53,960 nt of DNA from Bacillota bacterium. Lineage in GTDB: Bacteria; Bacillota; Negativicutes; Sporomusales; CTSoil-080. The stretch lies in contig JAGGAC010000030.1 in the NCBI GenBank assembly GCA_017889635.1, positions 1 to 53,960 on the forward strand. Reading direction: 5' to 3'. Positions 1 to 53,960 of the stretch are shown in pieces. A program made the translations under genes and the position numbers. Below the pieces are notes generated by a model, which saw only the letters and a program-made list of their open reading frames with translations, made no database searches and was not told the origin of the DNA. How positions within the stretch are numbered: position 1 is the first letter of the stretch; each line of letters starts with the position of its first letter.

Positions 1-1038
1 ATTGTTCCTGATATTGTGGCTTCGATTGAACGGTATCCGGAACTGTATGGTTATTGCTATGCGGGAAAGGATATTCCTGAAGAAGTAGTACTTTTAGCTC
101 CGCTGGTTATTACGCCGCCTATTTTTCAGAACCATAAAGGACTCAAATTAATTCCAATGCGGGCGATGGTGCGTGATAATTTCTGGTTGAATGATACTTT
201 GTTTAATTTAGGACAGCAAGCGTTTTTGACCATGGGGGCGTCTGTTGCCCATCTGGCCTTTGCTTTTGCCTCTCATACCGGTGCTTCGCCGATTATTCTG
301 GCCGGGCAGGATTTGGCATATGGGGCGGATGGCAAGCAGTCACATTCTAGCGGTACTATTTACGATGGTGATGTTTACGGTCTTAGCAAGCAGGAGAAAA
401 TTGAAGTTGAGGGTTATTACGGCGGTACGGTGTATACCAACAGGGATTGGCAGCTTTTTAAACAGTGGTTTGAGCTGCAGCTGTTGAAGCAACCGGAATC
501 AGTTGTAATTAATGCTACCGAAGGCGGAGCTAGAATTAAAGGGACGGTAGAGCTGCCGCTGAAGGAAGCGGTGGCGAGATATTGCGTTAGAGAAGTAAAC
601 ATCTTGGAAGAGCTGAAGGAGACGCCGAAGTATTCACTTAATGCACTTATTATGCAGCGAAATCTGGTGAAAGCTAAGAAGGACTTGGCGAAGTTTTTGA
701 AGCAGACCAGAAGTATGCTTCAAAAACTGGATAAGATAAATCTTACTCCGGCAACAACTGAGAAAGCGATGGTTGCAGCATTAACTGAGATGAAAGAGAC
801 GGATAAAATTATTATTTATATTAATGAACATAACTTGCTCCGACATGTGCTGCAGCCGGTTATTGTCAACACTTTTAATAATTTTTACCGTATACCAGAA
901 AAAATGGGCTACGAAACTGTTAATGATAATCTTAAGTTACAAAAGGATTTTTTGGTTGTTGTAGCTGCTTCTACTGAAAGGGTGGTCAATATTTTGCAAA
1001 AGAATATTGATGATTTTGCAAAATATATTAAGGCTTAG
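1..1038 (+). CDS. Maf-type motility accessory factor (DUF115 / MAF_flag10-like), 5'-truncated
   Basis: The frame is open from base 1, so this is the C-terminal 345 residues of a longer protein whose start lies outside the window. The segment rich in small residues, with ILAGQDLAY followed by YGADGK, resembles the Rossmann-like DUF115 domain (6-hydroxymethylpterin pyrophosphokinase MptE-like) of motility accessory factors. Family knowledge: Maf proteins transfer pseudaminic or legionaminic acids onto flagellin Ser/Thr in the cytoplasm before export. The last 150 residues are helical and charged, as in the Maf C-terminal domain. It sits directly upstream of the pse biosynthesis genes, which fits a transferase acting on their product. 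The family call is fairly secure; the exact sugar donor is inferred from the neighbours. Confidence 0.75.
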   Translation: MVPDIVASIERYPELYGYCYAGKDIPEEVVLLAPLVITPPIFQNHKGLKLIPMRAMVRDNFWLNDTLFNLGQQAFLTMGASVAHLAFAFASHTGASPIILAGQDLAYGADGKQSHSSGTIYDGDVYGLSKQEKIEVEGYYGGTVYTNRDWQLFKQWFELQLLKQPESVVINATEGGARIKGTVELPLKEAVARYCVREVNILEELKETPKYSLNALIMQRNLVKAKKDLAKFLKQTRSMLQKLDKINLTPATTEKAMVAALTEMKETDKIIIYINEHNLLRHVLQPVIVNTFNNFYRIPEKMGYETVNDNLKLQKDFLVVVAASTERVVNILQKNIDDFAKYIKA

Positions 1039-1057
1039 CGGCCTATTGATAATATAA

Positions 1058-2073
<1,016 letters not shown>

Positions 2074-2074
<1 letters not shown>

Positions 2075-3237
2075 TGAAAAACATTCCGTATGCTAGGCAG
2101 CATATTAATCAAGAGGACGTTGAGGCGGTTGTCGAAGTTTTAAAATCCGATTGGCTGACACAAGGACCGACTATCGAACGGTTTGAATGTCAGGTGGCGG
2201 CTTATTGCGGTGCAAAGTATGCTGTTGCCGTAACTAGTGCGACAGCAGCACTGCATCTTGCTTGTCTGGCAGCTGGGCTTGGGGCTGGCGATGAGCTATG
2301 GACCTCACCGAATACCTTTGTAGCATCGGCTAATTGCAGTATATATTGTGGTGCCGGTATTGATTTTGTTGACATCGATCCTCATACCTATAATTTAAGT
2401 CCGACTGCTTTTGATACAAAACTGTCTAGTGCACGAGAGCAGGGTAAAGTTCCGAAGGTAGTAATTCCGGTCCATTTTGCGGGGCAATCTTGCGAAATGG
2501 AGTTTTTTTGGACAAGGGCCCGTCAGAACAATATTGTCATAATTGAAGATGCTTCTCATTCGATTGGTGGCAGTTACCGTAATACCAAGATAGGCAGTTG
2601 TCGGTATTCGGATATGACAGTATTTAGTTTTCATCCGGTAAAAATAATTACTACCGGTGAAGGTGGTATGATTTTAACTAATCGTAAGGAATTTTACGAT
2701 AAACTGTTACTACTTCGCAGCCATGGTATTACCCGTAATGATGCCCTAATGGAGAAAACACCGGATGGGCCTTGGTATTATGAACAGCAAGTGTTGGGGT
2801 GGAATTACCGGATGACGGACATTCAGGCGGCGCTCGGTGTTAGCCAATTTGTCAGAGTTGACGAATTTGTTGCTCGCCGCCGTTACTTGGCAGCACGCTA
2901 TGGCGAGCTGTTGAAAGAGCTTCCGGTGATATTGCCATGGCAGCATCCTGATACTGCGTCGGCTTATCATTTGTATGTAATTGGTTTGGAACTCAATCGT
3001 TTGAAGAAATCGCATACTGCGATATTTGAAGAATTGCTCCAGCGTGGAGTAAATGTTAATTTGCACTATATTCCGGTTCATACTCAGCCCTATTATCGGC
3101 GGCTGGGCTTTAAGCCGGGAGATTTTCCGGTGGCGGAAGAGTATTATCGTAAGGCGATAAGTCTGCCGATGTACTATGGTCTTACTGACGAAGACCAGGA
3201 TTATGTTATCGCTGTGCTGAAAGAGGTCTTGGTGTGA
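2074..3237 (+). CDS. pseC: UDP-4-amino-4,6-dideoxy-N-acetyl-beta-L-altrosamine transaminase, PseC
   Basis: This is a PLP-dependent sugar aminotransferase of the DegT/DnrJ/EryC1 family, with 387 residues and a GTG start overlapping the pseB stop by one base. It installs the C4 amino group on the PseB product using glutamate. Visible features are the TSATAALHLA cofactor loop near residues 54-63, IIEDASHSIGG with the PLP-ring aspartate near 159, and SFHPVKIITTGEGG with the presumed Schiff-base lysine at about K190. The C-terminal half carries the WNYRMTDIQAALG motif. Its position between pseB and pseF fixes the substrate better than sequence alone, since close relatives act on other 4-keto sugars. 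Confidence 0.92.
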
Positions 3238-3968
3238 AAGTAGTCATAATTGTTCAGGCCCGGATGACTTCAACCAGGCTTCCGGGGAAGGTGCTTCTCA
3301 AAGTAATGGATAAGCCGCTCTTGGAGTATCAAATTGAGCGTTTAAGAGAGGTACGGGCTGCGGAGCAGGTTTTAATTGCTACAACGATTAATGCTGCCGA
3401 TAACGAAATCGTCCAGTTGTGTAAGCGGTTAGGAGTTACGTTTTTTTGCGGCTCAGAACATGATGTGCTTGATCGTTACTATCAGGCTGCTCAGGCTAGT
3501 CATGCTGATGTAATTGTAAGAATTACTTCAGATTGTCCGCTGATTGATCCGGTGGTAGTTGACAAGGTAATCGGTTTTTACCTCGATCATCCAGTTTATG
3601 AGTATGTTACTAATTGTCTTCCCCGGACGTACCCTGTGGGGATGGATACGGAAGTATTTTCGTTTCAGGCTTTGAGAATTGCGCACCAGGAGGCTGTTAC
3701 CGGACCTGACAGGGAACATGTAACAGGCTACATTGAACAAAGGCCAGATCGATTCTGCCAGGCCAATGTGGCTTATAAGGAAAACCATAGCCGTTACCGT
3801 TGGACAGTAGATACTCCGGCTGATTTTGAATTGATCAGCCGCATTATTACTACCCTTTATCCTGGCAATCACAACTTTACTTTAGAAGATTGCCTGACGC
3901 TTCTGGCGCATAATCCAGAATGGGAGAAGATAAATAGTCATGTAAAACAGAAAAAATATGGCGAGTAA
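3234..3968 (+). CDS. pseF: Pseudaminic acid cytidylyltransferase (PseF / SpsF-like)
   Basis: A 244-residue nucleotidyltransferase of the SpsF/NeuA-like group. The N-terminus, VQARMTSTRLPGKVL, is the signature nucleotide-binding loop, and RITSDCPLIDP carries the metal-binding aspartate region. In this cluster it most likely activates pseudaminic acid with CTP to give CMP-Pse, the donor for Maf. The GTG start lies in the 4-base overlap GTGA with the pseC stop, which suggests coupled translation. SpsF homologues also occur in spore-coat polysaccharide clusters, so the assignment to pseudaminic acid relies on the surrounding pseBC-G-I genes. Confidence 0.85.
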   Translation: MKVVIIVQARMTSTRLPGKVLLKVMDKPLLEYQIERLREVRAAEQVLIATTINAADNEIVQLCKRLGVTFFCGSEHDVLDRYYQAAQASHADVIVRITSDCPLIDPVVVDKVIGFYLDHPVYEYVTNCLPRTYPVGMDTEVFSFQALRIAHQEAVTGPDREHVTGYIEQRPDRFCQANVAYKENHSRYRWTVDTPADFELISRIITTLYPGNHNFTLEDCLTLLAHNPEWEKINSHVKQKKYGE

Positions 3969-3988
3969 AGAAATTGTGAGGGACAAAA

Positions 3989-4615
3989 ATGAGTCAGTAT
4001 AAGACAGAACAGGAATCCTTCTGGGCCGGCGAATTTGGTAATGACTATATTGAGCGAAACCGGGGAAATAGATTAGTTGCTGCTGATACCGCATTATTTT
4101 CCAAAATTTTATTTCGGGCCAGCCAACCGATTGAATCAATTATTGAGTTTGGCGCTAATATCGGGCTCAATCTCCAGGCTCTTAATAAGCTATTGCCTGA
4201 GGCCGAATTTTCAGCCATAGAAATCAATAGCAAGGCGGTTGAACAATTACGGACAATTGACAAGGTGAAGGTTTATGCCAGCTCGATTCTGGATTTTGTT
4301 CCTGATTATCAGCGTGATTTTGTACTTATTAAGGGAGTGCTTATTCATATAAACCCCGATATGCTTCCGGTTGTGTATAATCTGCTTCATGCGACAAGTA
4401 AACGGTATATCTGCATTGTTGAGTACTATAATCCGACGCCGGTTGAGGTACTTTATCGCGGTCATGCCGGTAAACTTTTTAAAAGGGATTTCGCTGGTGA
4501 AATGCTTGACCGATTTAACGGTTTGCGCTTGGTTGACTATGGATTTGTTTATCATCGTGACAGCAAGTTTCCCCAAGATGACTTGAATTGGTTTCTGTTG
4601 GAAAGGCACGAATAA
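3989..4615 (+). CDS. Pseudaminic acid biosynthesis-associated methylase (TIGR03587-like)
   Basis: A 208-residue class I SAM-dependent methyltransferase. IIEFGANIGLNL at about residues 50-61 is the SAM-binding motif I, and AIEINSKA follows as the acidic motif II. The N-terminal TEQESFWAGEFGNDYIERN pattern is typical of the methylases associated with pseudaminic acid loci (TIGR03587, recognised from memory). The substrate is unknown. Plausible targets are a hydroxyl or amine on the nonulosonic acid or on an intermediate, which would give a methylated flagellar sugar. Its stop TAA overlaps the pseG ATG by one base, tying it to the operon. Confidence 0.82.
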   Translation: MSQYKTEQESFWAGEFGNDYIERNRGNRLVAADTALFSKILFRASQPIESIIEFGANIGLNLQALNKLLPEAEFSAIEINSKAVEQLRTIDKVKVYASSILDFVPDYQRDFVLIKGVLIHINPDMLPVVYNLLHATSKRYICIVEYYNPTPVEVLYRGHAGKLFKRDFAGEMLDRFNGLRLVDYGFVYHRDSKFPQDDLNWFLLERHE

Positions 4616-5658
4616 TGAAGGTTGTTTTTCGCTGTGACGCTTCTATGCGGCTAGGAATGGGACATTTGATGCGGTGTCTGACTTTGGCGACCGTGCTTTT
4701 CCGGGCAGGAGCGACGATTTCATTTGTTTGCAGGAAGTCCGCCGTGGATTTGACGGCGCGGCTAAGAAGCCGTGGTTTTGAAGTGGCGCTAATTGGTAAT
4801 GAAGACACTGATGAAATTGTTCCGGTAAGTGAAGACGCTCGGGAGACTGCGGCAATTCTTGCTGATTTCCAGCAAGTTGATTGGCTGGTGGTTGACCATT
4901 ATGCGCTTGGGGCAGACTGGGAATTAGTTCAACGAAAGTATGCTAGAAATATAATGGTAATCGATGACCTGGCTAACCGCCGGCATGATTGTGACATCCT
5001 CTTGGATCAAAATTTATTTGCTGATGCCAATATGCGCTATCAAGGACTTCTGCCTGATGGCTGCAGACCGCTTTTGGGGCCGCATTATGCGTTGTTACGG
5101 CAAGAGTTTATGGAGTACCGGAACAATAGCCGCATAAACACAAGCAAGAAACGGCTTTTTGTTTCGTTTGGCGGCGGAGATTTTACTAACGAAACAGCTA
5201 AAGTGTTGAACGCTATCAGGGATGCAGACTTTACCGAGTTGGTAGTCGATGTTGTTATTGGGGCCGCAAACCTTAATTATGACAAAATTGCCGAATTGTG
5301 CGCTTCAATTTCGAATGTTAAGCTTTACCGCGAGGTCGATAATATGGCCGAACTTATGGCAGCAGCAGATTTCTGTATTGGCGGCGGCGGCAGTACTACT
5401 TGGGAACGATGTTGTATCGGTTTGCCGAGTATTGTTATTACCGTCGCTTTAAATCAAATAGAACCGATGCAGCAGTTGGCTGAAGCCGGGGCTATAATTC
5501 TTTATACTGGAAGCAGAACTGCGTCTGGATACCGCGAAGCCTTGGAAGCCTTGTTGACTGGAAGGTACGATTTGCATTCGATAAGCAAAACCGGGCAAAT
5601 GTTATATGATGGTGAAGGTGCTTTGCGGGTTTATAGAAGTATGACAGAGGTGAGCTAA
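4615..5658 (+). CDS. pseG: UDP-2,4-diacetamido-2,4,6-trideoxy-beta-L-altropyranose hydrolase, PseG
   Basis: This enzyme removes UDP from the diacetamido-trideoxy-altrose nucleotide to give the free sugar used by PseI. It has 347 residues with a GT-B-like fold. The N-terminus reads VVFRCDASMRLGMGHLMRC, with the G-x-GH element holding the catalytic-type histidine of PseG. The C-terminal half has the GGGGSTTWERC loop expected to bind the UDP phosphates. I chose ATG 4615, which overlaps the preceding stop codon, over an upstream in-frame codon because the homologous N-terminus begins exactly there. No GNAT domain is fused to it, so it does not supply the missing PseH activity. Confidence 0.91.
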   Translation: MKVVFRCDASMRLGMGHLMRCLTLATVLFRAGATISFVCRKSAVDLTARLRSRGFEVALIGNEDTDEIVPVSEDARETAAILADFQQVDWLVVDHYALGADWELVQRKYARNIMVIDDLANRRHDCDILLDQNLFADANMRYQGLLPDGCRPLLGPHYALLRQEFMEYRNNSRINTSKKRLFVSFGGGDFTNETAKVLNAIRDADFTELVVDVVIGAANLNYDKIAELCASISNVKLYREVDNMAELMAAADFCIGGGGSTTWERCCIGLPSIVITVALNQIEPMQQLAEAGAIILYTGSRTASGYREALEALLTGRYDLHSISKTGQMLYDGEGALRVYRSMTEVS

Positions 5659-5661
5659 CGA

Positions 5662-6258
5662 ATGAATATGGCTGAGCATTATCGACAGTTATTTTATAAG
5701 TATGGCGACTCACCGGAGGCAAACCAGTGGTCAAACATTGAGACTCAGGAAATGCGGTTTAAAATTCTTACTGAAATTGCTGATCTTAATGGCGCTAAAA
5801 TTATCGATTTTGGATGTGGTACAGCTCATCTGGCCACTTATCTAAAAGAACATGGTGTTCAGGTGGATTATACCGGGGTGGATATTGTTGAAGAAATGCT
5901 TGAGTTTGCGGGTAATAAATATCCGGAGTATAATTTTTGCCGTCAAGCAGATGCAGTAAAGGATACTTATGATTATGCTTTTGTCAGCGGCACTTTCAAT
6001 AATTTGGTTAAGAACAACCGTAGATTTTACCGTGAGACGATAGCGAATTTATTTGACAGAGTTAGAAAAGGTTTGGCATTCAACATGTTGAGTTACTATG
6101 TTGATTACTACGACAAGGGCTTGTTTTATGAAAAGCCAGAAGAAGCATTTGCTTTTGTTAAGCAAGAAATATCACCATATGTTATATTGCGCAATGAGTA
6201 TCAGCTAAAAACAGGAATAGTACCTTTCGAATTTACAATTTACGTATATAGAAAATAA
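5662..6258 (+). CDS. Class I SAM-dependent methyltransferase of the pse cassette
   Basis: A 198-residue protein starting 3 bases after the pseG stop, with GAGGTGAG as ribosome site. IIDFGCGTAHLATYL near residues 47-61 is a clear SAM-binding glycine loop, followed by YTGVDIVEEML (motif II acidic residue). The second half (NMLSYYVDYYDKG) is unlike the first methylase of the cluster, so the two are not a recent duplication. The substrate cannot be read from sequence. Its place inside a sugar operon suggests methylation of the nonulosonic acid or of the finished glycan. Confidence 0.72.
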   Translation: MNMAEHYRQLFYKYGDSPEANQWSNIETQEMRFKILTEIADLNGAKIIDFGCGTAHLATYLKEHGVQVDYTGVDIVEEMLEFAGNKYPEYNFCRQADAVKDTYDYAFVSGTFNNLVKNNRRFYRETIANLFDRVRKGLAFNMLSYYVDYYDKGLFYEKPEEAFAFVKQEISPYVILRNEYQLKTGIVPFEFTIYVYRK

Positions 6259-6275
6259 CCTGCGGAGGTATTGCT

Positions 6276-6977
6276 ATGCGGTGTGCAATTATGCAACCGA
6301 CCTATCTGCCGTGGGCCGGATATTTTAACCTAATAAGTGAAGTGGATAAATTTGTTTTTTTAGATGATGTACAGTTTGATCGTCGCTCTTGGCAAAGCCG
6401 AAACCGTCTTTGGGCGAATGGCGATGTACATTGGGTTACGGTACCGGTGAAAGCAGGCAGGCGGGATCAAGCTATTAGCGAAATAGTTATTGATGACAGC
6501 CAACCATGGCGGGATAAGCATATCAAGACGATGCAGCATGCTTATGCCAAACATCCGTATCGCTCTGAACTAGAGGCAATTTTTGATATTATTAATGACA
6601 AGCGTCTTACGTTATTGGCTGATTTAAATATGGCCATTGTCAATATTATTGCGCTAAAGCTGTCACTCAGTGCGGTGTTTTATCGCGCAAGTGAACTTAA
6701 CGCTTGCGGCAGGCGCTCACAGCACTTGCTGGAGATATGTCGCCAGCTAGAATGTGATGAGTATCTGAGTCCTGTCGGATCAGCCGACTATCTGGCTGAA
6801 GACGGAGTATTTTCGGAATCAGGTGTACAACTATTGTTTCAGAATTATACCCCTGGCGTTTATGTTCAGAAAGGCCGGGCTGAATTTGAAAGCCATTTGT
6901 CGGTTGTGGATGTAATTGCTAATCTGGGCTGGTCAGAATTAGCTCAGTATATTAAAGGTGCAGGGGGATTAAAGTGA
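6276..6977 (+). CDS. WbqC family protein
   Basis: A 233-residue protein with the WbqC-family N-terminus: AIMQPTYLPWAGYFNLI, then VFLDDVQFDRRSWQSRN. Family members occur in O-antigen, capsule and flagellar-sugar loci. Their biochemical activity is poorly defined; an acyl- or aminoacyl-transfer role has been suggested for relatives. GGAGG stands 7 bases before ATG 6276. The end overlaps the GTG start of pseI by 4 bases (GTGA), so it is translated as part of the operon. With no pseH in this cluster, a modifying or acylating role on the sugar is an attractive but unproven inference. Confidence 0.8.
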   Translation: MRCAIMQPTYLPWAGYFNLISEVDKFVFLDDVQFDRRSWQSRNRLWANGDVHWVTVPVKAGRRDQAISEIVIDDSQPWRDKHIKTMQHAYAKHPYRSELEAIFDIINDKRLTLLADLNMAIVNIIALKLSLSAVFYRASELNACGRRSQHLLEICRQLECDEYLSPVGSADYLAEDGVFSESGVQLLFQNYTPGVYVQKGRAEFESHLSVVDVIANLGWSELAQYIKGAGGLK

Positions 6978-8038
6978 AAGATATCCGAATCGGCGATTTA
7001 TTGATTGGAGTAAAGAATAGACCGGTTATTGTTGCCGAACTTTCCGGCAATCATAATCAGTCGCTTGAACGGGCGCTGGCTATTGTTGATGCCGCGGCTA
7101 AGGCGGGAGCGCAGGCGTTCAAAATCCAGACTTACACTGCTGATACTATGACGCTAGACATTGATCAGAACGAATTTCATATTGGTGATCCAGACAGTCT
7201 GTGGCAGGGGCATTCGCTTTATTCCCTTTACAAAGAGGCCTATACTCCTTGGGAGTGGCACAAGGCAATTTTTGATCGCTGTCATCAGTTGGGGATGATT
7301 GGTTTTAGCACTCCCTTTGATGAAACAGCAGTGGATTTTCTTGAATCTTTGGATGTACCTTGCTATAAAGTAGCATCCTTTGAAAATACAGATTTGCCGC
7401 TTATCCGCCGTATAGCCGCTACCGGCAAACCGCTGATTATTTCTACCGGGATGGCAACCCTGGCTGAACTTGATGAAATGGTGAGTACTGCCCGGGAGGC
7501 CGGCTGCAGGGATCTTATTCTCTTAAAATGCACTAGCAGTTATCCGGCAAGCCCAGCTGATTCTAATCTTATGACAATTCCTCATATGGCGGAATTGTTC
7601 GACTGTCAGGTTGGCCTTTCGGATCATACGATGGGGATTGGGGCGGCGATAGCTGCTGTAACTATTGGGGCAACTATAATCGAAAAGCATTTTACATTGT
7701 CGCGTTTAGACGGGGGAGTGGATACAACTTTCTCTTTGGAACCTCCCGAATTAAAGCAATTAGTTGAACAAGCAGACCAGGCCTGGCTGGCGCTGGGGCG
7801 GGTTAGTTATGGGACGACTGAGGCGGAAAAGAGCTCGCAGATGTTTCGTCGGTCGCTATATGTGGCGAAGGATATGAAAGCTGGGGATGTTTTTTCAAGG
7901 GAAAATTTGCGGATTATTCGGCCGGGATTAGGGCTAGCACCAAAATATTTTGACTTGGTTCTTGGTAAAAAAGTGGCAATGGATGTGACCAGAGGAACAC
8001 CGGTCAATTGGGACTTAATTGGATCTAGAAATAATTAG
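6974..8038 (+). CDS. pseI: Pseudaminic acid synthase, PseI
   Basis: This enzyme condenses the free diacetamido-altrose with phosphoenolpyruvate to form pseudaminic acid. It has 354 residues and two domains. The NeuB-type TIM barrel (about 1-275) shows VIVAELSGNHNQ, AFKIQTYTADTMT, FSTPFDETAVDFL and GLSDHTMG with the conserved histidine. The C-terminal SAF/antifreeze-like domain (about 285-350) contains RRSLYVAKDMKAGDV. The Pse-type wording SGNHNQSL separates it from sialic-acid NeuB proteins. The GTG start at 6974 overlaps the WbqC gene. It is the last gene of the glycosylation cassette; the next gene has its own promoter. Confidence 0.92.
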   Translation: MKDIRIGDLLIGVKNRPVIVAELSGNHNQSLERALAIVDAAAKAGAQAFKIQTYTADTMTLDIDQNEFHIGDPDSLWQGHSLYSLYKEAYTPWEWHKAIFDRCHQLGMIGFSTPFDETAVDFLESLDVPCYKVASFENTDLPLIRRIAATGKPLIISTGMATLAELDEMVSTAREAGCRDLILLKCTSSYPASPADSNLMTIPHMAELFDCQVGLSDHTMGIGAAIAAVTIGATIIEKHFTLSRLDGGVDTTFSLEPPELKQLVEQADQAWLALGRVSYGTTEAEKSSQMFRRSLYVAKDMKAGDVFSRENLRIIRPGLGLAPKYFDLVLGKKVAMDVTRGTPVNWDLIGSRNN

Positions 8039-8117
8039 GGGCCGGAGACATTTAGTTGTCGCTCTAGAGTTTTATAGCTATTTAAATACATCTGACGCAA
8101 TTCTTGTTATTTTCTAC

Positions 8118-8144
8118 TAAAGTTTTAGCAAAAATCTTCGATAT
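8118..8144 (+). promoter_or_regulatory. Sigma-28 (FliA/SigD) type promoter for flaG-fliD-fliS
   Basis: TAAA at 8118-8121, a 15-base spacer, then TTCGATAT at 8137-8144. It matches the flagellar consensus TAAA-N15-GCCGATAT in 10 of 12 positions. It ends 35 bases before the flaG ATG, so the flagellar class III pattern fits both sequence and position. Confidence 0.72.
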
Positions 8145-8179
8145 ACTAGGTAAAGTATTATTTTGCGAGGTGTCTTCAC

Positions 8180-8560
8180 ATGGAAGTGAAAATGGCTAAA
8201 ATCTCTGAAGCGTCTTTTGCGAATACTTCGGCTAATGCTGATAATGCTACCAAGGCAGGAGAGCTTACACAACACGTTGTGGCTTCGCGTGAACTGAGTG
8301 AAACTGAGTTGCAGCATAAAAACCGTCCGGAACTAACAAAGGCTCAGCTCAGTCAAATGACGGAAGACATGAATAAATTTATGCAGTCTCTAAATGCTGA
8401 CCTTCAATTTGCGGTACATGAAAAAACTAAGCACTTGATGGTTCGGCTGATAGATCCACATAGTCAAACGGTTCTGAAAGAGTTCCCATCTCATGAATTT
8501 TTAGATACAATCGCTAAAATCAGTGAGTCTATCGGCGCGTTTCTGGACAAAAAGGCGTAA
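8180..8560 (+). CDS. flaG: Flagellar protein FlaG
   Basis: A 126-residue FlaG-family protein. The N-terminal half is low-complexity and polar. The conserved part is the C-terminal 70 residues, with LQFAVHEKTKHLMVRLIDPH followed by VLKEFPSHEFLD, the typical FlaG core. FlaG affects filament length and accompanies FliD in many flagellar operons. GCGAGGTG lies 8 bases before ATG 8180; a second in-frame ATG (8192) is less well placed. It is the first gene of a sigma-28-type transcription unit with fliD and fliS. Confidence 0.88.
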   Translation: MEVKMAKISEASFANTSANADNATKAGELTQHVVASRELSETELQHKNRPELTKAQLSQMTEDMNKFMQSLNADLQFAVHEKTKHLMVRLIDPHSQTVLKEFPSHEFLDTIAKISESIGAFLDKKA

Positions 8561-8615
8561 TAGGGAACTACTCTTATGAAATTTTTGCTATAAGTTAGAG
8601 GGAGGAGGGCTTTTC

Positions 8616-10088
8616 GTGGCGGTACAAAGAATATTTGGCCTGTCGGGGTCAGGTATGGACGTCGATTCGATGGTTAAGAAGTTAATGGAAGCTAAACGAG
8701 GACAATATAATAAGTTATATCAAAACCGTACTCTGTTGGAATGGAAAAAATCAGCGTATGCTGACGTGAATAAGGATATTACAGCGTTCAAGAATACGTT
8801 GGTTGGTTATAAGTTATCCGGTACTTTGGCAATTAAATCTGTTACGTCAACAAATGCAAATGTGGCTACTGCTACTGCCAATGCTGAATCCGATGATATA
8901 AGCCATTCCTTGTCGGTAACGCAGCTTGCTACCGGTGTGCGTCTGACCAGTACTGGCAATATAACAACAGGTGACAGCAAGGATTCTATTGCAAAACAGT
9001 TTTACGGTGGTGCAGCACCACTTGAACCGATTACTTTGAATATTGCCAATGGTTCGGCTTCCACGAAAGTTACTGTCGATCCCAACAAGAGCATATATGA
9101 TTTTGTCAATCAGATTAATGCCGCAAAGATTAATGTTACTGCTAATTATGATGCTGCTCTGGATCGGTGTTTTATTAATACAACCAATACCGGGGCAAAT
9201 GCTGGTATCGATTTTTCTGGCAGTGATGTGAATGGGTTGGATTTTTTAACAAATAAACTTAAAATCAGCAGTGAGCCTCAGAATGGGGTGAATGCAAAAT
9301 TTAATTTAGATGGCGTAGATTTGACACAGGAAAGCAACAACTTCATGATTTCCGGCGTTTCATATAACTTGGCTGCTCAAGGGGCGACTACTTTTAAAGT
9401 TGCGACCGATGTGGACAAGACGGTTACAAGCGTTCAGAACTTTGTCGATGCCTACAATAAGATGTTGGATAACGTAAACGATAAATTGGATGAACCTCGT
9501 TACCGCGATTATTTGCCGCTCACTGACGAGCAGAAGAAGGATATGAAGGATGTCGAAATATCAGCGTGGGAGAAAAAAGCCAAAAGTGGTATGCTGGCCC
9601 GAGATCCGATATTGCAGAACTTTATCTATAGTGCGCGGAATGCTCTAGTGACTCCAGTTGCCGGGCTAAGTGGCACGTATACCAGTGCGGCAGCCATTGG
9701 GATAACGACTGGAGCTTATACTGAAGGTGGACATATATATTTGGAGTCTGGCAAGTTAAGGGCGGCACTTGCAGCTGAGCCGGATGCCGTTTTGAAAATT
9801 TTTGGGTCTAACGGCGACGACAAGAGCGGTATTGCTTTCATGCTAGATAATGTTGTTGATACGGTTAAAAAACAGGTCATTGCTACGGCAGGAACATCGT
9901 CGGTTGTTGATCAAACCAGCGCAATCGGCCGTCAGCTTAGTGAATATAATAAGAATATTAAAAGTACGGAAACCAAGCTAAAAGAGGCAGAAACCAATTA
10001 TTATCAGCAGTTTAGTAATATGGAAACGGCAATTAACAAGATGAACTCGCAGAGTTCCTGGTTGTCGCAGCAGTTCGGTGGTAAGTAA
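8616..10088 (+). CDS. fliD: Flagellar filament capping protein FliD (HAP2)
   Basis: This protein forms the cap at the filament tip that folds exported flagellin subunits. It has 490 residues with GTG start 8616 behind GGGAGGAGGG. The N-terminal FliD_N domain begins RIFGLSGSGMDVDSMVKKLM, which is characteristic. The variable middle (residues 60-270) is Thr/Asn/Ala-rich. The C-terminal FliD_C coiled-coil region ends with EAETNYYQQFSNMETAINKM. It is exported without a cleaved signal. The length is typical. The chaperone FliS/FliT-like genes follow immediately. Confidence 0.95.
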   Translation: MAVQRIFGLSGSGMDVDSMVKKLMEAKRGQYNKLYQNRTLLEWKKSAYADVNKDITAFKNTLVGYKLSGTLAIKSVTSTNANVATATANAESDDISHSLSVTQLATGVRLTSTGNITTGDSKDSIAKQFYGGAAPLEPITLNIANGSASTKVTVDPNKSIYDFVNQINAAKINVTANYDAALDRCFINTTNTGANAGIDFSGSDVNGLDFLTNKLKISSEPQNGVNAKFNLDGVDLTQESNNFMISGVSYNLAAQGATTFKVATDVDKTVTSVQNFVDAYNKMLDNVNDKLDEPRYRDYLPLTDEQKKDMKDVEISAWEKKAKSGMLARDPILQNFIYSARNALVTPVAGLSGTYTSAAAIGITTGAYTEGGHIYLESGKLRAALAAEPDAVLKIFGSNGDDKSGIAFMLDNVVDTVKKQVIATAGTSSVVDQTSAIGRQLSEYNKNIKSTETKLKEAETNYYQQFSNMETAINKMNSQSSWLSQQFGGK

Positions 10089-10119
10089 ATTGGACGGATG
10101 TAAATAAGGGGGACATTGT

Positions 10120-10512
10120 ATGAATGCCGCAACAACGGCTAATACGTATAAAACGCAGCAAGTTATGACTGCTTCTAAAGAAGAGCTAACTCTGATGCTA
10201 TATAATGGCGCCATCCGATTTGTAAGTGAGAGTATTAAGGCCATGGATACCGGGGAGTTAGAAAAGGCGCATTATGCCAATTTGCGGGCTCAAGAAATTG
10301 TTCAGGAATTTATGGTTACCTTGGATATGAGTTATGATATTGCCAAGAGTATGTACATGCTTTACGATTATATAAAGTATCGATTAGTTCAGGCCAATAT
10401 TCAAAAAGATAAAGAGCAGCTTATTGAGGCCCGGGACATGCTTGCTGAACTTCGTGATGCATGGTATCAGGCTATGAAGCAAGCTCGTGTTGCGGAGGCT
10501 GTTGGTAGATGA
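10120..10512 (+). CDS. fliS: Flagellar export chaperone FliS
   Basis: A 130-residue FliS that binds unpolymerised flagellin in the cytoplasm. The conserved ELTLMLYNGAIRF stretch at about residues 22-34 and the central YDYIKYRLVQANIQKD helix are both present. GGGGGA precedes ATG 10120. It follows fliD by 31 bases and overlaps the next gene by 4 bases (ATGA), as in many flaG-fliD-fliS-fliT units. Confidence 0.94.
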   Translation: MNAATTANTYKTQQVMTASKEELTLMLYNGAIRFVSESIKAMDTGELEKAHYANLRAQEIVQEFMVTLDMSYDIAKSMYMLYDYIKYRLVQANIQKDKEQLIEARDMLAELRDAWYQAMKQARVAEAVGR

Positions 10513-10850
10513 GTGATCAATGTCAATGTTCCCGTGGGCTTTGGCGAAACTATCTGTTTGTGACACGGGAAATGGGTAAGTTTTTAGCCCAGGTTAATGT
10601 TGACATGTTTCTGAATTTGCTGGAGCAACGCGAAAAATTGCAGAAGGAAATTGAAAAAGCTGATGATGGTGGCTTTAAAGATTTACCTGAAGGCCAGCAA
10701 CTTGCCGGAGAACTGGAACAAATAAATGAAGAACTGGTTTGCCAACTGGAAAGGATGCGTAATCAGTTGGAAAAGCAGCAGAAGATTTCTGTTGCTTATG
10801 ACGTTATGCGCCCAAGTTTTCTGGGAAACCGTATGGACCAAAAGGGCTAA
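10509..10850 (+). CDS. FliT-like flagellar chaperone
   Basis: A 113-residue, largely alpha-helical protein with coiled-coil character (the stretch from NLLEQREKLQKEIEKA on, then GELEQINEELVCQLERM). Sequence similarity to FliT is too weak to recognise by eye. The call rests on size, helical content and position overlapping the fliS stop by ATGA. In related bacteria this slot carries the FliD chaperone FliT. The N-terminus has three closely placed residues C4, C6 and V/R context (CQCSRG), which is unusual for FliT. Confidence 0.55.
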   Translation: MSDQCQCSRGLWRNYLFVTREMGKFLAQVNVDMFLNLLEQREKLQKEIEKADDGGFKDLPEGQQLAGELEQINEELVCQLERMRNQLEKQQKISVAYDVMRPSFLGNRMDQKG

Positions 10851-10941
10851 TGACAAGGTATATATAATGTTTTATTCTTACGCAAATGGTTGTGTAATGC
10901 GAATTTTTGATGTGGCGTCACGGTGATAACAGATTTTTTGC

Positions 10942-10970
10942 TTGCATTTTCTAAAATAGAAACTTATAAT
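10942..10970 (+). promoter_or_regulatory. Sigma-A promoter of the structured RNA
   Basis: TTGCAT (10942-10947), a 17-base spacer, TATAAT (10965-10970). Near-consensus; predicted start about 10977. It lies 260 bases upstream of the next start codon, so the transcript has a long untranslated 5' part. Confidence 0.75.
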
Positions 10971-10976
10971 TTGGGG

Positions 10977-11205
10977 TGAAGAACCTTTTGCTTAGGTCTG
11001 TGGTTGAAAATCGATGCCAGTCGCAGGCGAAACGATCCACATAAGAAGTCCAAAGTGGCTTTGAGCATGGTGCGGCTTAGATGTAAGTCCTGCCGGTTTA
11101 GTTGACCGAGAGAGGTAGTAGTGAGGAGATTGAATTCTTAGTAGCAAACCTTCCAGCAGGCGAGTGTGGGGGCAAAGACCAGGTCGGCTAAGCGATGGTC
11201 CTTTT
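10977..11205 (+). ncRNA. Structured non-coding RNA (raiA-motif candidate)
   Basis: About 230 transcribed bases without a plausible reading frame, behind a near-consensus promoter. The ends pair over a long range: TTGCTTAG (10988-10995) with CTAAGCGA (11188-11195), 8 bp including one G-U. Next to it GTCT (10996-10999) can pair with AGAC (11176-11179). Inside is an extended hairpin: TGTGG (10999-11003)/CCACA (11037-11041), ATCG (11010-11013)/CGAT (11033-11036) and GCC (11016-11018)/GGC (11026-11028). A further stem is CCTGC (11089-11093)/GCAGG (11156-11160). Firmicutes carry a conserved RNA of similar length, the raiA motif, near hpf/raiA; hpf lies 2.6 kb downstream here. That identity is a guess from context and size. 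A riboswitch-like leader of the zinc-ribbon gene is the alternative. Confidence 0.6.
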
Positions 11206-11237
11206 AGTATCAAGATAAAGGTGAGGGGATATCGTTA

Positions 11238-11534
11238 ATGGCTTTCGAGGACAAAACGTTAAAGTGCAAGGATTGTGGGGCAGATTTCGTTTTTACGGCT
11301 GGAGAGCAAGAGTTTTATGCTGAAAAAGGGTTTGAGAATGAACCGGCACGTTGCCGTGACTGCCGTGATGCGAGGCGACGCAGCCGTGATGGCGGTGAAG
11401 TCCGTGCCCAGCGTGAGATGCACGAAGCTGTTTGTGCTGAGTGTGGTGTAACGACGCAAGTGCCGTTTAGACCACGCAATGATCGTCCCATTTATTGTCG
11501 CGATTGCTTTGCCGCTAAAAAGACGGAATTGTAA
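11238..11534 (+). CDS. Small double zinc-ribbon protein
   Basis: A 98-residue protein with two four-cysteine modules. The first is CKDC near residues 10-13 paired with CRDC near 38-41. The second is CAEC near 68-71 paired with CRDC near 88-91. The first resembles the probable zinc-ribbon family PF13451. The second resembles short CxxC-CxxC modules (TIGR04272-like). The region between them is rich in Arg and Asp. It probably binds zinc and perhaps nucleic acid, but no function is known to me. AAGGTGAGGGG stands upstream of ATG 11238. It follows the structured RNA and is followed by its own terminator, so RNA and protein may share one transcript. Confidence 0.75.
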   Translation: MAFEDKTLKCKDCGADFVFTAGEQEFYAEKGFENEPARCRDCRDARRRSRDGGEVRAQREMHEAVCAECGVTTQVPFRPRNDRPIYCRDCFAAKKTEL

Positions 11535-11560
11535 TATTTTTAATTTTTAGCTTAATTGCG

Positions 11561-11586
11561 GCCTGGACATTTAGTCTAGGCTTTTT
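11561..11586 (+). terminator. Rho-independent terminator after the zinc-ribbon gene
   Basis: GCCTGGAC (11561-11568) pairs with GTCTAGGC around a 5-base loop (one G-U), followed by TTTTT. Confidence 0.8.
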
Positions 11587-11639
11587 GCTTGTCTAGATTT
11601 AGTAGGTTTATATTTTTGGCCTAACAGGTTTTGCCCAGG

Positions 11640-11700
11640 TTATCCCCAAAAAGAATGTTGTATTTGGTAGTTATCAACACATTTATCAACAATATCCACA
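11640..11700 (+). promoter_or_regulatory. Cluster of four DnaA-box-like sites
   Basis: Four 9-mers in the same orientation within 61 bases, each one mismatch from TTATCCACA: TTATCCCCA (11640), TTATCAACA (11671), TTATCAACA (11683) and ATATCCACA (11692). The last two lie only 9 bases apart by their starts. The stretch is AT-rich and lies between a terminator and a promoter, with no gene in it. It could be a DnaA-titrating or regulatory site. No dnaA or dnaN is near, so an origin is unlikely. Confidence 0.5.
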
Positions 11701-11790
11701 AATGAGAATCAATTTAGTTTAGATTAGTCGGGATGAATTGGGCAAAAATACTTGCTTGTCTATGAACAAGCAGTTTGGCGAGAAAACTGG

Positions 11791-11820
11791 TTGACAGGCC
11801 TCTTATAGCATAGCTATAAT
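11791..11820 (+). promoter_or_regulatory. Sigma-A promoter of the amino-acid ABC transporter
   Basis: TTGACA (11791-11796), an 18-base spacer, TATAAT (11815-11820). Predicted start near 11828, leaving a leader of about 95 bases before ATG 11924. Confidence 0.8.
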
Positions 11821-11842
11821 CATTATGAGATACATAGCACGG

Positions 11843-11891
11843 GCCGTTGAAAAAGTTTTTTCGCAGTGTTGCGAATAGCTTTTCCAACGGC
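11843..11891 (+). promoter_or_regulatory. Leader hairpin upstream of the ABC transporter
   Basis: GCCGTTG (11843-11849) pairs with CAACGGC (11885-11891). The stem extends inward by an A-rich/T-rich part and by CGCA/TGCG at the tip. It is followed by TTATTTTGGG, which is a poor U-tract. It lies inside the predicted leader, so it could act as an attenuator or mRNA stabiliser. Confidence 0.5.
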
Positions 11892-11923
11892 TTATTTTGG
11901 GAATAAAAGATTAAGGTGAGATT

Positions 11924-12589
11924 ATGGAACTAGATTTTGGTCTGATTGTCCGATCCCTTCCACTATTATTGACCGGCGCGGTGGTAACAATCCAGATAAC
12001 GGTGCTCAGCGTAGGTTTTGGATTATTTATTGGAATGTTTGCCGGTATCGCCCGCATGGCAAAGTTTTGGCTTGTACGGGCGGCAGCAACAGTGTATGTA
12101 GATTTTATTCGTGGGACCCCGCTTTTGGTTCAAATTTTTATTATTTATTTTGCTCTTCCTCTTCTGTTGGGAAAGCGTATTGACCCTTTTTTGGCCGCTA
12201 TTACTGCTTGCAGTATTAATAGCGGTGCGTACATTGCAGAGATTTTTCGGGCCGGTATTCAGTCAATTGACAAGGGGCAAATGGAGGCAGGAAGATCCCT
12301 GGGGATGAGCTGGATACAGACGATGTGCTATGTAATTCTGCCGCAGGCTTTCAAGAGAATTATACCGCCTCTTGGAAATGAGTTTATTGCCATGTTGAAG
12401 GATTCTTCACTGGTATCTGTGATCGGCTTTGAAGAACTGACTCGCCGGGGGCAGCTTATTATTGCTCGTACTTACGGATCGTTTGAAATTTGGGTGACAG
12501 TCGCGGTAATTTATTTGATAATGACGCTGACTATTTCGCGTCTGGTTGATTATCTCGAACGGAGGTACAAGATTGATGATAAGCATTAA
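11924..12589 (+). CDS. Polar amino-acid ABC transporter permease (HisM/GlnP type)
   Basis: A 221-residue inner-membrane permease with about five hydrophobic segments. The N-terminal [19 protein letters not shown] stretch is followed by [21 protein letters not shown], the signature of the His/Glu/Gln/Arg permease family. The EAA loop, [22 protein letters not shown], contacts the ATPase. It forms a transporter with the next gene, whose start it overlaps by 14 bases. No periplasmic binding-protein gene lies in the window, so the substrate (glutamine, arginine, cystine or another polar amino acid) cannot be told. Confidence 0.92.
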
Positions 12590-13295
12590 GAACCTGCATA
12601 AACACTTCGGCAGGCTGCATGTGCTCAAAGGTATCGATGTCGAGATCAGGGAGCAGGAAGTTGTCGTAATTATTGGACCGAGCGGTTCAGGAAAAAGTAC
12701 CTTGCTTCGGTGTATAAACTATCTGGAAGAACCCAGTGAAGGGGAAATAATTGTCGATGGTATTACGCTTACTGGCGAGTCTAGTATTAATAAGGTTCGC
12801 GCAGAGGTCGGTATGGTGTTTCAAAGATTTAACCTTTTTCCGCACATGACGGTACTGGCAAATATAATGCTGGCGCCACAGAAAGTGCGTAAGTTAAACA
12901 GGAACGAATCCGAAATAATTGCCCATGATCTTTTAAAAAAGGTCGGGCTTTCAGATAAAGCAAATGCATATCCCGAACAGCTTTCTGGCGGTCAACAGCA
13001 AAGAGTAGCGATCGCTAGGGCGTTGGCGATGCGACCGAAGATTATGTTGTTTGATGAACCTACTTCGGCACTTGATCCCGAAATGATCAACGAAGTGCTT
13101 GATGTTATGAAAAACCTTGCTCATGAGGGGATGACAATGGTGGTTGTTACTCATGAAATGGGCTTTGCCAGGGAGGTCGGCGATCGGGTTATTTTTATGG
13201 ATGAGGGCCGTATTGTTGAGGAGGGAACTCCAACCGAATTTTTTACGAACGCTCGTGAAGATCGGGCAAAAGCTTTTCTATCCAAGATTTTATAG
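12576..13295 (+). CDS. Polar amino-acid ABC transporter ATP-binding protein (GlnQ/HisP type)
   Basis: A 239-residue ATPase partner of the preceding permease. Walker A is GPSGSGKST near residues 34-42, the Q-loop is in [13 protein letters not shown], the signature is LSGGQQQR, Walker B is IMLFDEP, and the switch histidine is in [19 protein letters not shown] is typical of the amino-acid subfamily. ATG 12576 with GGAGG 11 bases upstream is chosen over upstream in-frame codons because the homologous N-terminus ([12 protein letters not shown]) begins there. The start lies inside the end of the permease gene, so translation is probably coupled. Confidence 0.93.
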
Positions 13296-13319
13296 CCTCT
13301 GCTGATAGGCGTGGCAGCA

Positions 13320-13348
13320 TTGACACCCTTATCTAGTTGTGCTATAGT
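13320..13348 (+). promoter_or_regulatory. Sigma-A promoter of the cold-shock gene
   Basis: TTGACA (13320-13325), a 17-base spacer, TATAGT (13343-13348). It lies about 54 bases before the cold-shock ATG. Confidence 0.72.
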
Positions 13349-13401
13349 AGGGTTTGCATCACACTGTGACTTGCAGTACACTGTTAGGAGGAATTTTGTA
13401 G

Positions 13402-13598
13402 ATGATCGGCAAAGTAAAATGGTTCAGCGCGGAAAAGGGGTATGGCTTCCTTGAAGGGAAGATGGCGGCGATGTTTTTGTTCATTTTTCCGCGATTCAAG
13501 ATCAGGGCTTTAAGACTTTGGTAGAAGGGCAACAGGTAGAATTCGAGATCGTTGAAGGAACTCGCGGACCACAAGCTTCTAATGTGACAAAATTGTAA
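13402..13598 (+). pseudogene. Cold-shock protein (CspA/CspB family), broken by a one-base deletion
   Basis: GGAGG precedes ATG 13402, and the first 17 codons read MIGKVKWFSAEKGYGFL, the start of a cold-shock domain with the RNP1 motif. In this frame the protein derails and stops early. Shifting the frame near 13456 restores [19 protein letters not shown] (RNP2 VFVHF), and the typical end SNVTKL stops at TAA 13596-13598. The span is 197 bases, exactly one short of the 66 codons expected. Promoter, ribosome site and terminator are intact, so the loss is recent or a sequencing error. If functional, the product would be a 65-residue RNA chaperone. Confidence 0.85.
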
Positions 13599-13604
13599 TT
13601 AACT

Positions 13605-13634
13605 ACCCGGCTGGTTGCTACTAGCCGGGTTTCG
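13605..13634 (+). terminator. Terminator hairpin after the cold-shock gene
   Basis: ACCCGGCT (13605-13612) pairs with AGCCGGGT (13623-13630) around a 10-base loop. The following T-run is short (TTC, later ATTT). Confidence 0.6.
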
Positions 13635-13706
13635 AATTTAATGGATAGATAAATGGCTTGTTTTGACTTTTAATGTAGGAATATTTTTCAACTTCGAGTT
13701 TTTTTG

Positions 13707-13735
13707 ACAGGAATTTTTCACTTTTGCGGGAATAA
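13707..13735 (+). promoter_or_regulatory. Sigma-H-like promoter of hpf
   Basis: ACAGGAATT (13707-13715), an 11-base spacer, then CGGGAATAA (13727-13735). Compared with the SigH consensus RnAGGAwww-N11-12-RnnGAATww only the first base of the -10 deviates. It lies about 33 bases before the hpf ATG. In Bacillus hpf is under SigH (and SigB) control, which agrees. Confidence 0.55.
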
Positions 13736-13768
13736 TACTAAGTAAGATTTCGGAAGGGAGCTGGGGTT

Positions 13769-14299
13769 ATGGCTATCACTGTACGAGGAAAAAACATCGA
13801 AATTACACCGGCTTTAAAAGACTATGTTGAGAAACGTATTGGCAAGATCACAAAGTATTTTGAGACCTTGAATGACATTGCTGTGGTGTTGACTGTTGAG
13901 AAAGGCCGCCATATAGTAGAGGTTACCGTACCGGTAAACGGGATGCTGTTAAGGGGCGAGGAGTCAACTACCGATATGTACACCTCGATTGATCTTGTAA
14001 TTGAGAAGCTGGAGAAGCAGATTGAAAAGTATAAAACCAAGCTTGCTCGGAAACTACGTGTAGGTACGTTTAAAGGTGATATCGCCGCAGTAAGCCGTGA
14101 TGTCGGCGATGCGGACGAGTTTAAAATAGTCAAAACCAAGCGGTTTGCAGTAAAGCCTATGACCACTGAAGAAGCCCTCTTGCAAATGAATTTGATTAAT
14201 CATGATTTCTATGTGTTTACTAATGCCGAAACTGAAGACGTAAATGTTTTATATCGTCGGAAGGATGGCAATTATGGCTTGATTGAACCAGAATTCTAG
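13769..14299 (+). CDS. hpf: Ribosome hibernation promoting factor, long form
   Basis: A 176-residue long-form HPF (RaiA/YvyD). The N-terminal domain (about 1-100, beginning ITVRGKNIEITPALKDYVEKRI) binds the decoding region of the 30S subunit and blocks mRNA and tRNA. The linker is charged. The C-terminal dimerisation domain (about 120-176) contains VKTKRFAVKPMTTEEALLQM and ends YRRKDGNYGLIEPEF. The long form joins two ribosomes into inactive 100S dimers in stationary phase. GGAAGGGAG precedes ATG 13769. It stands alone between a sigma-H-like promoter and a strong terminator, just before secA as in many Firmicutes. Confidence 0.95.
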   Translation: MAITVRGKNIEITPALKDYVEKRIGKITKYFETLNDIAVVLTVEKGRHIVEVTVPVNGMLLRGEESTTDMYTSIDLVIEKLEKQIEKYKTKLARKLRVGTFKGDIAAVSRDVGDADEFKIVKTKRFAVKPMTTEEALLQMNLINHDFYVFTNAETEDVNVLYRRKDGNYGLIEPEF

Positions 14300-14309
14300 A
14301 AAAGTCAAA

Positions 14310-14333
14310 ACCGGGGAGTAATCCCCGGTTTTT
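14310..14333. terminator. Strong terminator after hpf, probably bidirectional
   Basis: ACCGGGGA (14310-14317), a 4-base loop and TCCCCGGT, followed by TTTTT on the plus strand. On the minus strand the hairpin is followed by TTTTGAC, so it may also end the converging small gene at 14449-14667. Confidence 0.88.
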
Positions 14334-14448
14334 ATCTGTCTGTTGAGATAAGCAAAGTTTTAGGTGTCTGCTTGTTGCTGAAGGATAGATAGTGGTCTGG
14401 TTGAAATACTAAAAGATGGATGTGACCATTGCGGCGCATTTTTGACTA

Positions 14449-14667
14449 CTAACGTTTGCGTTCAAGGATACTTGCACGGCGGCTTAAGAGAATTTCGGCC
14501 AAACTGGCTTGTTCCATTTCCCTTGCCTTGGAGGCAAATTCGTCCTTAGACATTAACCCTTTTTCGATTAGTAACTCGATTATCGCTACTATTGCCAAGG
14601 TGTTTTTGTAATTAACGTCTTTCATGTCGGCAATATGACCAGCAATTTCAAGCAAGTTTGGTTGCAT
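14449..14667 (-). CDS. Hypothetical 72-residue protein
   Basis: The only minus-strand gene between the window start and accC. It has an excellent ribosome site, GGGAGGAATT, ending 3 bases before the ATG. The protein appears mostly helical. A central hydrophobic stretch (TLAIVAIIELLIEKGLM) is followed by SKDEFASKAREMEQ, a pattern seen in small helical subunit-like domains, and the C-terminus is basic. I do not recognise a family. It converges on the hpf terminator. The upstream region contains a GCCG/CGGC inverted repeat near 14727-14740 that could be an operator. Ribosome site and codon pattern argue for a real gene. Confidence 0.6.
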   Translation of the reverse strand: MQPNLLEIAGHIADMKDVNYKNTLAIVAIIELLIEKGLMSKDEFASKAREMEQASLAEILLSRRASILERKR

Positions 14668-14842
14668 TTTAATTCCTCCCGGTAGATTATTTAAATCCTA
14701 CCTTCTAGTTATTTCCATATTGGCTTGCCGTTATACCGGCAGTTGTAATGATTAGAAAAAGGGATGTTCCAAGTGCTAAAATAAATGGATTTAATGGTGT
14801 TAGCTAGGTAGAGGGCCTGGAGGGACAAAAACGTGCCATATT

Positions 14843-14871
14843 TTGACTTATTGGCCGCATTCTGCTAAAAT
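14843..14871 (+). promoter_or_regulatory. Sigma-A promoter of secA
   Basis: TTGACT (14843-14848), a 17-base spacer, TAAAAT (14866-14871), about 32 bases before the secA start. Confidence 0.68.
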
Positions 14872-14903
14872 TTTAAAATAGGCTTTAAAGGAGATGATAC
14901 CGA

Positions 14904-17411
14904 TTGTTAGAATTTCTGAAGAAAATATTCGGTGATGATAATGAGCGCGAAATTAAGCGCTTGATGAAGTATGTGGACGCGATCAACGCGTTTGAACCCG
15001 ATATTGAGAAACTCAGCGATATTAGTCTTGCTGCCAAAACACCTGAATTCAAAGGGCGTTTAGATCAAGGTGAGAGTTTAGAAAGCATTTTACCTGAAGC
15101 GTTTGCGGTTGTCCGCGAGGCTTCGCGGCGGGTTTTAGGCATGAGGCATTTTGATGTGCAGCTTTTAGGCGGATTGACTTTGCACGCAGGAAATATTGCT
15201 GAAATGCGCACCGGTGAAGGTAAGACGCTGGTGGCGACGTTGCCGGTTTATCTTAATGCGTTAGCAGGTAACGGCGTTCATGTGGTAACGGTCAATGACT
15301 ATTTAGCTAAACGTGACAGCGAGTGGATGGGTAAGGTATATCAATTTCTCGGTTTGAGTGTTGGCCTAATTGTTCACGGTCTGGATTTTGCTGAGCGCAA
15401 AATGGCCTATAGCGCCGATGTTACATATGGTACCAATAATGAGTTCGGATTTGATTATCTCCGGGACAATATGGTGATTCATCCTGACCAGATGGTTCAA
15501 CGGGAAGAGCTTAATTATGCTATTGTGGACGAGGTTGACAGTATTTTGGTTGATGAGGCTCGCACTCCGCTTATTATTTCCGGCCCTGGTGAAAAGTCGA
15601 CTGACCTGTATGCCGTATTGGCAAAGGTAGTCCCCAAACTTAACGAGACTGAAGATTATACGGTTGACGAAAAAAGCCATACTGTTGCTCCAACGGAAAG
15701 TGGTATTGCTAAAGCCGAAAAGTTGCTGAATGTTAAAAATCTATATGAAAATGAAAATATGGAAATATCACATCACTTTAACCAGGCGCTAAAAGCTCAT
15801 TCGCTTATGAAACGTGACCGTGATTATGTTGTAAAGGATGGCGAGGTTATCATTGTTGACGAGTTTACCGGTAGGCTGATGTTCGGACGCCGGTACTCGG
15901 ACGGTTTACATCAAGCCATTGAGGCTAAAGAAGGCGTGAAAATCGAGCGGGAGAGTCAAACACTGGCTTCGATTACTTTCCAGAATTATTTCCGGATGTA
16001 TGGCAAACTAGCTGGGATGACCGGTACGGCTAAGACAGAAGCGGATGAGTTCCGTAAAATTTACGGATTGGATGTAATCGTTATTCCAAGTAATATGCCG
16101 GTTGTCCGCGAGGATCTGCCTGATGTTATTTATAAAACTAAACGTGCTAAATATAAAGCGGTTGTTAACGATATTAGCGAGCGGTATGCTAAAGGGCAAC
16201 CTGTGTTGGTGGGTACAACATCTATTGTCCAGTCTGAAGAATTAAGCGATATCTTGAAAAAACAGGGTGTGCCGCATAATGTTCTTAATGCTAAGTATCA
16301 TGAAAAAGAGGCCCAAATCGTGGCTCAGGCTGGTCAACCAGGTACTGTAACTATTGCTACCAATATGGCTGGGCGTGGTACTGACATAGTACTTGGAGAA
16401 GGAGTGCCGGACATTGGCGGCCTTCATATTATTGGCACTGAGCGTCATGAGAGCCGCCGTATAGATAATCAGTTGCGGGGGCGTTCAGGTCGTCAAGGAG
16501 ATCCTGGTTCTACCCGGTTTTATTTATCACTCCAAGATGACTTGATGCGTCTATTTGGTTCGGATAATATTGCAAGTGTGATGGATAAATTGGGTATGGA
16601 TGAAGATGAACCTATTGAACATGGGCTCATTACCCGGTCGATTGAACAGGCTCAGAAGAAGGTGGAAGCACGTAACTTCGACATCCGCAAGCATGTGCTG
16701 GAATATGATGATGTCATGAACCAGCAACGGGAAGTTATATATAGCCAGCGTCGTAAAATTCTTATGGGCGAGTCAATGCGGGAAAATATCTTTCCGATGA
16801 TTGATAAAATCATTGATCAGGGCATGGAGTTATATGCCAATGAGAAGGTATATCAGGAAGAGTGGGATTACGACGGTCTTATTGAGTATGGGGAAAGTTA
16901 TTTTGCTCCGCCTGGAGAACTAAAGAAGGACGCACTTAGTAAGCTAAGTCGTGAGGAGCTCAAAGAGGATTTGCTCTCGATAGCTACTAAGGCTTATGAT
17001 GCCAGAGAGGCGAGCTTTGGCGCCGATAATATGCGTGAACTGGAAAAGGTAGTTATGCTTAAGGTCGTAGATGCTAAGTGGATGGATCATCTGGATGCCA
17101 TGGATATGTTGCGGGAGGGAATTGGACTCAGGGCGTATGGTCAGAAAAATCCGCTTATTGAGTACAAGATTGAAGCTTTTGATATGTTCCAGCAGATGAT
17201 TGATAACATTCAGGATGAGATTGTCCGCTACATTTATCGGGTGAATATTATCAGTCAGCCAGAGGATAGGTTACAGCATGCTCATGCTGACCATGGCGAG
17301 GAAGAGGCGACACAAGCTCCGGTGGTTAATAAGGATAGTATCGGGCGTAATGATTTATGTCCGTGCGGCTCTGGTAAGAAATATAAGAAGTGCTGCGGAT
17401 TAGGAAAATAA
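14904..17411 (+). CDS. secA: Preprotein translocase ATPase SecA
   Basis: The motor that pushes secretory proteins through SecYEG. It has 835 residues, a normal SecA length. Walker A is GEGKT near residues 104-108. [20 protein letters not shown] carries the NBD1 Walker B region, and GRGTDI plus [13 protein letters not shown] belong to NBD2. The C-terminal zinc-binding SEC-C motif [13 protein letters not shown] (about 819-831) is intact; it contacts SecB or lipids. The start is TTG 14904 behind AAAGGAGATGA. prfB follows, the common hpf-secA-prfB order. Confidence 0.97.
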
Positions 17412-17470
17412 TTTTTCTAATCTTGCATGATAGTGTTGTGTCGTCAATAAAATTTTAGGGAGGGATGCGT

Positions 17471-18581
17471 GTGTTATTAGAAGATTTACGCCGTCCTGTG
17501 GAGGAACTGGCCGAAAGATTAGAAGAAGTGAGGGTTTCCCTTTGACGTAGCTGCGAAAGAACTTGAAATTGCAGCGCTGGAATATAAGTTGGCAGCACCA
17601 GATTTTTGGGATAATCCTGATAATGCGCAGAAGACTATGCAGGAATTGACTCGGATCAAGGAAAGTGTTGGTCAGTACTATGATTTAGTAAGCCGCCATA
17701 GTGATGTGTCTGTACTGTGGCAGCTTGGGATGGATGAACAGGATGAAAGCATTTATGGCGAGGTCGAAGAAACGATAAAATCGTTAGGTAAGGAACTGGA
17801 TCATCTTGACATGATGCTGATGTTGTCTGGAGAACATGATGCCAATAACGCAATTGTTACTCTGCATGCCGGTGCGGGTGGCACAGAGGCCCAGGATTGG
17901 GTCCAAATGCTGCTAAGGATGTATGTCCGGTGGGCTGAAAGTAACAAGTATAAAGTGGAAACTATGGATTTTTTGGCTGGGGACGAGGCCGGAGTAAAAA
18001 GTGCAACAATTATGGTGTCAGGCAGTAACGCCTATGGGTATCTACGCTCCGAAAAAGGAGTACATAGGTTAGTGCGGATATCGCCTTTTGATGCTTCCGG
18101 TCGCAGGCATACGTCGTTTGCAGCGGTAGACGTGATGCCGGAAATTGATGATACTATCGAAGTCAATATTAATATGGCTGATGTTCGGGTGGATACCTTC
18201 CGGGCTAGCGGAGCCGGAGGACAGCATATTAATAAGACCGATTCTGCGGTCCGTATGACTCATATACCAACAGGTATAGTAGCACAATGCCAGAGTGAGC
18301 GGTCACAGATTCAAAATCGCGAACAGTGTATGCGTCTTCTTCGGGCTAAGCTGTTTGAGCTCGAACGGCAGAAGCAGGACAATAAAATGGGCGAGTTAAG
18401 CGGTGACTATCAGGCTATTGAGTGGGGAAGCCAGATTAGATCATATGTTTTTCATCCATACAATTTGGTTAAAGACCACCGGACTTTGGCAGAGACAGGC
18501 AACGTTCAGGCAGTAATGGATGGGGAAATTGAACTATTTATTGAAGCATATTTGAAACAGGGGAAAAGTGCCGGAAAATAG
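17471..18581 (+). CDS. prfB: Peptide chain release factor 2, with programmed +1 frameshift
   Basis: RF2 recognises UGA and UAA stops. The first 24 codons (from GTG 17471, AGGGAGGG upstream; ATG 17465 is an alternative) end CTT TGA at 17540-17545, followed by C. This is the classic slip site CUU UGA C with an AGG-containing Shine-Dalgarno-like stretch just before. Slipping +1 (skipping T17543) continues as DVAAKELEIAALEYKL and gives a 369-residue protein. The tripeptide SPF (RISPFDASGRRH) marks RF2 rather than RF1. GAGGQHINKTDSAVR carries the peptidyl-hydrolysis GGQ. The in-frame UGA makes synthesis autoregulated. Coordinates join 17471-17542 with 17544-18581. Confidence 0.96.
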
Positions 18582-18595
18582 GGAGGCGGGCTTAA

Positions 18596-19288
18596 ATGTT
18601 TAAGCAGTCAAGGATGGCAATTATTCTCATTCTGGTAGTGGTTATCGCCTCACAGTTTTTGTTGCCTTGGCTGGTCAGTAAAGTGGTAGCTCGTGGCATG
18701 GCCGGAGTACTGGGGACCGAACAAGTGACGGCCACGGTGGAAAAGAGCCCGGCGATGCTGATGCTTGGCGGACGGTTTGATCGTGTCGTTATAAGTGCCC
18801 AAAATGCCCGGGTAGATCGTCTTATTTTTGCTGAAATTGATGCTGTTTTGACTGATGTAAAATTGGATGCAGCAGCACTTATTAGCGGTCAACAACTGGT
18901 AGTAAAGTCGGCAAAAGAGGTTAATCTAACGGCATCGATAACTCAGGAAGAACTTAGCCGATACCTTAACCAGGCGGTAAAGGGCGTTAAAAACGCTGTT
19001 GTTTCAGTAAACGGCGGTGAGGTCAAAATTAGCGGCGATTTCGGCCTGGGTAAAATAGCCAGTGTAGCGGTAACTTTAGAAGGCCGGGTTAGCGCGGATG
19101 ATCAGAAAATCAAATTTGTAACTGAGCGATTCTTGATAAACAATACTCTCGTTGGCAAAATTGGCGGGACTGCATTAACTGAAGTGCCGCTGGTAGATTT
19201 AAAAAAGTTTCCTTTCAATGTGGTGGTGCGACAAATTACTATGGAAGACGGCAAAGTAACTGTTTTCGCGGACAACCACGCGCAATAG
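18596..19288 (+). CDS. DUF2993 (LmeA-like) lipid-binding envelope protein
   Basis: A 230-residue protein with one N-terminal hydrophobic anchor or signal (MAIILILVVVIASQFLLPWL). A beta-rich domain of the DUF2993 type follows, with alternating FDRVVISAQNARVDRLIF and VSVNGGEVKISGDFG-like repeats. The family includes the mycobacterial phospholipid-binding LmeA; a role in envelope lipid or glycan handling is inferred. No lipobox cysteine is seen. GGGAGGCGGG precedes ATG 18596, 14 bases after prfB. The adjacent DUF5693 and csaB genes suggest an envelope module. Confidence 0.68.
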   Translation: MFKQSRMAIILILVVVIASQFLLPWLVSKVVARGMAGVLGTEQVTATVEKSPAMLMLGGRFDRVVISAQNARVDRLIFAEIDAVLTDVKLDAAALISGQQLVVKSAKEVNLTASITQEELSRYLNQAVKGVKNAVVSVNGGEVKISGDFGLGKIASVAVTLEGRVSADDQKIKFVTERFLINNTLVGKIGGTALTEVPLVDLKKFPFNVVVRQITMEDGKVTVFADNHAQ

Positions 19289-19391
19289 GTTAAGCAGTGT
19301 AATCACTGCATAATATTTGGTTGAAGCAGGAAAAAATAAGGTGTCCGGACCTTGTTATGCAGTCGTATTTTAGGGCAAGGTGGAGAGATGT

Positions 19392-21458
19392 TTGACTGAA
19401 TTCAAGTACAATCGTGTTTTGTTGATTTTAATTTTTGCTGGTCTCTTAGCATCCCTTGTTATTGGGTGGCAGCGTTACAATGTTGAAGAGAATAACTCTG
19501 CAGTTGAAATGGTGCTTGACTATGAGGATATTGTTAGTTTGGCCCAGACTGAGGGAGTGCCTGAGCATCTATTGATGCAGCAATTTAAGGATGCCGGTAT
19601 TAATTCGCTGGCTGTATATGACACAACATTGGAGAAACTCGCAAAAAGCGGGAAGCTGACTGTGATGACTGGCGGTGATCTTTTAGGACGTTATCGCACA
19701 GGCGAGAAGGATGGTTTACCTAGTGGCGATCCCAGTGGAACGATTGTTCCTTCTCGTGTGTACATATTTGCTGCTCAAGAGTCCGGTGGGTTAGCTCTGT
19801 TTGAAGAAGTGAAGGAAGATCTCTGCCGCCGTCTTGGAACGGCAAGAGTCAAAGAAATGACACTTACTGGTAACCGGCGCGGATTGGCGGTGGATGCCAA
19901 TTACGAAAAGTTGATAAAAGAAAATTTAGGATTATCAACACAGGAAATGCGTGCGGTTACGGCTTATGGATATAACATTATTGCCAGGCCAAGTAACTTC
20001 GTAAAGGTACGTCCAGATGATATCAACGCGGTGTTTGACCGCTTGAAGGGATTTTCGAATATTACTGGCATTATGTTCGTCGGTGAAGAGGTATTAGGAT
20101 ATCCGGATCTTTTAAATTATACCGCTGAGAAAATGCAGCAGATGAATTTGACGCTGTACATGATTGAACATCCCCTTCAGTTGCAGTTTCTAAAACAGGA
20201 CGGACTACTGCCGTTGGCTGCACTAAGTGATTATCGATGTGCTAGGGTCTATGTTATTCCTAAAGACGAGCAGCCTAAACTGAAAGTGGATGATGCGGTT
20301 CATCGTTGGGCGATTACCGTTGACCAGGAACGTAATATTCGGGTTGATTTATTACGAAAGTATGATAAACCTGAAGCAGGATTGTCTTTGGTTGAAACCA
20401 ACTTGAAATATGTGAATGGGGTTAGGCAGTCCCTTATCGACAGAGGATTTACTATTGACCGGGCCGGTGTTTACCGACAGTATTATCCTAATTCATGGCT
20501 TTTAATAGTAATCGCTGTTGGAGCAACTGCGGCCTGTGTGCTGCTATTAACTTTGATTAGGCCATTCGCATCACGATATCAATATTTTCTGCTTGTAATC
20601 GTGTCATTAGTGTTTGCTTTATTGTTATTAAAGGGAAGTAATATCCTGGTAAAACAGGCAGTGGCGATGGTAAGCGCGATAACGTTTCCGGTGCTGTCAA
20701 TGACTTGGCAGCTGGATCGCTGGCGAACCCGCGAACCTGCTCAAGGATCTTTTTTAACCCGGATTATTGTTGACGGCGTTGGCGGACTTGTGGTTGCCAC
20801 ATTATTGTCAATTGTTGGTGGACTATATGTCGGGGCTATATTAGGGGATATCCGCTTTATTCTTGAAGCTGAGATATTTCGTGGTGTAAAGTTGACTTTT
20901 GTTATGCCTTTGATTTTGATAACGCTTGTTTATCTTACCAGGTATAACCTTTTTGGCAAAAGTGATGATGTTGGAAAGGGGGTTTGGGGTAAAATACTAA
21001 AAATCCTTAACTACCCGATATACCTTAAAACTTTGTTGGGAATTGGTGTGCTAGCAGTAGTTGGATGGGTTTATGTCGGCCGTTCCGGGCATACCGCCGG
21101 AGTCCCAGTACCGGGGCTTGAGATAAAACTCCGGACTTTTTTGGAAAATGCTATGTACGCCAGACCTCGGGAAAAGGAATTTCTTATCGGCCACCCCTCG
21201 TTTCTTTTAGCTGTAATGGCTATTTATCGTAAATGGCCGCTAGTGTTTCATTATATATTGGTAGTTGGAGCTACGATGGGACAAGGCTCGCTGGTTGAGA
21301 CCTTTGCTCATATCCGTACACCCATTCTCATGTCATTGGTGCGGGGGCTTGAAGGGATGGCTTTGGGGGCTGTTATTGGGATTATTGCAGTGATAGCGGT
21401 GCAGGTATTACATTATCTTTCGTTTATGTTGGGAAGGAGATCTGCTGTCGATGAGTGA
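19392..21458 (+). CDS. DUF5693-family multi-spanning membrane protein
   Basis: A 688-residue protein from TTG 19392, placed after AAGGTGGAG; GTG 19380 in the same frame is the alternative start. One N-terminal helix (LILIFAGLLASLVIGW) is followed by an extracytoplasmic domain of about 330 residues. That domain has TIM-barrel-like wording (QFKDAGINSLAVYD, FSNITGIMFVGEEVLGYP). Some nine hydrophobic segments then follow. I recognise it as the DUF5693 type that neighbours csaB in Negativicutes and Clostridia. No catalytic role is established. Its end overlaps the csaB start by 8 bases, so the two are co-translated and presumably act together on a cell-surface polymer. Confidence 0.7.
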   Translation: MTEFKYNRVLLILIFAGLLASLVIGWQRYNVEENNSAVEMVLDYEDIVSLAQTEGVPEHLLMQQFKDAGINSLAVYDTTLEKLAKSGKLTVMTGGDLLGRYRTGEKDGLPSGDPSGTIVPSRVYIFAAQESGGLALFEEVKEDLCRRLGTARVKEMTLTGNRRGLAVDANYEKLIKENLGLSTQEMRAVTAYGYNIIARPSNFVKVRPDDINAVFDRLKGFSNITGIMFVGEEVLGYPDLLNYTAEKMQQMNLTLYMIEHPLQLQFLKQDGLLPLAALSDYRCARVYVIPKDEQPKLKVDDAVHRWAITVDQERNIRVDLLRKYDKPEAGLSLVETNLKYVNGVRQSLIDRGFTIDRAGVYRQYYPNSWLLIVIAVGATAACVLLLTLIRPFASRYQYFLLVIVSLVFALLLLKGSNILVKQAVAMVSAITFPVLSMTWQLDRWRTREPAQGSFLTRIIVDGVGGLVVATLLSIVGGLYVGAILGDIRFILEAEIFRGVKLTFVMPLILITLVYLTRYNLFGKSDDVGKGVWGKILKILNYPIYLKTLLGIGVLAVVGWVYVGRSGHTAGVPVPGLEIKLRTFLENAMYARPREKEFLIGHPSFLLAVMAIYRKWPLVFHYILVVGATMGQGSLVETFAHIRTPILMSLVRGLEGMALGAVIGIIAVIAVQVLHYLSFMLGRRSAVDE

Positions 21459-22557
21459 AATCGTGATTTCCGGCTATTATGGATTTGCCAACGCCGGTGA
21501 TGAGGCGATGCTGACGGCAATGATCGAAGCTTTGACTACTGTTGATCCAGAGGTAAGAATAACGGTTCTTTCTGGTAACCCGGCCGATACTAAGCGACGT
21601 CATGGGGTTGAGGCGGTATATCGGTTGAATTATCCCGAAATTATGCGGGTAATGGCGAAAAGCGATCTTCTTATCAGTGGCGGAGGCAGTTTGTTACAGG
21701 ATGTTACCAGTGATCGCAGCTTATATTATTATTTAAGTATAATGATACTGGCGAAAAAACTCGGTACACCTGTAATGCTCTATGCTCAAGGAATAGGACC
21801 GGTGCGGGGCAGCTTAGCCAAAGGAGCGATGCGCTATATAGGCAATATGGTTGATCTTATTACCGTACGAGATGATGCTTCCTGCGACGAATTGAAATCG
21901 TTGGGGGTCAAAAAACCGCCGATCTATGTTACTGCCGACCCGGTTTTGGCACTGCATCCTGTGGATTGTGAGGTTGGCCGTAGCATTCTGCAGCGTTATA
22001 ATCTGGACAGAGGAACTAAGCCCTTGATTGGCCTGTCTGCCCGAGAGTGGAAGGATTGGGCCTATTACAAACAGGTACTTGCGATAGCCCTTGATGAGAT
22101 TGTCGAGGAATTTGATGCCAGAGTCGTCTTTTTACCAATGCAGTGGCCAGATGACCTTGAGGTGGCGCGGCGAATCAAGGGGCATATGCGCCGACCGGCG
22201 GTACTATTAGAGGATGAGTTTACTACAAGCGAGTTTTTATCGCTGGTGGGAAGCCTGGACATGCTTATTGGGATTAGGCTTCATGCGTTGATTTTTGCGG
22301 CGGTGATGCAGGTTCCAATGATTGGCGTGTCTTATGATCCGAAAATTGACCGGTTTCTTGAAAGTATTGGCGACTGCCATGCCGGGACACTCAATAATAT
22401 AACGCTTGATGAGCTTATGAACAAGGTGCGACAAAGGTGGGCAGAGCTCAATCAGCCCAACAAAGAGCGAGGAGAACTTATTCGGGGCTTGCGTAGCAAG
22501 GCCTTTCATAACGCCGAACTGGCGATGGAGTTGATCACGAGCCGAAAGCGGGGGTAA
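21451..22557 (+). CDS. csaB: Polysaccharide pyruvyl transferase CsaB
   Basis: A 368-residue member of the polysaccharide pyruvyl transferase family. It transfers pyruvate from PEP to a cell-wall glycan, creating the ketal that SLH domains bind. Visible motifs are VISGYYGFANAGDEAML at the N-terminus, LISGGGSLLQDVTSDRS near residues 73-89, LYAQGIGPV, and the C-terminal GIRLHALIFAAVMQVP that places the conserved histidine near the active site. GGAAGGAG lies 9 bases before ATG 21451. The presence of csaB suggests that the organism anchors SLH proteins (S-layer or outer-membrane linkers) to pyruvylated polymer; that use is inferred. Confidence 0.9.
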   Translation: MSEIVISGYYGFANAGDEAMLTAMIEALTTVDPEVRITVLSGNPADTKRRHGVEAVYRLNYPEIMRVMAKSDLLISGGGSLLQDVTSDRSLYYYLSIMILAKKLGTPVMLYAQGIGPVRGSLAKGAMRYIGNMVDLITVRDDASCDELKSLGVKKPPIYVTADPVLALHPVDCEVGRSILQRYNLDRGTKPLIGLSAREWKDWAYYKQVLAIALDEIVEEFDARVVFLPMQWPDDLEVARRIKGHMRRPAVLLEDEFTTSEFLSLVGSLDMLIGIRLHALIFAAVMQVPMIGVSYDPKIDRFLESIGDCHAGTLNNITLDELMNKVRQRWAELNQPNKERGELIRGLRSKAFHNAELAMELITSRKRG

Positions 22558-22560
22558 GTG

Positions 22561-23403
22561 ATGGCAAAGTGGGTGCGAAATTATACCGGAATAACGGTGG
22601 GAACTTTGCTGACGGCTATAGCGTTAAATATGTTTTTGATTCCGAATAAGGTGGCCGCCGGTGGTGTTAGTGGTATGGCTACTGTGTTACATTACCTTAT
22701 AGGGGCACCTGTAGGTGCCACCATGCTAGCCTTGAATGTTCCGCTTTTTTTGGCCAGTGTCAAGGTTTTGGGAGCAAGATTCGGAGTGAGAACACTTTAT
22801 GGTGCGGCAATCCTATCGGTATTTATTGATGCGACAGCGTCATATACGCCGGTTTTAACCCATGACCTATTGCTTAATTCATTATATGGCGGCGCATTGT
22901 CTGGAATTGGTATGGGGATGGTGTTTCGTTTCGGCGGTACTACGGCTGGCACTGATTTGGCGGCAGCCATAATAAATAAATTAACCCGTATCAGCGTTGG
23001 TCAAGCGCTCTTGATGGTTGACTTTTTTGTTATTGCCGTTGCTGGAGTTGCGTTTAAAAGCGCGGAGCTTTCATTGTATGGTCTTATGTCGTTGTTTTTG
23101 ACCAGCCATATCATTGATTTGATTCAGGAGGGTCCAAGTTCAGCCAAGGCATTTTTTATTGTGAGTAACCAGACGGAACAGGTAGCTCAGCGAATTATGG
23201 ATGAGTTAGAACGCGGGGTAACGTTTTTTCAGGGCAAAGGCGGTTATAGCGGTCAGCCACGGGAAGTTTTATTTTGTGTGGTGGCAACCGGTGAGGTTAG
23301 TCGGGTAAAAGAGGTAATTAAAAGCGCTGATCCTGGAGCGTTTGTTATTGTGGCCGATACGCACGAGGTTATGGGGGAAGGCTTTACTCGTCTGAAAATG
23401 TAA
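22561..23403 (+). CDS. YitT family membrane protein (DUF161 + DUF2179)
   Basis: A 280-residue protein with about five transmembrane segments in the first 190 residues. These include GTLLTAIALNMFLIPNKVAAGG and GMGMVFRFGGTTAGTD, both typical of YitT/DUF161. A cytoplasmic DUF2179 domain follows (VTFFQGKGGYSGQPREVLFCVV, then VKEVIKSADPGAFVIVAD). The function of the family is unsettled; a transport role is suspected. ATG 22561 lies one GTG codon downstream of the csaB stop, behind GGGGGT, so it is in the same operon. Confidence 0.85.
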   Translation: MAKWVRNYTGITVGTLLTAIALNMFLIPNKVAAGGVSGMATVLHYLIGAPVGATMLALNVPLFLASVKVLGARFGVRTLYGAAILSVFIDATASYTPVLTHDLLLNSLYGGALSGIGMGMVFRFGGTTAGTDLAAAIINKLTRISVGQALLMVDFFVIAVAGVAFKSAELSLYGLMSLFLTSHIIDLIQEGPSSAKAFFIVSNQTEQVAQRIMDELERGVTFFQGKGGYSGQPREVLFCVVATGEVSRVKEVIKSADPGAFVIVADTHEVMGEGFTRLKM

Positions 23404-23449
23404 TTTTATAGTATATCGTGCTAGCTACGAAGAAAAAGGAGGAATTTTT

Positions 23450-24283
23450 ATGGTGGCTCAACTTACTCCCGCTAAATTGACGGAGTTAAATGAACGGGCT
23501 CAAGCAGTAAGACGAAATATTGTTGCAATGATTACTGAGGCTCAATCTGGACATCCAGGGGGGTCTTTGTCAGCGGCGGACATTCTGGTTACGCTGTATT
23601 TTGCAGAAATGAGGGTAGATCCGCATTCTCCTCAAGATGCCGACCGGGATCGTTTTGTACTCAGCAAGGGTCATGCGGCTCCGGTTTTATATGCGACTCT
23701 GGCTGAAAAGGGATTTTTGCCACATTCAGAACTGCTGACGCTGCGCAAAATTGACAGCAGGCTTCAGGGCCACCCGGATATGAAGGGTATCCCAGGAGTG
23801 GATATGTCGACAGGTTCCTTAGGACAAGGGTTAAGCGCCGCTAACGGTATGGCACTGGCCGGAAAAATTGATGAGCGTGATTATCGCGTGTACGCGCTCT
23901 TGGGCGACGGCGAACTGGAAGAGGGCCAGAATTGGGAAGCGGCAATGTTTGCGGCTCACTACAAGTTGGACAATCTTACCGTGTTTGTTGATAATAACGG
24001 CCTGCAGATTGACGGACCAGTGGCGGATGTCATGTCACCGCTTCCGATACCTGAAAAGTGGCGGGCCTTTGGGTGGAACGTTATTGAAATTGACGGTCAT
24101 GACTATGATGCTATTTATCAAGCCATCCAGACCGCTAAGACAGTGAAAGGCAGACCTACGATGGTTGTGGCAGCCACAGTCAAGGGCAAAGGGGTCTGCC
24201 GGATGGAAAATATGGTTGACTGGCACGGCAAGGCACCTTCGCATGAGGAATGCACCTTGATTTTGTCAGAAATGGATGATTAA
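23450..24283 (+). CDS. Transketolase, N-terminal (TPP pyrophosphate-binding) subunit
   Basis: A 277-residue split-transketolase subunit. AQSGHPGGSLSAADILVTLYF is the family start. LGDGELEEGQNWEAA with VDNNGLQ forms the TPP/Mg-binding motif (GDGX about 25 NN). Together with the next gene it interconverts pentose and hexose phosphates in the non-oxidative pentose phosphate pathway. Split two-gene transketolases are common in anaerobes. A DXS is excluded by size and motif spacing. AAAGGAGG lies upstream of ATG 23450. Confidence 0.93.
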   Translation: MVAQLTPAKLTELNERAQAVRRNIVAMITEAQSGHPGGSLSAADILVTLYFAEMRVDPHSPQDADRDRFVLSKGHAAPVLYATLAEKGFLPHSELLTLRKIDSRLQGHPDMKGIPGVDMSTGSLGQGLSAANGMALAGKIDERDYRVYALLGDGELEEGQNWEAAMFAAHYKLDNLTVFVDNNGLQIDGPVADVMSPLPIPEKWRAFGWNVIEIDGHDYDAIYQAIQTAKTVKGRPTMVVAATVKGKGVCRMENMVDWHGKAPSHEECTLILSEMDD

Positions 24284-24300
24284 GGGATGGTGAGAGTATA

Positions 24301-25236
24301 ATGGGTAAAGCGACACGTGAGGCCTACGGCGAAGCGCTGCGTGAGCTGGGCGCCAGATTTAAGGATATTATTGTGTTAGACGCTGATTTATCGAAGTCAA
24401 CCAAGACCAACCTTTTTGCCAAGGAATATCCTAATCGTTTCTTCAATGTTGGCATTGCTGAACAAAATTTAGTGGGAACGGCGGCAGGATTGGCCGCTGC
24501 CGGGAAAATTCCTTTTGTTTCTACGTTTGCTATATTTGCATCCGGGCGGGCTTTCGAACAAATTCGTAATTCTGTATGTTATCCTAAGCTTAATGTCAAA
24601 ATAGCTGCAACTCATGCCGGTCTAACTGTGGGTGAGGATGGGGCCACGCATCAGGCTATAGAAGATATTAGTCTGATGCGAACCATTCCTAACATGACTG
24701 TAATTGTGCCGGCTGATGCAACTGAGACGCATCAAGCGGTAACTTTTGCTGCTCAATATAAGGGCCCGGTATATATCCGTTTAGGACGAATGGGTGCGCC
24801 TGATGTTTTTGGTGGGGACTATGAGTTTTGCCATGGCAAGGCAGTACAACTGGCTGAAGGTAATGATTTGACAATTATTGCTACGGGAATGATGGTGGCA
24901 ACGGCTAGAAGGGCAGCCGATGAATTAACTCAAGCGGGGTTAAGCGCCAGGGTACTGAATATTCATACCATAAAACCTATTGATGTAGCTGCAATAGTAG
25001 CGGCGGCCAATGATACTGGTGCTATTGTAACCTGTGAGGAGCATAGTATTATTGGCGGGCTGGGTAGCGCTGTTGCTGAAGTACTGGTTGAGAATGCCCC
25101 TGTACCGTTGGAGCGGGTAGGGGTGCTGGACGTGTTTGGAGAGTCCGGTACGCCGGATGCGCTGCTTGCAAAGTATAACCTGACGGTAGCTGATATTGTT
25201 CGTGCTGCTAAACGGGTTGTAAGCCGTAAAAAATAG
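24301..25236 (+). CDS. Transketolase, C-terminal (Pyr and C-domain) subunit
   Basis: A 311-residue partner of the preceding gene. It contains the pyrimidine-binding domain (RFFNVGIAEQNLVGTAAGLA with the catalytic-type glutamate, then THAGLTVGEDGATHQ) and the C-terminal transketolase domain (IIATGMMVATARRAADEL; EEHSIIGGLGSAVAEVL). It starts 17 bases after the N-subunit stop. A strong terminator follows, so the operon from prfB or csaB ends here. Confidence 0.93.
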   Translation: MGKATREAYGEALRELGARFKDIIVLDADLSKSTKTNLFAKEYPNRFFNVGIAEQNLVGTAAGLAAAGKIPFVSTFAIFASGRAFEQIRNSVCYPKLNVKIAATHAGLTVGEDGATHQAIEDISLMRTIPNMTVIVPADATETHQAVTFAAQYKGPVYIRLGRMGAPDVFGGDYEFCHGKAVQLAEGNDLTIIATGMMVATARRAADELTQAGLSARVLNIHTIKPIDVAAIVAAANDTGAIVTCEEHSIIGGLGSAVAEVLVENAPVPLERVGVLDVFGESGTPDALLAKYNLTVADIVRAAKRVVSRKK

Positions 25237-25256
25237 TTCTGAAGGTTGTATCGACA

Positions 25257-25302
25257 TAAAAAGACTCGCTTATTCATATATATAAGCGGGTCTTTTTATT
25301 TT
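25257..25302 (+). terminator. Rho-independent terminator after transketolase
   Basis: AAAAAGAC and CGCTTA upstream pair with TAAGCG and GTCTTTTT downstream across a short AT loop, followed by ATTTTTAG. The A-run/T-run design suggests activity in both directions. Confidence 0.9.
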
Positions 25303-25318
25303 TAGTTGGAGGGATAAT

Positions 25319-26062
25319 ATGGGCCTGTGGACGGTTATCAGGTTAGGCAGACGTATGCTAAGGCGACTAGTTTTTTTGGCTGTCGGACTGGTAACCATGT
25401 TTAATTTGGGTTCGGCTGCTGCTATGGCGGTTACGATGTTTGTATCCTTAGCAATTTATGCCTTAGCTTTTGGCTGGAAGTTTGCCTCTGGTTTCGTTCT
25501 ATTACTTTTTATTCATGAACTGGGGCATGTTATTGCTGCCAGGGTCGTGGGGCTAAAACCGTCGATTCCAGTATTTGTACCATTTATTGGTGCTGTTATT
25601 TGCTTAAGACAGCCGCCGAGAAATGCAAAAATGGAGGCGAATATTGCTATTGGAGGTCCAGCTATCGGGACTTTAAGTGCGTTATTTTTTTTGGTACTTT
25701 ATCTATGGACTGATAGTACGTTGATGCTTGTGCTAGCATATACCGCCTGTATATTGAATTTGTTTAATTTAATCCCTTGTGCACCGCTGGATGGCGGAAG
25801 AATCGCCGCTGCAATTTCGCCTCATATGTGGTTGTGGGGATGTATTGCTACCGGAGGGGTGTTTTTTTATACTCACAATATTTTTATGCTGGTTATTTTT
25901 TTATTTTCGCTTTACCGTCTGTGGCAGGGTGATACATCTGGGGAGCAGGATCGGTATTATGTGCTGAATGTTCACCAGCGGGTTAAGGTCGCAGCTTGGT
26001 ATTTTGGTCTGTTAGCGGTGCTGGGGGTGGCTACCGCTTATCTGGTTAATCTTTTGCGGTAG
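25319..26062 (+). CDS. M50-family membrane metalloprotease (site-2 protease-like)
   Basis: A 247-residue multi-pass membrane protein. HELGH at residues 66-70 gives two zinc ligands plus the catalytic glutamate, and LDGGRI with D158 supplies the third ligand. That is the M50/S2P layout. About six hydrophobic segments are visible and there is no PDZ domain, so it is not a full RseP. Distant relatives include SpoIVFB and YydH-type proteins. The substrate is unknown. TTGGAGGG precedes ATG 25319. It appears to be a single-gene unit between a terminator and ftsE. Confidence 0.82.
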   Translation: MGLWTVIRLGRRMLRRLVFLAVGLVTMFNLGSAAAMAVTMFVSLAIYALAFGWKFASGFVLLLFIHELGHVIAARVVGLKPSIPVFVPFIGAVICLRQPPRNAKMEANIAIGGPAIGTLSALFFLVLYLWTDSTLMLVLAYTACILNLFNLIPCAPLDGGRIAAAISPHMWLWGCIATGGVFFYTHNIFMLVIFLFSLYRLWQGDTSGEQDRYYVLNVHQRVKVAAWYFGLLAVLGVATAYLVNLLR

Positions 26063-26200
26063 ATATGTAAATTTAGGTAAATTAATGAATTTTTCCAAAA
26101 TAAGAAAAAAGAAGGTTTTTCTGTAAGCAAGTCGAATTTTAAAGGGTCGGAACAGATAAGTGTTAAATTACTATTTTTTGCTAAAGAAGGAGCGGGTTCT

Positions 26201-26887
26201 ATGATACGTATGAGTGGTGTTTCTATGGTATACAGCAACGGTTCCGTCGCCCTCTCTGATGTGACGGTGGGCATAAAAAAGGGAGACTTCGTTTTTGTTG
26301 TTGGACCTAGTGGTGCTGGCAAGTCAACTTTTATCAAATTACTATTCCGGGAGATAGCGCCTACAAACGGTCATCTTTTTGTTAATGGTCGTGAGGTCGG
26401 CGAGATGCCGCTTTCAGAAGTACCATATTTTCGTCGACAGTTGGGGATTGTATTTCAAGATTATCGTTTATTGCCCAATAAGACGGTTTACGACAATATT
26501 GCTTTTGCAATGGCTGTTATTGAGGCTCCGCGCCGCGAAATTCAAAAGCGTGTTGATCATGTGCTTGACTTGGTAAACCTTAGGGATAAAGCTCGTACAT
26601 ATCCAACCCAGCTTTCCGGCGGGGAGCAGCAACGAGTCGCAATTGCTCGCGCAATTGTCAATAATCCAGTTCTGGTTATTGCTGATGAGCCAACCGGTAA
26701 CTTAGATCCAGATACATCGTGGGAGATTATAAGGATTTTTGAGCATATCAACAGGGATGGTACTACTATTGTTATGGCGACTCATGACAAGACTGTGGTT
26801 GATACGATGAAAAAACGGGTAATTGCATTTGAAAAGGGTCGTGTCGCCCGCGATCAGGAAAAAGGGGCATACGGCTATGAAAATTAG
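26201..26887 (+). CDS. ftsE: Cell division ATP-binding protein FtsE
   Basis: A 228-residue ABC ATPase. Walker A is [10 protein letters not shown], the Q-loop sits in [18 protein letters not shown], the signature is LSGGEQQR, Walker B is [13 protein letters not shown], and the switch is [21 protein letters not shown] is typical of FtsE. With FtsX it forms a membrane complex that activates peptidoglycan hydrolases at the division site or, in spore formers, affects sporulation entry. AAGGAG stands before ATG 26201. It overlaps ftsX by 11 bases. Confidence 0.95.
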
Positions 26888-27764
26888 AACAGTAGAATAT
26901 TTTGTCGGCGAAGCAGCATCTTCGTTGCGTCGTAACAGTCTAATGAGTTTTGCTTCAGTGAGCACGGTAGCGTTGTCGCTTTTGATCTTAGGAATGTTTT
27001 TGGTAATGGTTCTTAATTTGAACCTTATGGCATCAACGCTAGAGTCTAAGGTAGAGATTACTGTATATATTCAGGATAATCTTTCTGATCATGACCAGCG
27101 GGAAATTGGCACTAGAATTACAAAGCTGCCGGGAGTATCCGAGGTAACATTTGTAAGTAAGGATGACGCGTTGAAGCGGTTTAGGGAAAGGCTGGGTGCG
27201 CAGCAGGAACTGCTGAATGCTCTTGGCGATTCCAACCCGTTGCCGGATTCGTTTCAGGTTAAAATGGACAAGCCTGATCTAGTTAAAACTACAGCGCAGT
27301 CTATAAGTGAGTTTAAAGGGGTGGAAAACGCCAAGTTTGCCCAGGAGGTTATTGACCAACTTTTTGTTTTAACTAGGCTGATTCGTATTGTTGGCGTGGT
27401 GTTAATTGTATTCTTGGCTTTGGCGGCTCTATTTATTATTTCTAATACCATTCGTATTACTGTATTTGCCCGCCGCAGGGAAATCGGCATTATGAAATAT
27501 GTGGGGGCGACTGACTGGTTTATTAGGTGGCCGTTTTTATTTGAAGGTATGATTATGGGCTTTACCGGCGCTTTAATTGCTATACTTTTATTAATAAAAG
27601 CTTATGGTATGTTTACGCATCAGGTATACGAGACATTAGCTTTTCTGCCATTGCTTCCGCAGTACCCCATGCTTACACATATAGGCGTATTCTTACTGGT
27701 AATTGGTGCGGTAATAGGCGCTCTGGGGAGTACAATTTCGCTTAGACGATATATGAATGTTTAA
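26877..27764 (+). CDS. ftsX: Permease-like cell division protein FtsX
   Basis: A 295-residue protein with the FtsX topology. One transmembrane helix near residues 23-45 is followed by an extracellular loop of about 120 residues (beginning EITVYIQDNLSDHDQ). Three C-terminal helices include the FtsX/MacB-type VVLIVFLALAALFIISNTIR and RREIGIMKYVGATDWFIRWPF. It transmits FtsE ATP hydrolysis to an extracytoplasmic hydrolase partner, here probably the coiled-coil M23 protein encoded next. ATG 26877 matches the family N-terminus ([13 protein letters not shown]) better than earlier in-frame codons. Confidence 0.95.
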   Translation: MKIRTVEYFVGEAASSLRRNSLMSFASVSTVALSLLILGMFLVMVLNLNLMASTLESKVEITVYIQDNLSDHDQREIGTRITKLPGVSEVTFVSKDDALKRFRERLGAQQELLNALGDSNPLPDSFQVKMDKPDLVKTTAQSISEFKGVENAKFAQEVIDQLFVLTRLIRIVGVVLIVFLALAALFIISNTIRITVFARRREIGIMKYVGATDWFIRWPFLFEGMIMGFTGALIAILLLIKAYGMFTHQVYETLAFLPLLPQYPMLTHIGVFLLVIGAVIGALGSTISLRRYMNV

Positions 27765-27777
27765 AAGGAGGAAACCG

Positions 27778-28911
27778 ATGCTTCGACTTAAACGCAAGCT
27801 TTCTTTGGGGTTAAGTATTTTGCTGCTGTTTACGGCTGTTAGCTCGGTGTTGGCTGAAGAGTCCCAAGAGGCTAAGGATAAACTGGAAAATGTTCGTAAG
27901 CAGATGGAACAGCAGAAGAGTGCTGTTACTCAAGCTCAGCAGCAAGTTGATAGCGCAGCTGAACAGTTGCACCGTATCCAGGTTAATTGGGACAATGCTA
28001 TTGAAGCTTGCAATCAGCTTAAGGTCAAACGCGCAGAGGTCGATAAGCAGATGGAGGCCAACTCTGCGGTGCTGACCAAGACCGAGGCAGCGCTAAAGAA
28101 ACGCAGCGACATTTTAAATAAGCGGGTTAGAGATATTTATAAAAATGGTCAGATCAGTTATATTGATGTTTTGTTTGGGGCTAGCGACTTTAGTGATTTT
28201 ACCAACCGCTTGGACATTATTAAGCGAGTCATTAGTCATGATGTTGCCTTGTTCGCCGCCGTTAAAGCCGAAAATGACGCTGTACTGGCGACGCGAGCCG
28301 AACTGGAAAGCGAAAGAGCTGCCGTGGTTGAATTGGAAAAGGCGATTGCGGAGCAAAAGAAGATTATTGAAGCAAGCAAGAAGGAACGGGAGGCAGTTCT
28401 GAAAAGTGTTACCGATAATCGTGACACGGCAGAAAAGGCTTACCAGGATCTAGTTGCTACTTCAAAGGACATTGAGGCACGGCTTCAACAGTCACAGTAC
28501 GCTTCTCAGGCGGTAGGATCAACAGGCGCTATGATGTGGCCGGTAAGTGGCGGAACGGTTACTTCGCCGTTTGGCTGGCGTACTCATCCTGTTTTTGGAA
28601 CTGCTCGTTTCCATAGTGGTATCGATATTGGCGTCGACTATGGAACGCCGGTTAGAGCCGCAGATGGCGGCGTGGTTGTTACTGCAGGATGGATGAGCGG
28701 CTATGGTTATGGGGTTATTATTGACCATGGCAGTGGCATTTCAACGGTATATGGCCATAATTCTGAACTGTTAGTAAGTGAGGGGCAAAGAGTTGCAAAG
28801 GGTCAACAAATTGCTCGAGCGGGTTCCACAGGCTATTCAACAGGACCGCATTGTCACTTTGAAGTTCGTAAAAATGGTTCGCCTGTTAGTCCGCTTAGTT
28901 ATTTACATTAA
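27778..28911 (+). CDS. EnvC-like murein hydrolase activator with M23 (LytM) domain
   Basis: A 377-residue secreted protein. It has a signal peptide (LGLSILLLFTAVSSVLA, cleavage about residue 26), a long coiled coil (about 30-240), and a C-terminal M23 domain (about 262-375). The domain keeps both HSGIDI (HxxxD) and HCHFE (HxH), so the zinc site looks complete. It may therefore be an endopeptidase itself, unlike E. coli EnvC, whose site is degenerate. GGAGG precedes ATG 27778, 13 bases after ftsX. The ftsE-ftsX-M23 order matches the FtsEX-activated hydrolase arrangement. Confidence 0.9.
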   Translation: MLRLKRKLSLGLSILLLFTAVSSVLAEESQEAKDKLENVRKQMEQQKSAVTQAQQQVDSAAEQLHRIQVNWDNAIEACNQLKVKRAEVDKQMEANSAVLTKTEAALKKRSDILNKRVRDIYKNGQISYIDVLFGASDFSDFTNRLDIIKRVISHDVALFAAVKAENDAVLATRAELESERAAVVELEKAIAEQKKIIEASKKEREAVLKSVTDNRDTAEKAYQDLVATSKDIEARLQQSQYASQAVGSTGAMMWPVSGGTVTSPFGWRTHPVFGTARFHSGIDIGVDYGTPVRAADGGVVVTAGWMSGYGYGVIIDHGSGISTVYGHNSELLVSEGQRVAKGQQIARAGSTGYSTGPHCHFEVRKNGSPVSPLSYLH

Positions 28912-28985
28912 AGTGCATATGAGGCAGGGATTTTACATATAGTTTATCTATAAGTTTCCCGCACAAAAAAAGTGAGGTGTATGAG

Positions 28986-30128
28986 TTGTCCGACCGGCGC
29001 AAGCTTATTGCGGGGGCCATCGGTTTGGTGGTCGCTACTTTTCTTTTGACTTGTGGCGGATTATATTATCTGCTGCATGTTTGGACCAACGATGCCCGAG
29101 GAACCATAAAGCTGATTCGAGTCGTTCAGCTTATTAAGGCCAATTACGTGGAGGATGTCTCTATAGATGACCTGATGGCTGGAGCACTTAAAGGGGCAGT
29201 AAACGCTATTGGCGATCCTCATTCTATTTATCTGGATTCTAAGATGCTCAAAGAGTTTATGATTGAAGCAGAGGGCTCTTTTGGGGGCGTGGGCATTGTA
29301 TTAGGGGTTAAAGATAAAGTTCTCACTGTCATTTCTCCAATTGAGGGGACACCTGGAGAGCAGGCCGGCATTAAGAGCGGCGATCAGATTACCAAGGTGA
29401 ATGGGCAGGATACAAAGGATATGGCATTGGATGAAGCAGTCAATAAAATCCGGGGTGTGGTGGGAACTCAAGTAACGTTGACTATTGCACGCGGTCAGGA
29501 AGTCAAGGATTACTGTCTCACTAGATCTAATATCCAAATAAAAACGGTATCAGGTAAAATGCTGAAAGATAACATAGCTTATATTCGATTGTCAGCTTTT
29601 AATGAAAACACCGGAAATGACTTTATTCGTCAGTATAATGAACTCGATCAGGCTGGAATGAAAGGTATTATCCTTGATCTTAGGGATAATCCGGGAGGCA
29701 TTTTGCAGGAAAGCATAAAGGTAGCAAGTCTGCTTGTGCCAAAAGGACCAATAGTATCAGTTGTCGACCGGGCGGGAGAAAGGGATACATCCTATTCGAC
29801 TTTGGATAAGGTAAAGTACCCGTTGGTGGTTCTAGTAAATGGCGGCAGTGCCAGCGCTTCAGAGATAGTGGCTGGAGCGGTTCAGGATACCAAAGCCGGT
29901 ATTCTTGTAGGCACTAAAACGTATGGCAAAGGATCAGTGCAGACAATAAAGAATTTGTTTGACGGTACTGCGATAAAGTTAACTATTGCCAAATACTTAA
30001 CCCCGAGTGACCGTTCTATTAATGGTATTGGAATTGAGCCTGACGTTAAGGTGGAAATTCCTGAGAATGCGATGGGCGATGTTCAGTTGGAAAAAGCGAC
30101 TGAAATTCTTAAAAGTAAACTTCAATAA
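28986..30128 (+). CDS. ctpA: Carboxyl-terminal processing protease (S41, CtpA-type)
   Basis: A 380-residue protease with one N-terminal anchor (LIAGAIGLVVATFLLTCGGL). A PDZ domain (about 90-175, with GDQITKVNGQDTKD) and the S41 domain follow. The catalytic serine lies in GGSASASEIVAGA and the lysine in TYGKGSVQTI. It cleaves exported proteins at their C-termini in the envelope. The start is taken as TTG 28986 after GAGGTG; GTG 28977 in the same frame is possible. It is last in the ftsEX unit. A large hairpin begins within its last codon. Confidence 0.92.
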   Translation: MSDRRKLIAGAIGLVVATFLLTCGGLYYLLHVWTNDARGTIKLIRVVQLIKANYVEDVSIDDLMAGALKGAVNAIGDPHSIYLDSKMLKEFMIEAEGSFGGVGIVLGVKDKVLTVISPIEGTPGEQAGIKSGDQITKVNGQDTKDMALDEAVNKIRGVVGTQVTLTIARGQEVKDYCLTRSNIQIKTVSGKMLKDNIAYIRLSAFNENTGNDFIRQYNELDQAGMKGIILDLRDNPGGILQESIKVASLLVPKGPIVSVVDRAGERDTSYSTLDKVKYPLVVLVNGGSASASEIVAGAVQDTKAGILVGTKTYGKGSVQTIKNLFDGTAIKLTIAKYLTPSDRSINGIGIEPDVKVEIPENAMGDVQLEKATEILKSKLQ

Positions 30129-30177
30129 ATATTTCGACCGGCGGACTCGTTTAGAGTTCGCCGGTCGAAATATTTAT
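30125..30177. repeat. 24-bp inverted repeat (hairpin) at the ctpA 3' end
   Basis: ATAAATATTTCGACCGGCG (30125-30143) is mirrored perfectly by its complement at 30159-30177. The intervening GACTC/GAGTT adds 5 bp (one G-U) around a 5-base loop. It overlaps the ctpA stop codon. No T-run follows, so it is not a standard terminator. It may be a bidirectional terminator or an mRNA-protecting element. Confidence 0.85.
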
Positions 30178-30261
30178 GACCGGTAATTTGTGCTTATAAT
30201 TGGTATATGGTACTATTTCTTTAGACAATACTGTTAATTTTGCTGACAAAGTCATAATTGC

Positions 30262-30290
30262 TTGTTAGGATGTTTGGCTTGTGATAGAAT
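30262..30290 (+). promoter_or_regulatory. Probable sigma-A promoter of uvrB-uvrA
   Basis: TTGTTA (30262-30267), a 17-base spacer, TAGAAT (30285-30290). It lies about 130 bases before the chosen uvrB start in a gap without other genes. No LexA-type operator is obvious around it. Confidence 0.5.
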
Positions 30291-30418
30291 AAATGGTATA
30301 GCGAACACCAGTTCTTAAGGCGGTTAATCAAACGTCGTCTTCTTTGGCCTTTGCTATTGCCGAGGATGGCGGCGGAGGTCGATGCTGTGATCTTATATTA
30401 ATTGAAATGGTGATTAAC

Positions 30419-32473
30419 ATGGGGATGTTACCAAAACTGAAAACAACTTATCAGGAGAAGAATATTCCGTTTCAAGTTGTTGCTCCTTTTGTGCCTACTG
30501 GAGATCAACCTAGGGCGATTAGTAAACTTGTTGATGGTATTCAGCGCGGAGACTGGGCTCAAGTGCTTTTGGGAGCTACCGGTACTGGCAAGACGTTTAC
30601 AATGGCTAAGGTAGTGGAAGCGCTGCAACGGCCCACTCTTGTTATTGCGCATAATAAAACGTTAGCCGCCCAGTTGGCTAGCGAGTTTAAGGAGTTTTTC
30701 CCTAACAATGCCGTGGAATATTTCGTAAGTTATTACGATTTTTATCAGCCGGAAGCTTATATTGCTCATACCGATACTTATATTGAAAAAGATGCATCAA
30801 TAAATGATGAAATTGATAAATTGCGACATTCGGCGACAAGTTCGTTGTTTGAACGCCGGGATGTAATTGTAGTGGCCAGTGTGTCTTGTATTTACGGTTT
30901 GGGTTCACCGGAAGATTATTATAATTTAGTGCTATCTGTCAGACAGGGGCAGATGCGGGATCGGGACGAGATATTGCGTCGGTTGGTGGATATTCAGTAT
31001 GAGCGGAACGATATAAATTTTGTGCGTGGAACTTTTCGGGTTAGGGGAGATATCATTGAAATTTTTCCGGCCGCTTATGGTGAAAAAGCGGTGCGGATCG
31101 AGTTGTTCGGGGATGAAGTGGAGCGCATTCTGGAGATTGATACCATGACTGGTGAGATATTGGCGGAGCGTAAGCATATTGCTATTTATCCTGCATCGCA
31201 CTATGTTTCATCCAGGGAAAACCTGTTGCGGGCGGCGGGCGATATTGAAAAAGAGCTTGAGGTGCGGCTGGCGGAATTGAACGGGGAGGGCAAATTGCTT
31301 GAAGCGCAGCGACTGAATCAACGTACTAGGTATGACTTGGAAATGATGATGGAAATGGGCTATTGTTCGGGTATTGAAAATTATTCCCGTCACCTTACTA
31401 ATCGGAAATCGGGTGAGGCACCATATACGTTAATTGACTATTTTCCAGATGATTTCCTAATTATTGTTGATGAGTCCCATGCAACGTTGCCTCAGCTACG
31501 GGCAATGTATGCAGGTGACAGATCGCGAAAGGAGTCACTGGTGGAACATGGATTTCGCTTACCATCTGCTTGTGATAACCGACCGCTTAAATTTGACGAG
31601 TTTGTAGAAAGGATTAACCAGATTGTTTATGTGTCTGCGACACCGGCGGCTTATGAACTTGATGTCAGCAGTCAGATTGCTGAACAGATTATTCGACCGA
31701 CGGGGCTGCTTGACCCGGAGATAGAGGTGAAGCCAATAAAAGGTCAGATGGATGATCTTCTGACCGAGATCAAGCTGCGGGCCGCGATCAATGAACGAGT
31801 ACTTGTTACAACTTTGACAAAAAGAATGGCGGAAGATCTTACTGAGTATTTGAAGGAGATGGGAATACGGGTGAGATATTTGCATTCAGAGATTGTGACA
31901 ATTGAGCGGGTGGAAATTATTCGGGCACTGCGTTCCGGCGAGTTCGATGTGCTGGTGGGAATTAATCTTTTGCGTGAGGGGCTTGATTTACCGGAAGTGT
32001 CGTTGGTGGCAATTCTGGACGCTGATAAAGAAGGCTTTTTGCGATCAGAGACATCGCTGGTACAGACTATTGGTCGTGCTGCTCGTAATCTAAATGGGCG
32101 GGTGATAATGTACGCTGATGTTGTTACTGATTCGATGCGGCGAGCGATTGATGAGACCAATCGGCGGCGGTTGGTACAAGAGTCATATAACACTGAGCAT
32201 GGTATTACACCACAGACAATTAAGAAGCGGGTTAAAACCCTAATTGAAACTACAATGGTGGCTGAGGAAAAAGCTGAATATCGAACTGAACGATTAGCGG
32301 CAATGAGTCGAAAGGAGACAACTGAGCTAATTGCCAAGCTGGAGAAGGAAATGCATCAGGCATCTAAAATGTTGGAGTTTGAACAGGCTGCCGAACTAAG
32401 GGATATAATCATTGAACTCCGGCAACGGCTAAGTGATATGCCTGCTCCCAAAAAGGTGAAGAAAACCCGCTGA
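30419..32473 (+). CDS. uvrB: Excinuclease ABC subunit B
   Basis: Damage-verification helicase of nucleotide excision repair, 684 residues from ATG 30419 (another ATG two codons later). Walker A is [21 protein letters not shown] forms the beta-hairpin that clamps DNA, and [15 protein letters not shown] carries the Walker B/DEAD-type motif. QTIGRAARN is helicase motif VI. The C-terminal UVR domain ([21 protein letters not shown]) contacts UvrC. The frame is open 25 codons further upstream, but those residues do not look UvrB-like. The ribosome site is weak. The stop overlaps an upstream reading-frame extension of uvrA. Confidence 0.96.
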
Positions 32474-32511
32474 TGAAAGTCGGCAAGGTCAAGAACGTTG
32501 GAGGAAGAACG

Positions 32512-35334
32512 TTGAAAGATAAAATAATTGTAAAAGGTGCCAGACAGCACAATTTAAAGAATATTGATGTTGAGATTCCGCGCGATGAATTGGTAGTGAT
32601 TACCGGACTTAGTGGATCAGGAAAGTCATCATTGGCCTTTGATACTATATATGCCGAGGGGCAACGCCGCTATGTTGAGTCATTGTCTGCTTACGCCAGA
32701 CAGTTTCTAGGCCAAATGGACAAACCAGATGTTGACTATATTGAAGGCTTATCGCCGGCGATTTCTATTGACCAGAAAACGACCAGTAGGAATCCGCGGT
32801 CGACGGTGGGGACGGTGACGGAAATTTATGACTATCTCCGCCTGATGTTTGCCCGGGCAGGACGTCCTCATTGTCCTCGGTGTGGAAAGCCAATCAGTCA
32901 GCAAACGGTAGAGCAGATGGTAGACCAGATTGCGGGGTTGGCGGAAGGTACTCGCTTGTCAGTGTTAGCACCGGTTATTCGTGGCAAAAAGGGCGAGCAT
33001 CAGAAGGTGCTTGAGGGAATTCGCAAGGATGGCTTTGTGCGGGTGCGAGCTGACGGAGAAATTATGGACGTTGCCGAAGTAAAACTGGAAAAGAACAAAA
33101 AGCATACGATTGAAGTAGTGGTGGACCGCATTGTTATTAGAGAAGGCGTTGCTCAAAGACTGGCGGACTCGCTGGAAACAGCACTAAAGCTTGCCGGTGG
33201 TCTTGTGATAGTTGATGTTGTAGACAGAGAGGAAATGGTTTTTAGCCAAAATTTCGCTTGTGTCGATTGTGGTATTAGCTTGCCGGAAATCGCCCCCAGG
33301 ATGTTTTCGTTCAATAATCCATTTGGTGCTTGCCCCGATTGTACTGGCTTAGGCAATAATATGGAGATAGATATCGCTCTTGTGGTGCCTGATGGCACCA
33401 AAGCATTAATCGATGGAGCTATTGCCCCGCTTAGTAAGAATACTAACTCCTGGTTTATGTGCCAACTCGACGCTGTGATGCAGCATTATGGGCAGTCATT
33501 ATATGTTGCTTGGAACGAATTGCCTGAAGAGCTTCGGCAGATAATTCTGTGGGGCGCGGGGGAAGAAAAGTTTTCTTTTGTTTATGAGAATATGTATGGT
33601 GAGAAGCGCAAGTATCATTCGAATTTTGAAGGTGCTATTCCAACTTTGAAACGGCGTTACCGGGAAACATCCTCCGACTGGTCGCGCGAGGAAATAGAAG
33701 AATATATGAGTTCTAAACCCTGTCCGACTTGTAAAGGGGCGCGTCTCAAGCCAGAAGCTCTTGCTGTTCGGGTCGGCAACAAAAATATATATCAGGTCAC
33801 GCGCCAGACGGTTCTAGAATGTCAGGAGTTTTTTGGTTCGCTTGAGCTTTCCGAACGCGAGCGAACGATTGCCCAGCAAATTTTGAAAGAAATAAACGCT
33901 AGGTTGGGGTTTCTGATAAATGTGGGGTTGGACTATCTGACTCTTGATCGAGCGGCCGGCACGCTAAGCGGCGGTGAGGCACAGCGTATTAGATTGGCAA
34001 CACAGATTGGCTCAGGATTAGTAGGGGTATTGTATATCCTTGATGAACCTAGTATTGGATTGCACCAAAGAGATAATAATCGATTGCTTAGCACTTTGAA
34101 GAATTTGCGTGATCTTGGCAATACACTTTTAGTGGTTGAGCATGATGAGGATACGATGTACGCAGCTGATCATATTATTGATATAGGGCCGGCTGCAGGG
34201 GCTCATGGTGGTCATGTTATTGCTCAAGGATCAGTGGAGACGATAAAGGCATGTGAGGCGTCGGTTACTGGCCAATATCTAAGTGGACGGAAAAAGATCC
34301 CGATACCAGACATGCGCCGCCAGCCGAGTGGAAAATGGCTGGAGGTTATAGGAGCAAGGGAGAATAATCTGCGGGATATTGCAGTTAAGTTTCCTTTAGG
34401 TGTGTTTACTGCCGTTACAGGAGTGTCTGGTTCTGGTAAAAGTACGCTGGTTAATGAGATTCTTTTCAAGGGTTTAGCTAGCCGGATTAATGGTAGTCGC
34501 CAACGGCCGGGGGAGTTTACGGCCTTACACGGAGTCGAATATGTTGATAAGATTATTGATATCGACCAATCTCCGATTGGCCGGACGCCGCGCTCTAATC
34601 CGGCGACATATACCAGTCTGTTTGATGCCATCCGTGAGGTTTTTAGCCAGACTCCCGAAGCCAAAATGCGTGGTTATAAGCCTGGACGGTTTAGTTTCAA
34701 CGTCAAAGGAGGACGCTGCGAGGCCTGTAAGGGAGATGGCATTATTAAGATTGAAATGCATTTTTTGCCCGATGTTTATGTTCCTTGCGAGGTATGTAAG
34801 GGTGCCCGCTATAACCGCGAGACACTAGAGGTTCGTTATAAAGGCAAAAGCATTTCGCAGGTGCTGGACATGGTTGTGGATGAAGCGGTAGAGTTCTTTT
34901 GCAACCAGCCAAAGATTTACCGTAAACTGGAGATATTGAGAGATGTGGGGTTAGGCTATATAAAACTTGGTCAGCCAGCTACAACTCTTAGTGGAGGTGA
35001 GGCACAGCGGGTTAAACTGGCTACAGAGCTTGCTCGGCGCAGTACTGGTAAAACGCTATATATTTTGGACGAGCCTACCACAGGTTTACACACTGCCGAT
35101 ATTCACCGTCTCTTAGAGGTTCTTCAACGGCTGGTGGACGGAGGTGACACAGTTGTGGTTATTGAGCACAATCTGGATGTTATTAAGACTGCTGACTATA
35201 TTATCGACCTGGGACCGGAAGGCGGTCTGCGCGGCGGAACAGTGGTAGCGCAAGGTACTCCGGAGGAGATTGCAGCGATACCTCATTCATATACCGGGCA
35301 GTTTTTGCGGCCGATATTGGTGCGGGGGCGATAA
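32512..35334 (+). CDS. uvrA: Excinuclease ABC subunit A
   Basis: DNA-damage sensor ATPase, 940 residues from TTG 32512 with GGAGG 8 bases upstream. This start gives the canonical [22 protein letters not shown]-terminus; the frame extends 13 codons further up to an ATG at 32473. Two ABC modules are present: Walker [10 protein letters not shown] and GVSGSGKST, with signatures LSGGEAQR twice. CxxC zinc modules are CPRC, CVDC/CPDC, CPTC and CEAC/CEVC. It recruits UvrB, encoded just upstream. Confidence 0.97.
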
Positions 35335-35341
35335 AAACTTA

Positions 35342-35369
35342 TAAAAAAAGCGGGCCATGTGGCCCGCTT
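35342..35369 (-). terminator. Terminator of accC between convergent uvrA and accC
   Basis: AAGCGGGCCA and TGGCCCGCTT form a 9-10 bp stem. On the minus strand it is followed by TTTTTTTAT, so it mainly ends accC. On the plus strand no T-run follows, but the hairpin may still stop uvrA transcripts. Confidence 0.85.
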
Positions 35370-35377
35370 GGGAAATG

Positions 35378-36712
35378 TCAGGAAGTCATTTGTCTGTTGA
35401 TGAATTGGGTGTCGATGTCTCCACTACAGAAGAGAGGATTGTTTAATATTCGACGATGGAAGTCGATGGTGGTTTTTATTCCCTCAATTCTAAATTCTGA
35501 TAGTGCACGTTTCATGGTGCGGATTGCTTCACCACGGGTTCTACCATGGGCGATTACTTTGGCGATAAGCGAATCATAGTAGGGCTGGACGATGCTACCA
35601 GTACATACACCGCTATCTACGCGGATATTAGGACCGCCAGGCTGGTGATAGAAAGTTATTTGCCCGGGTGACGGCAGGAAATTTAAGGCGGGATCTTCGG
35701 CGTTGATCCGACATTCTATGGCATGGCCAGTAAATATGATATCTTCTTGCCGCAAGGATAAAGGATCGCCAATTGCCAGTTGGATTTGAGTTTTTACCAA
35801 ATCTACCCCAGTTACAGCTTCGGTAATACCATGTTCAACTTGGATGCGTGGGTTGATTTCCATAAAGTAAAAATCGCCGCCGTTTTTATCCATAAGAAAT
35901 TCTACGGTGCCCACATTGGTATAATGTACGCTGCTGGCTGCACGAATGGCTAGTTCGCCAACTTTTTGCCTCATGGCCGGAGTTAAGGCACTGGAGGGAG
36001 CCTCTTCTAGGACTTTTTGGTTACGACGCTGCAGAGAGCACTCTCGTTCGCCCAAATGGATAATATGGCCGTAGTTATCTGCGACTATCTGTACTTCGAT
36101 ATGTCGAGCGTCGGCAATGTATTTTTCCAGGAAGAATGGAGCTGTGCCATTTGATGATGCAGCGATTTTTTCGGCTGCCCGATTGAGATCACTTTCGTTA
36201 TAAGCAACATGGATACCGCTGCCGCCGCCACCGGCGGCTGGTTTAATGATTACCGGGTAGCCTATTTCTTCAGCTGCATGGCGAAGTTCGGCTACATTAG
36301 TGCTTGGGGCGCTTCCCTGGGCCATCGGAAGACCTGCCTGAAGCATTGCTGCCCGGGCCGCATCCTTGTTGCCTACTTTGCGGATTGTATCGGCGCGAGG
36401 GCCGACGAATACCAAGCCAGCTTGAATGACCATTTCGGCAAAGTCTGCATTTTCCGATAAAAATCCATAGCCAGGGTGAATAGCGTCAGCCTGAGCGGCT
36501 AGTGCCGCTGCAATAATTGCTTCACCATACAAGTAGCTATTTTCGGCTGGCGCAGGCCCTATTGGATAGGCTGCATCAGCCAGATGTACATGTAAAGCGT
36601 CAAGATCGGCCTCGGAATAGACGGCCACGGTTTCAATACCAAGTTCTTGGCAGGCACGTATTACTCTGACGGCTATTTCGCCACGATTGGCGATGAGCAG
36701 TCGTTTAAACAT
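35378..36712 (-). CDS. accC: Biotin carboxylase (acetyl-CoA carboxylase AccC type)
   Basis: ATP-dependent carboxylation of biotin on a carrier protein, 444 residues, start at 36712 behind GGAGGT. Motifs are the N-terminal KRLLIANRGEIAVRVIRA, IHPGYGFLSENADFA, the ATP-grasp glycine-rich loop KPAAGGGGSGIHV, EKYIADARHIEVQI, and MEINPRIQVEHGITEAVTGVDLV. The length is typical of a stand-alone subunit, not a pyruvate or propionyl carboxylase fusion. No accB or accA/D lies beside it. It may serve acetyl-CoA carboxylase or another biotin enzyme. It is transcribed against uvrA and away from uvrC. Confidence 0.93.
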   Translation of the reverse strand: MFKRLLIANRGEIAVRVIRACQELGIETVAVYSEADLDALHVHLADAAYPIGPAPAENSYLYGEAIIAAALAAQADAIHPGYGFLSENADFAEMVIQAGLVFVGPRADTIRKVGNKDAARAAMLQAGLPMAQGSAPSTNVAELRHAAEEIGYPVIIKPAAGGGGSGIHVAYNESDLNRAAEKIAASSNGTAPFFLEKYIADARHIEVQIVADNYGHIIHLGERECSLQRRNQKVLEEAPSSALTPAMRQKVGELAIRAASSVHYTNVGTVEFLMDKNGGDFYFMEINPRIQVEHGITEAVTGVDLVKTQIQLAIGDPLSLRQEDIIFTGHAIECRINAEDPALNFLPSPGQITFYHQPGGPNIRVDSGVCTGSIVQPYYDSLIAKVIAHGRTRGEAIRTMKRALSEFRIEGIKTTIDFHRRILNNPLFCSGDIDTQFINRQMTS

Positions 36713-36775
36713 AGTATAGACCTCCAATTACCTAAATGCGTTACTATTAGTTATTAATATCTGGTACTATAAGTG

Positions 36776-36804
36776 ATTATAATACAAATAGCAGCTCAAA
36801 GCAA
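36776..36804 (-). promoter_or_regulatory. Sigma-A promoter of accC
   Basis: On the minus strand TTGCTT (36804-36799), a 17-base spacer, TATAAT (36781-36776). About 64 bases before the accC start. Confidence 0.65.
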
Positions 36805-36898
36805 TCGAATTCATAACCTATAGTGTCTGTTGATTAAGCAATTTTATGAGTGCCTGACGCAAGCATTGTGTGAGCGATTTTGTAGTTTGGAGGAAACC

Positions 36899-38701
36899 AT
36901 GAACAGTGAATTGGCGGAAAAACTAATGCATTTACCGGATAAACCTGGTGTTTATTTAATGAAAGGCAGCCAAGGAGAAATTATCTACGTTGGTAAGGCG
37001 GTTAATCTGAAAAATCGAGTACGGTCATACTTTCAAGCTAGCCGTAATAATTCGGCTAAAGTGTTGGCCATGGTAGCCAGGATTGCAGATCTCGAATATA
37101 TTGTTACCGCCACAGAGATGGAGGCGTTAATTCTTGAATGCAACTTGATAAAAAAATATCGTCCTAAGTACAATATTAGTTTAAAAGATGACAAAAGTTT
37201 TCCATATATTAAAGTAACGTTAAACGAAAAATTTCCCCTTGTTCTGGTTACTCGGCGAGTGCTGAAGGACGGTGCCCGCTATTTTGGGCCGTATACTAAC
37301 TCTGGGGCAGTATATGAGACCATTAGATTGCTTAAACGATTGTTTCCGCTTCGAAGTTGCCGTTCACTAGATGCTGGCAGACCGTGTCTCCAACACCATA
37401 TTAAGCGTTGCCTTGCTCCGTGCACCGGTACGTTGAAACCGGAGGTATATGATGAGATGATCAAGGCGGTATGCCTCTTCCTTGAGGGGCGTAGTGATGA
37501 AGTGGTAAGGGAATTACGACGTCGAATGGTTGCGGCGGCACAGAAGCAGGAGTATGAACAGGCGGCCCGACTAAGAGACCAACTGGCGGCGGTTGAATCG
37601 GTAATTGAAAAGCAGAATATTGTTACCGGTGCTGGGGATCAGGATGTGATTGGGTTAGCTAGCTCGGCGGCTGGTAGCTGTGTGCAGGTGTTCTTTATCC
37701 GTAGTGGCAAGATGGTGGGGCGTGAGTATTTTATGTTAAGCGGCAGTGAAGCAGAGGATGAAATCGAGGTGCTGACAGCATTTATAAAACAGTATTATAG
37801 TCGTTCAACTTTTATACCGCGGGAGGTTCTCTTGCCATTGGGTTTGCCGGAACGACACCTTTTTGCTGAATGGCTGAGCTCTATAAAAGGAGGTCGGGTG
37901 ATGGTAGAGATACCCAAACGAGGGGTTAAGAAAGACTTGGTAACCATGGCGGTTGATAATGCTTCTATTGTGCTGAGAGAAGCTGCTGCTCGCATGGAAG
38001 CTGACGTTGAAAACACCAGAGGGGCGGTGATTGAGTTGGCTGCTTTTTTGGGATTGCCTTCACCCCCGGAACGAATTGAATGCTTCGATATTTCTCATAT
38101 TCAGGGATCTGAAACGGTGGCATCTATGGTAGTATTTGAAGGTGGGCAACCCCAAAAGAACAGTTATCGGCGCTATAAGCTAAAAACGGTGGAAGGAAAG
38201 CCAGATGATTTTAAATCGATGCAGGAGGTATTACTACGTCGTTACCAAAATATGACGGATCCACTGCCTGATTTGATTGTTATTGATGGGGGCAAAGGAC
38301 AACTAAATGCAGCGCTGGAAGTTATTCGTCGAGATGGTACGATGACAGTACCTGTGGTTGGTTTGGCCAAAGAATTTGAACACATTTTTTGTGAAGGCAA
38401 CAGCCAGCCGCTTATTTTGCCTCGGAATTCGAAAGCTCTTTACCTTATGCAGCGTATCCGAGATGAAGCGCATCGTACGGCTATTGGTTATCATCGTAAA
38501 CTAAGGGCGCGGCGGAATATGGTTTCGGTACTAGATAATGTACCGGGAATAGGCGCTAAACGGCGCAAGGCACTGTGGGACTATTTCGGCAGCCTGACCG
38601 GTATAAAAGCCGCGGAAGTGGAGGCGTTGACTCTTGTACCTGGAATGAACCGGAAGGCGGCTACTTCGGTATATGAGTTTTTCCGGGAGGGAAAGAAATG
38701 A
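36899..38701 (+). CDS. uvrC: Excinuclease ABC subunit C
   Basis: Dual-incision endonuclease of nucleotide excision repair, 600 residues. ATG 36899 is preceded by TTGGAGGAAACC. The N-terminal GIY-YIG domain (KPGVYLMKGSQGEIIYVGKA) makes the 3' incision. A UVR domain (about 200-235, QKQEYEQAARLRDQL) binds UvrB. The RNase H-like domain for the 5' incision (ECFDISHIQGSETVASMVVF, then VIDGGKGQLNAAL) follows. A C-terminal double helix-hairpin-helix (VPGIGAKRRKALWDYFGS) binds DNA. The start codon of mobA overlaps its stop. Confidence 0.97.
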   Translation: MNSELAEKLMHLPDKPGVYLMKGSQGEIIYVGKAVNLKNRVRSYFQASRNNSAKVLAMVARIADLEYIVTATEMEALILECNLIKKYRPKYNISLKDDKSFPYIKVTLNEKFPLVLVTRRVLKDGARYFGPYTNSGAVYETIRLLKRLFPLRSCRSLDAGRPCLQHHIKRCLAPCTGTLKPEVYDEMIKAVCLFLEGRSDEVVRELRRRMVAAAQKQEYEQAARLRDQLAAVESVIEKQNIVTGAGDQDVIGLASSAAGSCVQVFFIRSGKMVGREYFMLSGSEAEDEIEVLTAFIKQYYSRSTFIPREVLLPLGLPERHLFAEWLSSIKGGRVMVEIPKRGVKKDLVTMAVDNASIVLREAAARMEADVENTRGAVIELAAFLGLPSPPERIECFDISHIQGSETVASMVVFEGGQPQKNSYRRYKLKTVEGKPDDFKSMQEVLLRRYQNMTDPLPDLIVIDGGKGQLNAALEVIRRDGTMTVPVVGLAKEFEHIFCEGNSQPLILPRNSKALYLMQRIRDEAHRTAIGYHRKLRARRNMVSVLDNVPGIGAKRRKALWDYFGSLTGIKAAEVEALTLVPGMNRKAATSVYEFFREGKK

Positions 38702-39288
38702 TGTTAGAGCGTACTGGTATTGTTTTGGCTGGAGGCCTTAGTACCCGTATGGGTAGAGATAAAGCCAGTTTGCCGTGGGGCGGAGTTGATTTGCTGCATA
38801 ACGTGCTACGGAGTTTGGTGCCTGTGTGTGGACAGCTTATAGTCGTCAGTAATGTTGAGCGGGCAATTAACATACCAGATGTAATTGTAGTTAGGGATAA
38901 GTATTGTGGTTGTGGGCCTTTGGGGGGGATCCACGCAGGACTAAGCGTTTCCATGAGTACATATAACTTTGTTGTGGCTTGCGATATGCCTTTTGTGCAA
39001 AGCTCATTGGTCGACTATATGTTTCGTCTTGCCGAAGGTTATGACGCTGTGGTGCCATTTGTCGATGGGCACTATCATCCTTTACACGCAATATATAGCC
39101 GGCAATGTCTTGCGTTAATTGAGATTATGCTGAAAGACGGCCGCTATCGTGTTGCCGAACTTTTTGAAGAGCTGAATATGCTGTTGGTAAAAAAGGGCGA
39201 TTTAAAAGAATTTGATCGGGATTGTTCTATGCTGTGTAATTTAAATAGTCCTGCTGATGTTGAAAAAGTTTTGAAAAATAATGAATAA
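38698..39288 (+). CDS. mobA: Molybdenum cofactor guanylyltransferase MobA
   Basis: Adds GMP to molybdopterin to make MGD for molybdenum or tungsten enzymes such as formate dehydrogenase. It has 196 residues. GIVLAGGLSTRMGRDKASLPW is the signature nucleotide-binding loop. GPLGGIHAGL and VVACDMPFVQ carry the conserved aspartate region. The start overlaps the uvrC stop (ATGATG; ATG 38698 or 38701). No other molybdopterin gene is nearby. The gene-free repeat region begins about 15-45 bases after its stop. Confidence 0.92.
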   Translation: MMLERTGIVLAGGLSTRMGRDKASLPWGGVDLLHNVLRSLVPVCGQLIVVSNVERAINIPDVIVVRDKYCGCGPLGGIHAGLSVSMSTYNFVVACDMPFVQSSLVDYMFRLAEGYDAVVPFVDGHYHPLHAIYSRQCLALIEIMLKDGRYRVAELFEELNMLLVKKGDLKEFDRDCSMLCNLNSPADVEKVLKNNE

Positions 39289-39334
39289 AATATACATTAC
39301 AGTCCATACTAAGAAACGTAGAGGGTTCGTAATG

Positions 39335-39695
39335 GTCGAGCCAAGACTGGTGTCGGATCTTAAAAGGTTCGGTACTGGTCGGCCAAAGATTAGTGCTGGG
39401 TCTACTTGGGCTTGGTATTAGTCGGCGGGCAGATTGGCATATGTCTTGTAAGGCTGCACGGTAGCCCAACTGTTGTCGTGTGGTCGAAAGGGAGGTATGT
39501 TGGTCGAGCTAAGACTGCCAGGAGTGCTGGAGTGGTTTTCCCGGAAACCGTTAAGATGGGTTTATTGCAGTCGGGAGATTGCAGTAGGTTCGGCAAGGAT
39601 TTCTGGCAGTCGAGCAAAGGTCAGTATCGGTTGTGTAATGCTTGTGCGTAGTCGAAAGATTGCGTATAGGTGTGTAATGATCGGTATTGGCTGTA
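39335..39695. repeat. Degenerate tandem repeat, unit about 42 bp
   Basis: GTCG-headed units begin at 39335, 39378 and 39421 (exactly 43 bases apart), then less regularly at 39483, 39503, 39570, 39609 and 39651. Units 2 and 3 share GTCGGC, AGATT, GTCT, GGCT and GGTA in order with one small length change. The last two share GTCGA, AAG, GTAT and TGTGTAATG. A loose common core is GTCGAGC-AAGATTG-GTA-GG. Units are about 60% alike, mostly differing by transitions, so the array is old. The plus strand is G/T-rich. It fills most of the 543-base gap between mobA and rubredoxin. Short open frames inside do not look like genes. Confidence 0.6.
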
Positions 39696-39719
39696 GCGTA
39701 GATCATTACGGGCTCTTTT
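39674..39719. repeat. Inverted repeat at the end of the repeat region
   Basis: GTAATGATC (39674-39682) and GATCATTAC (39711-39719) are perfect complements separated by 28 bases. GGGCTCTTTTC follows. It may be a weak terminator closing transcription from mobA. Confidence 0.5.
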
Positions 39720-39743
39720 CATAATTTATTTTATTGGAAATTA

Positions 39744-39773
39744 TTGCATAGGCGTAAGAGAATAATGTACAAT
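39744..39773 (+). promoter_or_regulatory. Sigma-A promoter of the rubredoxin gene
   Basis: TTGCAT (39744-39749), an 18-base spacer, TACAAT (39768-39773), about 58 bases before the rubredoxin ATG. Confidence 0.65.
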
Positions 39774-39831
39774 ATAGCCATATCGTTAAATAAATAGATA
39801 GATATTGGTGGGGTGAAAGGAGCAACGAAGT

Positions 39832-39990
39832 ATGGAAAAATGGGTTTGCACGGTGTGTGGCTATGTTTATGATGAGGCAGCAGGAGATCCAGAGCATGAC
39901 ATAGCACCGGGCACTAAGTTTGCAGATATTCCTGACGATTGGGCTTGCCCCATATGTGCTGTCGGCAAGGACCAGTTTGAAAAAGAGTAG
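39832..39990 (+). CDS. Rubredoxin
   Basis: A 52-residue electron carrier with a single Fe(SCys)4 centre. [14 protein letters not shown] at the N-terminus and [14 protein letters not shown] near the C-terminus supply the four cysteine ligands (C6, C9, C39, C42). The acidic character and length are standard. GAAAGGAG lies upstream of ATG 39832. In anaerobes rubredoxin passes electrons to oxygen- or peroxide-detoxifying enzymes such as rubrerythrin or superoxide reductase. None of those is adjacent, so its partner is unknown. It is a single-gene unit. Confidence 0.96.
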
Positions 39991-40267
39991 GATATATATC
40001 GCCCTTTGGGTATGAAGTTATACCCTCTGAGTAAACACAAAGCTTACCGTGTTTATGAAGGGGGTTTTCGTATGTCGGAATGAAATTAGCCAAGTATTTG
40101 TTATAAATACATATGTATGGAAGGAAAATTACAGATAAAGGGCGAATTTTTGATATTAATGTCGATTGATAGAACGGTAATGTATTTTGCTTTTGCGGAG
40201 TAAGGCTGAATATTTATTTTTTGCTTAAGCGCGGTGCTTTAAGAGGGGGCGATGGAGGTGGTGAGTT
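39991..40267. other. Intergenic region with small hairpins and a palindrome
   Basis: Between rubredoxin and disA lie GGGTAT/ATACCC (40008-40025), TAAACAC/GTGTTTA (40032-40055, followed by GGGGGTTTTCG) and the perfect 12-bp palindrome ATACATATGTAT (40107-40118). The first two may end the rubredoxin transcript. The palindrome could be an operator for disA. I see no gene and no convincing promoter. Confidence 0.35.
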
Positions 40268-41350
40268 ATGACTAAGAATCGGGATGAGCAACTATGGGAT
40301 GTACGATTTGTCAATACTATTAAGTGTTTGGCACCTGGCACGATGCTTAGGGATGGACTGGAAAATGTACTTAGGGCTAAAACGGGGGCATTAGTGGTTG
40401 TTGGGGATTCCGCAAAAGTTATGGAAGCAGTAGATGGGGGGTTTGCTATTAATTGTGATTTTACTCCTGCTGCGTTTTACGAACTGGCGAAGATGGATGG
40501 GGCGCTAGTTTTGTCGAGTGATGCTAAGCGGATATTATACGGTAATGCTCAACTTGTACCTGACTCATCTATTGTTACATTGGAAACTGGTACTCGTCAC
40601 CGGACCGCTGAACGAATGGCCAAGCAAACAGGGGTATTGGTTATTGCTATCTCTCAGCGGCGTAATATTATTACTTTATATTTGGGTAATTTGCGATATA
40701 CTTTAAAAGATATTACAGTTATTCTTAGTCGGGCAAACCAAGCTTTGCAAACATTGGAGAAATACCAGGCAATCTTGGCACATGGCCTAAATACACTGAG
40801 TGCTCTGGAGTTCGAGGATATGGTTACTCTTGGAGATGTTGCAAGCGCTGCTATTCGGGCTGAGCAAGTCGGTCGCATTGCAACTGAAATACGCCGAAGT
40901 ATTATAGAGTTGGGCAGCGAGGGTCGGTTGATTAGTATGCAGGTTGATGAACTGATGCCTAAAGAAGATGAAGTATTGCTGTTGATTAAGGATTACTGTG
41001 TAAGCGCGGACGCGGCTACCCACGAAAGCGTCCGGGAACAGATTGCTGAACTGCCGGAGGAAAATCTTGATCCCTACAACGTTTGCCGAATTTTGGGTTA
41101 CGGTGTTACTCCAAACACTATTGATGTTTTAGTTGCACCAAGGGGATATCGACTATTAAACCGCATCCCTCGTCTGCCGATGACGGTAGTGGAAAACTTG
41201 GTAGCGTGTTTTAAAACGTTGAAGCGTGTTTACAATGCTACAATTGAAGAACTAGATGAGGTTGAAGGAATTGGCGAGATACGTGCTAAGGCAATAAAGG
41301 ATGTTCTAAAACGCCTTCGGGATCAGGCTTTGTTGGATCGGCAGATTTAA
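40268..41350 (+). CDS. disA: DNA integrity scanning diadenylate cyclase DisA
   Basis: Makes c-di-AMP from two ATP while scanning DNA; branched recombination intermediates stop synthesis. It has 360 residues. The DAC domain (about 10-150) has the catalytic MDGALVLS (D77-G78-A79) and the GTRHRTAER ATP-binding motif (108-116). A helical spine follows. The C-terminal helix-hairpin-helix (VEGIGEIRAKAIKDVLKRL) binds DNA. ATG 40268 is preceded by GGAGGTGG. The usual upstream partners radA and clpC are absent here. Its terminator appears to lie inside the converging gene downstream. Confidence 0.96.
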   Translation: MTKNRDEQLWDVRFVNTIKCLAPGTMLRDGLENVLRAKTGALVVVGDSAKVMEAVDGGFAINCDFTPAAFYELAKMDGALVLSSDAKRILYGNAQLVPDSSIVTLETGTRHRTAERMAKQTGVLVIAISQRRNIITLYLGNLRYTLKDITVILSRANQALQTLEKYQAILAHGLNTLSALEFEDMVTLGDVASAAIRAEQVGRIATEIRRSIIELGSEGRLISMQVDELMPKEDEVLLLIKDYCVSADAATHESVREQIAELPEENLDPYNVCRILGYGVTPNTIDVLVAPRGYRLLNRIPRLPMTVVENLVACFKTLKRVYNATIEELDEVEGIGEIRAKAIKDVLKRLRDQALLDRQI

Positions 41351-41374
41351 TTGTTTGGGCAATTATCTATAATA

Positions 41375-41698
41375 TTATGGCGGGCTATGATACCTTTCTA
41401 AATTGATATATTCGATAAACCGGGCATAAGCCCGGTTTTCTTCGACTTTGACTACTCGGTAACGTTTGTTGTCTTCGGTAATTACTTCATCACCGATATT
41501 GACAATCATTGGCACGTGCATTAACGGTTGGCTTGTTTTTTCATCAATAACTTGATAATAATCATATACTGTTGAAGGCAACTCTGGAGATTTTTGTGGT
41601 CCGAAAAAAAATTTTAGTGGCAACCAGTGAATTGTTCCCCAAATTATTATGCCACTGAGGAATAGAGTGATGGCGATTAGTGGCTGGCGCTTAAACAT
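41375..41698 (-). CDS. Single-pass membrane protein of unknown function
   Basis: A 107-residue protein from ATG 41698, preceded on the minus strand by AAGGGG; a longer reading from 41740 lacks a ribosome site. It has one N-terminal transmembrane helix (LIAITLFLSGIIIWGTIHWL), then an extracytoplasmic part: VYDYYQVIDEKTSQPLMHVP followed by VNIGDEVITEDNKRYRVVKVEENRAYARFI. The latter resembles, from memory, a short beta-rich segment found N-terminal in some SpoIIP sporulation proteins, but the peptidoglycan hydrolase domain is absent. That likeness is tentative. Its 3' part contains the plus-strand terminator of disA. Confidence 0.6.
   Translation of the reverse strand: MFKRQPLIAITLFLSGIIIWGTIHWLPLKFFFGPQKSPELPSTVYDYYQVIDEKTSQPLMHVPMIVNIGDEVITEDNKRYRVVKVEENRAYARFIEYINLERYHSPP
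41417..41439 (+). terminator. Terminator of disA lying inside the converging gene
   Basis: AAACCGGGC (41417-41425), the loop ATAA, GCCCGGTTTT (41430-41439), then CTTC. It is a strong plus-strand terminator 67 bases after the disA stop, and simultaneously codes for NRAYAR near the end of the minus-strand protein. Confidence 0.75.
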
Positions 41699-41810
41699 AG
41701 GGCGATTCCCCTTATTCCAAGTGTATCTGTCTCTATTCAACGTTAATTGTATGATGTCCGCTAATTGAAAGTGTTATGTAATAATGTTGGTACTTGGTCT
41801 ATTTCTTGAT

Positions 41811-41845
41811 AATAAAAACTGCTGAACGCTCATTCGTTCAGCAGT
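41811..41845 (-). terminator. Terminator of the minus-strand gene 41899-42294
   Basis: ACTGCTGAACG (41818-41828) pairs with CGTTCAGCAGT (41835-41845) around a 6-base loop. On the minus strand TTTTATTATC follows. Confidence 0.88.
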
Positions 41846-41898
41846 AGGATATATTCAAAGAAGGAAGTTAATGGTTATAATATCTTGTTTAATATTAA

Positions 41899-42294
41899 TC
41901 AAGAAAGGTGATAAATGCCTAAGGTGGTTACGGTATTGCATTCTTGTCGCATTATATCATGAACGTTTAAACCTAACAAATTACATAACGCAGTCATATA
42001 GAACAGACTATGTCCTAATTCGGCACTGATTATTTCTTTACAGTGTTCGCATGGTTCGCCTGATAAGTGCGAAGACATATACTGCTTTAATTCGCTATAT
42101 TCGACTTCTGCCGGCAGGTTTTGTCGTCCGGCTTTAATTTCTAAACAACCGCATTCGGTGACCGCCTTGGCAAAGGCGCGATTAACTCTAGCTGTGGCTT
42201 CCTGATACTTGGTTAATATGTCGATCACACTACGGTGACGAATGAGAAAGTCGCCAACAGCCAATTGAAAATCATCACAGCAGTTATCTGACAT
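41899..42294 (-). CDS. Conserved cysteine-rich helical protein, function unknown
   Basis: A 131-residue protein from ATG 42294 (GAGGTG upstream; an in-frame ATG at 42318 is less likely). The N-terminus, MSDNCCDDFQLAVGDFLIRH, and KYQEATARVNRAFAKAVTECGC recall a conserved protein often seen near disA or carD in Clostridia and Negativicutes. I believe it is sometimes filed under DUF1573, unverified. The C-terminal ELGHSLFYMTALCNLLGLNVHDI has the helical look of MazG-like pyrophosphohydrolases, but I do not see a full EExxE metal site. CEHC could bind a metal together with the upstream CGC. It has its own promoter, divergent from carD. Confidence 0.6.
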   Translation of the reverse strand: MSDNCCDDFQLAVGDFLIRHRSVIDILTKYQEATARVNRAFAKAVTECGCLEIKAGRQNLPAEVEYSELKQYMSSHLSGEPCEHCKEIISAELGHSLFYMTALCNLLGLNVHDIMRQECNTVTTLGIYHLS

Positions 42295-42318
42295 ATGTAA
42301 GCACCTCACTTTAGGCAT

Positions 42319-42348
42319 ATTATATAAACATCAGTAGTCCGTTGTCAA
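42319..42348 (-). promoter_or_regulatory. Sigma-A promoter of the minus-strand gene 41899-42294
   Basis: On the minus strand TTGACA (42348-42343), an 18-base spacer, TATAAT (42324-42319). About 25 bases from the -10 to the start codon. Confidence 0.75.
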
Positions 42349-42374
42349 TGCTGGGCGTAAATAAAAAAGATGAA

Positions 42375-42404
42375 TTGACAACCTATTGATGCCTGTGTTA
42401 AAAT
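42375..42404 (+). promoter_or_regulatory. Upstream sigma-A promoter of carD
   Basis: TTGACA (42375-42380), an 18-base spacer, TAAAAT (42399-42404). First of two tandem promoters. Confidence 0.6.
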
Positions 42405-42412
42405 ATTAAATT

Positions 42413-42441
42413 TTGACAAAAAGATTTCTTTGTGATATACT
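42413..42441 (+). promoter_or_regulatory. Proximal sigma-A promoter of carD
   Basis: TTGACA (42413-42418), a 17-base spacer, TATACT (42436-42441), 25 bases before ATG 42467. Near-consensus. Confidence 0.8.
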
Positions 42442-42466
42442 TGAAATGTTGATAGGAGGTGCCGCG

Positions 42467-42961
42467 ATGTTGGCCATAGGGGATAAGGTGGTATACCCCA
42501 TGCATGGTGCAGGGGTGATCGAAGCGGTTGAAGAGCACGAAGTTCTGGGGCTGCGGCAGGCATACTATATCCTTACCATGCCTTACGGTGGCATGAAGGT
42601 TATGATTCCTATGAAAAATGCCGATAATATTGGTCTGCGGGAGGTAATCGGCGAACCAGAGGTTTCAAGAGTGATTGATGTATTGCAGACTGCTCCGATT
42701 CAGGTTAATGCAAATTGGAATAGGCGCTTTAACGTCAATTTATCCAAGATTAAAAGTGGCAATATTTTTGAAGTGGCTGAAGTTGTGCGTAACTTAATGT
42801 TGCAAGATCGGGTCAAGAAACTTTCCACTGGAGAGCGGCGGCTTCTTGATACTGCTCGACAGATTTTGGTGAGTGAATTGGTGTTGGCGTGCAATATGGA
42901 TTTGAGTAGTGTTGAATTATGGATAGATGGACTATTTGCTGAAAATACATCAGATCACTGA
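42467..42961 (+). CDS. carD: CarD family transcriptional regulator
   Basis: A 164-residue CarD/CdnL-type protein. The N-terminal RNA-polymerase-interacting Tudor-like domain reads IGDKVVYPMHGAGVIEAVEEHEVLG. The C-terminal helical domain (VVRNLMLQDRVKKLSTGERRLLDTARQILVSEL) contacts promoter DNA at the open complex. Family members stabilise RNAP open complexes, often at rRNA promoters. ATG 42467 stands 7 bases after AGGAGGT. Two tandem strong promoters imply high expression. It is a single gene followed by a terminator. Position before yacL and ispD is typical of Firmicutes. Confidence 0.92.
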   Translation: MLAIGDKVVYPMHGAGVIEAVEEHEVLGLRQAYYILTMPYGGMKVMIPMKNADNIGLREVIGEPEVSRVIDVLQTAPIQVNANWNRRFNVNLSKIKSGNIFEVAEVVRNLMLQDRVKKLSTGERRLLDTARQILVSELVLACNMDLSSVELWIDGLFAENTSDH

Positions 42962-43079
42962 GGTATTTTTCTTATGCCTGGTATGCGACAACAGACTAAG
43001 ATGCTAAGCATGTTTTCTGGAATATTGAGCATAATCTTTGCTTCGAATAAATTCGATAGAGGTTATTCTGTAATATAGG

Positions 43080-43103
43080 GACTTGGTTTAGGCCAAGTCT
43101 TTT
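43080..43103 (+). terminator. Terminator between carD and yacL
   Basis: GACTTGG (43080-43086) pairs with CCAAGTC (43093-43099), followed by TTTT. The 120 bases between the carD stop and this hairpin show nothing else. Confidence 0.78.
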
Positions 43104-43144
43104 CGTAATACAAAGAAAAATGACAGGTTCATTTGTTTGTTGAC

Positions 43145-43173
43145 TTGTCCTAATGTGCAAAGTCATTTATAAT
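43145..43173 (+). promoter_or_regulatory. Sigma-A promoter of yacL
   Basis: TTGTCC (43145-43150), a 17-base spacer, TATAAT (43168-43173), 25 bases before ATG 43199. Confidence 0.6.
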
Positions 43174-43198
43174 TGAAAGCGTAATGATTGGAGGTGGA

Positions 43199-44247
43199 AT
43201 GTTGCTGGATAGAGCACTTTGTTTTGCAATAACGTATTGGGTCTTGAGTTTTTACGGGTTGGCTTTTTTGGTGTAACTATGGCTACGATTTTACCATTTG
43301 TATTCGGCGCGTTGATTGGTGGCCTGCTGGGGTATTTATTTGCTCCGTTTTTTGTTAAAAAACTATGGCAGTTTACATTTTGGGTGGAAGCCAGACTGAA
43401 CAAAATGCCGATGTATGATGTACTGGCTGGTTCATTGGGGTTGGCTGTTGGTCTTATAATTGCTAATTTGCTGGGGTCGGCTTTCCTGCCTATTCCGATT
43501 GTCGGTACATATATTCCAGGATTAATCAGTATTATTTTTGGTTATCTTGGTATCAATGTAGCCATTCGCAAGCGGGATGAATTATTTGGTGTGTTGTCAA
43601 TGGTTCCTTGGATGAACAAGGAAAAACAAAAAGACAAGACCGCCAGTGTCGTTCAGTATAAAATTTTAGACACCAGCGTGATTATTGACGGACGTATTGC
43701 TGATATCTGCAAGTGCGGCTTTATTGAGGGTACCCTTTTAATTCCTGGTTTTGTGTTGGAAGAACTGCAACATATTGCTGATTCGTCAGATCTTTTAAAG
43801 CGAAACCGTGGTCGTCGTGGCCTTGATATTTTGAACCGCATTCAAAAAGAACTAGGCATGTATGTCAAAATCGACACCCGCGATTTTGAGGATATTGCAG
43901 AAGTGGACTCTAAGTTGGTCAAATTGGGACAAGTGTTACATGGTAAGATAATTACAAATGACTACAATCTGAACAAGGTAGCTGAACTTCAGGGCGTGTC
44001 TGTCTTAAATATTAACGAACTGGCGAATGCTGTTAAGCCTGTGGTATTACCAGGCGAAGAAATGGTTGTGCACGTAGTTAAGGATGGCAAGGAGCTTGGG
44101 CAAGGTGTGGCATATCTTGATGATGGTACGATGATTGTTGTAGATGGTGGCAAAAAGCATATTGGTGAAACTATTGGGGTGCTTGTTACTTCTGTACTCC
44201 AGACGGCTGCTGGCCGAATGATTTTTGCTAAGCCTAAAGCAATGTAG
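43199..44247 (+). CDS. yacL: PIN/TRAM domain membrane protein (YacL), apparent frameshift near the start
   Basis: A membrane-anchored PIN-domain nuclease-like protein of about 349 residues. From ATG 43199, behind GGAGGTGG, the first 11 codons (MLLDRALCFAI) are followed by a stop in frame. Losing one base near 43233 explains this: the other frame continues VLGLEFLRVGFFGVTMATIL without a break. If the deletion is real, translation might begin at ATG 43279 instead. Four N-terminal transmembrane helices are followed by the PIN domain (ILDTSVIIDGRIADICK; TNDYNL) and a C-terminal TRAM domain (VVHVVKDGKELGQGVAYLDDGT). The role is probably RNA processing; the substrate is unknown. Conserved upstream of ispD. 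Confidence 0.85.
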
Positions 44248-44267
44248 CCAAATGGAGGCGGTTGAGA

Positions 44268-45431
44268 ATGGTGACGGCTATTGTTGCAGCTGCTGGACAA
44301 GGTAAAAGAATGGAGCGGGGAATAAACAAAGTGTTTATTCCCCTTCTTAATCGTCCGGTACTGGCAAATAGTGTGAATGCAATTTTGGGTTGTCCGGAGG
44401 TGGACAGTCTTATTGTTGTGGTAGCACCGGGTGAAGAAACTGAGACAAAGAAAATTATGACCCAGATGGCGTTAACAAAAAGCTATCAGGTGGTGGTGGG
44501 CGGGAGTGAACGTCAGCATTCGATTGCTAATGCGCTTGCGGTTGTGCCGGAAACGGCAAATTTGGTTGTTGTGCATGATGGAGCTCGGCCGCTAGTTGAA
44601 TCATCGGCTATTAGCGAAGTTATTGCTGCTGCTCGTATATACGGGGCTGCTGTAATTGCGGTACCAGTAAAGGATACCATCAAAACGGTGAACCGGGACG
44701 AGTTTGTTACAACAACTCTTGAGCGTAGTATGCTTTGGGCAGTTCAAACACCTCAGGTTTTTAATGTCGGGCTAATAAAAGAGGCTTATGCCGCTGCCGC
44801 GCGTGACGGTTTTTTGGGTACGGACGATGCGATGTTGGTGGAACGTTTGGGATTAAAGGTTAAGGTTGTAAAAGGACGCTATAGCAATTTAAAAATTACA
44901 ACGCCGGAGGACTTGGTTATAGCTGAGGCGCTGATGGGAAAGGGTGAAAATTCTGTGTCTCGCGTGGGGATAGGCTATGATGTGCATCAATTAGTCAGTG
45001 AGCGTAAGCTTATTCTCGGGGGGGTGGAAGTAGCTTTTGAGCAAGGTTTGGATGGTCACTCTGATGCAGATGTGCTTGTTCACGCAGTTATGGACGCCAT
45101 TCTTGGAGCAGCCGCTCTTGGGGATATTGGACGACACTTTCCTGATAGTGATATTAGTTACAAAGGAGTGTCAAGTTTAAGCCTTTTGGCGGTAGTGAGA
45201 GATCTTGTTGCAGGCAAAGGCTGGCGAACTGAGAATATTGATGCTGTGATTGTTGCTGAGAAACCCAAATTAGCTCCGTTTATCACGATGATGAATAAAA
45301 ACATTGCAGAAGTGTTGGGTATTAGCGATGAACAAGTAAATGTGAAAGCAACAACTACCGAAGGACTTGGTTTTGCTGGGCGGAAGGAAGGCATTGCTGC
45401 GCATGCTGTCGCTTGTATTGTACGAGCGTAG
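44268..45431 (+). CDS. ispDF: Bifunctional IspD-IspF fusion (MEP isoprenoid pathway)
   Basis: A 387-residue fusion. Residues 1 to about 225 are the MEP cytidylyltransferase IspD (AIVAAAGQGKRM, VVHDGARPLV, ERSMLWAVQTPQVF). Residues about 232-387 are MEcPP synthase IspF (VGIGYDVHQLVSERKLILGGV, GHSDADVLVHAVMDAILGA, TTEGLGFAGRKEGIAAHAV). The metal-binding DVH and H of IspF are intact. Thus one polypeptide performs the third and fifth steps of the non-mevalonate pathway. GGAGG lies 9 bases before ATG 44268. Many relatives have separate genes; fusions are common in alpha- and epsilon-proteobacteria and occur in some anaerobic Firmicutes. Confidence 0.95.
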   Translation: MVTAIVAAAGQGKRMERGINKVFIPLLNRPVLANSVNAILGCPEVDSLIVVVAPGEETETKKIMTQMALTKSYQVVVGGSERQHSIANALAVVPETANLVVVHDGARPLVESSAISEVIAAARIYGAAVIAVPVKDTIKTVNRDEFVTTTLERSMLWAVQTPQVFNVGLIKEAYAAAARDGFLGTDDAMLVERLGLKVKVVKGRYSNLKITTPEDLVIAEALMGKGENSVSRVGIGYDVHQLVSERKLILGGVEVAFEQGLDGHSDADVLVHAVMDAILGAAALGDIGRHFPDSDISYKGVSSLSLLAVVRDLVAGKGWRTENIDAVIVAEKPKLAPFITMMNKNIAEVLGISDEQVNVKATTTEGLGFAGRKEGIAAHAVACIVRA

Positions 45432-45500
45432 CAATGTATAGAAGCAAGATATTGGTACATAATATGGTCTAACCCTAATGTTTAAGCAAAGGTGGATATT

Positions 45501-45773
45501 ATGGCCAGAATATTTTGCGTCTTGATTGTTGGTATCGCTTTTCTGTGGTCAAGTCCGGTGAAGGCGGCTGAATTTAACTTTGATGTTAGCATGATATGTC
45601 TTGATGATGGTACTTTTTGTGGTGAGTTAAAACGAAATAGCCAGGTATTATGGCGAGTCATAGTTTTTAGCGATGGGGCCCGGGCGGTGGCAGGTAATGT
45701 TGATGCTAATACTACTATTGTGGTTCCGGATATCGCCGATGGGTGGTTTCTATTAAAGATGTATAACCAGTAG
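45501..45773 (+). CDS. Small secreted protein of unknown function
   Basis: A 90-residue protein. ATG 45501 follows AAAGGTGG; an in-frame GTG at 45492 is less likely. A signal peptide (IFCVLIVGIAFLWSSPVKA, cleavage before AEF) leaves a mature domain of about 67 residues. That domain is beta-rich (FDVSMICLDDGTFCGEL, then ARAVAGNVDANTTIVVPD) with two cysteines that could form a disulfide. I recognise no family. It lies between ispDF and gltX, ends in its own terminator, and may be lineage-specific. Confidence 0.6.
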   Translation: MARIFCVLIVGIAFLWSSPVKAAEFNFDVSMICLDDGTFCGELKRNSQVLWRVIVFSDGARAVAGNVDANTTIVVPDIADGWFLLKMYNQ

Positions 45774-45802
45774 CGCTTGTCGTGCGGCGACAGGTGCTTT
45801 TT
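45773..45802 (+). terminator. Terminator after the small secreted protein gene
   Basis: GCGCTTGTCG (45773-45782), a 5-base loop, CGACAGGTGC (45788-45797) with two G-U pairs, then TTTTT. It begins at the last base of the stop codon. Confidence 0.85.
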
Positions 45803-45821
45803 CCTGTTGCATAAGTTTGGT

Positions 45822-45850
45822 TTGCTAAATAGGAGATTATGGATTAAAAT
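45822..45850 (+). promoter_or_regulatory. Probable sigma-A promoter of gltX
   Basis: TTGCTA (45822-45827), a 17-base spacer, TAAAAT (45845-45850), 60 bases before the gltX start. Confidence 0.5.
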
Positions 45851-45910
45851 AGCAGAAGATAATTTATGATGGAAACTTATGCTGTTTCGATGGTTTATGG
45901 AGGGGATAGA

Positions 45911-47380
45911 ATGGGAGAACAACAAATACGATTGCGGTTTGCTCCGAGCCCTACCGGCCCGTTTCATATTGGCGGTGCTCGCTCGGCTCTTTTTAATTGG
46001 CTGCTGGCAAGAAAATATGGCGGCAAGTTGGTGCTTCGCATTGAAGATACAGATCTGGAGCGTTCTAGCCGGGAATCGGAAGAGAATATTAAAGAAGCGC
46101 TAAAGTGGTTAGGGATTGACTGGGACGAGGGCATTGACGTCGGGGGGGATTATGGCCCTTATCGTCAGACGGAACGGTTGCCACTGTATGCTGATTATAC
46201 CACTAGGTTACTGGAAACTGGTCAGGCTTATTATTGCTACTGCAGTGAAGATGAACTGGAAGCTGAACGGCAGGAACTTATGGCAAAAGGCGAAATGCCT
46301 CGATATTTAGGACGCTGTCGTTCTTTATCCGATGCTGATAGGGTTAAATACGAAGCGGAGGGGCGTAAGCCAGTTGTTAGGTTTCGGGTGCCTGAAAATA
46401 AAGAGATAATAATTAATGATCTGGTTCGGGGGACGGTCAGCTTTGATTCGGCGGGTATCGGTGATTTTGTTATTGTCAAATCGGATGGCATTCCAGTTTA
46501 CAACTACGCGGTGGTACTAGACGATGCGCTAATGAGTATTACTCATGTTATTCGTGCGGAGGAACATTTGTCCAACACGCCACGACAGATATTAATTTAC
46601 GAAGCTTTGGGTTTGTCAACGCCTAAGTTTGGGCATATTTCGCTGATTCTTGGCGCTGACAGGAGCAAGATGAGCAAACGGCATGGTGCAACAGCGGTCG
46701 AGCAGTATCGTAGTCTAGGCTATCTGCCGGAGGCGGTGGTCAATTTTCTGGCGCTTCTCGGCTGGTCACCTTCTGGCGAACAGGAGATCTTTTCTGCTGC
46801 AGAGCTGATAGCGGAATTCTCAGTTGAGCGCTTGGCAAAAAATCCTGCGGTTTTCGATATTGATAAGTTAAATTGGATTAACGCTCATTATATTCGCAAA
46901 GCTAGCCCAGAAACAGTTCTCGAACTTGCACTGCCGCATTTGGAGGCAGCAGGGTTTGTTCAAACGCCTTTGGCGCCTGAAAAACGTACTTGGCTTACAG
47001 AGGTTGTGGCTACTGTTCAGGAGTACATAAGTTATGCCGCACAGGTGGTAGATCATTCGGCGATATTTTTCGCAGATAAGGTTGAACTAGAAAATGAGGC
47101 GGCTAAAGAAGTGTTGCTTGATCCTGATCTTTCAAAGGTAATGGCTGTGTTTTGTGCTAAGTTAATGGCGTTAGAGACGTTAGATGAAGCTGGTGTTCAG
47201 GCGATATTAAAGAGTATAACCAAAGAACTTAAACTTGGTGGCAAAAAAGTGTATATGCCTATCCGGGTTGCACTTACTGGGCAAGTCCATGGCCCTGACT
47301 TGCAGCGAATCATTGTGCTCTTGGGCAAGGAACGAGTTATTGACCGTTTGGAAGGCACTATGAAAGAAGTGGTACTCTAA
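45911..47380 (+). CDS. gltX: Glutamyl-tRNA synthetase
   Basis: Charges tRNA-Glu (and in Firmicutes usually tRNA-Gln as well, for transamidation). It has 489 residues. The class I signature is [20 protein letters not shown] with HIGG as the HIGH motif. The KMSKS motif is KMSKRHG in [18 protein letters not shown] zinc-like [13 protein letters not shown] segment follows the catalytic fold. ATG 45911 is chosen because GGAGGGG lies 6 bases upstream and the homologous protein begins there; the frame is open 15 codons further. A promoter for the cys operon starts one base after its stop. Confidence 0.96.
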
Positions 47381-47410
47381 TTGACAGTGGAGCTTGCTTC
47401 TGGGTACAAT
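47381..47410 (+). promoter_or_regulatory. Sigma-A promoter of the cysE-cysS transcript
   Basis: TTGACA (47381-47386), an 18-base spacer, TACAAT (47405-47410), directly after the gltX stop and before the T-box. Confidence 0.75.
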
Positions 47411-47439
47411 AAAAAGAGTGGTTTATCATCAGCAAAGTT

Positions 47440-47705
47440 AATTACTAATAATTGCTGGGAACGGGAAAAGTAAACGTTGGCAAGCTTTCAGAGAGGTATC
47501 GTCTAGGCTGCGAGCGATGCTAGGTAAAGGCGCGTTGAAGTGCACCCGGGAGCAGGATGGCTGAATATCGAAGTAGGCTGTTTCGGTTGCCCTCCGTTAT
47601 AGGGCTGGGCGAGTATGCCTATAAGTGAGGTGCTTAAGGCATCTAAACAGAGTGGAACCACGGGCCACCGTCTCTGAGCAGGCGGCGGCTCTTTGTTTTT
47701 TGGGG
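47440..47705 (+). promoter_or_regulatory. T-box riboswitch, tRNA-Cys specific
   Basis: The leader carries a Stem I (AGAGAGG region near 47490) and a specifier UGC at 47541-47543 in GAAGTGCACCC, reading cysteine. The T-box core AGAGTGGAACCACGGG (47649-47664) has UGGA at 47653-47656, which pairs with the UCCA end of tRNA-Cys (discriminator U). The terminator stem GCCACCGTCT/AGGCGGCGGC (about 47664-47689) ends in TCTTTGTTTTTT. Uncharged tRNA-Cys should favour the antiterminator and switch on cysE and cysS. Confidence 0.93.
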
Positions 47706-47755
47706 ACAGGGAGATGACGTTAGGCGTAGCTTAGCGTTGAGTGGAGGGGAAAAAC

Positions 47756-48448
47756 GTGTTTGACGGCATTAAGAAGGATATCCAGGTAATTTTTGACCGC
47801 GATCCTGCGGCTAGAAGCGTTGTGGAGGTACTGTGCTGTTATCCGGGGTTACATGTAATTTGGTTTCACCGGTTGGCGCACCGGCTATACAAACGCGGAT
47901 GGGTATTACTCCCAAGAATGATATCAAATATTGCTCGTTTTCTTACTGGGATAGAAATTCATCCGGGTGCGACTGTTGGCAAGGGACTGTTTATTGACCA
48001 TGGAATGGGCGTGGTTATTGGCGAGACTGCTGAAATCGGCGACAATGTTACTCTTTATCAAGGAGTTACGCTAGGTGGGACTGGTAAAGAAAAAGGTAAG
48101 CGCCATCCAACTATCGGCAGTAATGTGGTGATTGCCACTGGGGCTAAGGTATTGGGGTCATTTAAGGTGGGGGATAATTCAAAAATTGGCGCCGGTTCTG
48201 TAGTTTTGAGTGAAGTACCGCCTAATTCTACAGTTGTTGGGATACCGGGTAAGGTAGTTATTAAGGATGGCAATAAAGTTGTCGATGGCAAGGTTGAGGT
48301 TGACTTGGCTCATGATGTATTACCCGATCCTGAGGGTGAAATGTTATGGTGTATGCAGCGCCATTTGGGTAGGTTAGAACGGCGAGTTATTCAGTTAGAA
48401 GAGGAGCTGAAAAACAGTGACAATAAAAGTGTTCAACAGTCTGAGTAA
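47756..48448 (+). CDS. cysE: Serine O-acetyltransferase
   Basis: Makes O-acetylserine, the carbon precursor of cysteine. It has 230 residues. The N-terminal helical part ([23 protein letters not shown]) is followed by the hexapeptide left-handed beta-helix ([22 protein letters not shown], then [22 protein letters not shown]). GTG 47756 lies 6 bases after GGAGGGG; an in-frame codon upstream is less convincing. It is the first gene behind the tRNA-Cys T-box and overlaps cysS by 32 bases. The C-terminal tail is short, so feedback by cysteine cannot be judged. Confidence 0.95.
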
Positions 48449-49877
48449 ACAGAAAGAAGAGTTCAAGCCTGAAGAACCAGGAAAAGTTAAAATATACGTT
48501 TGCGGAGTGACGCCCTATAATCATCCTCATATTGGCAATGCTAGGCCGTTTGTAACTTGGGATGTTATTAAACGCTACCTTGAAAGGCGAGGTTTTCAAG
48601 TATATCATGTACAAAATTTCACCGATGTAGATGATAAAATTATTAATACTGCTAATGCCGAACAGGTAAGTTGGAAGGAGATTGCCGACAAGTATATTGC
48701 TGCTTATTTTGAGGTTATGGATAAGCTTAATGTTCGTAGGGCTAATCTTTACCCGCGGGTATCAGAACATATTTCGGAAATCGTTTCCATGGTTGAGACT
48801 CTGATTGAAAAGGGTTTTGCTTATGTAGTAGATGGCGATGTGTATTATGGTGTGGAGAGTTTTTCTGGATATGGCAAGTTGAGCGGGCGTGGGTTGGAGG
48901 ATATGAAGGCCGGAGCCAGGGTAGATGTTGATGAGCGAAAACGCCATCCCATGGATTTTGCTTTATGGAAAGCGGCAAAACTCGGTGAGCCGTCATGGGA
49001 AAGTCCTTGGGGTCAGGGACGACCGGGATGGCATATTGAATGTTCGGCTATGTCGCTTAAGTATTTAGGTGAAAGTTTTGATTTCCACGGCGGCGGTAGT
49101 GATCTTGTTTTTCCTCACCATGAAAACGAAATTGCCCAGTCTGAGGCTTGCACAGGTAGGGAACCGTTTGTCAGGTATTGGCTACACAATGGCTTTATAA
49201 CTGTAAACGAAGAAAAGATGAGTAAATCGTTAGGCAACTTTTTTTTAGTTAAAGACATATTGGCGCACTATTCGGCAGAAGCTTTACGTTTCTTTATTAT
49301 TTCCACACATTACCGCAGTCCGCTGAATTTTAGTGACGAGCAATTGGCTGATGCTGTGCGTGGGCTGGAACGGTTGAAGAGTGCTGCTGACAATTTGACG
49401 TATTTAGCCAAAGCTAATGTTAAAGAAGGTTCAGGGGCTGAGACTAAAGCACTTTTAGCAGCTGCCAACGATGCTAGACGTAACTTTATGGCAGCGATGG
49501 ATGATGATTTCAATACTGCGTTAGCTATCGGGGTGATGTTTGGTCTAGCCAAGGAAGTCAATATTTATTACAGCGGAGTTATGGCAGGGAAATTTGGGAA
49601 TGATGCCGAAATTCTAGCCGAGATAGAGTCTATATATCGTGATTTAGCTGATATTTTGGGTTTGGTGTTTAGTAATCAAACGATCAGCGAAAATTGTGAT
49701 ACGCTATGTAATGATAATGGAACAGTGAACAAGTTGCTTGATCTTATTGTGATTATTCGGCAGGAAGCACGAAAAAAGAAAGATTGGGCAACCGCTGACA
49801 CTATCAGGGATCGATTGGGAGAAGTGGGTTATGTTATTGAGGATTCACCGCAGGGAGCAAGGTGGAAGAAACGGTGA
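48417..49877 (+). CDS. cysS: Cysteinyl-tRNA synthetase
   Basis: Charges tRNA-Cys, 486 residues, class I. It begins [36 protein letters not shown] carries a zinc-ligand cysteine and HIGN as HIGH motif. The other zinc ligands lie in [10 protein letters not shown] and [21 protein letters not shown] is intact. The GTG start lies 31 bases before the end of cysE, so the pair is translationally linked. Control by the upstream T-box joins cysteine supply to its charging. Confidence 0.97.
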
Positions 49878-50359
49878 AATTTGACCAATTTGAATTTTTA
49901 ACACAGCAGACTTTCGGTCAGATAAATTCTGATGGTTCACCTACGATGCGGTTTGCAGATATTCTGCCTGACCGTTTGCATCCGCTAGTACTGGCCTATG
50001 TCGGCGATGCAGTTTTTAATCTTTATGTTCGTACAAGGTTGCTAAATTTTGAGCAGAATCGGGTTCGCGTTCTTCATGGACACGGCGCGAAAATGGTTTC
50101 GGCTACATTGCAGGCTTATGCTTTGCGGCAGGTAGAACAAGAATTGACGGAAAAGGAACGGGACATTATCCGACGGGGACGCAACGCAAAAGCTAATGTG
50201 CCAAAAAGTGCATCGGTGAGTGATTATCGTTCTAGCACTGGCTTTGAAGCTTTGCTGGGATATTTGTTTCTTGAAGGTAATAATGTCAGAGTAAACGATA
50301 TTGCTGAACGGTGTTTTGTAATTATTTCCCGGAAATTAACGAATATCGACGAGAGCTAG
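49862..50359 (+). CDS. mrnC: Mini-ribonuclease 3
   Basis: A 165-residue RNase III-like enzyme without the dsRNA-binding domain, which in Bacillus matures 23S rRNA ends. DRLHPLVLAYVGDAVFNLYVRTRLL carries the catalytic AYVGDA segment. SDYRSSTGFEALLGYLFLEG carries the second acidic EALLGYL segment. The GTG start overlaps cysS by 16 bases; GTG 49874 is an alternative. Position after cysS is the usual one in Firmicutes. Confidence 0.94.
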   Translation: MEETVKFDQFEFLTQQTFGQINSDGSPTMRFADILPDRLHPLVLAYVGDAVFNLYVRTRLLNFEQNRVRVLHGHGAKMVSATLQAYALRQVEQELTEKERDIIRRGRNAKANVPKSASVSDYRSSTGFEALLGYLFLEGNNVRVNDIAERCFVIISRKLTNIDES

Positions 50360-50368
50360 GTGAAATCT

Positions 50369-51049
50369 ATGATAGTGAAATTAATTTGTCACACGCCGGA
50401 TCCTGATCGAATGGCAGCAACGGCGGCCAGATTATGCTATTCCCCAGTCGGGGCGGAGGAGCTGGTGGAGAAATTATCCGATGCCCAGATTGTAAAATTG
50501 TTGGATAGAATTGTTGACTCGGGGCATTTATCTACAGTGGAGCATGTAAATTTTACTTTTGCTGTGGAAGGTGTGTCCAGGGTGCTTACGCACCAATTGG
50601 TCCGACATCGGATCGCTTCCTATTCCCAACAGTCGCAGCGGTATGTCAAAGAACATGACTTTGAATATATTGTTCCGCCGACTATAGCTGCTAATCGGCC
50701 AGCAGCCGCAAAATTTGCCGCATTGATGGAGAATATTAGAGACACGTATGATGACTTGGTAGCACTTGGAGTACATCAAGAAGATGCTCGATATTGCTTA
50801 GCAAATGCTACTGAGACAAAAGTTGTGGTGACGATGAACGCTAGAGCGCTTCATAATTTTTTTGAGCTTCGCTGTTGTACTCGGGCTCAATGGGAGATTC
50901 GCTGTTTGGCGGAAAAAATGTTGGCAGAAGTACGGAAAGTTGCTCCTTATTTGTTTAAAAAGGCAGGTCCGACTTGTGTTACCGCAAATCACTGTAGTGA
51001 AGGCGACTTGTCATGCGGTCGCTTGGCGGCTATGACCTCTGACGCATAA
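50369..51049 (+). CDS. thyX: Flavin-dependent thymidylate synthase ThyX
   Basis: Converts dUMP to dTMP using methylene-THF, NADPH and FAD, 226 residues. The ThyX motif RHR-x7-S is present as [11 protein letters not shown] at residues 79-89. The C-terminal [22 protein letters not shown] and CTRAQWEIR complete the dUMP site. ATG 50369 follows AGGTGA; the frame opens three codons earlier at a GTG overlapping nothing useful. ThyX produces THF rather than DHF, so a ThyA/DHFR pair need not exist. A strong terminator follows. Confidence 0.96.
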
Positions 51050-51071
51050 ACCGGGGACATCCCCGGTTTTC
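51049..51071 (+). terminator. Strong terminator after thyX
   Basis: AACCGGGG, the loop ACAT, CCCCGGTT, then TTC. It has the same GC-rich design as the hpf terminator. Confidence 0.88.
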
Positions 51072-51150
51072 TTAATATCTATGTTCACATAAACATATGG
51101 CGAATGTGAAAAATAGTAGAGTATTGATAATTAATTGGGAGGTATCCTGA

Positions 51151-51894
51151 ATGACCGAGGAATTTATTGCTGGTCGAAACAGTGTTCTAGAAGCGCTGAA
51201 AGGCGGCAGAACAATTAATAAACTGCTGGTAACGAAGGGCGACCGACATGGTTCGCTCAAAGAAATTGTGGGTTTAGCGCGGTCAAAGGGACTAGTGGTA
51301 CAAGATGTTGAAGCAGCAAAACTAGATCAAATTACTAGCGGTGTGCGGCATCAGGGGGTCGTGGCCATGGTAGCGCCTGTTGAGTATGTTGAACTAGAGG
51401 ATATCTTGGCTAATGCCGAGCGTCGTAATGAACCACCATTCATTGTGTTACTAGATGAATTGGAAGATCCTCATAATGTCGGTGCTATTTTACGAACCGC
51501 TGAGGCTGCCGGAGTACATGGCGTGCTTATTCCTAAACGGCGTAGCTGTCCATTGTCAGCTGCAGTAGCTAAGACCTCTGCAGGAGCGGTGGAGTATGTA
51601 CCGGTAGCCCGGGTAGGAAATGTCGCTCAGACTATTGACAGTCTTAAAAAGGCTGGGCTCTGGGTGGTAGGGGCTGATATGGAGGGGAGCAAGGAGTATT
51701 ATCGAGCTGATCTTAGCGGACCAGTACTTTTGGTGGTAGGAAGCGAGGGGCGAGGTTTGGGGCGATTGACCAAGGAAGCCTGCGATTTCCTGGTGCGGAT
51801 TCCAATGAAAGGAAAGGTAGGATCGCTAAACGCCTCGGTTGCGTGCTCGCTGCTTCTTTATGAGATTTTCCGGCAAAGGGAGTCAATGGTATGA
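51151..51894 (+). CDS. rlmB: 23S rRNA (guanosine-2'-O-)-methyltransferase RlmB
   Basis: A 247-residue SpoU-family (SPOUT) methyltransferase that modifies G2251 in the peptidyl-transferase P-loop of 23S rRNA. The N-terminal substrate-binding domain begins EFIAGRNSVLEALKGG. The SpoU core shows LLDELEDPHNVGAILRTAEAAGVHGVLI (motif 1), LVVGSEGRGL (motif 2) and IPMKGKVGSLNASVACSLLLYE (motif 3), which form the trefoil knot. GGGAGGT precedes ATG 51151. The stop overlaps the start of the VanW gene (ATGA). Confidence 0.94.
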   Translation: MTEEFIAGRNSVLEALKGGRTINKLLVTKGDRHGSLKEIVGLARSKGLVVQDVEAAKLDQITSGVRHQGVVAMVAPVEYVELEDILANAERRNEPPFIVLLDELEDPHNVGAILRTAEAAGVHGVLIPKRRSCPLSAAVAKTSAGAVEYVPVARVGNVAQTIDSLKKAGLWVVGADMEGSKEYYRADLSGPVLLVVGSEGRGLGRLTKEACDFLVRIPMKGKVGSLNASVACSLLLYEIFRQRESMV

Positions 51895-53228
51895 AAAAAA
51901 CGCGGTGGCTTATAGTAGCGGTATTCGCTATAATTGTCACTGTTGGATTATTGCTGGTTATTCAGCCGCTTTACTGGTCTAAAGTGTATGCAGGTGTGGT
52001 AATAGATGGCATTCCGATTGGGGGGAAATCACGGGAAGAAGTAACTCAGCTTGTTGAATTGTGGCGTCAGGAACAACGCAATCGTAAAGTTCGGACGTAT
52101 TATGGTGATAAAGAATTTTGGTTTGATGCCGCTAGTATTGGATATGACATTGATGTTGAAGCTACAGTTGAGGAGGCCTGGAACTTTGGGCATTACGGTA
52201 GTTGGGTGAAAAGGTTGACTAGTATTCACTCAGCCGCCAAAGCCGGCCATGATATTTCTTTGCATATCATCTATGATGAAGCCAAACTGACGGGAATTAT
52301 TGATCAGTGGTGCGAAGTTATTGATCGTCCACCGCGAAATGCAGCAATTAGTCTTTTGTCAGGGCGAGTTGTACCTCAAGAAGAGGGACGGAAACTGGAT
52401 GTTGAACTTGTAAAAAAACAAATTTTAGAGGCGATCCGTAACCCTGATTGTTGTTTGCCTTTATCGGTGACGCCGCTTTATCCAGAAATGTCACAAGCTA
52501 ACCTGGAACAGAACGGCCTAAAAATAATATGGGCCAGTTTTACTACACATTTTGATTCGAGTAACACTACTCGCTCGGCTAATATAGAACTATCAGCAAA
52601 TAAAATTAATGGGCATATTCTTTATCCGGGCCAAACTTTCTCTTTTAACGAAGTGGTTGGCCCTCGTGAAAAGAATCGGGGGTTTAAAGAAGCGCTTGAG
52701 ATTGTTGATGGAGAGTACGTTCCTGGTATTGGCGGCGGAGTATGTCAAGTATCATCTACACTTTATAATGCCGTACTTTTGGCAAATCTGGATGTGGTTG
52801 AAAGGACAAATCACTCTAAGCCGCTAGGCTATGTGGGAATAGGTCGCGATGCAACTGTATATTATGACACGCTGGATTTAAAGTTTGTTAATAATACTGA
52901 TGCACCGATAATGGTTTTAGCTGAGACGCGAGATAATACCTTAACGGTAGGGATTGCTGGGACTAGGACTATTGCCGAACAAGTTGAATTAATGTCCGTT
53001 GATCGCCGGGTAATTCCGCCGAATGTTATAAAAACACCGGATAAAGGCTTAGCTATTGGCGAAACAAAAGTTGAAAAGGCGGGGGCACCCGGCTTTGAAG
53101 TAACAACTATTCGTGTGGTTCGTTCTGCTGGCCGAGAGATTAAACGCGAGGTACTAGCTAAAGATAGCTATTTAGCTGAGGATACCGTTATCAAGATTGG
53201 TGTTAGAAATAAAAAGAGGTCACGGTGA
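51891..53228 (+). CDS. VanW family surface protein
   Basis: A 445-residue exported protein. One N-terminal hydrophobic segment (LIVAVFAIIVTVGLLLVI) serves as anchor or signal. A peptidoglycan-binding-like domain (about 38-180, starting VVIDGIPIGGKSREEV) follows, then the VanW domain (about 210-350, SANIELSANKINGHILYPGQ and GGGVCQVSSTLYNAVLLA). A G5-like C-terminal domain (about 375-440) completes it. VanW proteins occur in vancomycin clusters and as chromosomal envelope proteins; no activity is established. The ATGA overlap with rlmB suggests one operon. Confidence 0.9.
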   Translation: MKKTRWLIVAVFAIIVTVGLLLVIQPLYWSKVYAGVVIDGIPIGGKSREEVTQLVELWRQEQRNRKVRTYYGDKEFWFDAASIGYDIDVEATVEEAWNFGHYGSWVKRLTSIHSAAKAGHDISLHIIYDEAKLTGIIDQWCEVIDRPPRNAAISLLSGRVVPQEEGRKLDVELVKKQILEAIRNPDCCLPLSVTPLYPEMSQANLEQNGLKIIWASFTTHFDSSNTTRSANIELSANKINGHILYPGQTFSFNEVVGPREKNRGFKEALEIVDGEYVPGIGGGVCQVSSTLYNAVLLANLDVVERTNHSKPLGYVGIGRDATVYYDTLDLKFVNNTDAPIMVLAETRDNTLTVGIAGTRTIAEQVELMSVDRRVIPPNVIKTPDKGLAIGETKVEKAGAPGFEVTTIRVVRSAGREIKREVLAKDSYLAEDTVIKIGVRNKKRSR

Positions 53229-53265
53229 GTTGATTTAAGTTAGGGAAGGCAGGTGGGCGATTTAA

Positions 53266-53784
53266 ATGGCTGATTTTATGCTAGTGGACGGCTATAATGT
53301 TATTAATGCTTGGCCGGAATTAGTGGCGCTAATAGAGAATTTAGATTATGCTAGAGACAGATTGGTGGACATTCTTTCAGGCTATGGCGCATATAAAGAA
53401 TACAGGATTGTCATTGTTTTTGACGCCCATGCTGTAGCTGGTGAAAGCACTATATTTGAGGTTAGACCTAAGTGGCTGGAGGTTGTATTTACCAAAGAAG
53501 GGGAAACTGCTGACAGTTATATAGAGAAAAAGGCATATCAATTGGTTAGGCAGGGCGAAGTGGTTCATGTAGTAACATCAGATCGAGCTGAACAGCTTAC
53601 TGTTTTGGGGATGGGGGCTTGGCGTATTTCAGTACGTGAACTACTGAACGAAGTGCTGGCGATAGAAAAATGTTTGCGGGAGGATTATGGTGAATCAGTT
53701 TTTAATCATCGGCGACAAGAAATAGGTGGTCGTGTTGGTCGGGATATTATGGAAAAACTCGATGAAATGCGGCGCCGTGGCTGA
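53266..53784 (+). CDS. NYN domain protein YacP
   Basis: A 172-residue NYN (PIN-like) ribonuclease domain protein, related to Bacillus YacP/Rae1, which cleaves mRNA in the ribosomal A site. MLVDGYNVINAWPEL carries the first catalytic aspartate, IVIVFDAH the second, ETADSYIEK and VVTSDRAEQ the remaining acidic residues. AAGGCAGGTGGGCG precedes ATG 53266. Position between rlmB/vanW and sigH matches the Firmicutes order. Whether it has Rae1 activity is inferred. Confidence 0.9.
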   Translation: MADFMLVDGYNVINAWPELVALIENLDYARDRLVDILSGYGAYKEYRIVIVFDAHAVAGESTIFEVRPKWLEVVFTKEGETADSYIEKKAYQLVRQGEVVHVVTSDRAEQLTVLGMGAWRISVRELLNEVLAIEKCLREDYGESVFNHRRQEIGGRVGRDIMEKLDEMRRRG

Positions 53785-53805
53785 TGGTGGCATTCCAAGA
53801 AGAGC

Positions 53806-53834
53806 TTGACTCCAAAGTGACAGTGGGGTATAAT
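53806..53834 (+). promoter_or_regulatory. Sigma-A promoter of the last gene (probable sigH)
   Basis: TTGACT (53806-53811), a 17-base spacer, TATAAT (53829-53834). Predicted start near 53841, leaving a leader of about 105 bases before ATG 53945. Confidence 0.75.
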
Positions 53835-53876
53835 CTTCATGTAAAAGCTCATGTATACACGGTTTGTAAAATAAGC

Positions 53877-53908
53877 GCACTAAGCGGTTTTAGTGCACTT
53901 TCTTTTTA
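53877..53908 (+). terminator. Terminator-like hairpin in the leader of the last gene
   Basis: GCACTAA (53877-53883), the loop GCGGTT, TTAGTGC (53890-53896), then ACTTTCTTTTT. It lies downstream of the promoter and upstream of the start codon, so it could work as an attenuator or create a short RNA of about 65 bases. Confidence 0.7.
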
Positions 53909-53944
53909 CGCAGGATTAGTAATTTAGAGAGTGGGGGCGATTTG

Positions 53945-53960
53945 ATGCGGGCCAATACCC
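53945..53960 (+). CDS. Start of the next gene, probably sigma factor sigH (partial)
   Basis: Only five codons (MRANT) lie in the window. ATG 53945 has GGGGGC 8 bases upstream. The identification as sigH rests entirely on gene order (rlmB, yacP, sigH in Firmicutes); the visible residues cannot confirm it. Confidence 0.45.

Follow-up and report, generated by a model that had tools for sequence, protein, structure and literature searches.

In the stretch of DNA analysed here (the window; 53,960 nucleotides from a member of the Bacillota), a structured non-coding region precedes a small zinc-ribbon gene. Which RNA does it encode, how is it transcribed, and is it connected with the protein encoded behind it? 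The finding is real, and the RNA belongs to a known family, the raiA-motif or ModT RNAs, which, among bacterial RNAs still lacking an assigned molecular job, rank near the top in abundance and in how well they are resolved. The part worth pursuing is the association with the zinc-ribbon gene, a member of the zf_Tbcl family.

Identity and fold of the RNA

An Rfam scan of the whole window matched raiA RNA (RF03072) at 10987–11196 on the plus strand with 198.5 bits (E 9e-53), compared with a gathering score of 101.3 bits. The match spans model positions 1–209, that is, the model from end to end. The region is a full-length raiA-motif (ModT) RNA, far above the curated threshold, and the option named first in the preliminary description was the right one. 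The extent of about 230 nt given there does not hold for the RNA proper, which occupies 10987–11196; some seven flanking pairs (10979–10985 with 11197–11203) can be added to it. The scan returned two matches in total, the other being a T-box leader (RF00230, 117 bits) at 47448–47678 on the plus strand. The raiA RNA is a single-copy element in the source genome; of 60 relatives, 53 likewise have exactly one match, and all 14 control genomes have none. That the region holds no plausible gene is borne out by 102 homologues, among which a conserved reading frame was sought and none was found. A full-length open frame exists on the plus strand in 13 of the 102 and on the minus strand in 40, and no frame is open through all of them; a protein-coding reading is rejected.

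The structure reported for raiA/ModT RNAs is a compact monomer (PMC11751092, PMC12286853), and its elements can be located on the plus strand of the window. The two ends are joined by P1, an 8-bp pairing of 10988–10995 with 11188–11195 (one pair being G-U) that had already been recognised from the sequence; it is extended by 10998–11005 with 11177–11187. A lower extension outside the Rfam model, AAGAACC (10979–10985) with GGTCCTT (11197–11203) and one A-C mismatch, is suggested by the sequence, by flank comparison and by the minimum-energy fold. P3, read from the sequence on the cryo-EM description (PMC11751092), is a hairpin at 11010–11036, in which ATCG (11010–11013) pairs with CGAT (11033–11036) and GCC (11016–11018) with GGC (11026–11028); the Rfam model differs from this reading and pairs 11014–11016 with 11165–11167. 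The P3 loop forms pseudoknot pk-1, AGTCGCA (11019–11025) with TGCGGCT (11071–11077), in agreement with the family pairs and with the seven-pair pk-1 of the cryo-EM description (PMC11751092). The P4–P8 region covers 11089–11160, where 11089–11093 pairs with 11156–11160 and hairpins lie inside. With an offset of 10986, residues G20, A21, A22, A28, A33 and G84 of PMC11751092 are the same letters here. An extended internal hairpin at 10999–11041, proposed earlier, appears only in the energy-minimum fold; the family model pairs 11000–11005 with 11177–11185, and the rest of that region is taken by P3 and the pseudoknot.

Conservation of this fold was assessed in an alignment of 102 raiA RNAs from the source class and other Bacillota. 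At the 56 family pairs, 90% of cells hold standard pairs; column shuffling brings this down to 77% on average (maximum 78%), and sliding the pair partners by one to three columns lowers the value to 32–46%. Covariation among homologues was found as well, with compensating changes on both sides of P1, P4 and several inner hairpins. Their number, 27 pairs, is close to that in shuffled alignments (mean 24, maximum 27) and is weak by itself, so the paired-cell measure carries the structure argument. In addition, 86 positions are at least 97% conserved, and both pk-1 strands are kept. The nested folding energy is ordinary (z = −1.04; 31 of 200 shuffles fold equally well); the evidence for the structure is comparative and does not come from folding energy.

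A second GCTTAG copy is indeed present at 11075–11080, where it overlaps the downstream pk-1 strand, and it had been thought to compete for the P1 partner and thus to permit two folds. This copy can pair fully with the 3′ strand of P1 in 54 of the 102 RNAs, mainly because these share the P1 sequence of the source class (GCTTAG/CTAAGC). Elsewhere, P1 is CTTCGG/CCGGAG or another sequence and changes with compensation, whereas the second copy remains GCTTAG or GTCTAG and does not follow. The two-fold idea is therefore unsupported, and it was rejected.

Promoter, linker and zinc-finger gene

The promoter of the unit lies at 10942–10970 (plus strand) and is identified by sequence and conservation: a −35 element TTGCAT (10942–10947), a spacer of 17 and a −10 element TATAAT (10965–10970). 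Transcription would start near 10977. Hexamers and spacer are as previously described; the epithet 'near-consensus' was generous, since TTGCAT agrees with TTGACA at three of six positions. A TTGC...TANANT pair occurs upstream of the raiA RNA in 46 of 52 class members, where shuffling predicts 0.24, and the pair is likewise found at 37 of the 46 linked loci from named genomes and, in the phylum sample described below, at 26 of 44 (at most 0.24 expected by shuffling). Its conservation across the class argues that the site is real. In most loci the −35 element departs from TTGACA and reads TTGC plus A or T (within the class, CTTGCWTTTTT), and this form is kept across classes (window 10941–10970); it may reflect special promoter control. 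A separate site at 11791–11820, ahead of amino-acid transporter genes at 11924, is a perfect 12/12 sigma-70 consensus with 18-base spacing.

Downstream of the RNA, a linker of 41 nt (11197–11237, plus strand) contains no terminator and carries the Shine-Dalgarno sequence AAAGGTGAGGGG at 11217–11228. It leads to a gene for a protein of 98 amino acids (11238–11534, plus strand) with zf_Tbcl and zf_Tbcl_2 domains (PF13451, E 2e-25, 88.9 bits; PF23477, E 3e-20, 72.1 bits; TIGR04272), the two Pfam scores being above the curated cut-offs. In the protein, a basic linker connects two CxxC...CxxC zinc modules, and C10, C13, C39, C42, C66, C69, C87 and C90 are invariant in 31 zf_Tbcl sequences. An AlphaFold2 model (pLDDT 83.8) likewise has two small zinc modules, with a low-confidence linker. 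A fold search with this protein was uninformative (top matches at E 0.18 in Foldseek and Z 3.3 in VIA-align), a PDB sequence search gave generic zinc-finger matches only, and the family libraries searched give no function. An intrinsic-terminator-like hairpin, predicted at 11560–11590 on the plus strand (also delimited as 11560–11582), closes the unit. Further downstream, at 13769–14299 on the plus strand, lies hpf (RaiA-family hibernation factor; PF02482, PF16321), the gene after which the raiA motif is named.

The same layout recurs in other genomes. Terminators are absent from all 113 RNA–zf_Tbcl linkers, a terminator-like site follows zf_Tbcl within 150 nt in 90 of 112 linked loci, and the distance from the RNA to the gene start is 30–46 nt in 107 of 112. 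Because the linkers have no terminator, the gene is followed by one and the spacing is fixed, co-transcription of RNA and zf_Tbcl is likely.

Fixed spacing on the same strand would also suit a cis-acting leader, in which the RNA, like a riboswitch, would respond to a signal and thereby control expression of the gene behind it. The linker is too short to be likely to hold a separate promoter, the Shine-Dalgarno context is strongly conserved in the class, and Rfam types RF03072 as a cis-regulatory riboswitch. However, a riboswitch expression platform was found neither as a terminator in any of the 113 linkers nor as a signal of Shine-Dalgarno sequestration: accessibility is 0.396, against 0.398 for shuffled linkers (p = 0.84; class only, p = 0.29). 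On this comparison a Shine-Dalgarno switch is not supported and was rejected; the window's own Shine-Dalgarno sequence is predicted to be paired despite this null result across loci. Moreover, 18 of 45 copies from across the phylum have no zf_Tbcl gene behind them, and homologues act in trans (PMC11706538). A cis-acting leader is, in our judgement, quite improbable.

We consider it probable that the raiA RNA forms the 5′ part of a unit made up of promoter, RNA, zf_Tbcl and terminator, that the RNA acts in trans, and that zf_Tbcl is expressed by read-through. The conserved promoter would drive this short two-member unit, and the RNA part would be stabilised or cut free by virtue of its compact, P1-closed fold. 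The abundant structured RNA would most likely act in trans and tune the exit from exponential growth, while transcripts running past P1 would supply the zinc-finger protein, which may serve the same process. Such a role has been reported for the homologous RNAs of Clostridium acetobutylicum and Clostridioides difficile and is taken as the most likely one here.

Depth and history of the zf_Tbcl linkage

A connection with the zinc-ribbon gene had been a good guess, as zf_Tbcl adjoins the RNA downstream in most relatives. Of the 52 class loci that could be evaluated, 46 have it as the next gene after the RNA, unlike hpf, transporter and flagellar genes, whose positions shift by kilobases. An even sample of 398 genomes, drawn from the Bacillota alone, contained 47 genomes with the RNA and 45 evaluable copies, 27 of which are directly followed by zf_Tbcl. 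Conversely, the RNA lies just upstream in 51 of 80 zf_Tbcl loci from named genomes, a set chosen by similarity to the window protein and thus query-biased, and overlapping with the class set. A tree of 125 zf_Tbcl proteins, which rests on a short alignment and leaves many forks unresolved, has linked members on each of its two main sides; about 6 changes account for the linked state, compared with 26.5 when labels are shuffled. In the source group and in many other Bacillota, the RNA appears to be made as the leading part of the zf_Tbcl message.

The linkage is not universal. Among the unlinked RNAs L138 in G029, L162 in G059, L225 in G644 and L152 in G047, several have a strong terminator directly behind them, which indicates that the class also includes RNAs standing on their own. 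Where the RNA is unlinked, 12 of 21 genomes lack zf_Tbcl altogether; the RNA is therefore not dependent on that protein. The zf_Tbcl gene, in turn, is kept by each of the seven class relatives in which no RNA was detected. Judged by gene content, then, neither partner strictly requires the other, and a shared function is not obligatory.

These distributions bear on two further explanations. Adjacency might reflect a shared strong promoter only, with zf_Tbcl gaining from read-through and having no functional connection to the RNA. A common promoter and terminator suffice for the arrangement, and in C. difficile ModT rivals rRNA in abundance (PMC11706538). Such a benefit does not readily account for the deep retention of one specific gene family at fixed spacing when hpf, transporter and flagellar genes move by kilobases, and we regard this explanation as possible but doubtful. 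The alternative, that RNA and protein form a ribonucleoprotein or a regulator pair in which the protein binds the RNA, or binds and controls its own leader, is fairly unlikely. It draws on the linked state on both sides of the zf_Tbcl tree, on the absence of the RNA from all five searched genomes with an unlinked zf_Tbcl homologue, on the basic linker between the zinc modules and on initial evidence of protein association for ModT (PMC11706538); the genomes that hold one partner alone and the uninformative fold search count against it.

A pair of this kind would also fit the survival of the linkage when the RNA shrinks. Ten genomes carry mini raiA RNAs of 113–120 nt (L181, L182, L184, L185 and L219–L224) in two families (f65 and f118), scoring 42–59 bits and thus under the RF03072 gathering score. 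They retain P1, the P3 hairpin and a possible loop pairing of 4–5 bp like pk-1, and are without P4–P8; all ten precede zf_Tbcl and have the same type of promoter upstream. Being naturally occurring, these short forms indicate which portion of the RNA is important. A shorter match of a different kind, L142 in G033, is a contiguous 105-nt raiA match (contig 118506–118610) that lacks the middle, unlike the mini forms, and is either an assembly error or a decayed copy. Taken further, zf_Tbcl could be the ancestral partner of raiA RNA in the Bacillota, acting in binding or maturation and expressed from the same transcript, with the 113–120-nt forms (P1, P3, possible pk-1) as the minimal core that the partnership requires; we hold this to be unlikely. 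A tightly spaced, deeply kept zf_Tbcl gene on the same predicted transcript offers a concrete candidate in the question of what raiA RNA does.

Comparison with known raiA RNAs

For ModT of C. difficile, high abundance, action in trans and effects on the transition to stationary phase, on sporulation and on c-di-GMP have been reported (PMC11706538). The growth-phase role suggested earlier for the present RNA agrees with that work in another species and may apply here too. For the ModT/raiA RNAs studied by experiment, however, no position in front of zf_Tbcl is described, and what they do in trans may not apply here. The usual neighbours of raiA RNA are named as comFC, raiA and periplasmic-binding-protein genes (PMC11706538, PMC11477304). 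No description of the zf_Tbcl link was found in the ModT/raiA literature covered, the synteny in Soares 2024 and Weinberg 2017 being outside that coverage, and priority is unproven.

With the RF03072 RNA of C. acetobutylicum (cryo-EM structures 9CXF and 9ELY), the window RNA shares the full-length match, P1, P3, pk-1, P4–P8 and the conserved core. An hpf/raiA gene lies 2.57 kb downstream; the immediate downstream gene, zf_Tbcl at 41 nt with no terminator between, is not among the usual neighbours named above. ModT of C. difficile belongs to the same RNA family but is flanked by a comFC-like gene and a PTS operon, with its own intrinsic terminator and a long isoform, whereas read-through into zf_Tbcl is predicted here. 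Finally, the encoded protein resembles other zf_Tbcl/CxxC-x17-CxxC proteins (PF13451, PF23477, TIGR04272) in that both domains are well above cut-off; within that group, a subset is tied to raiA RNA.
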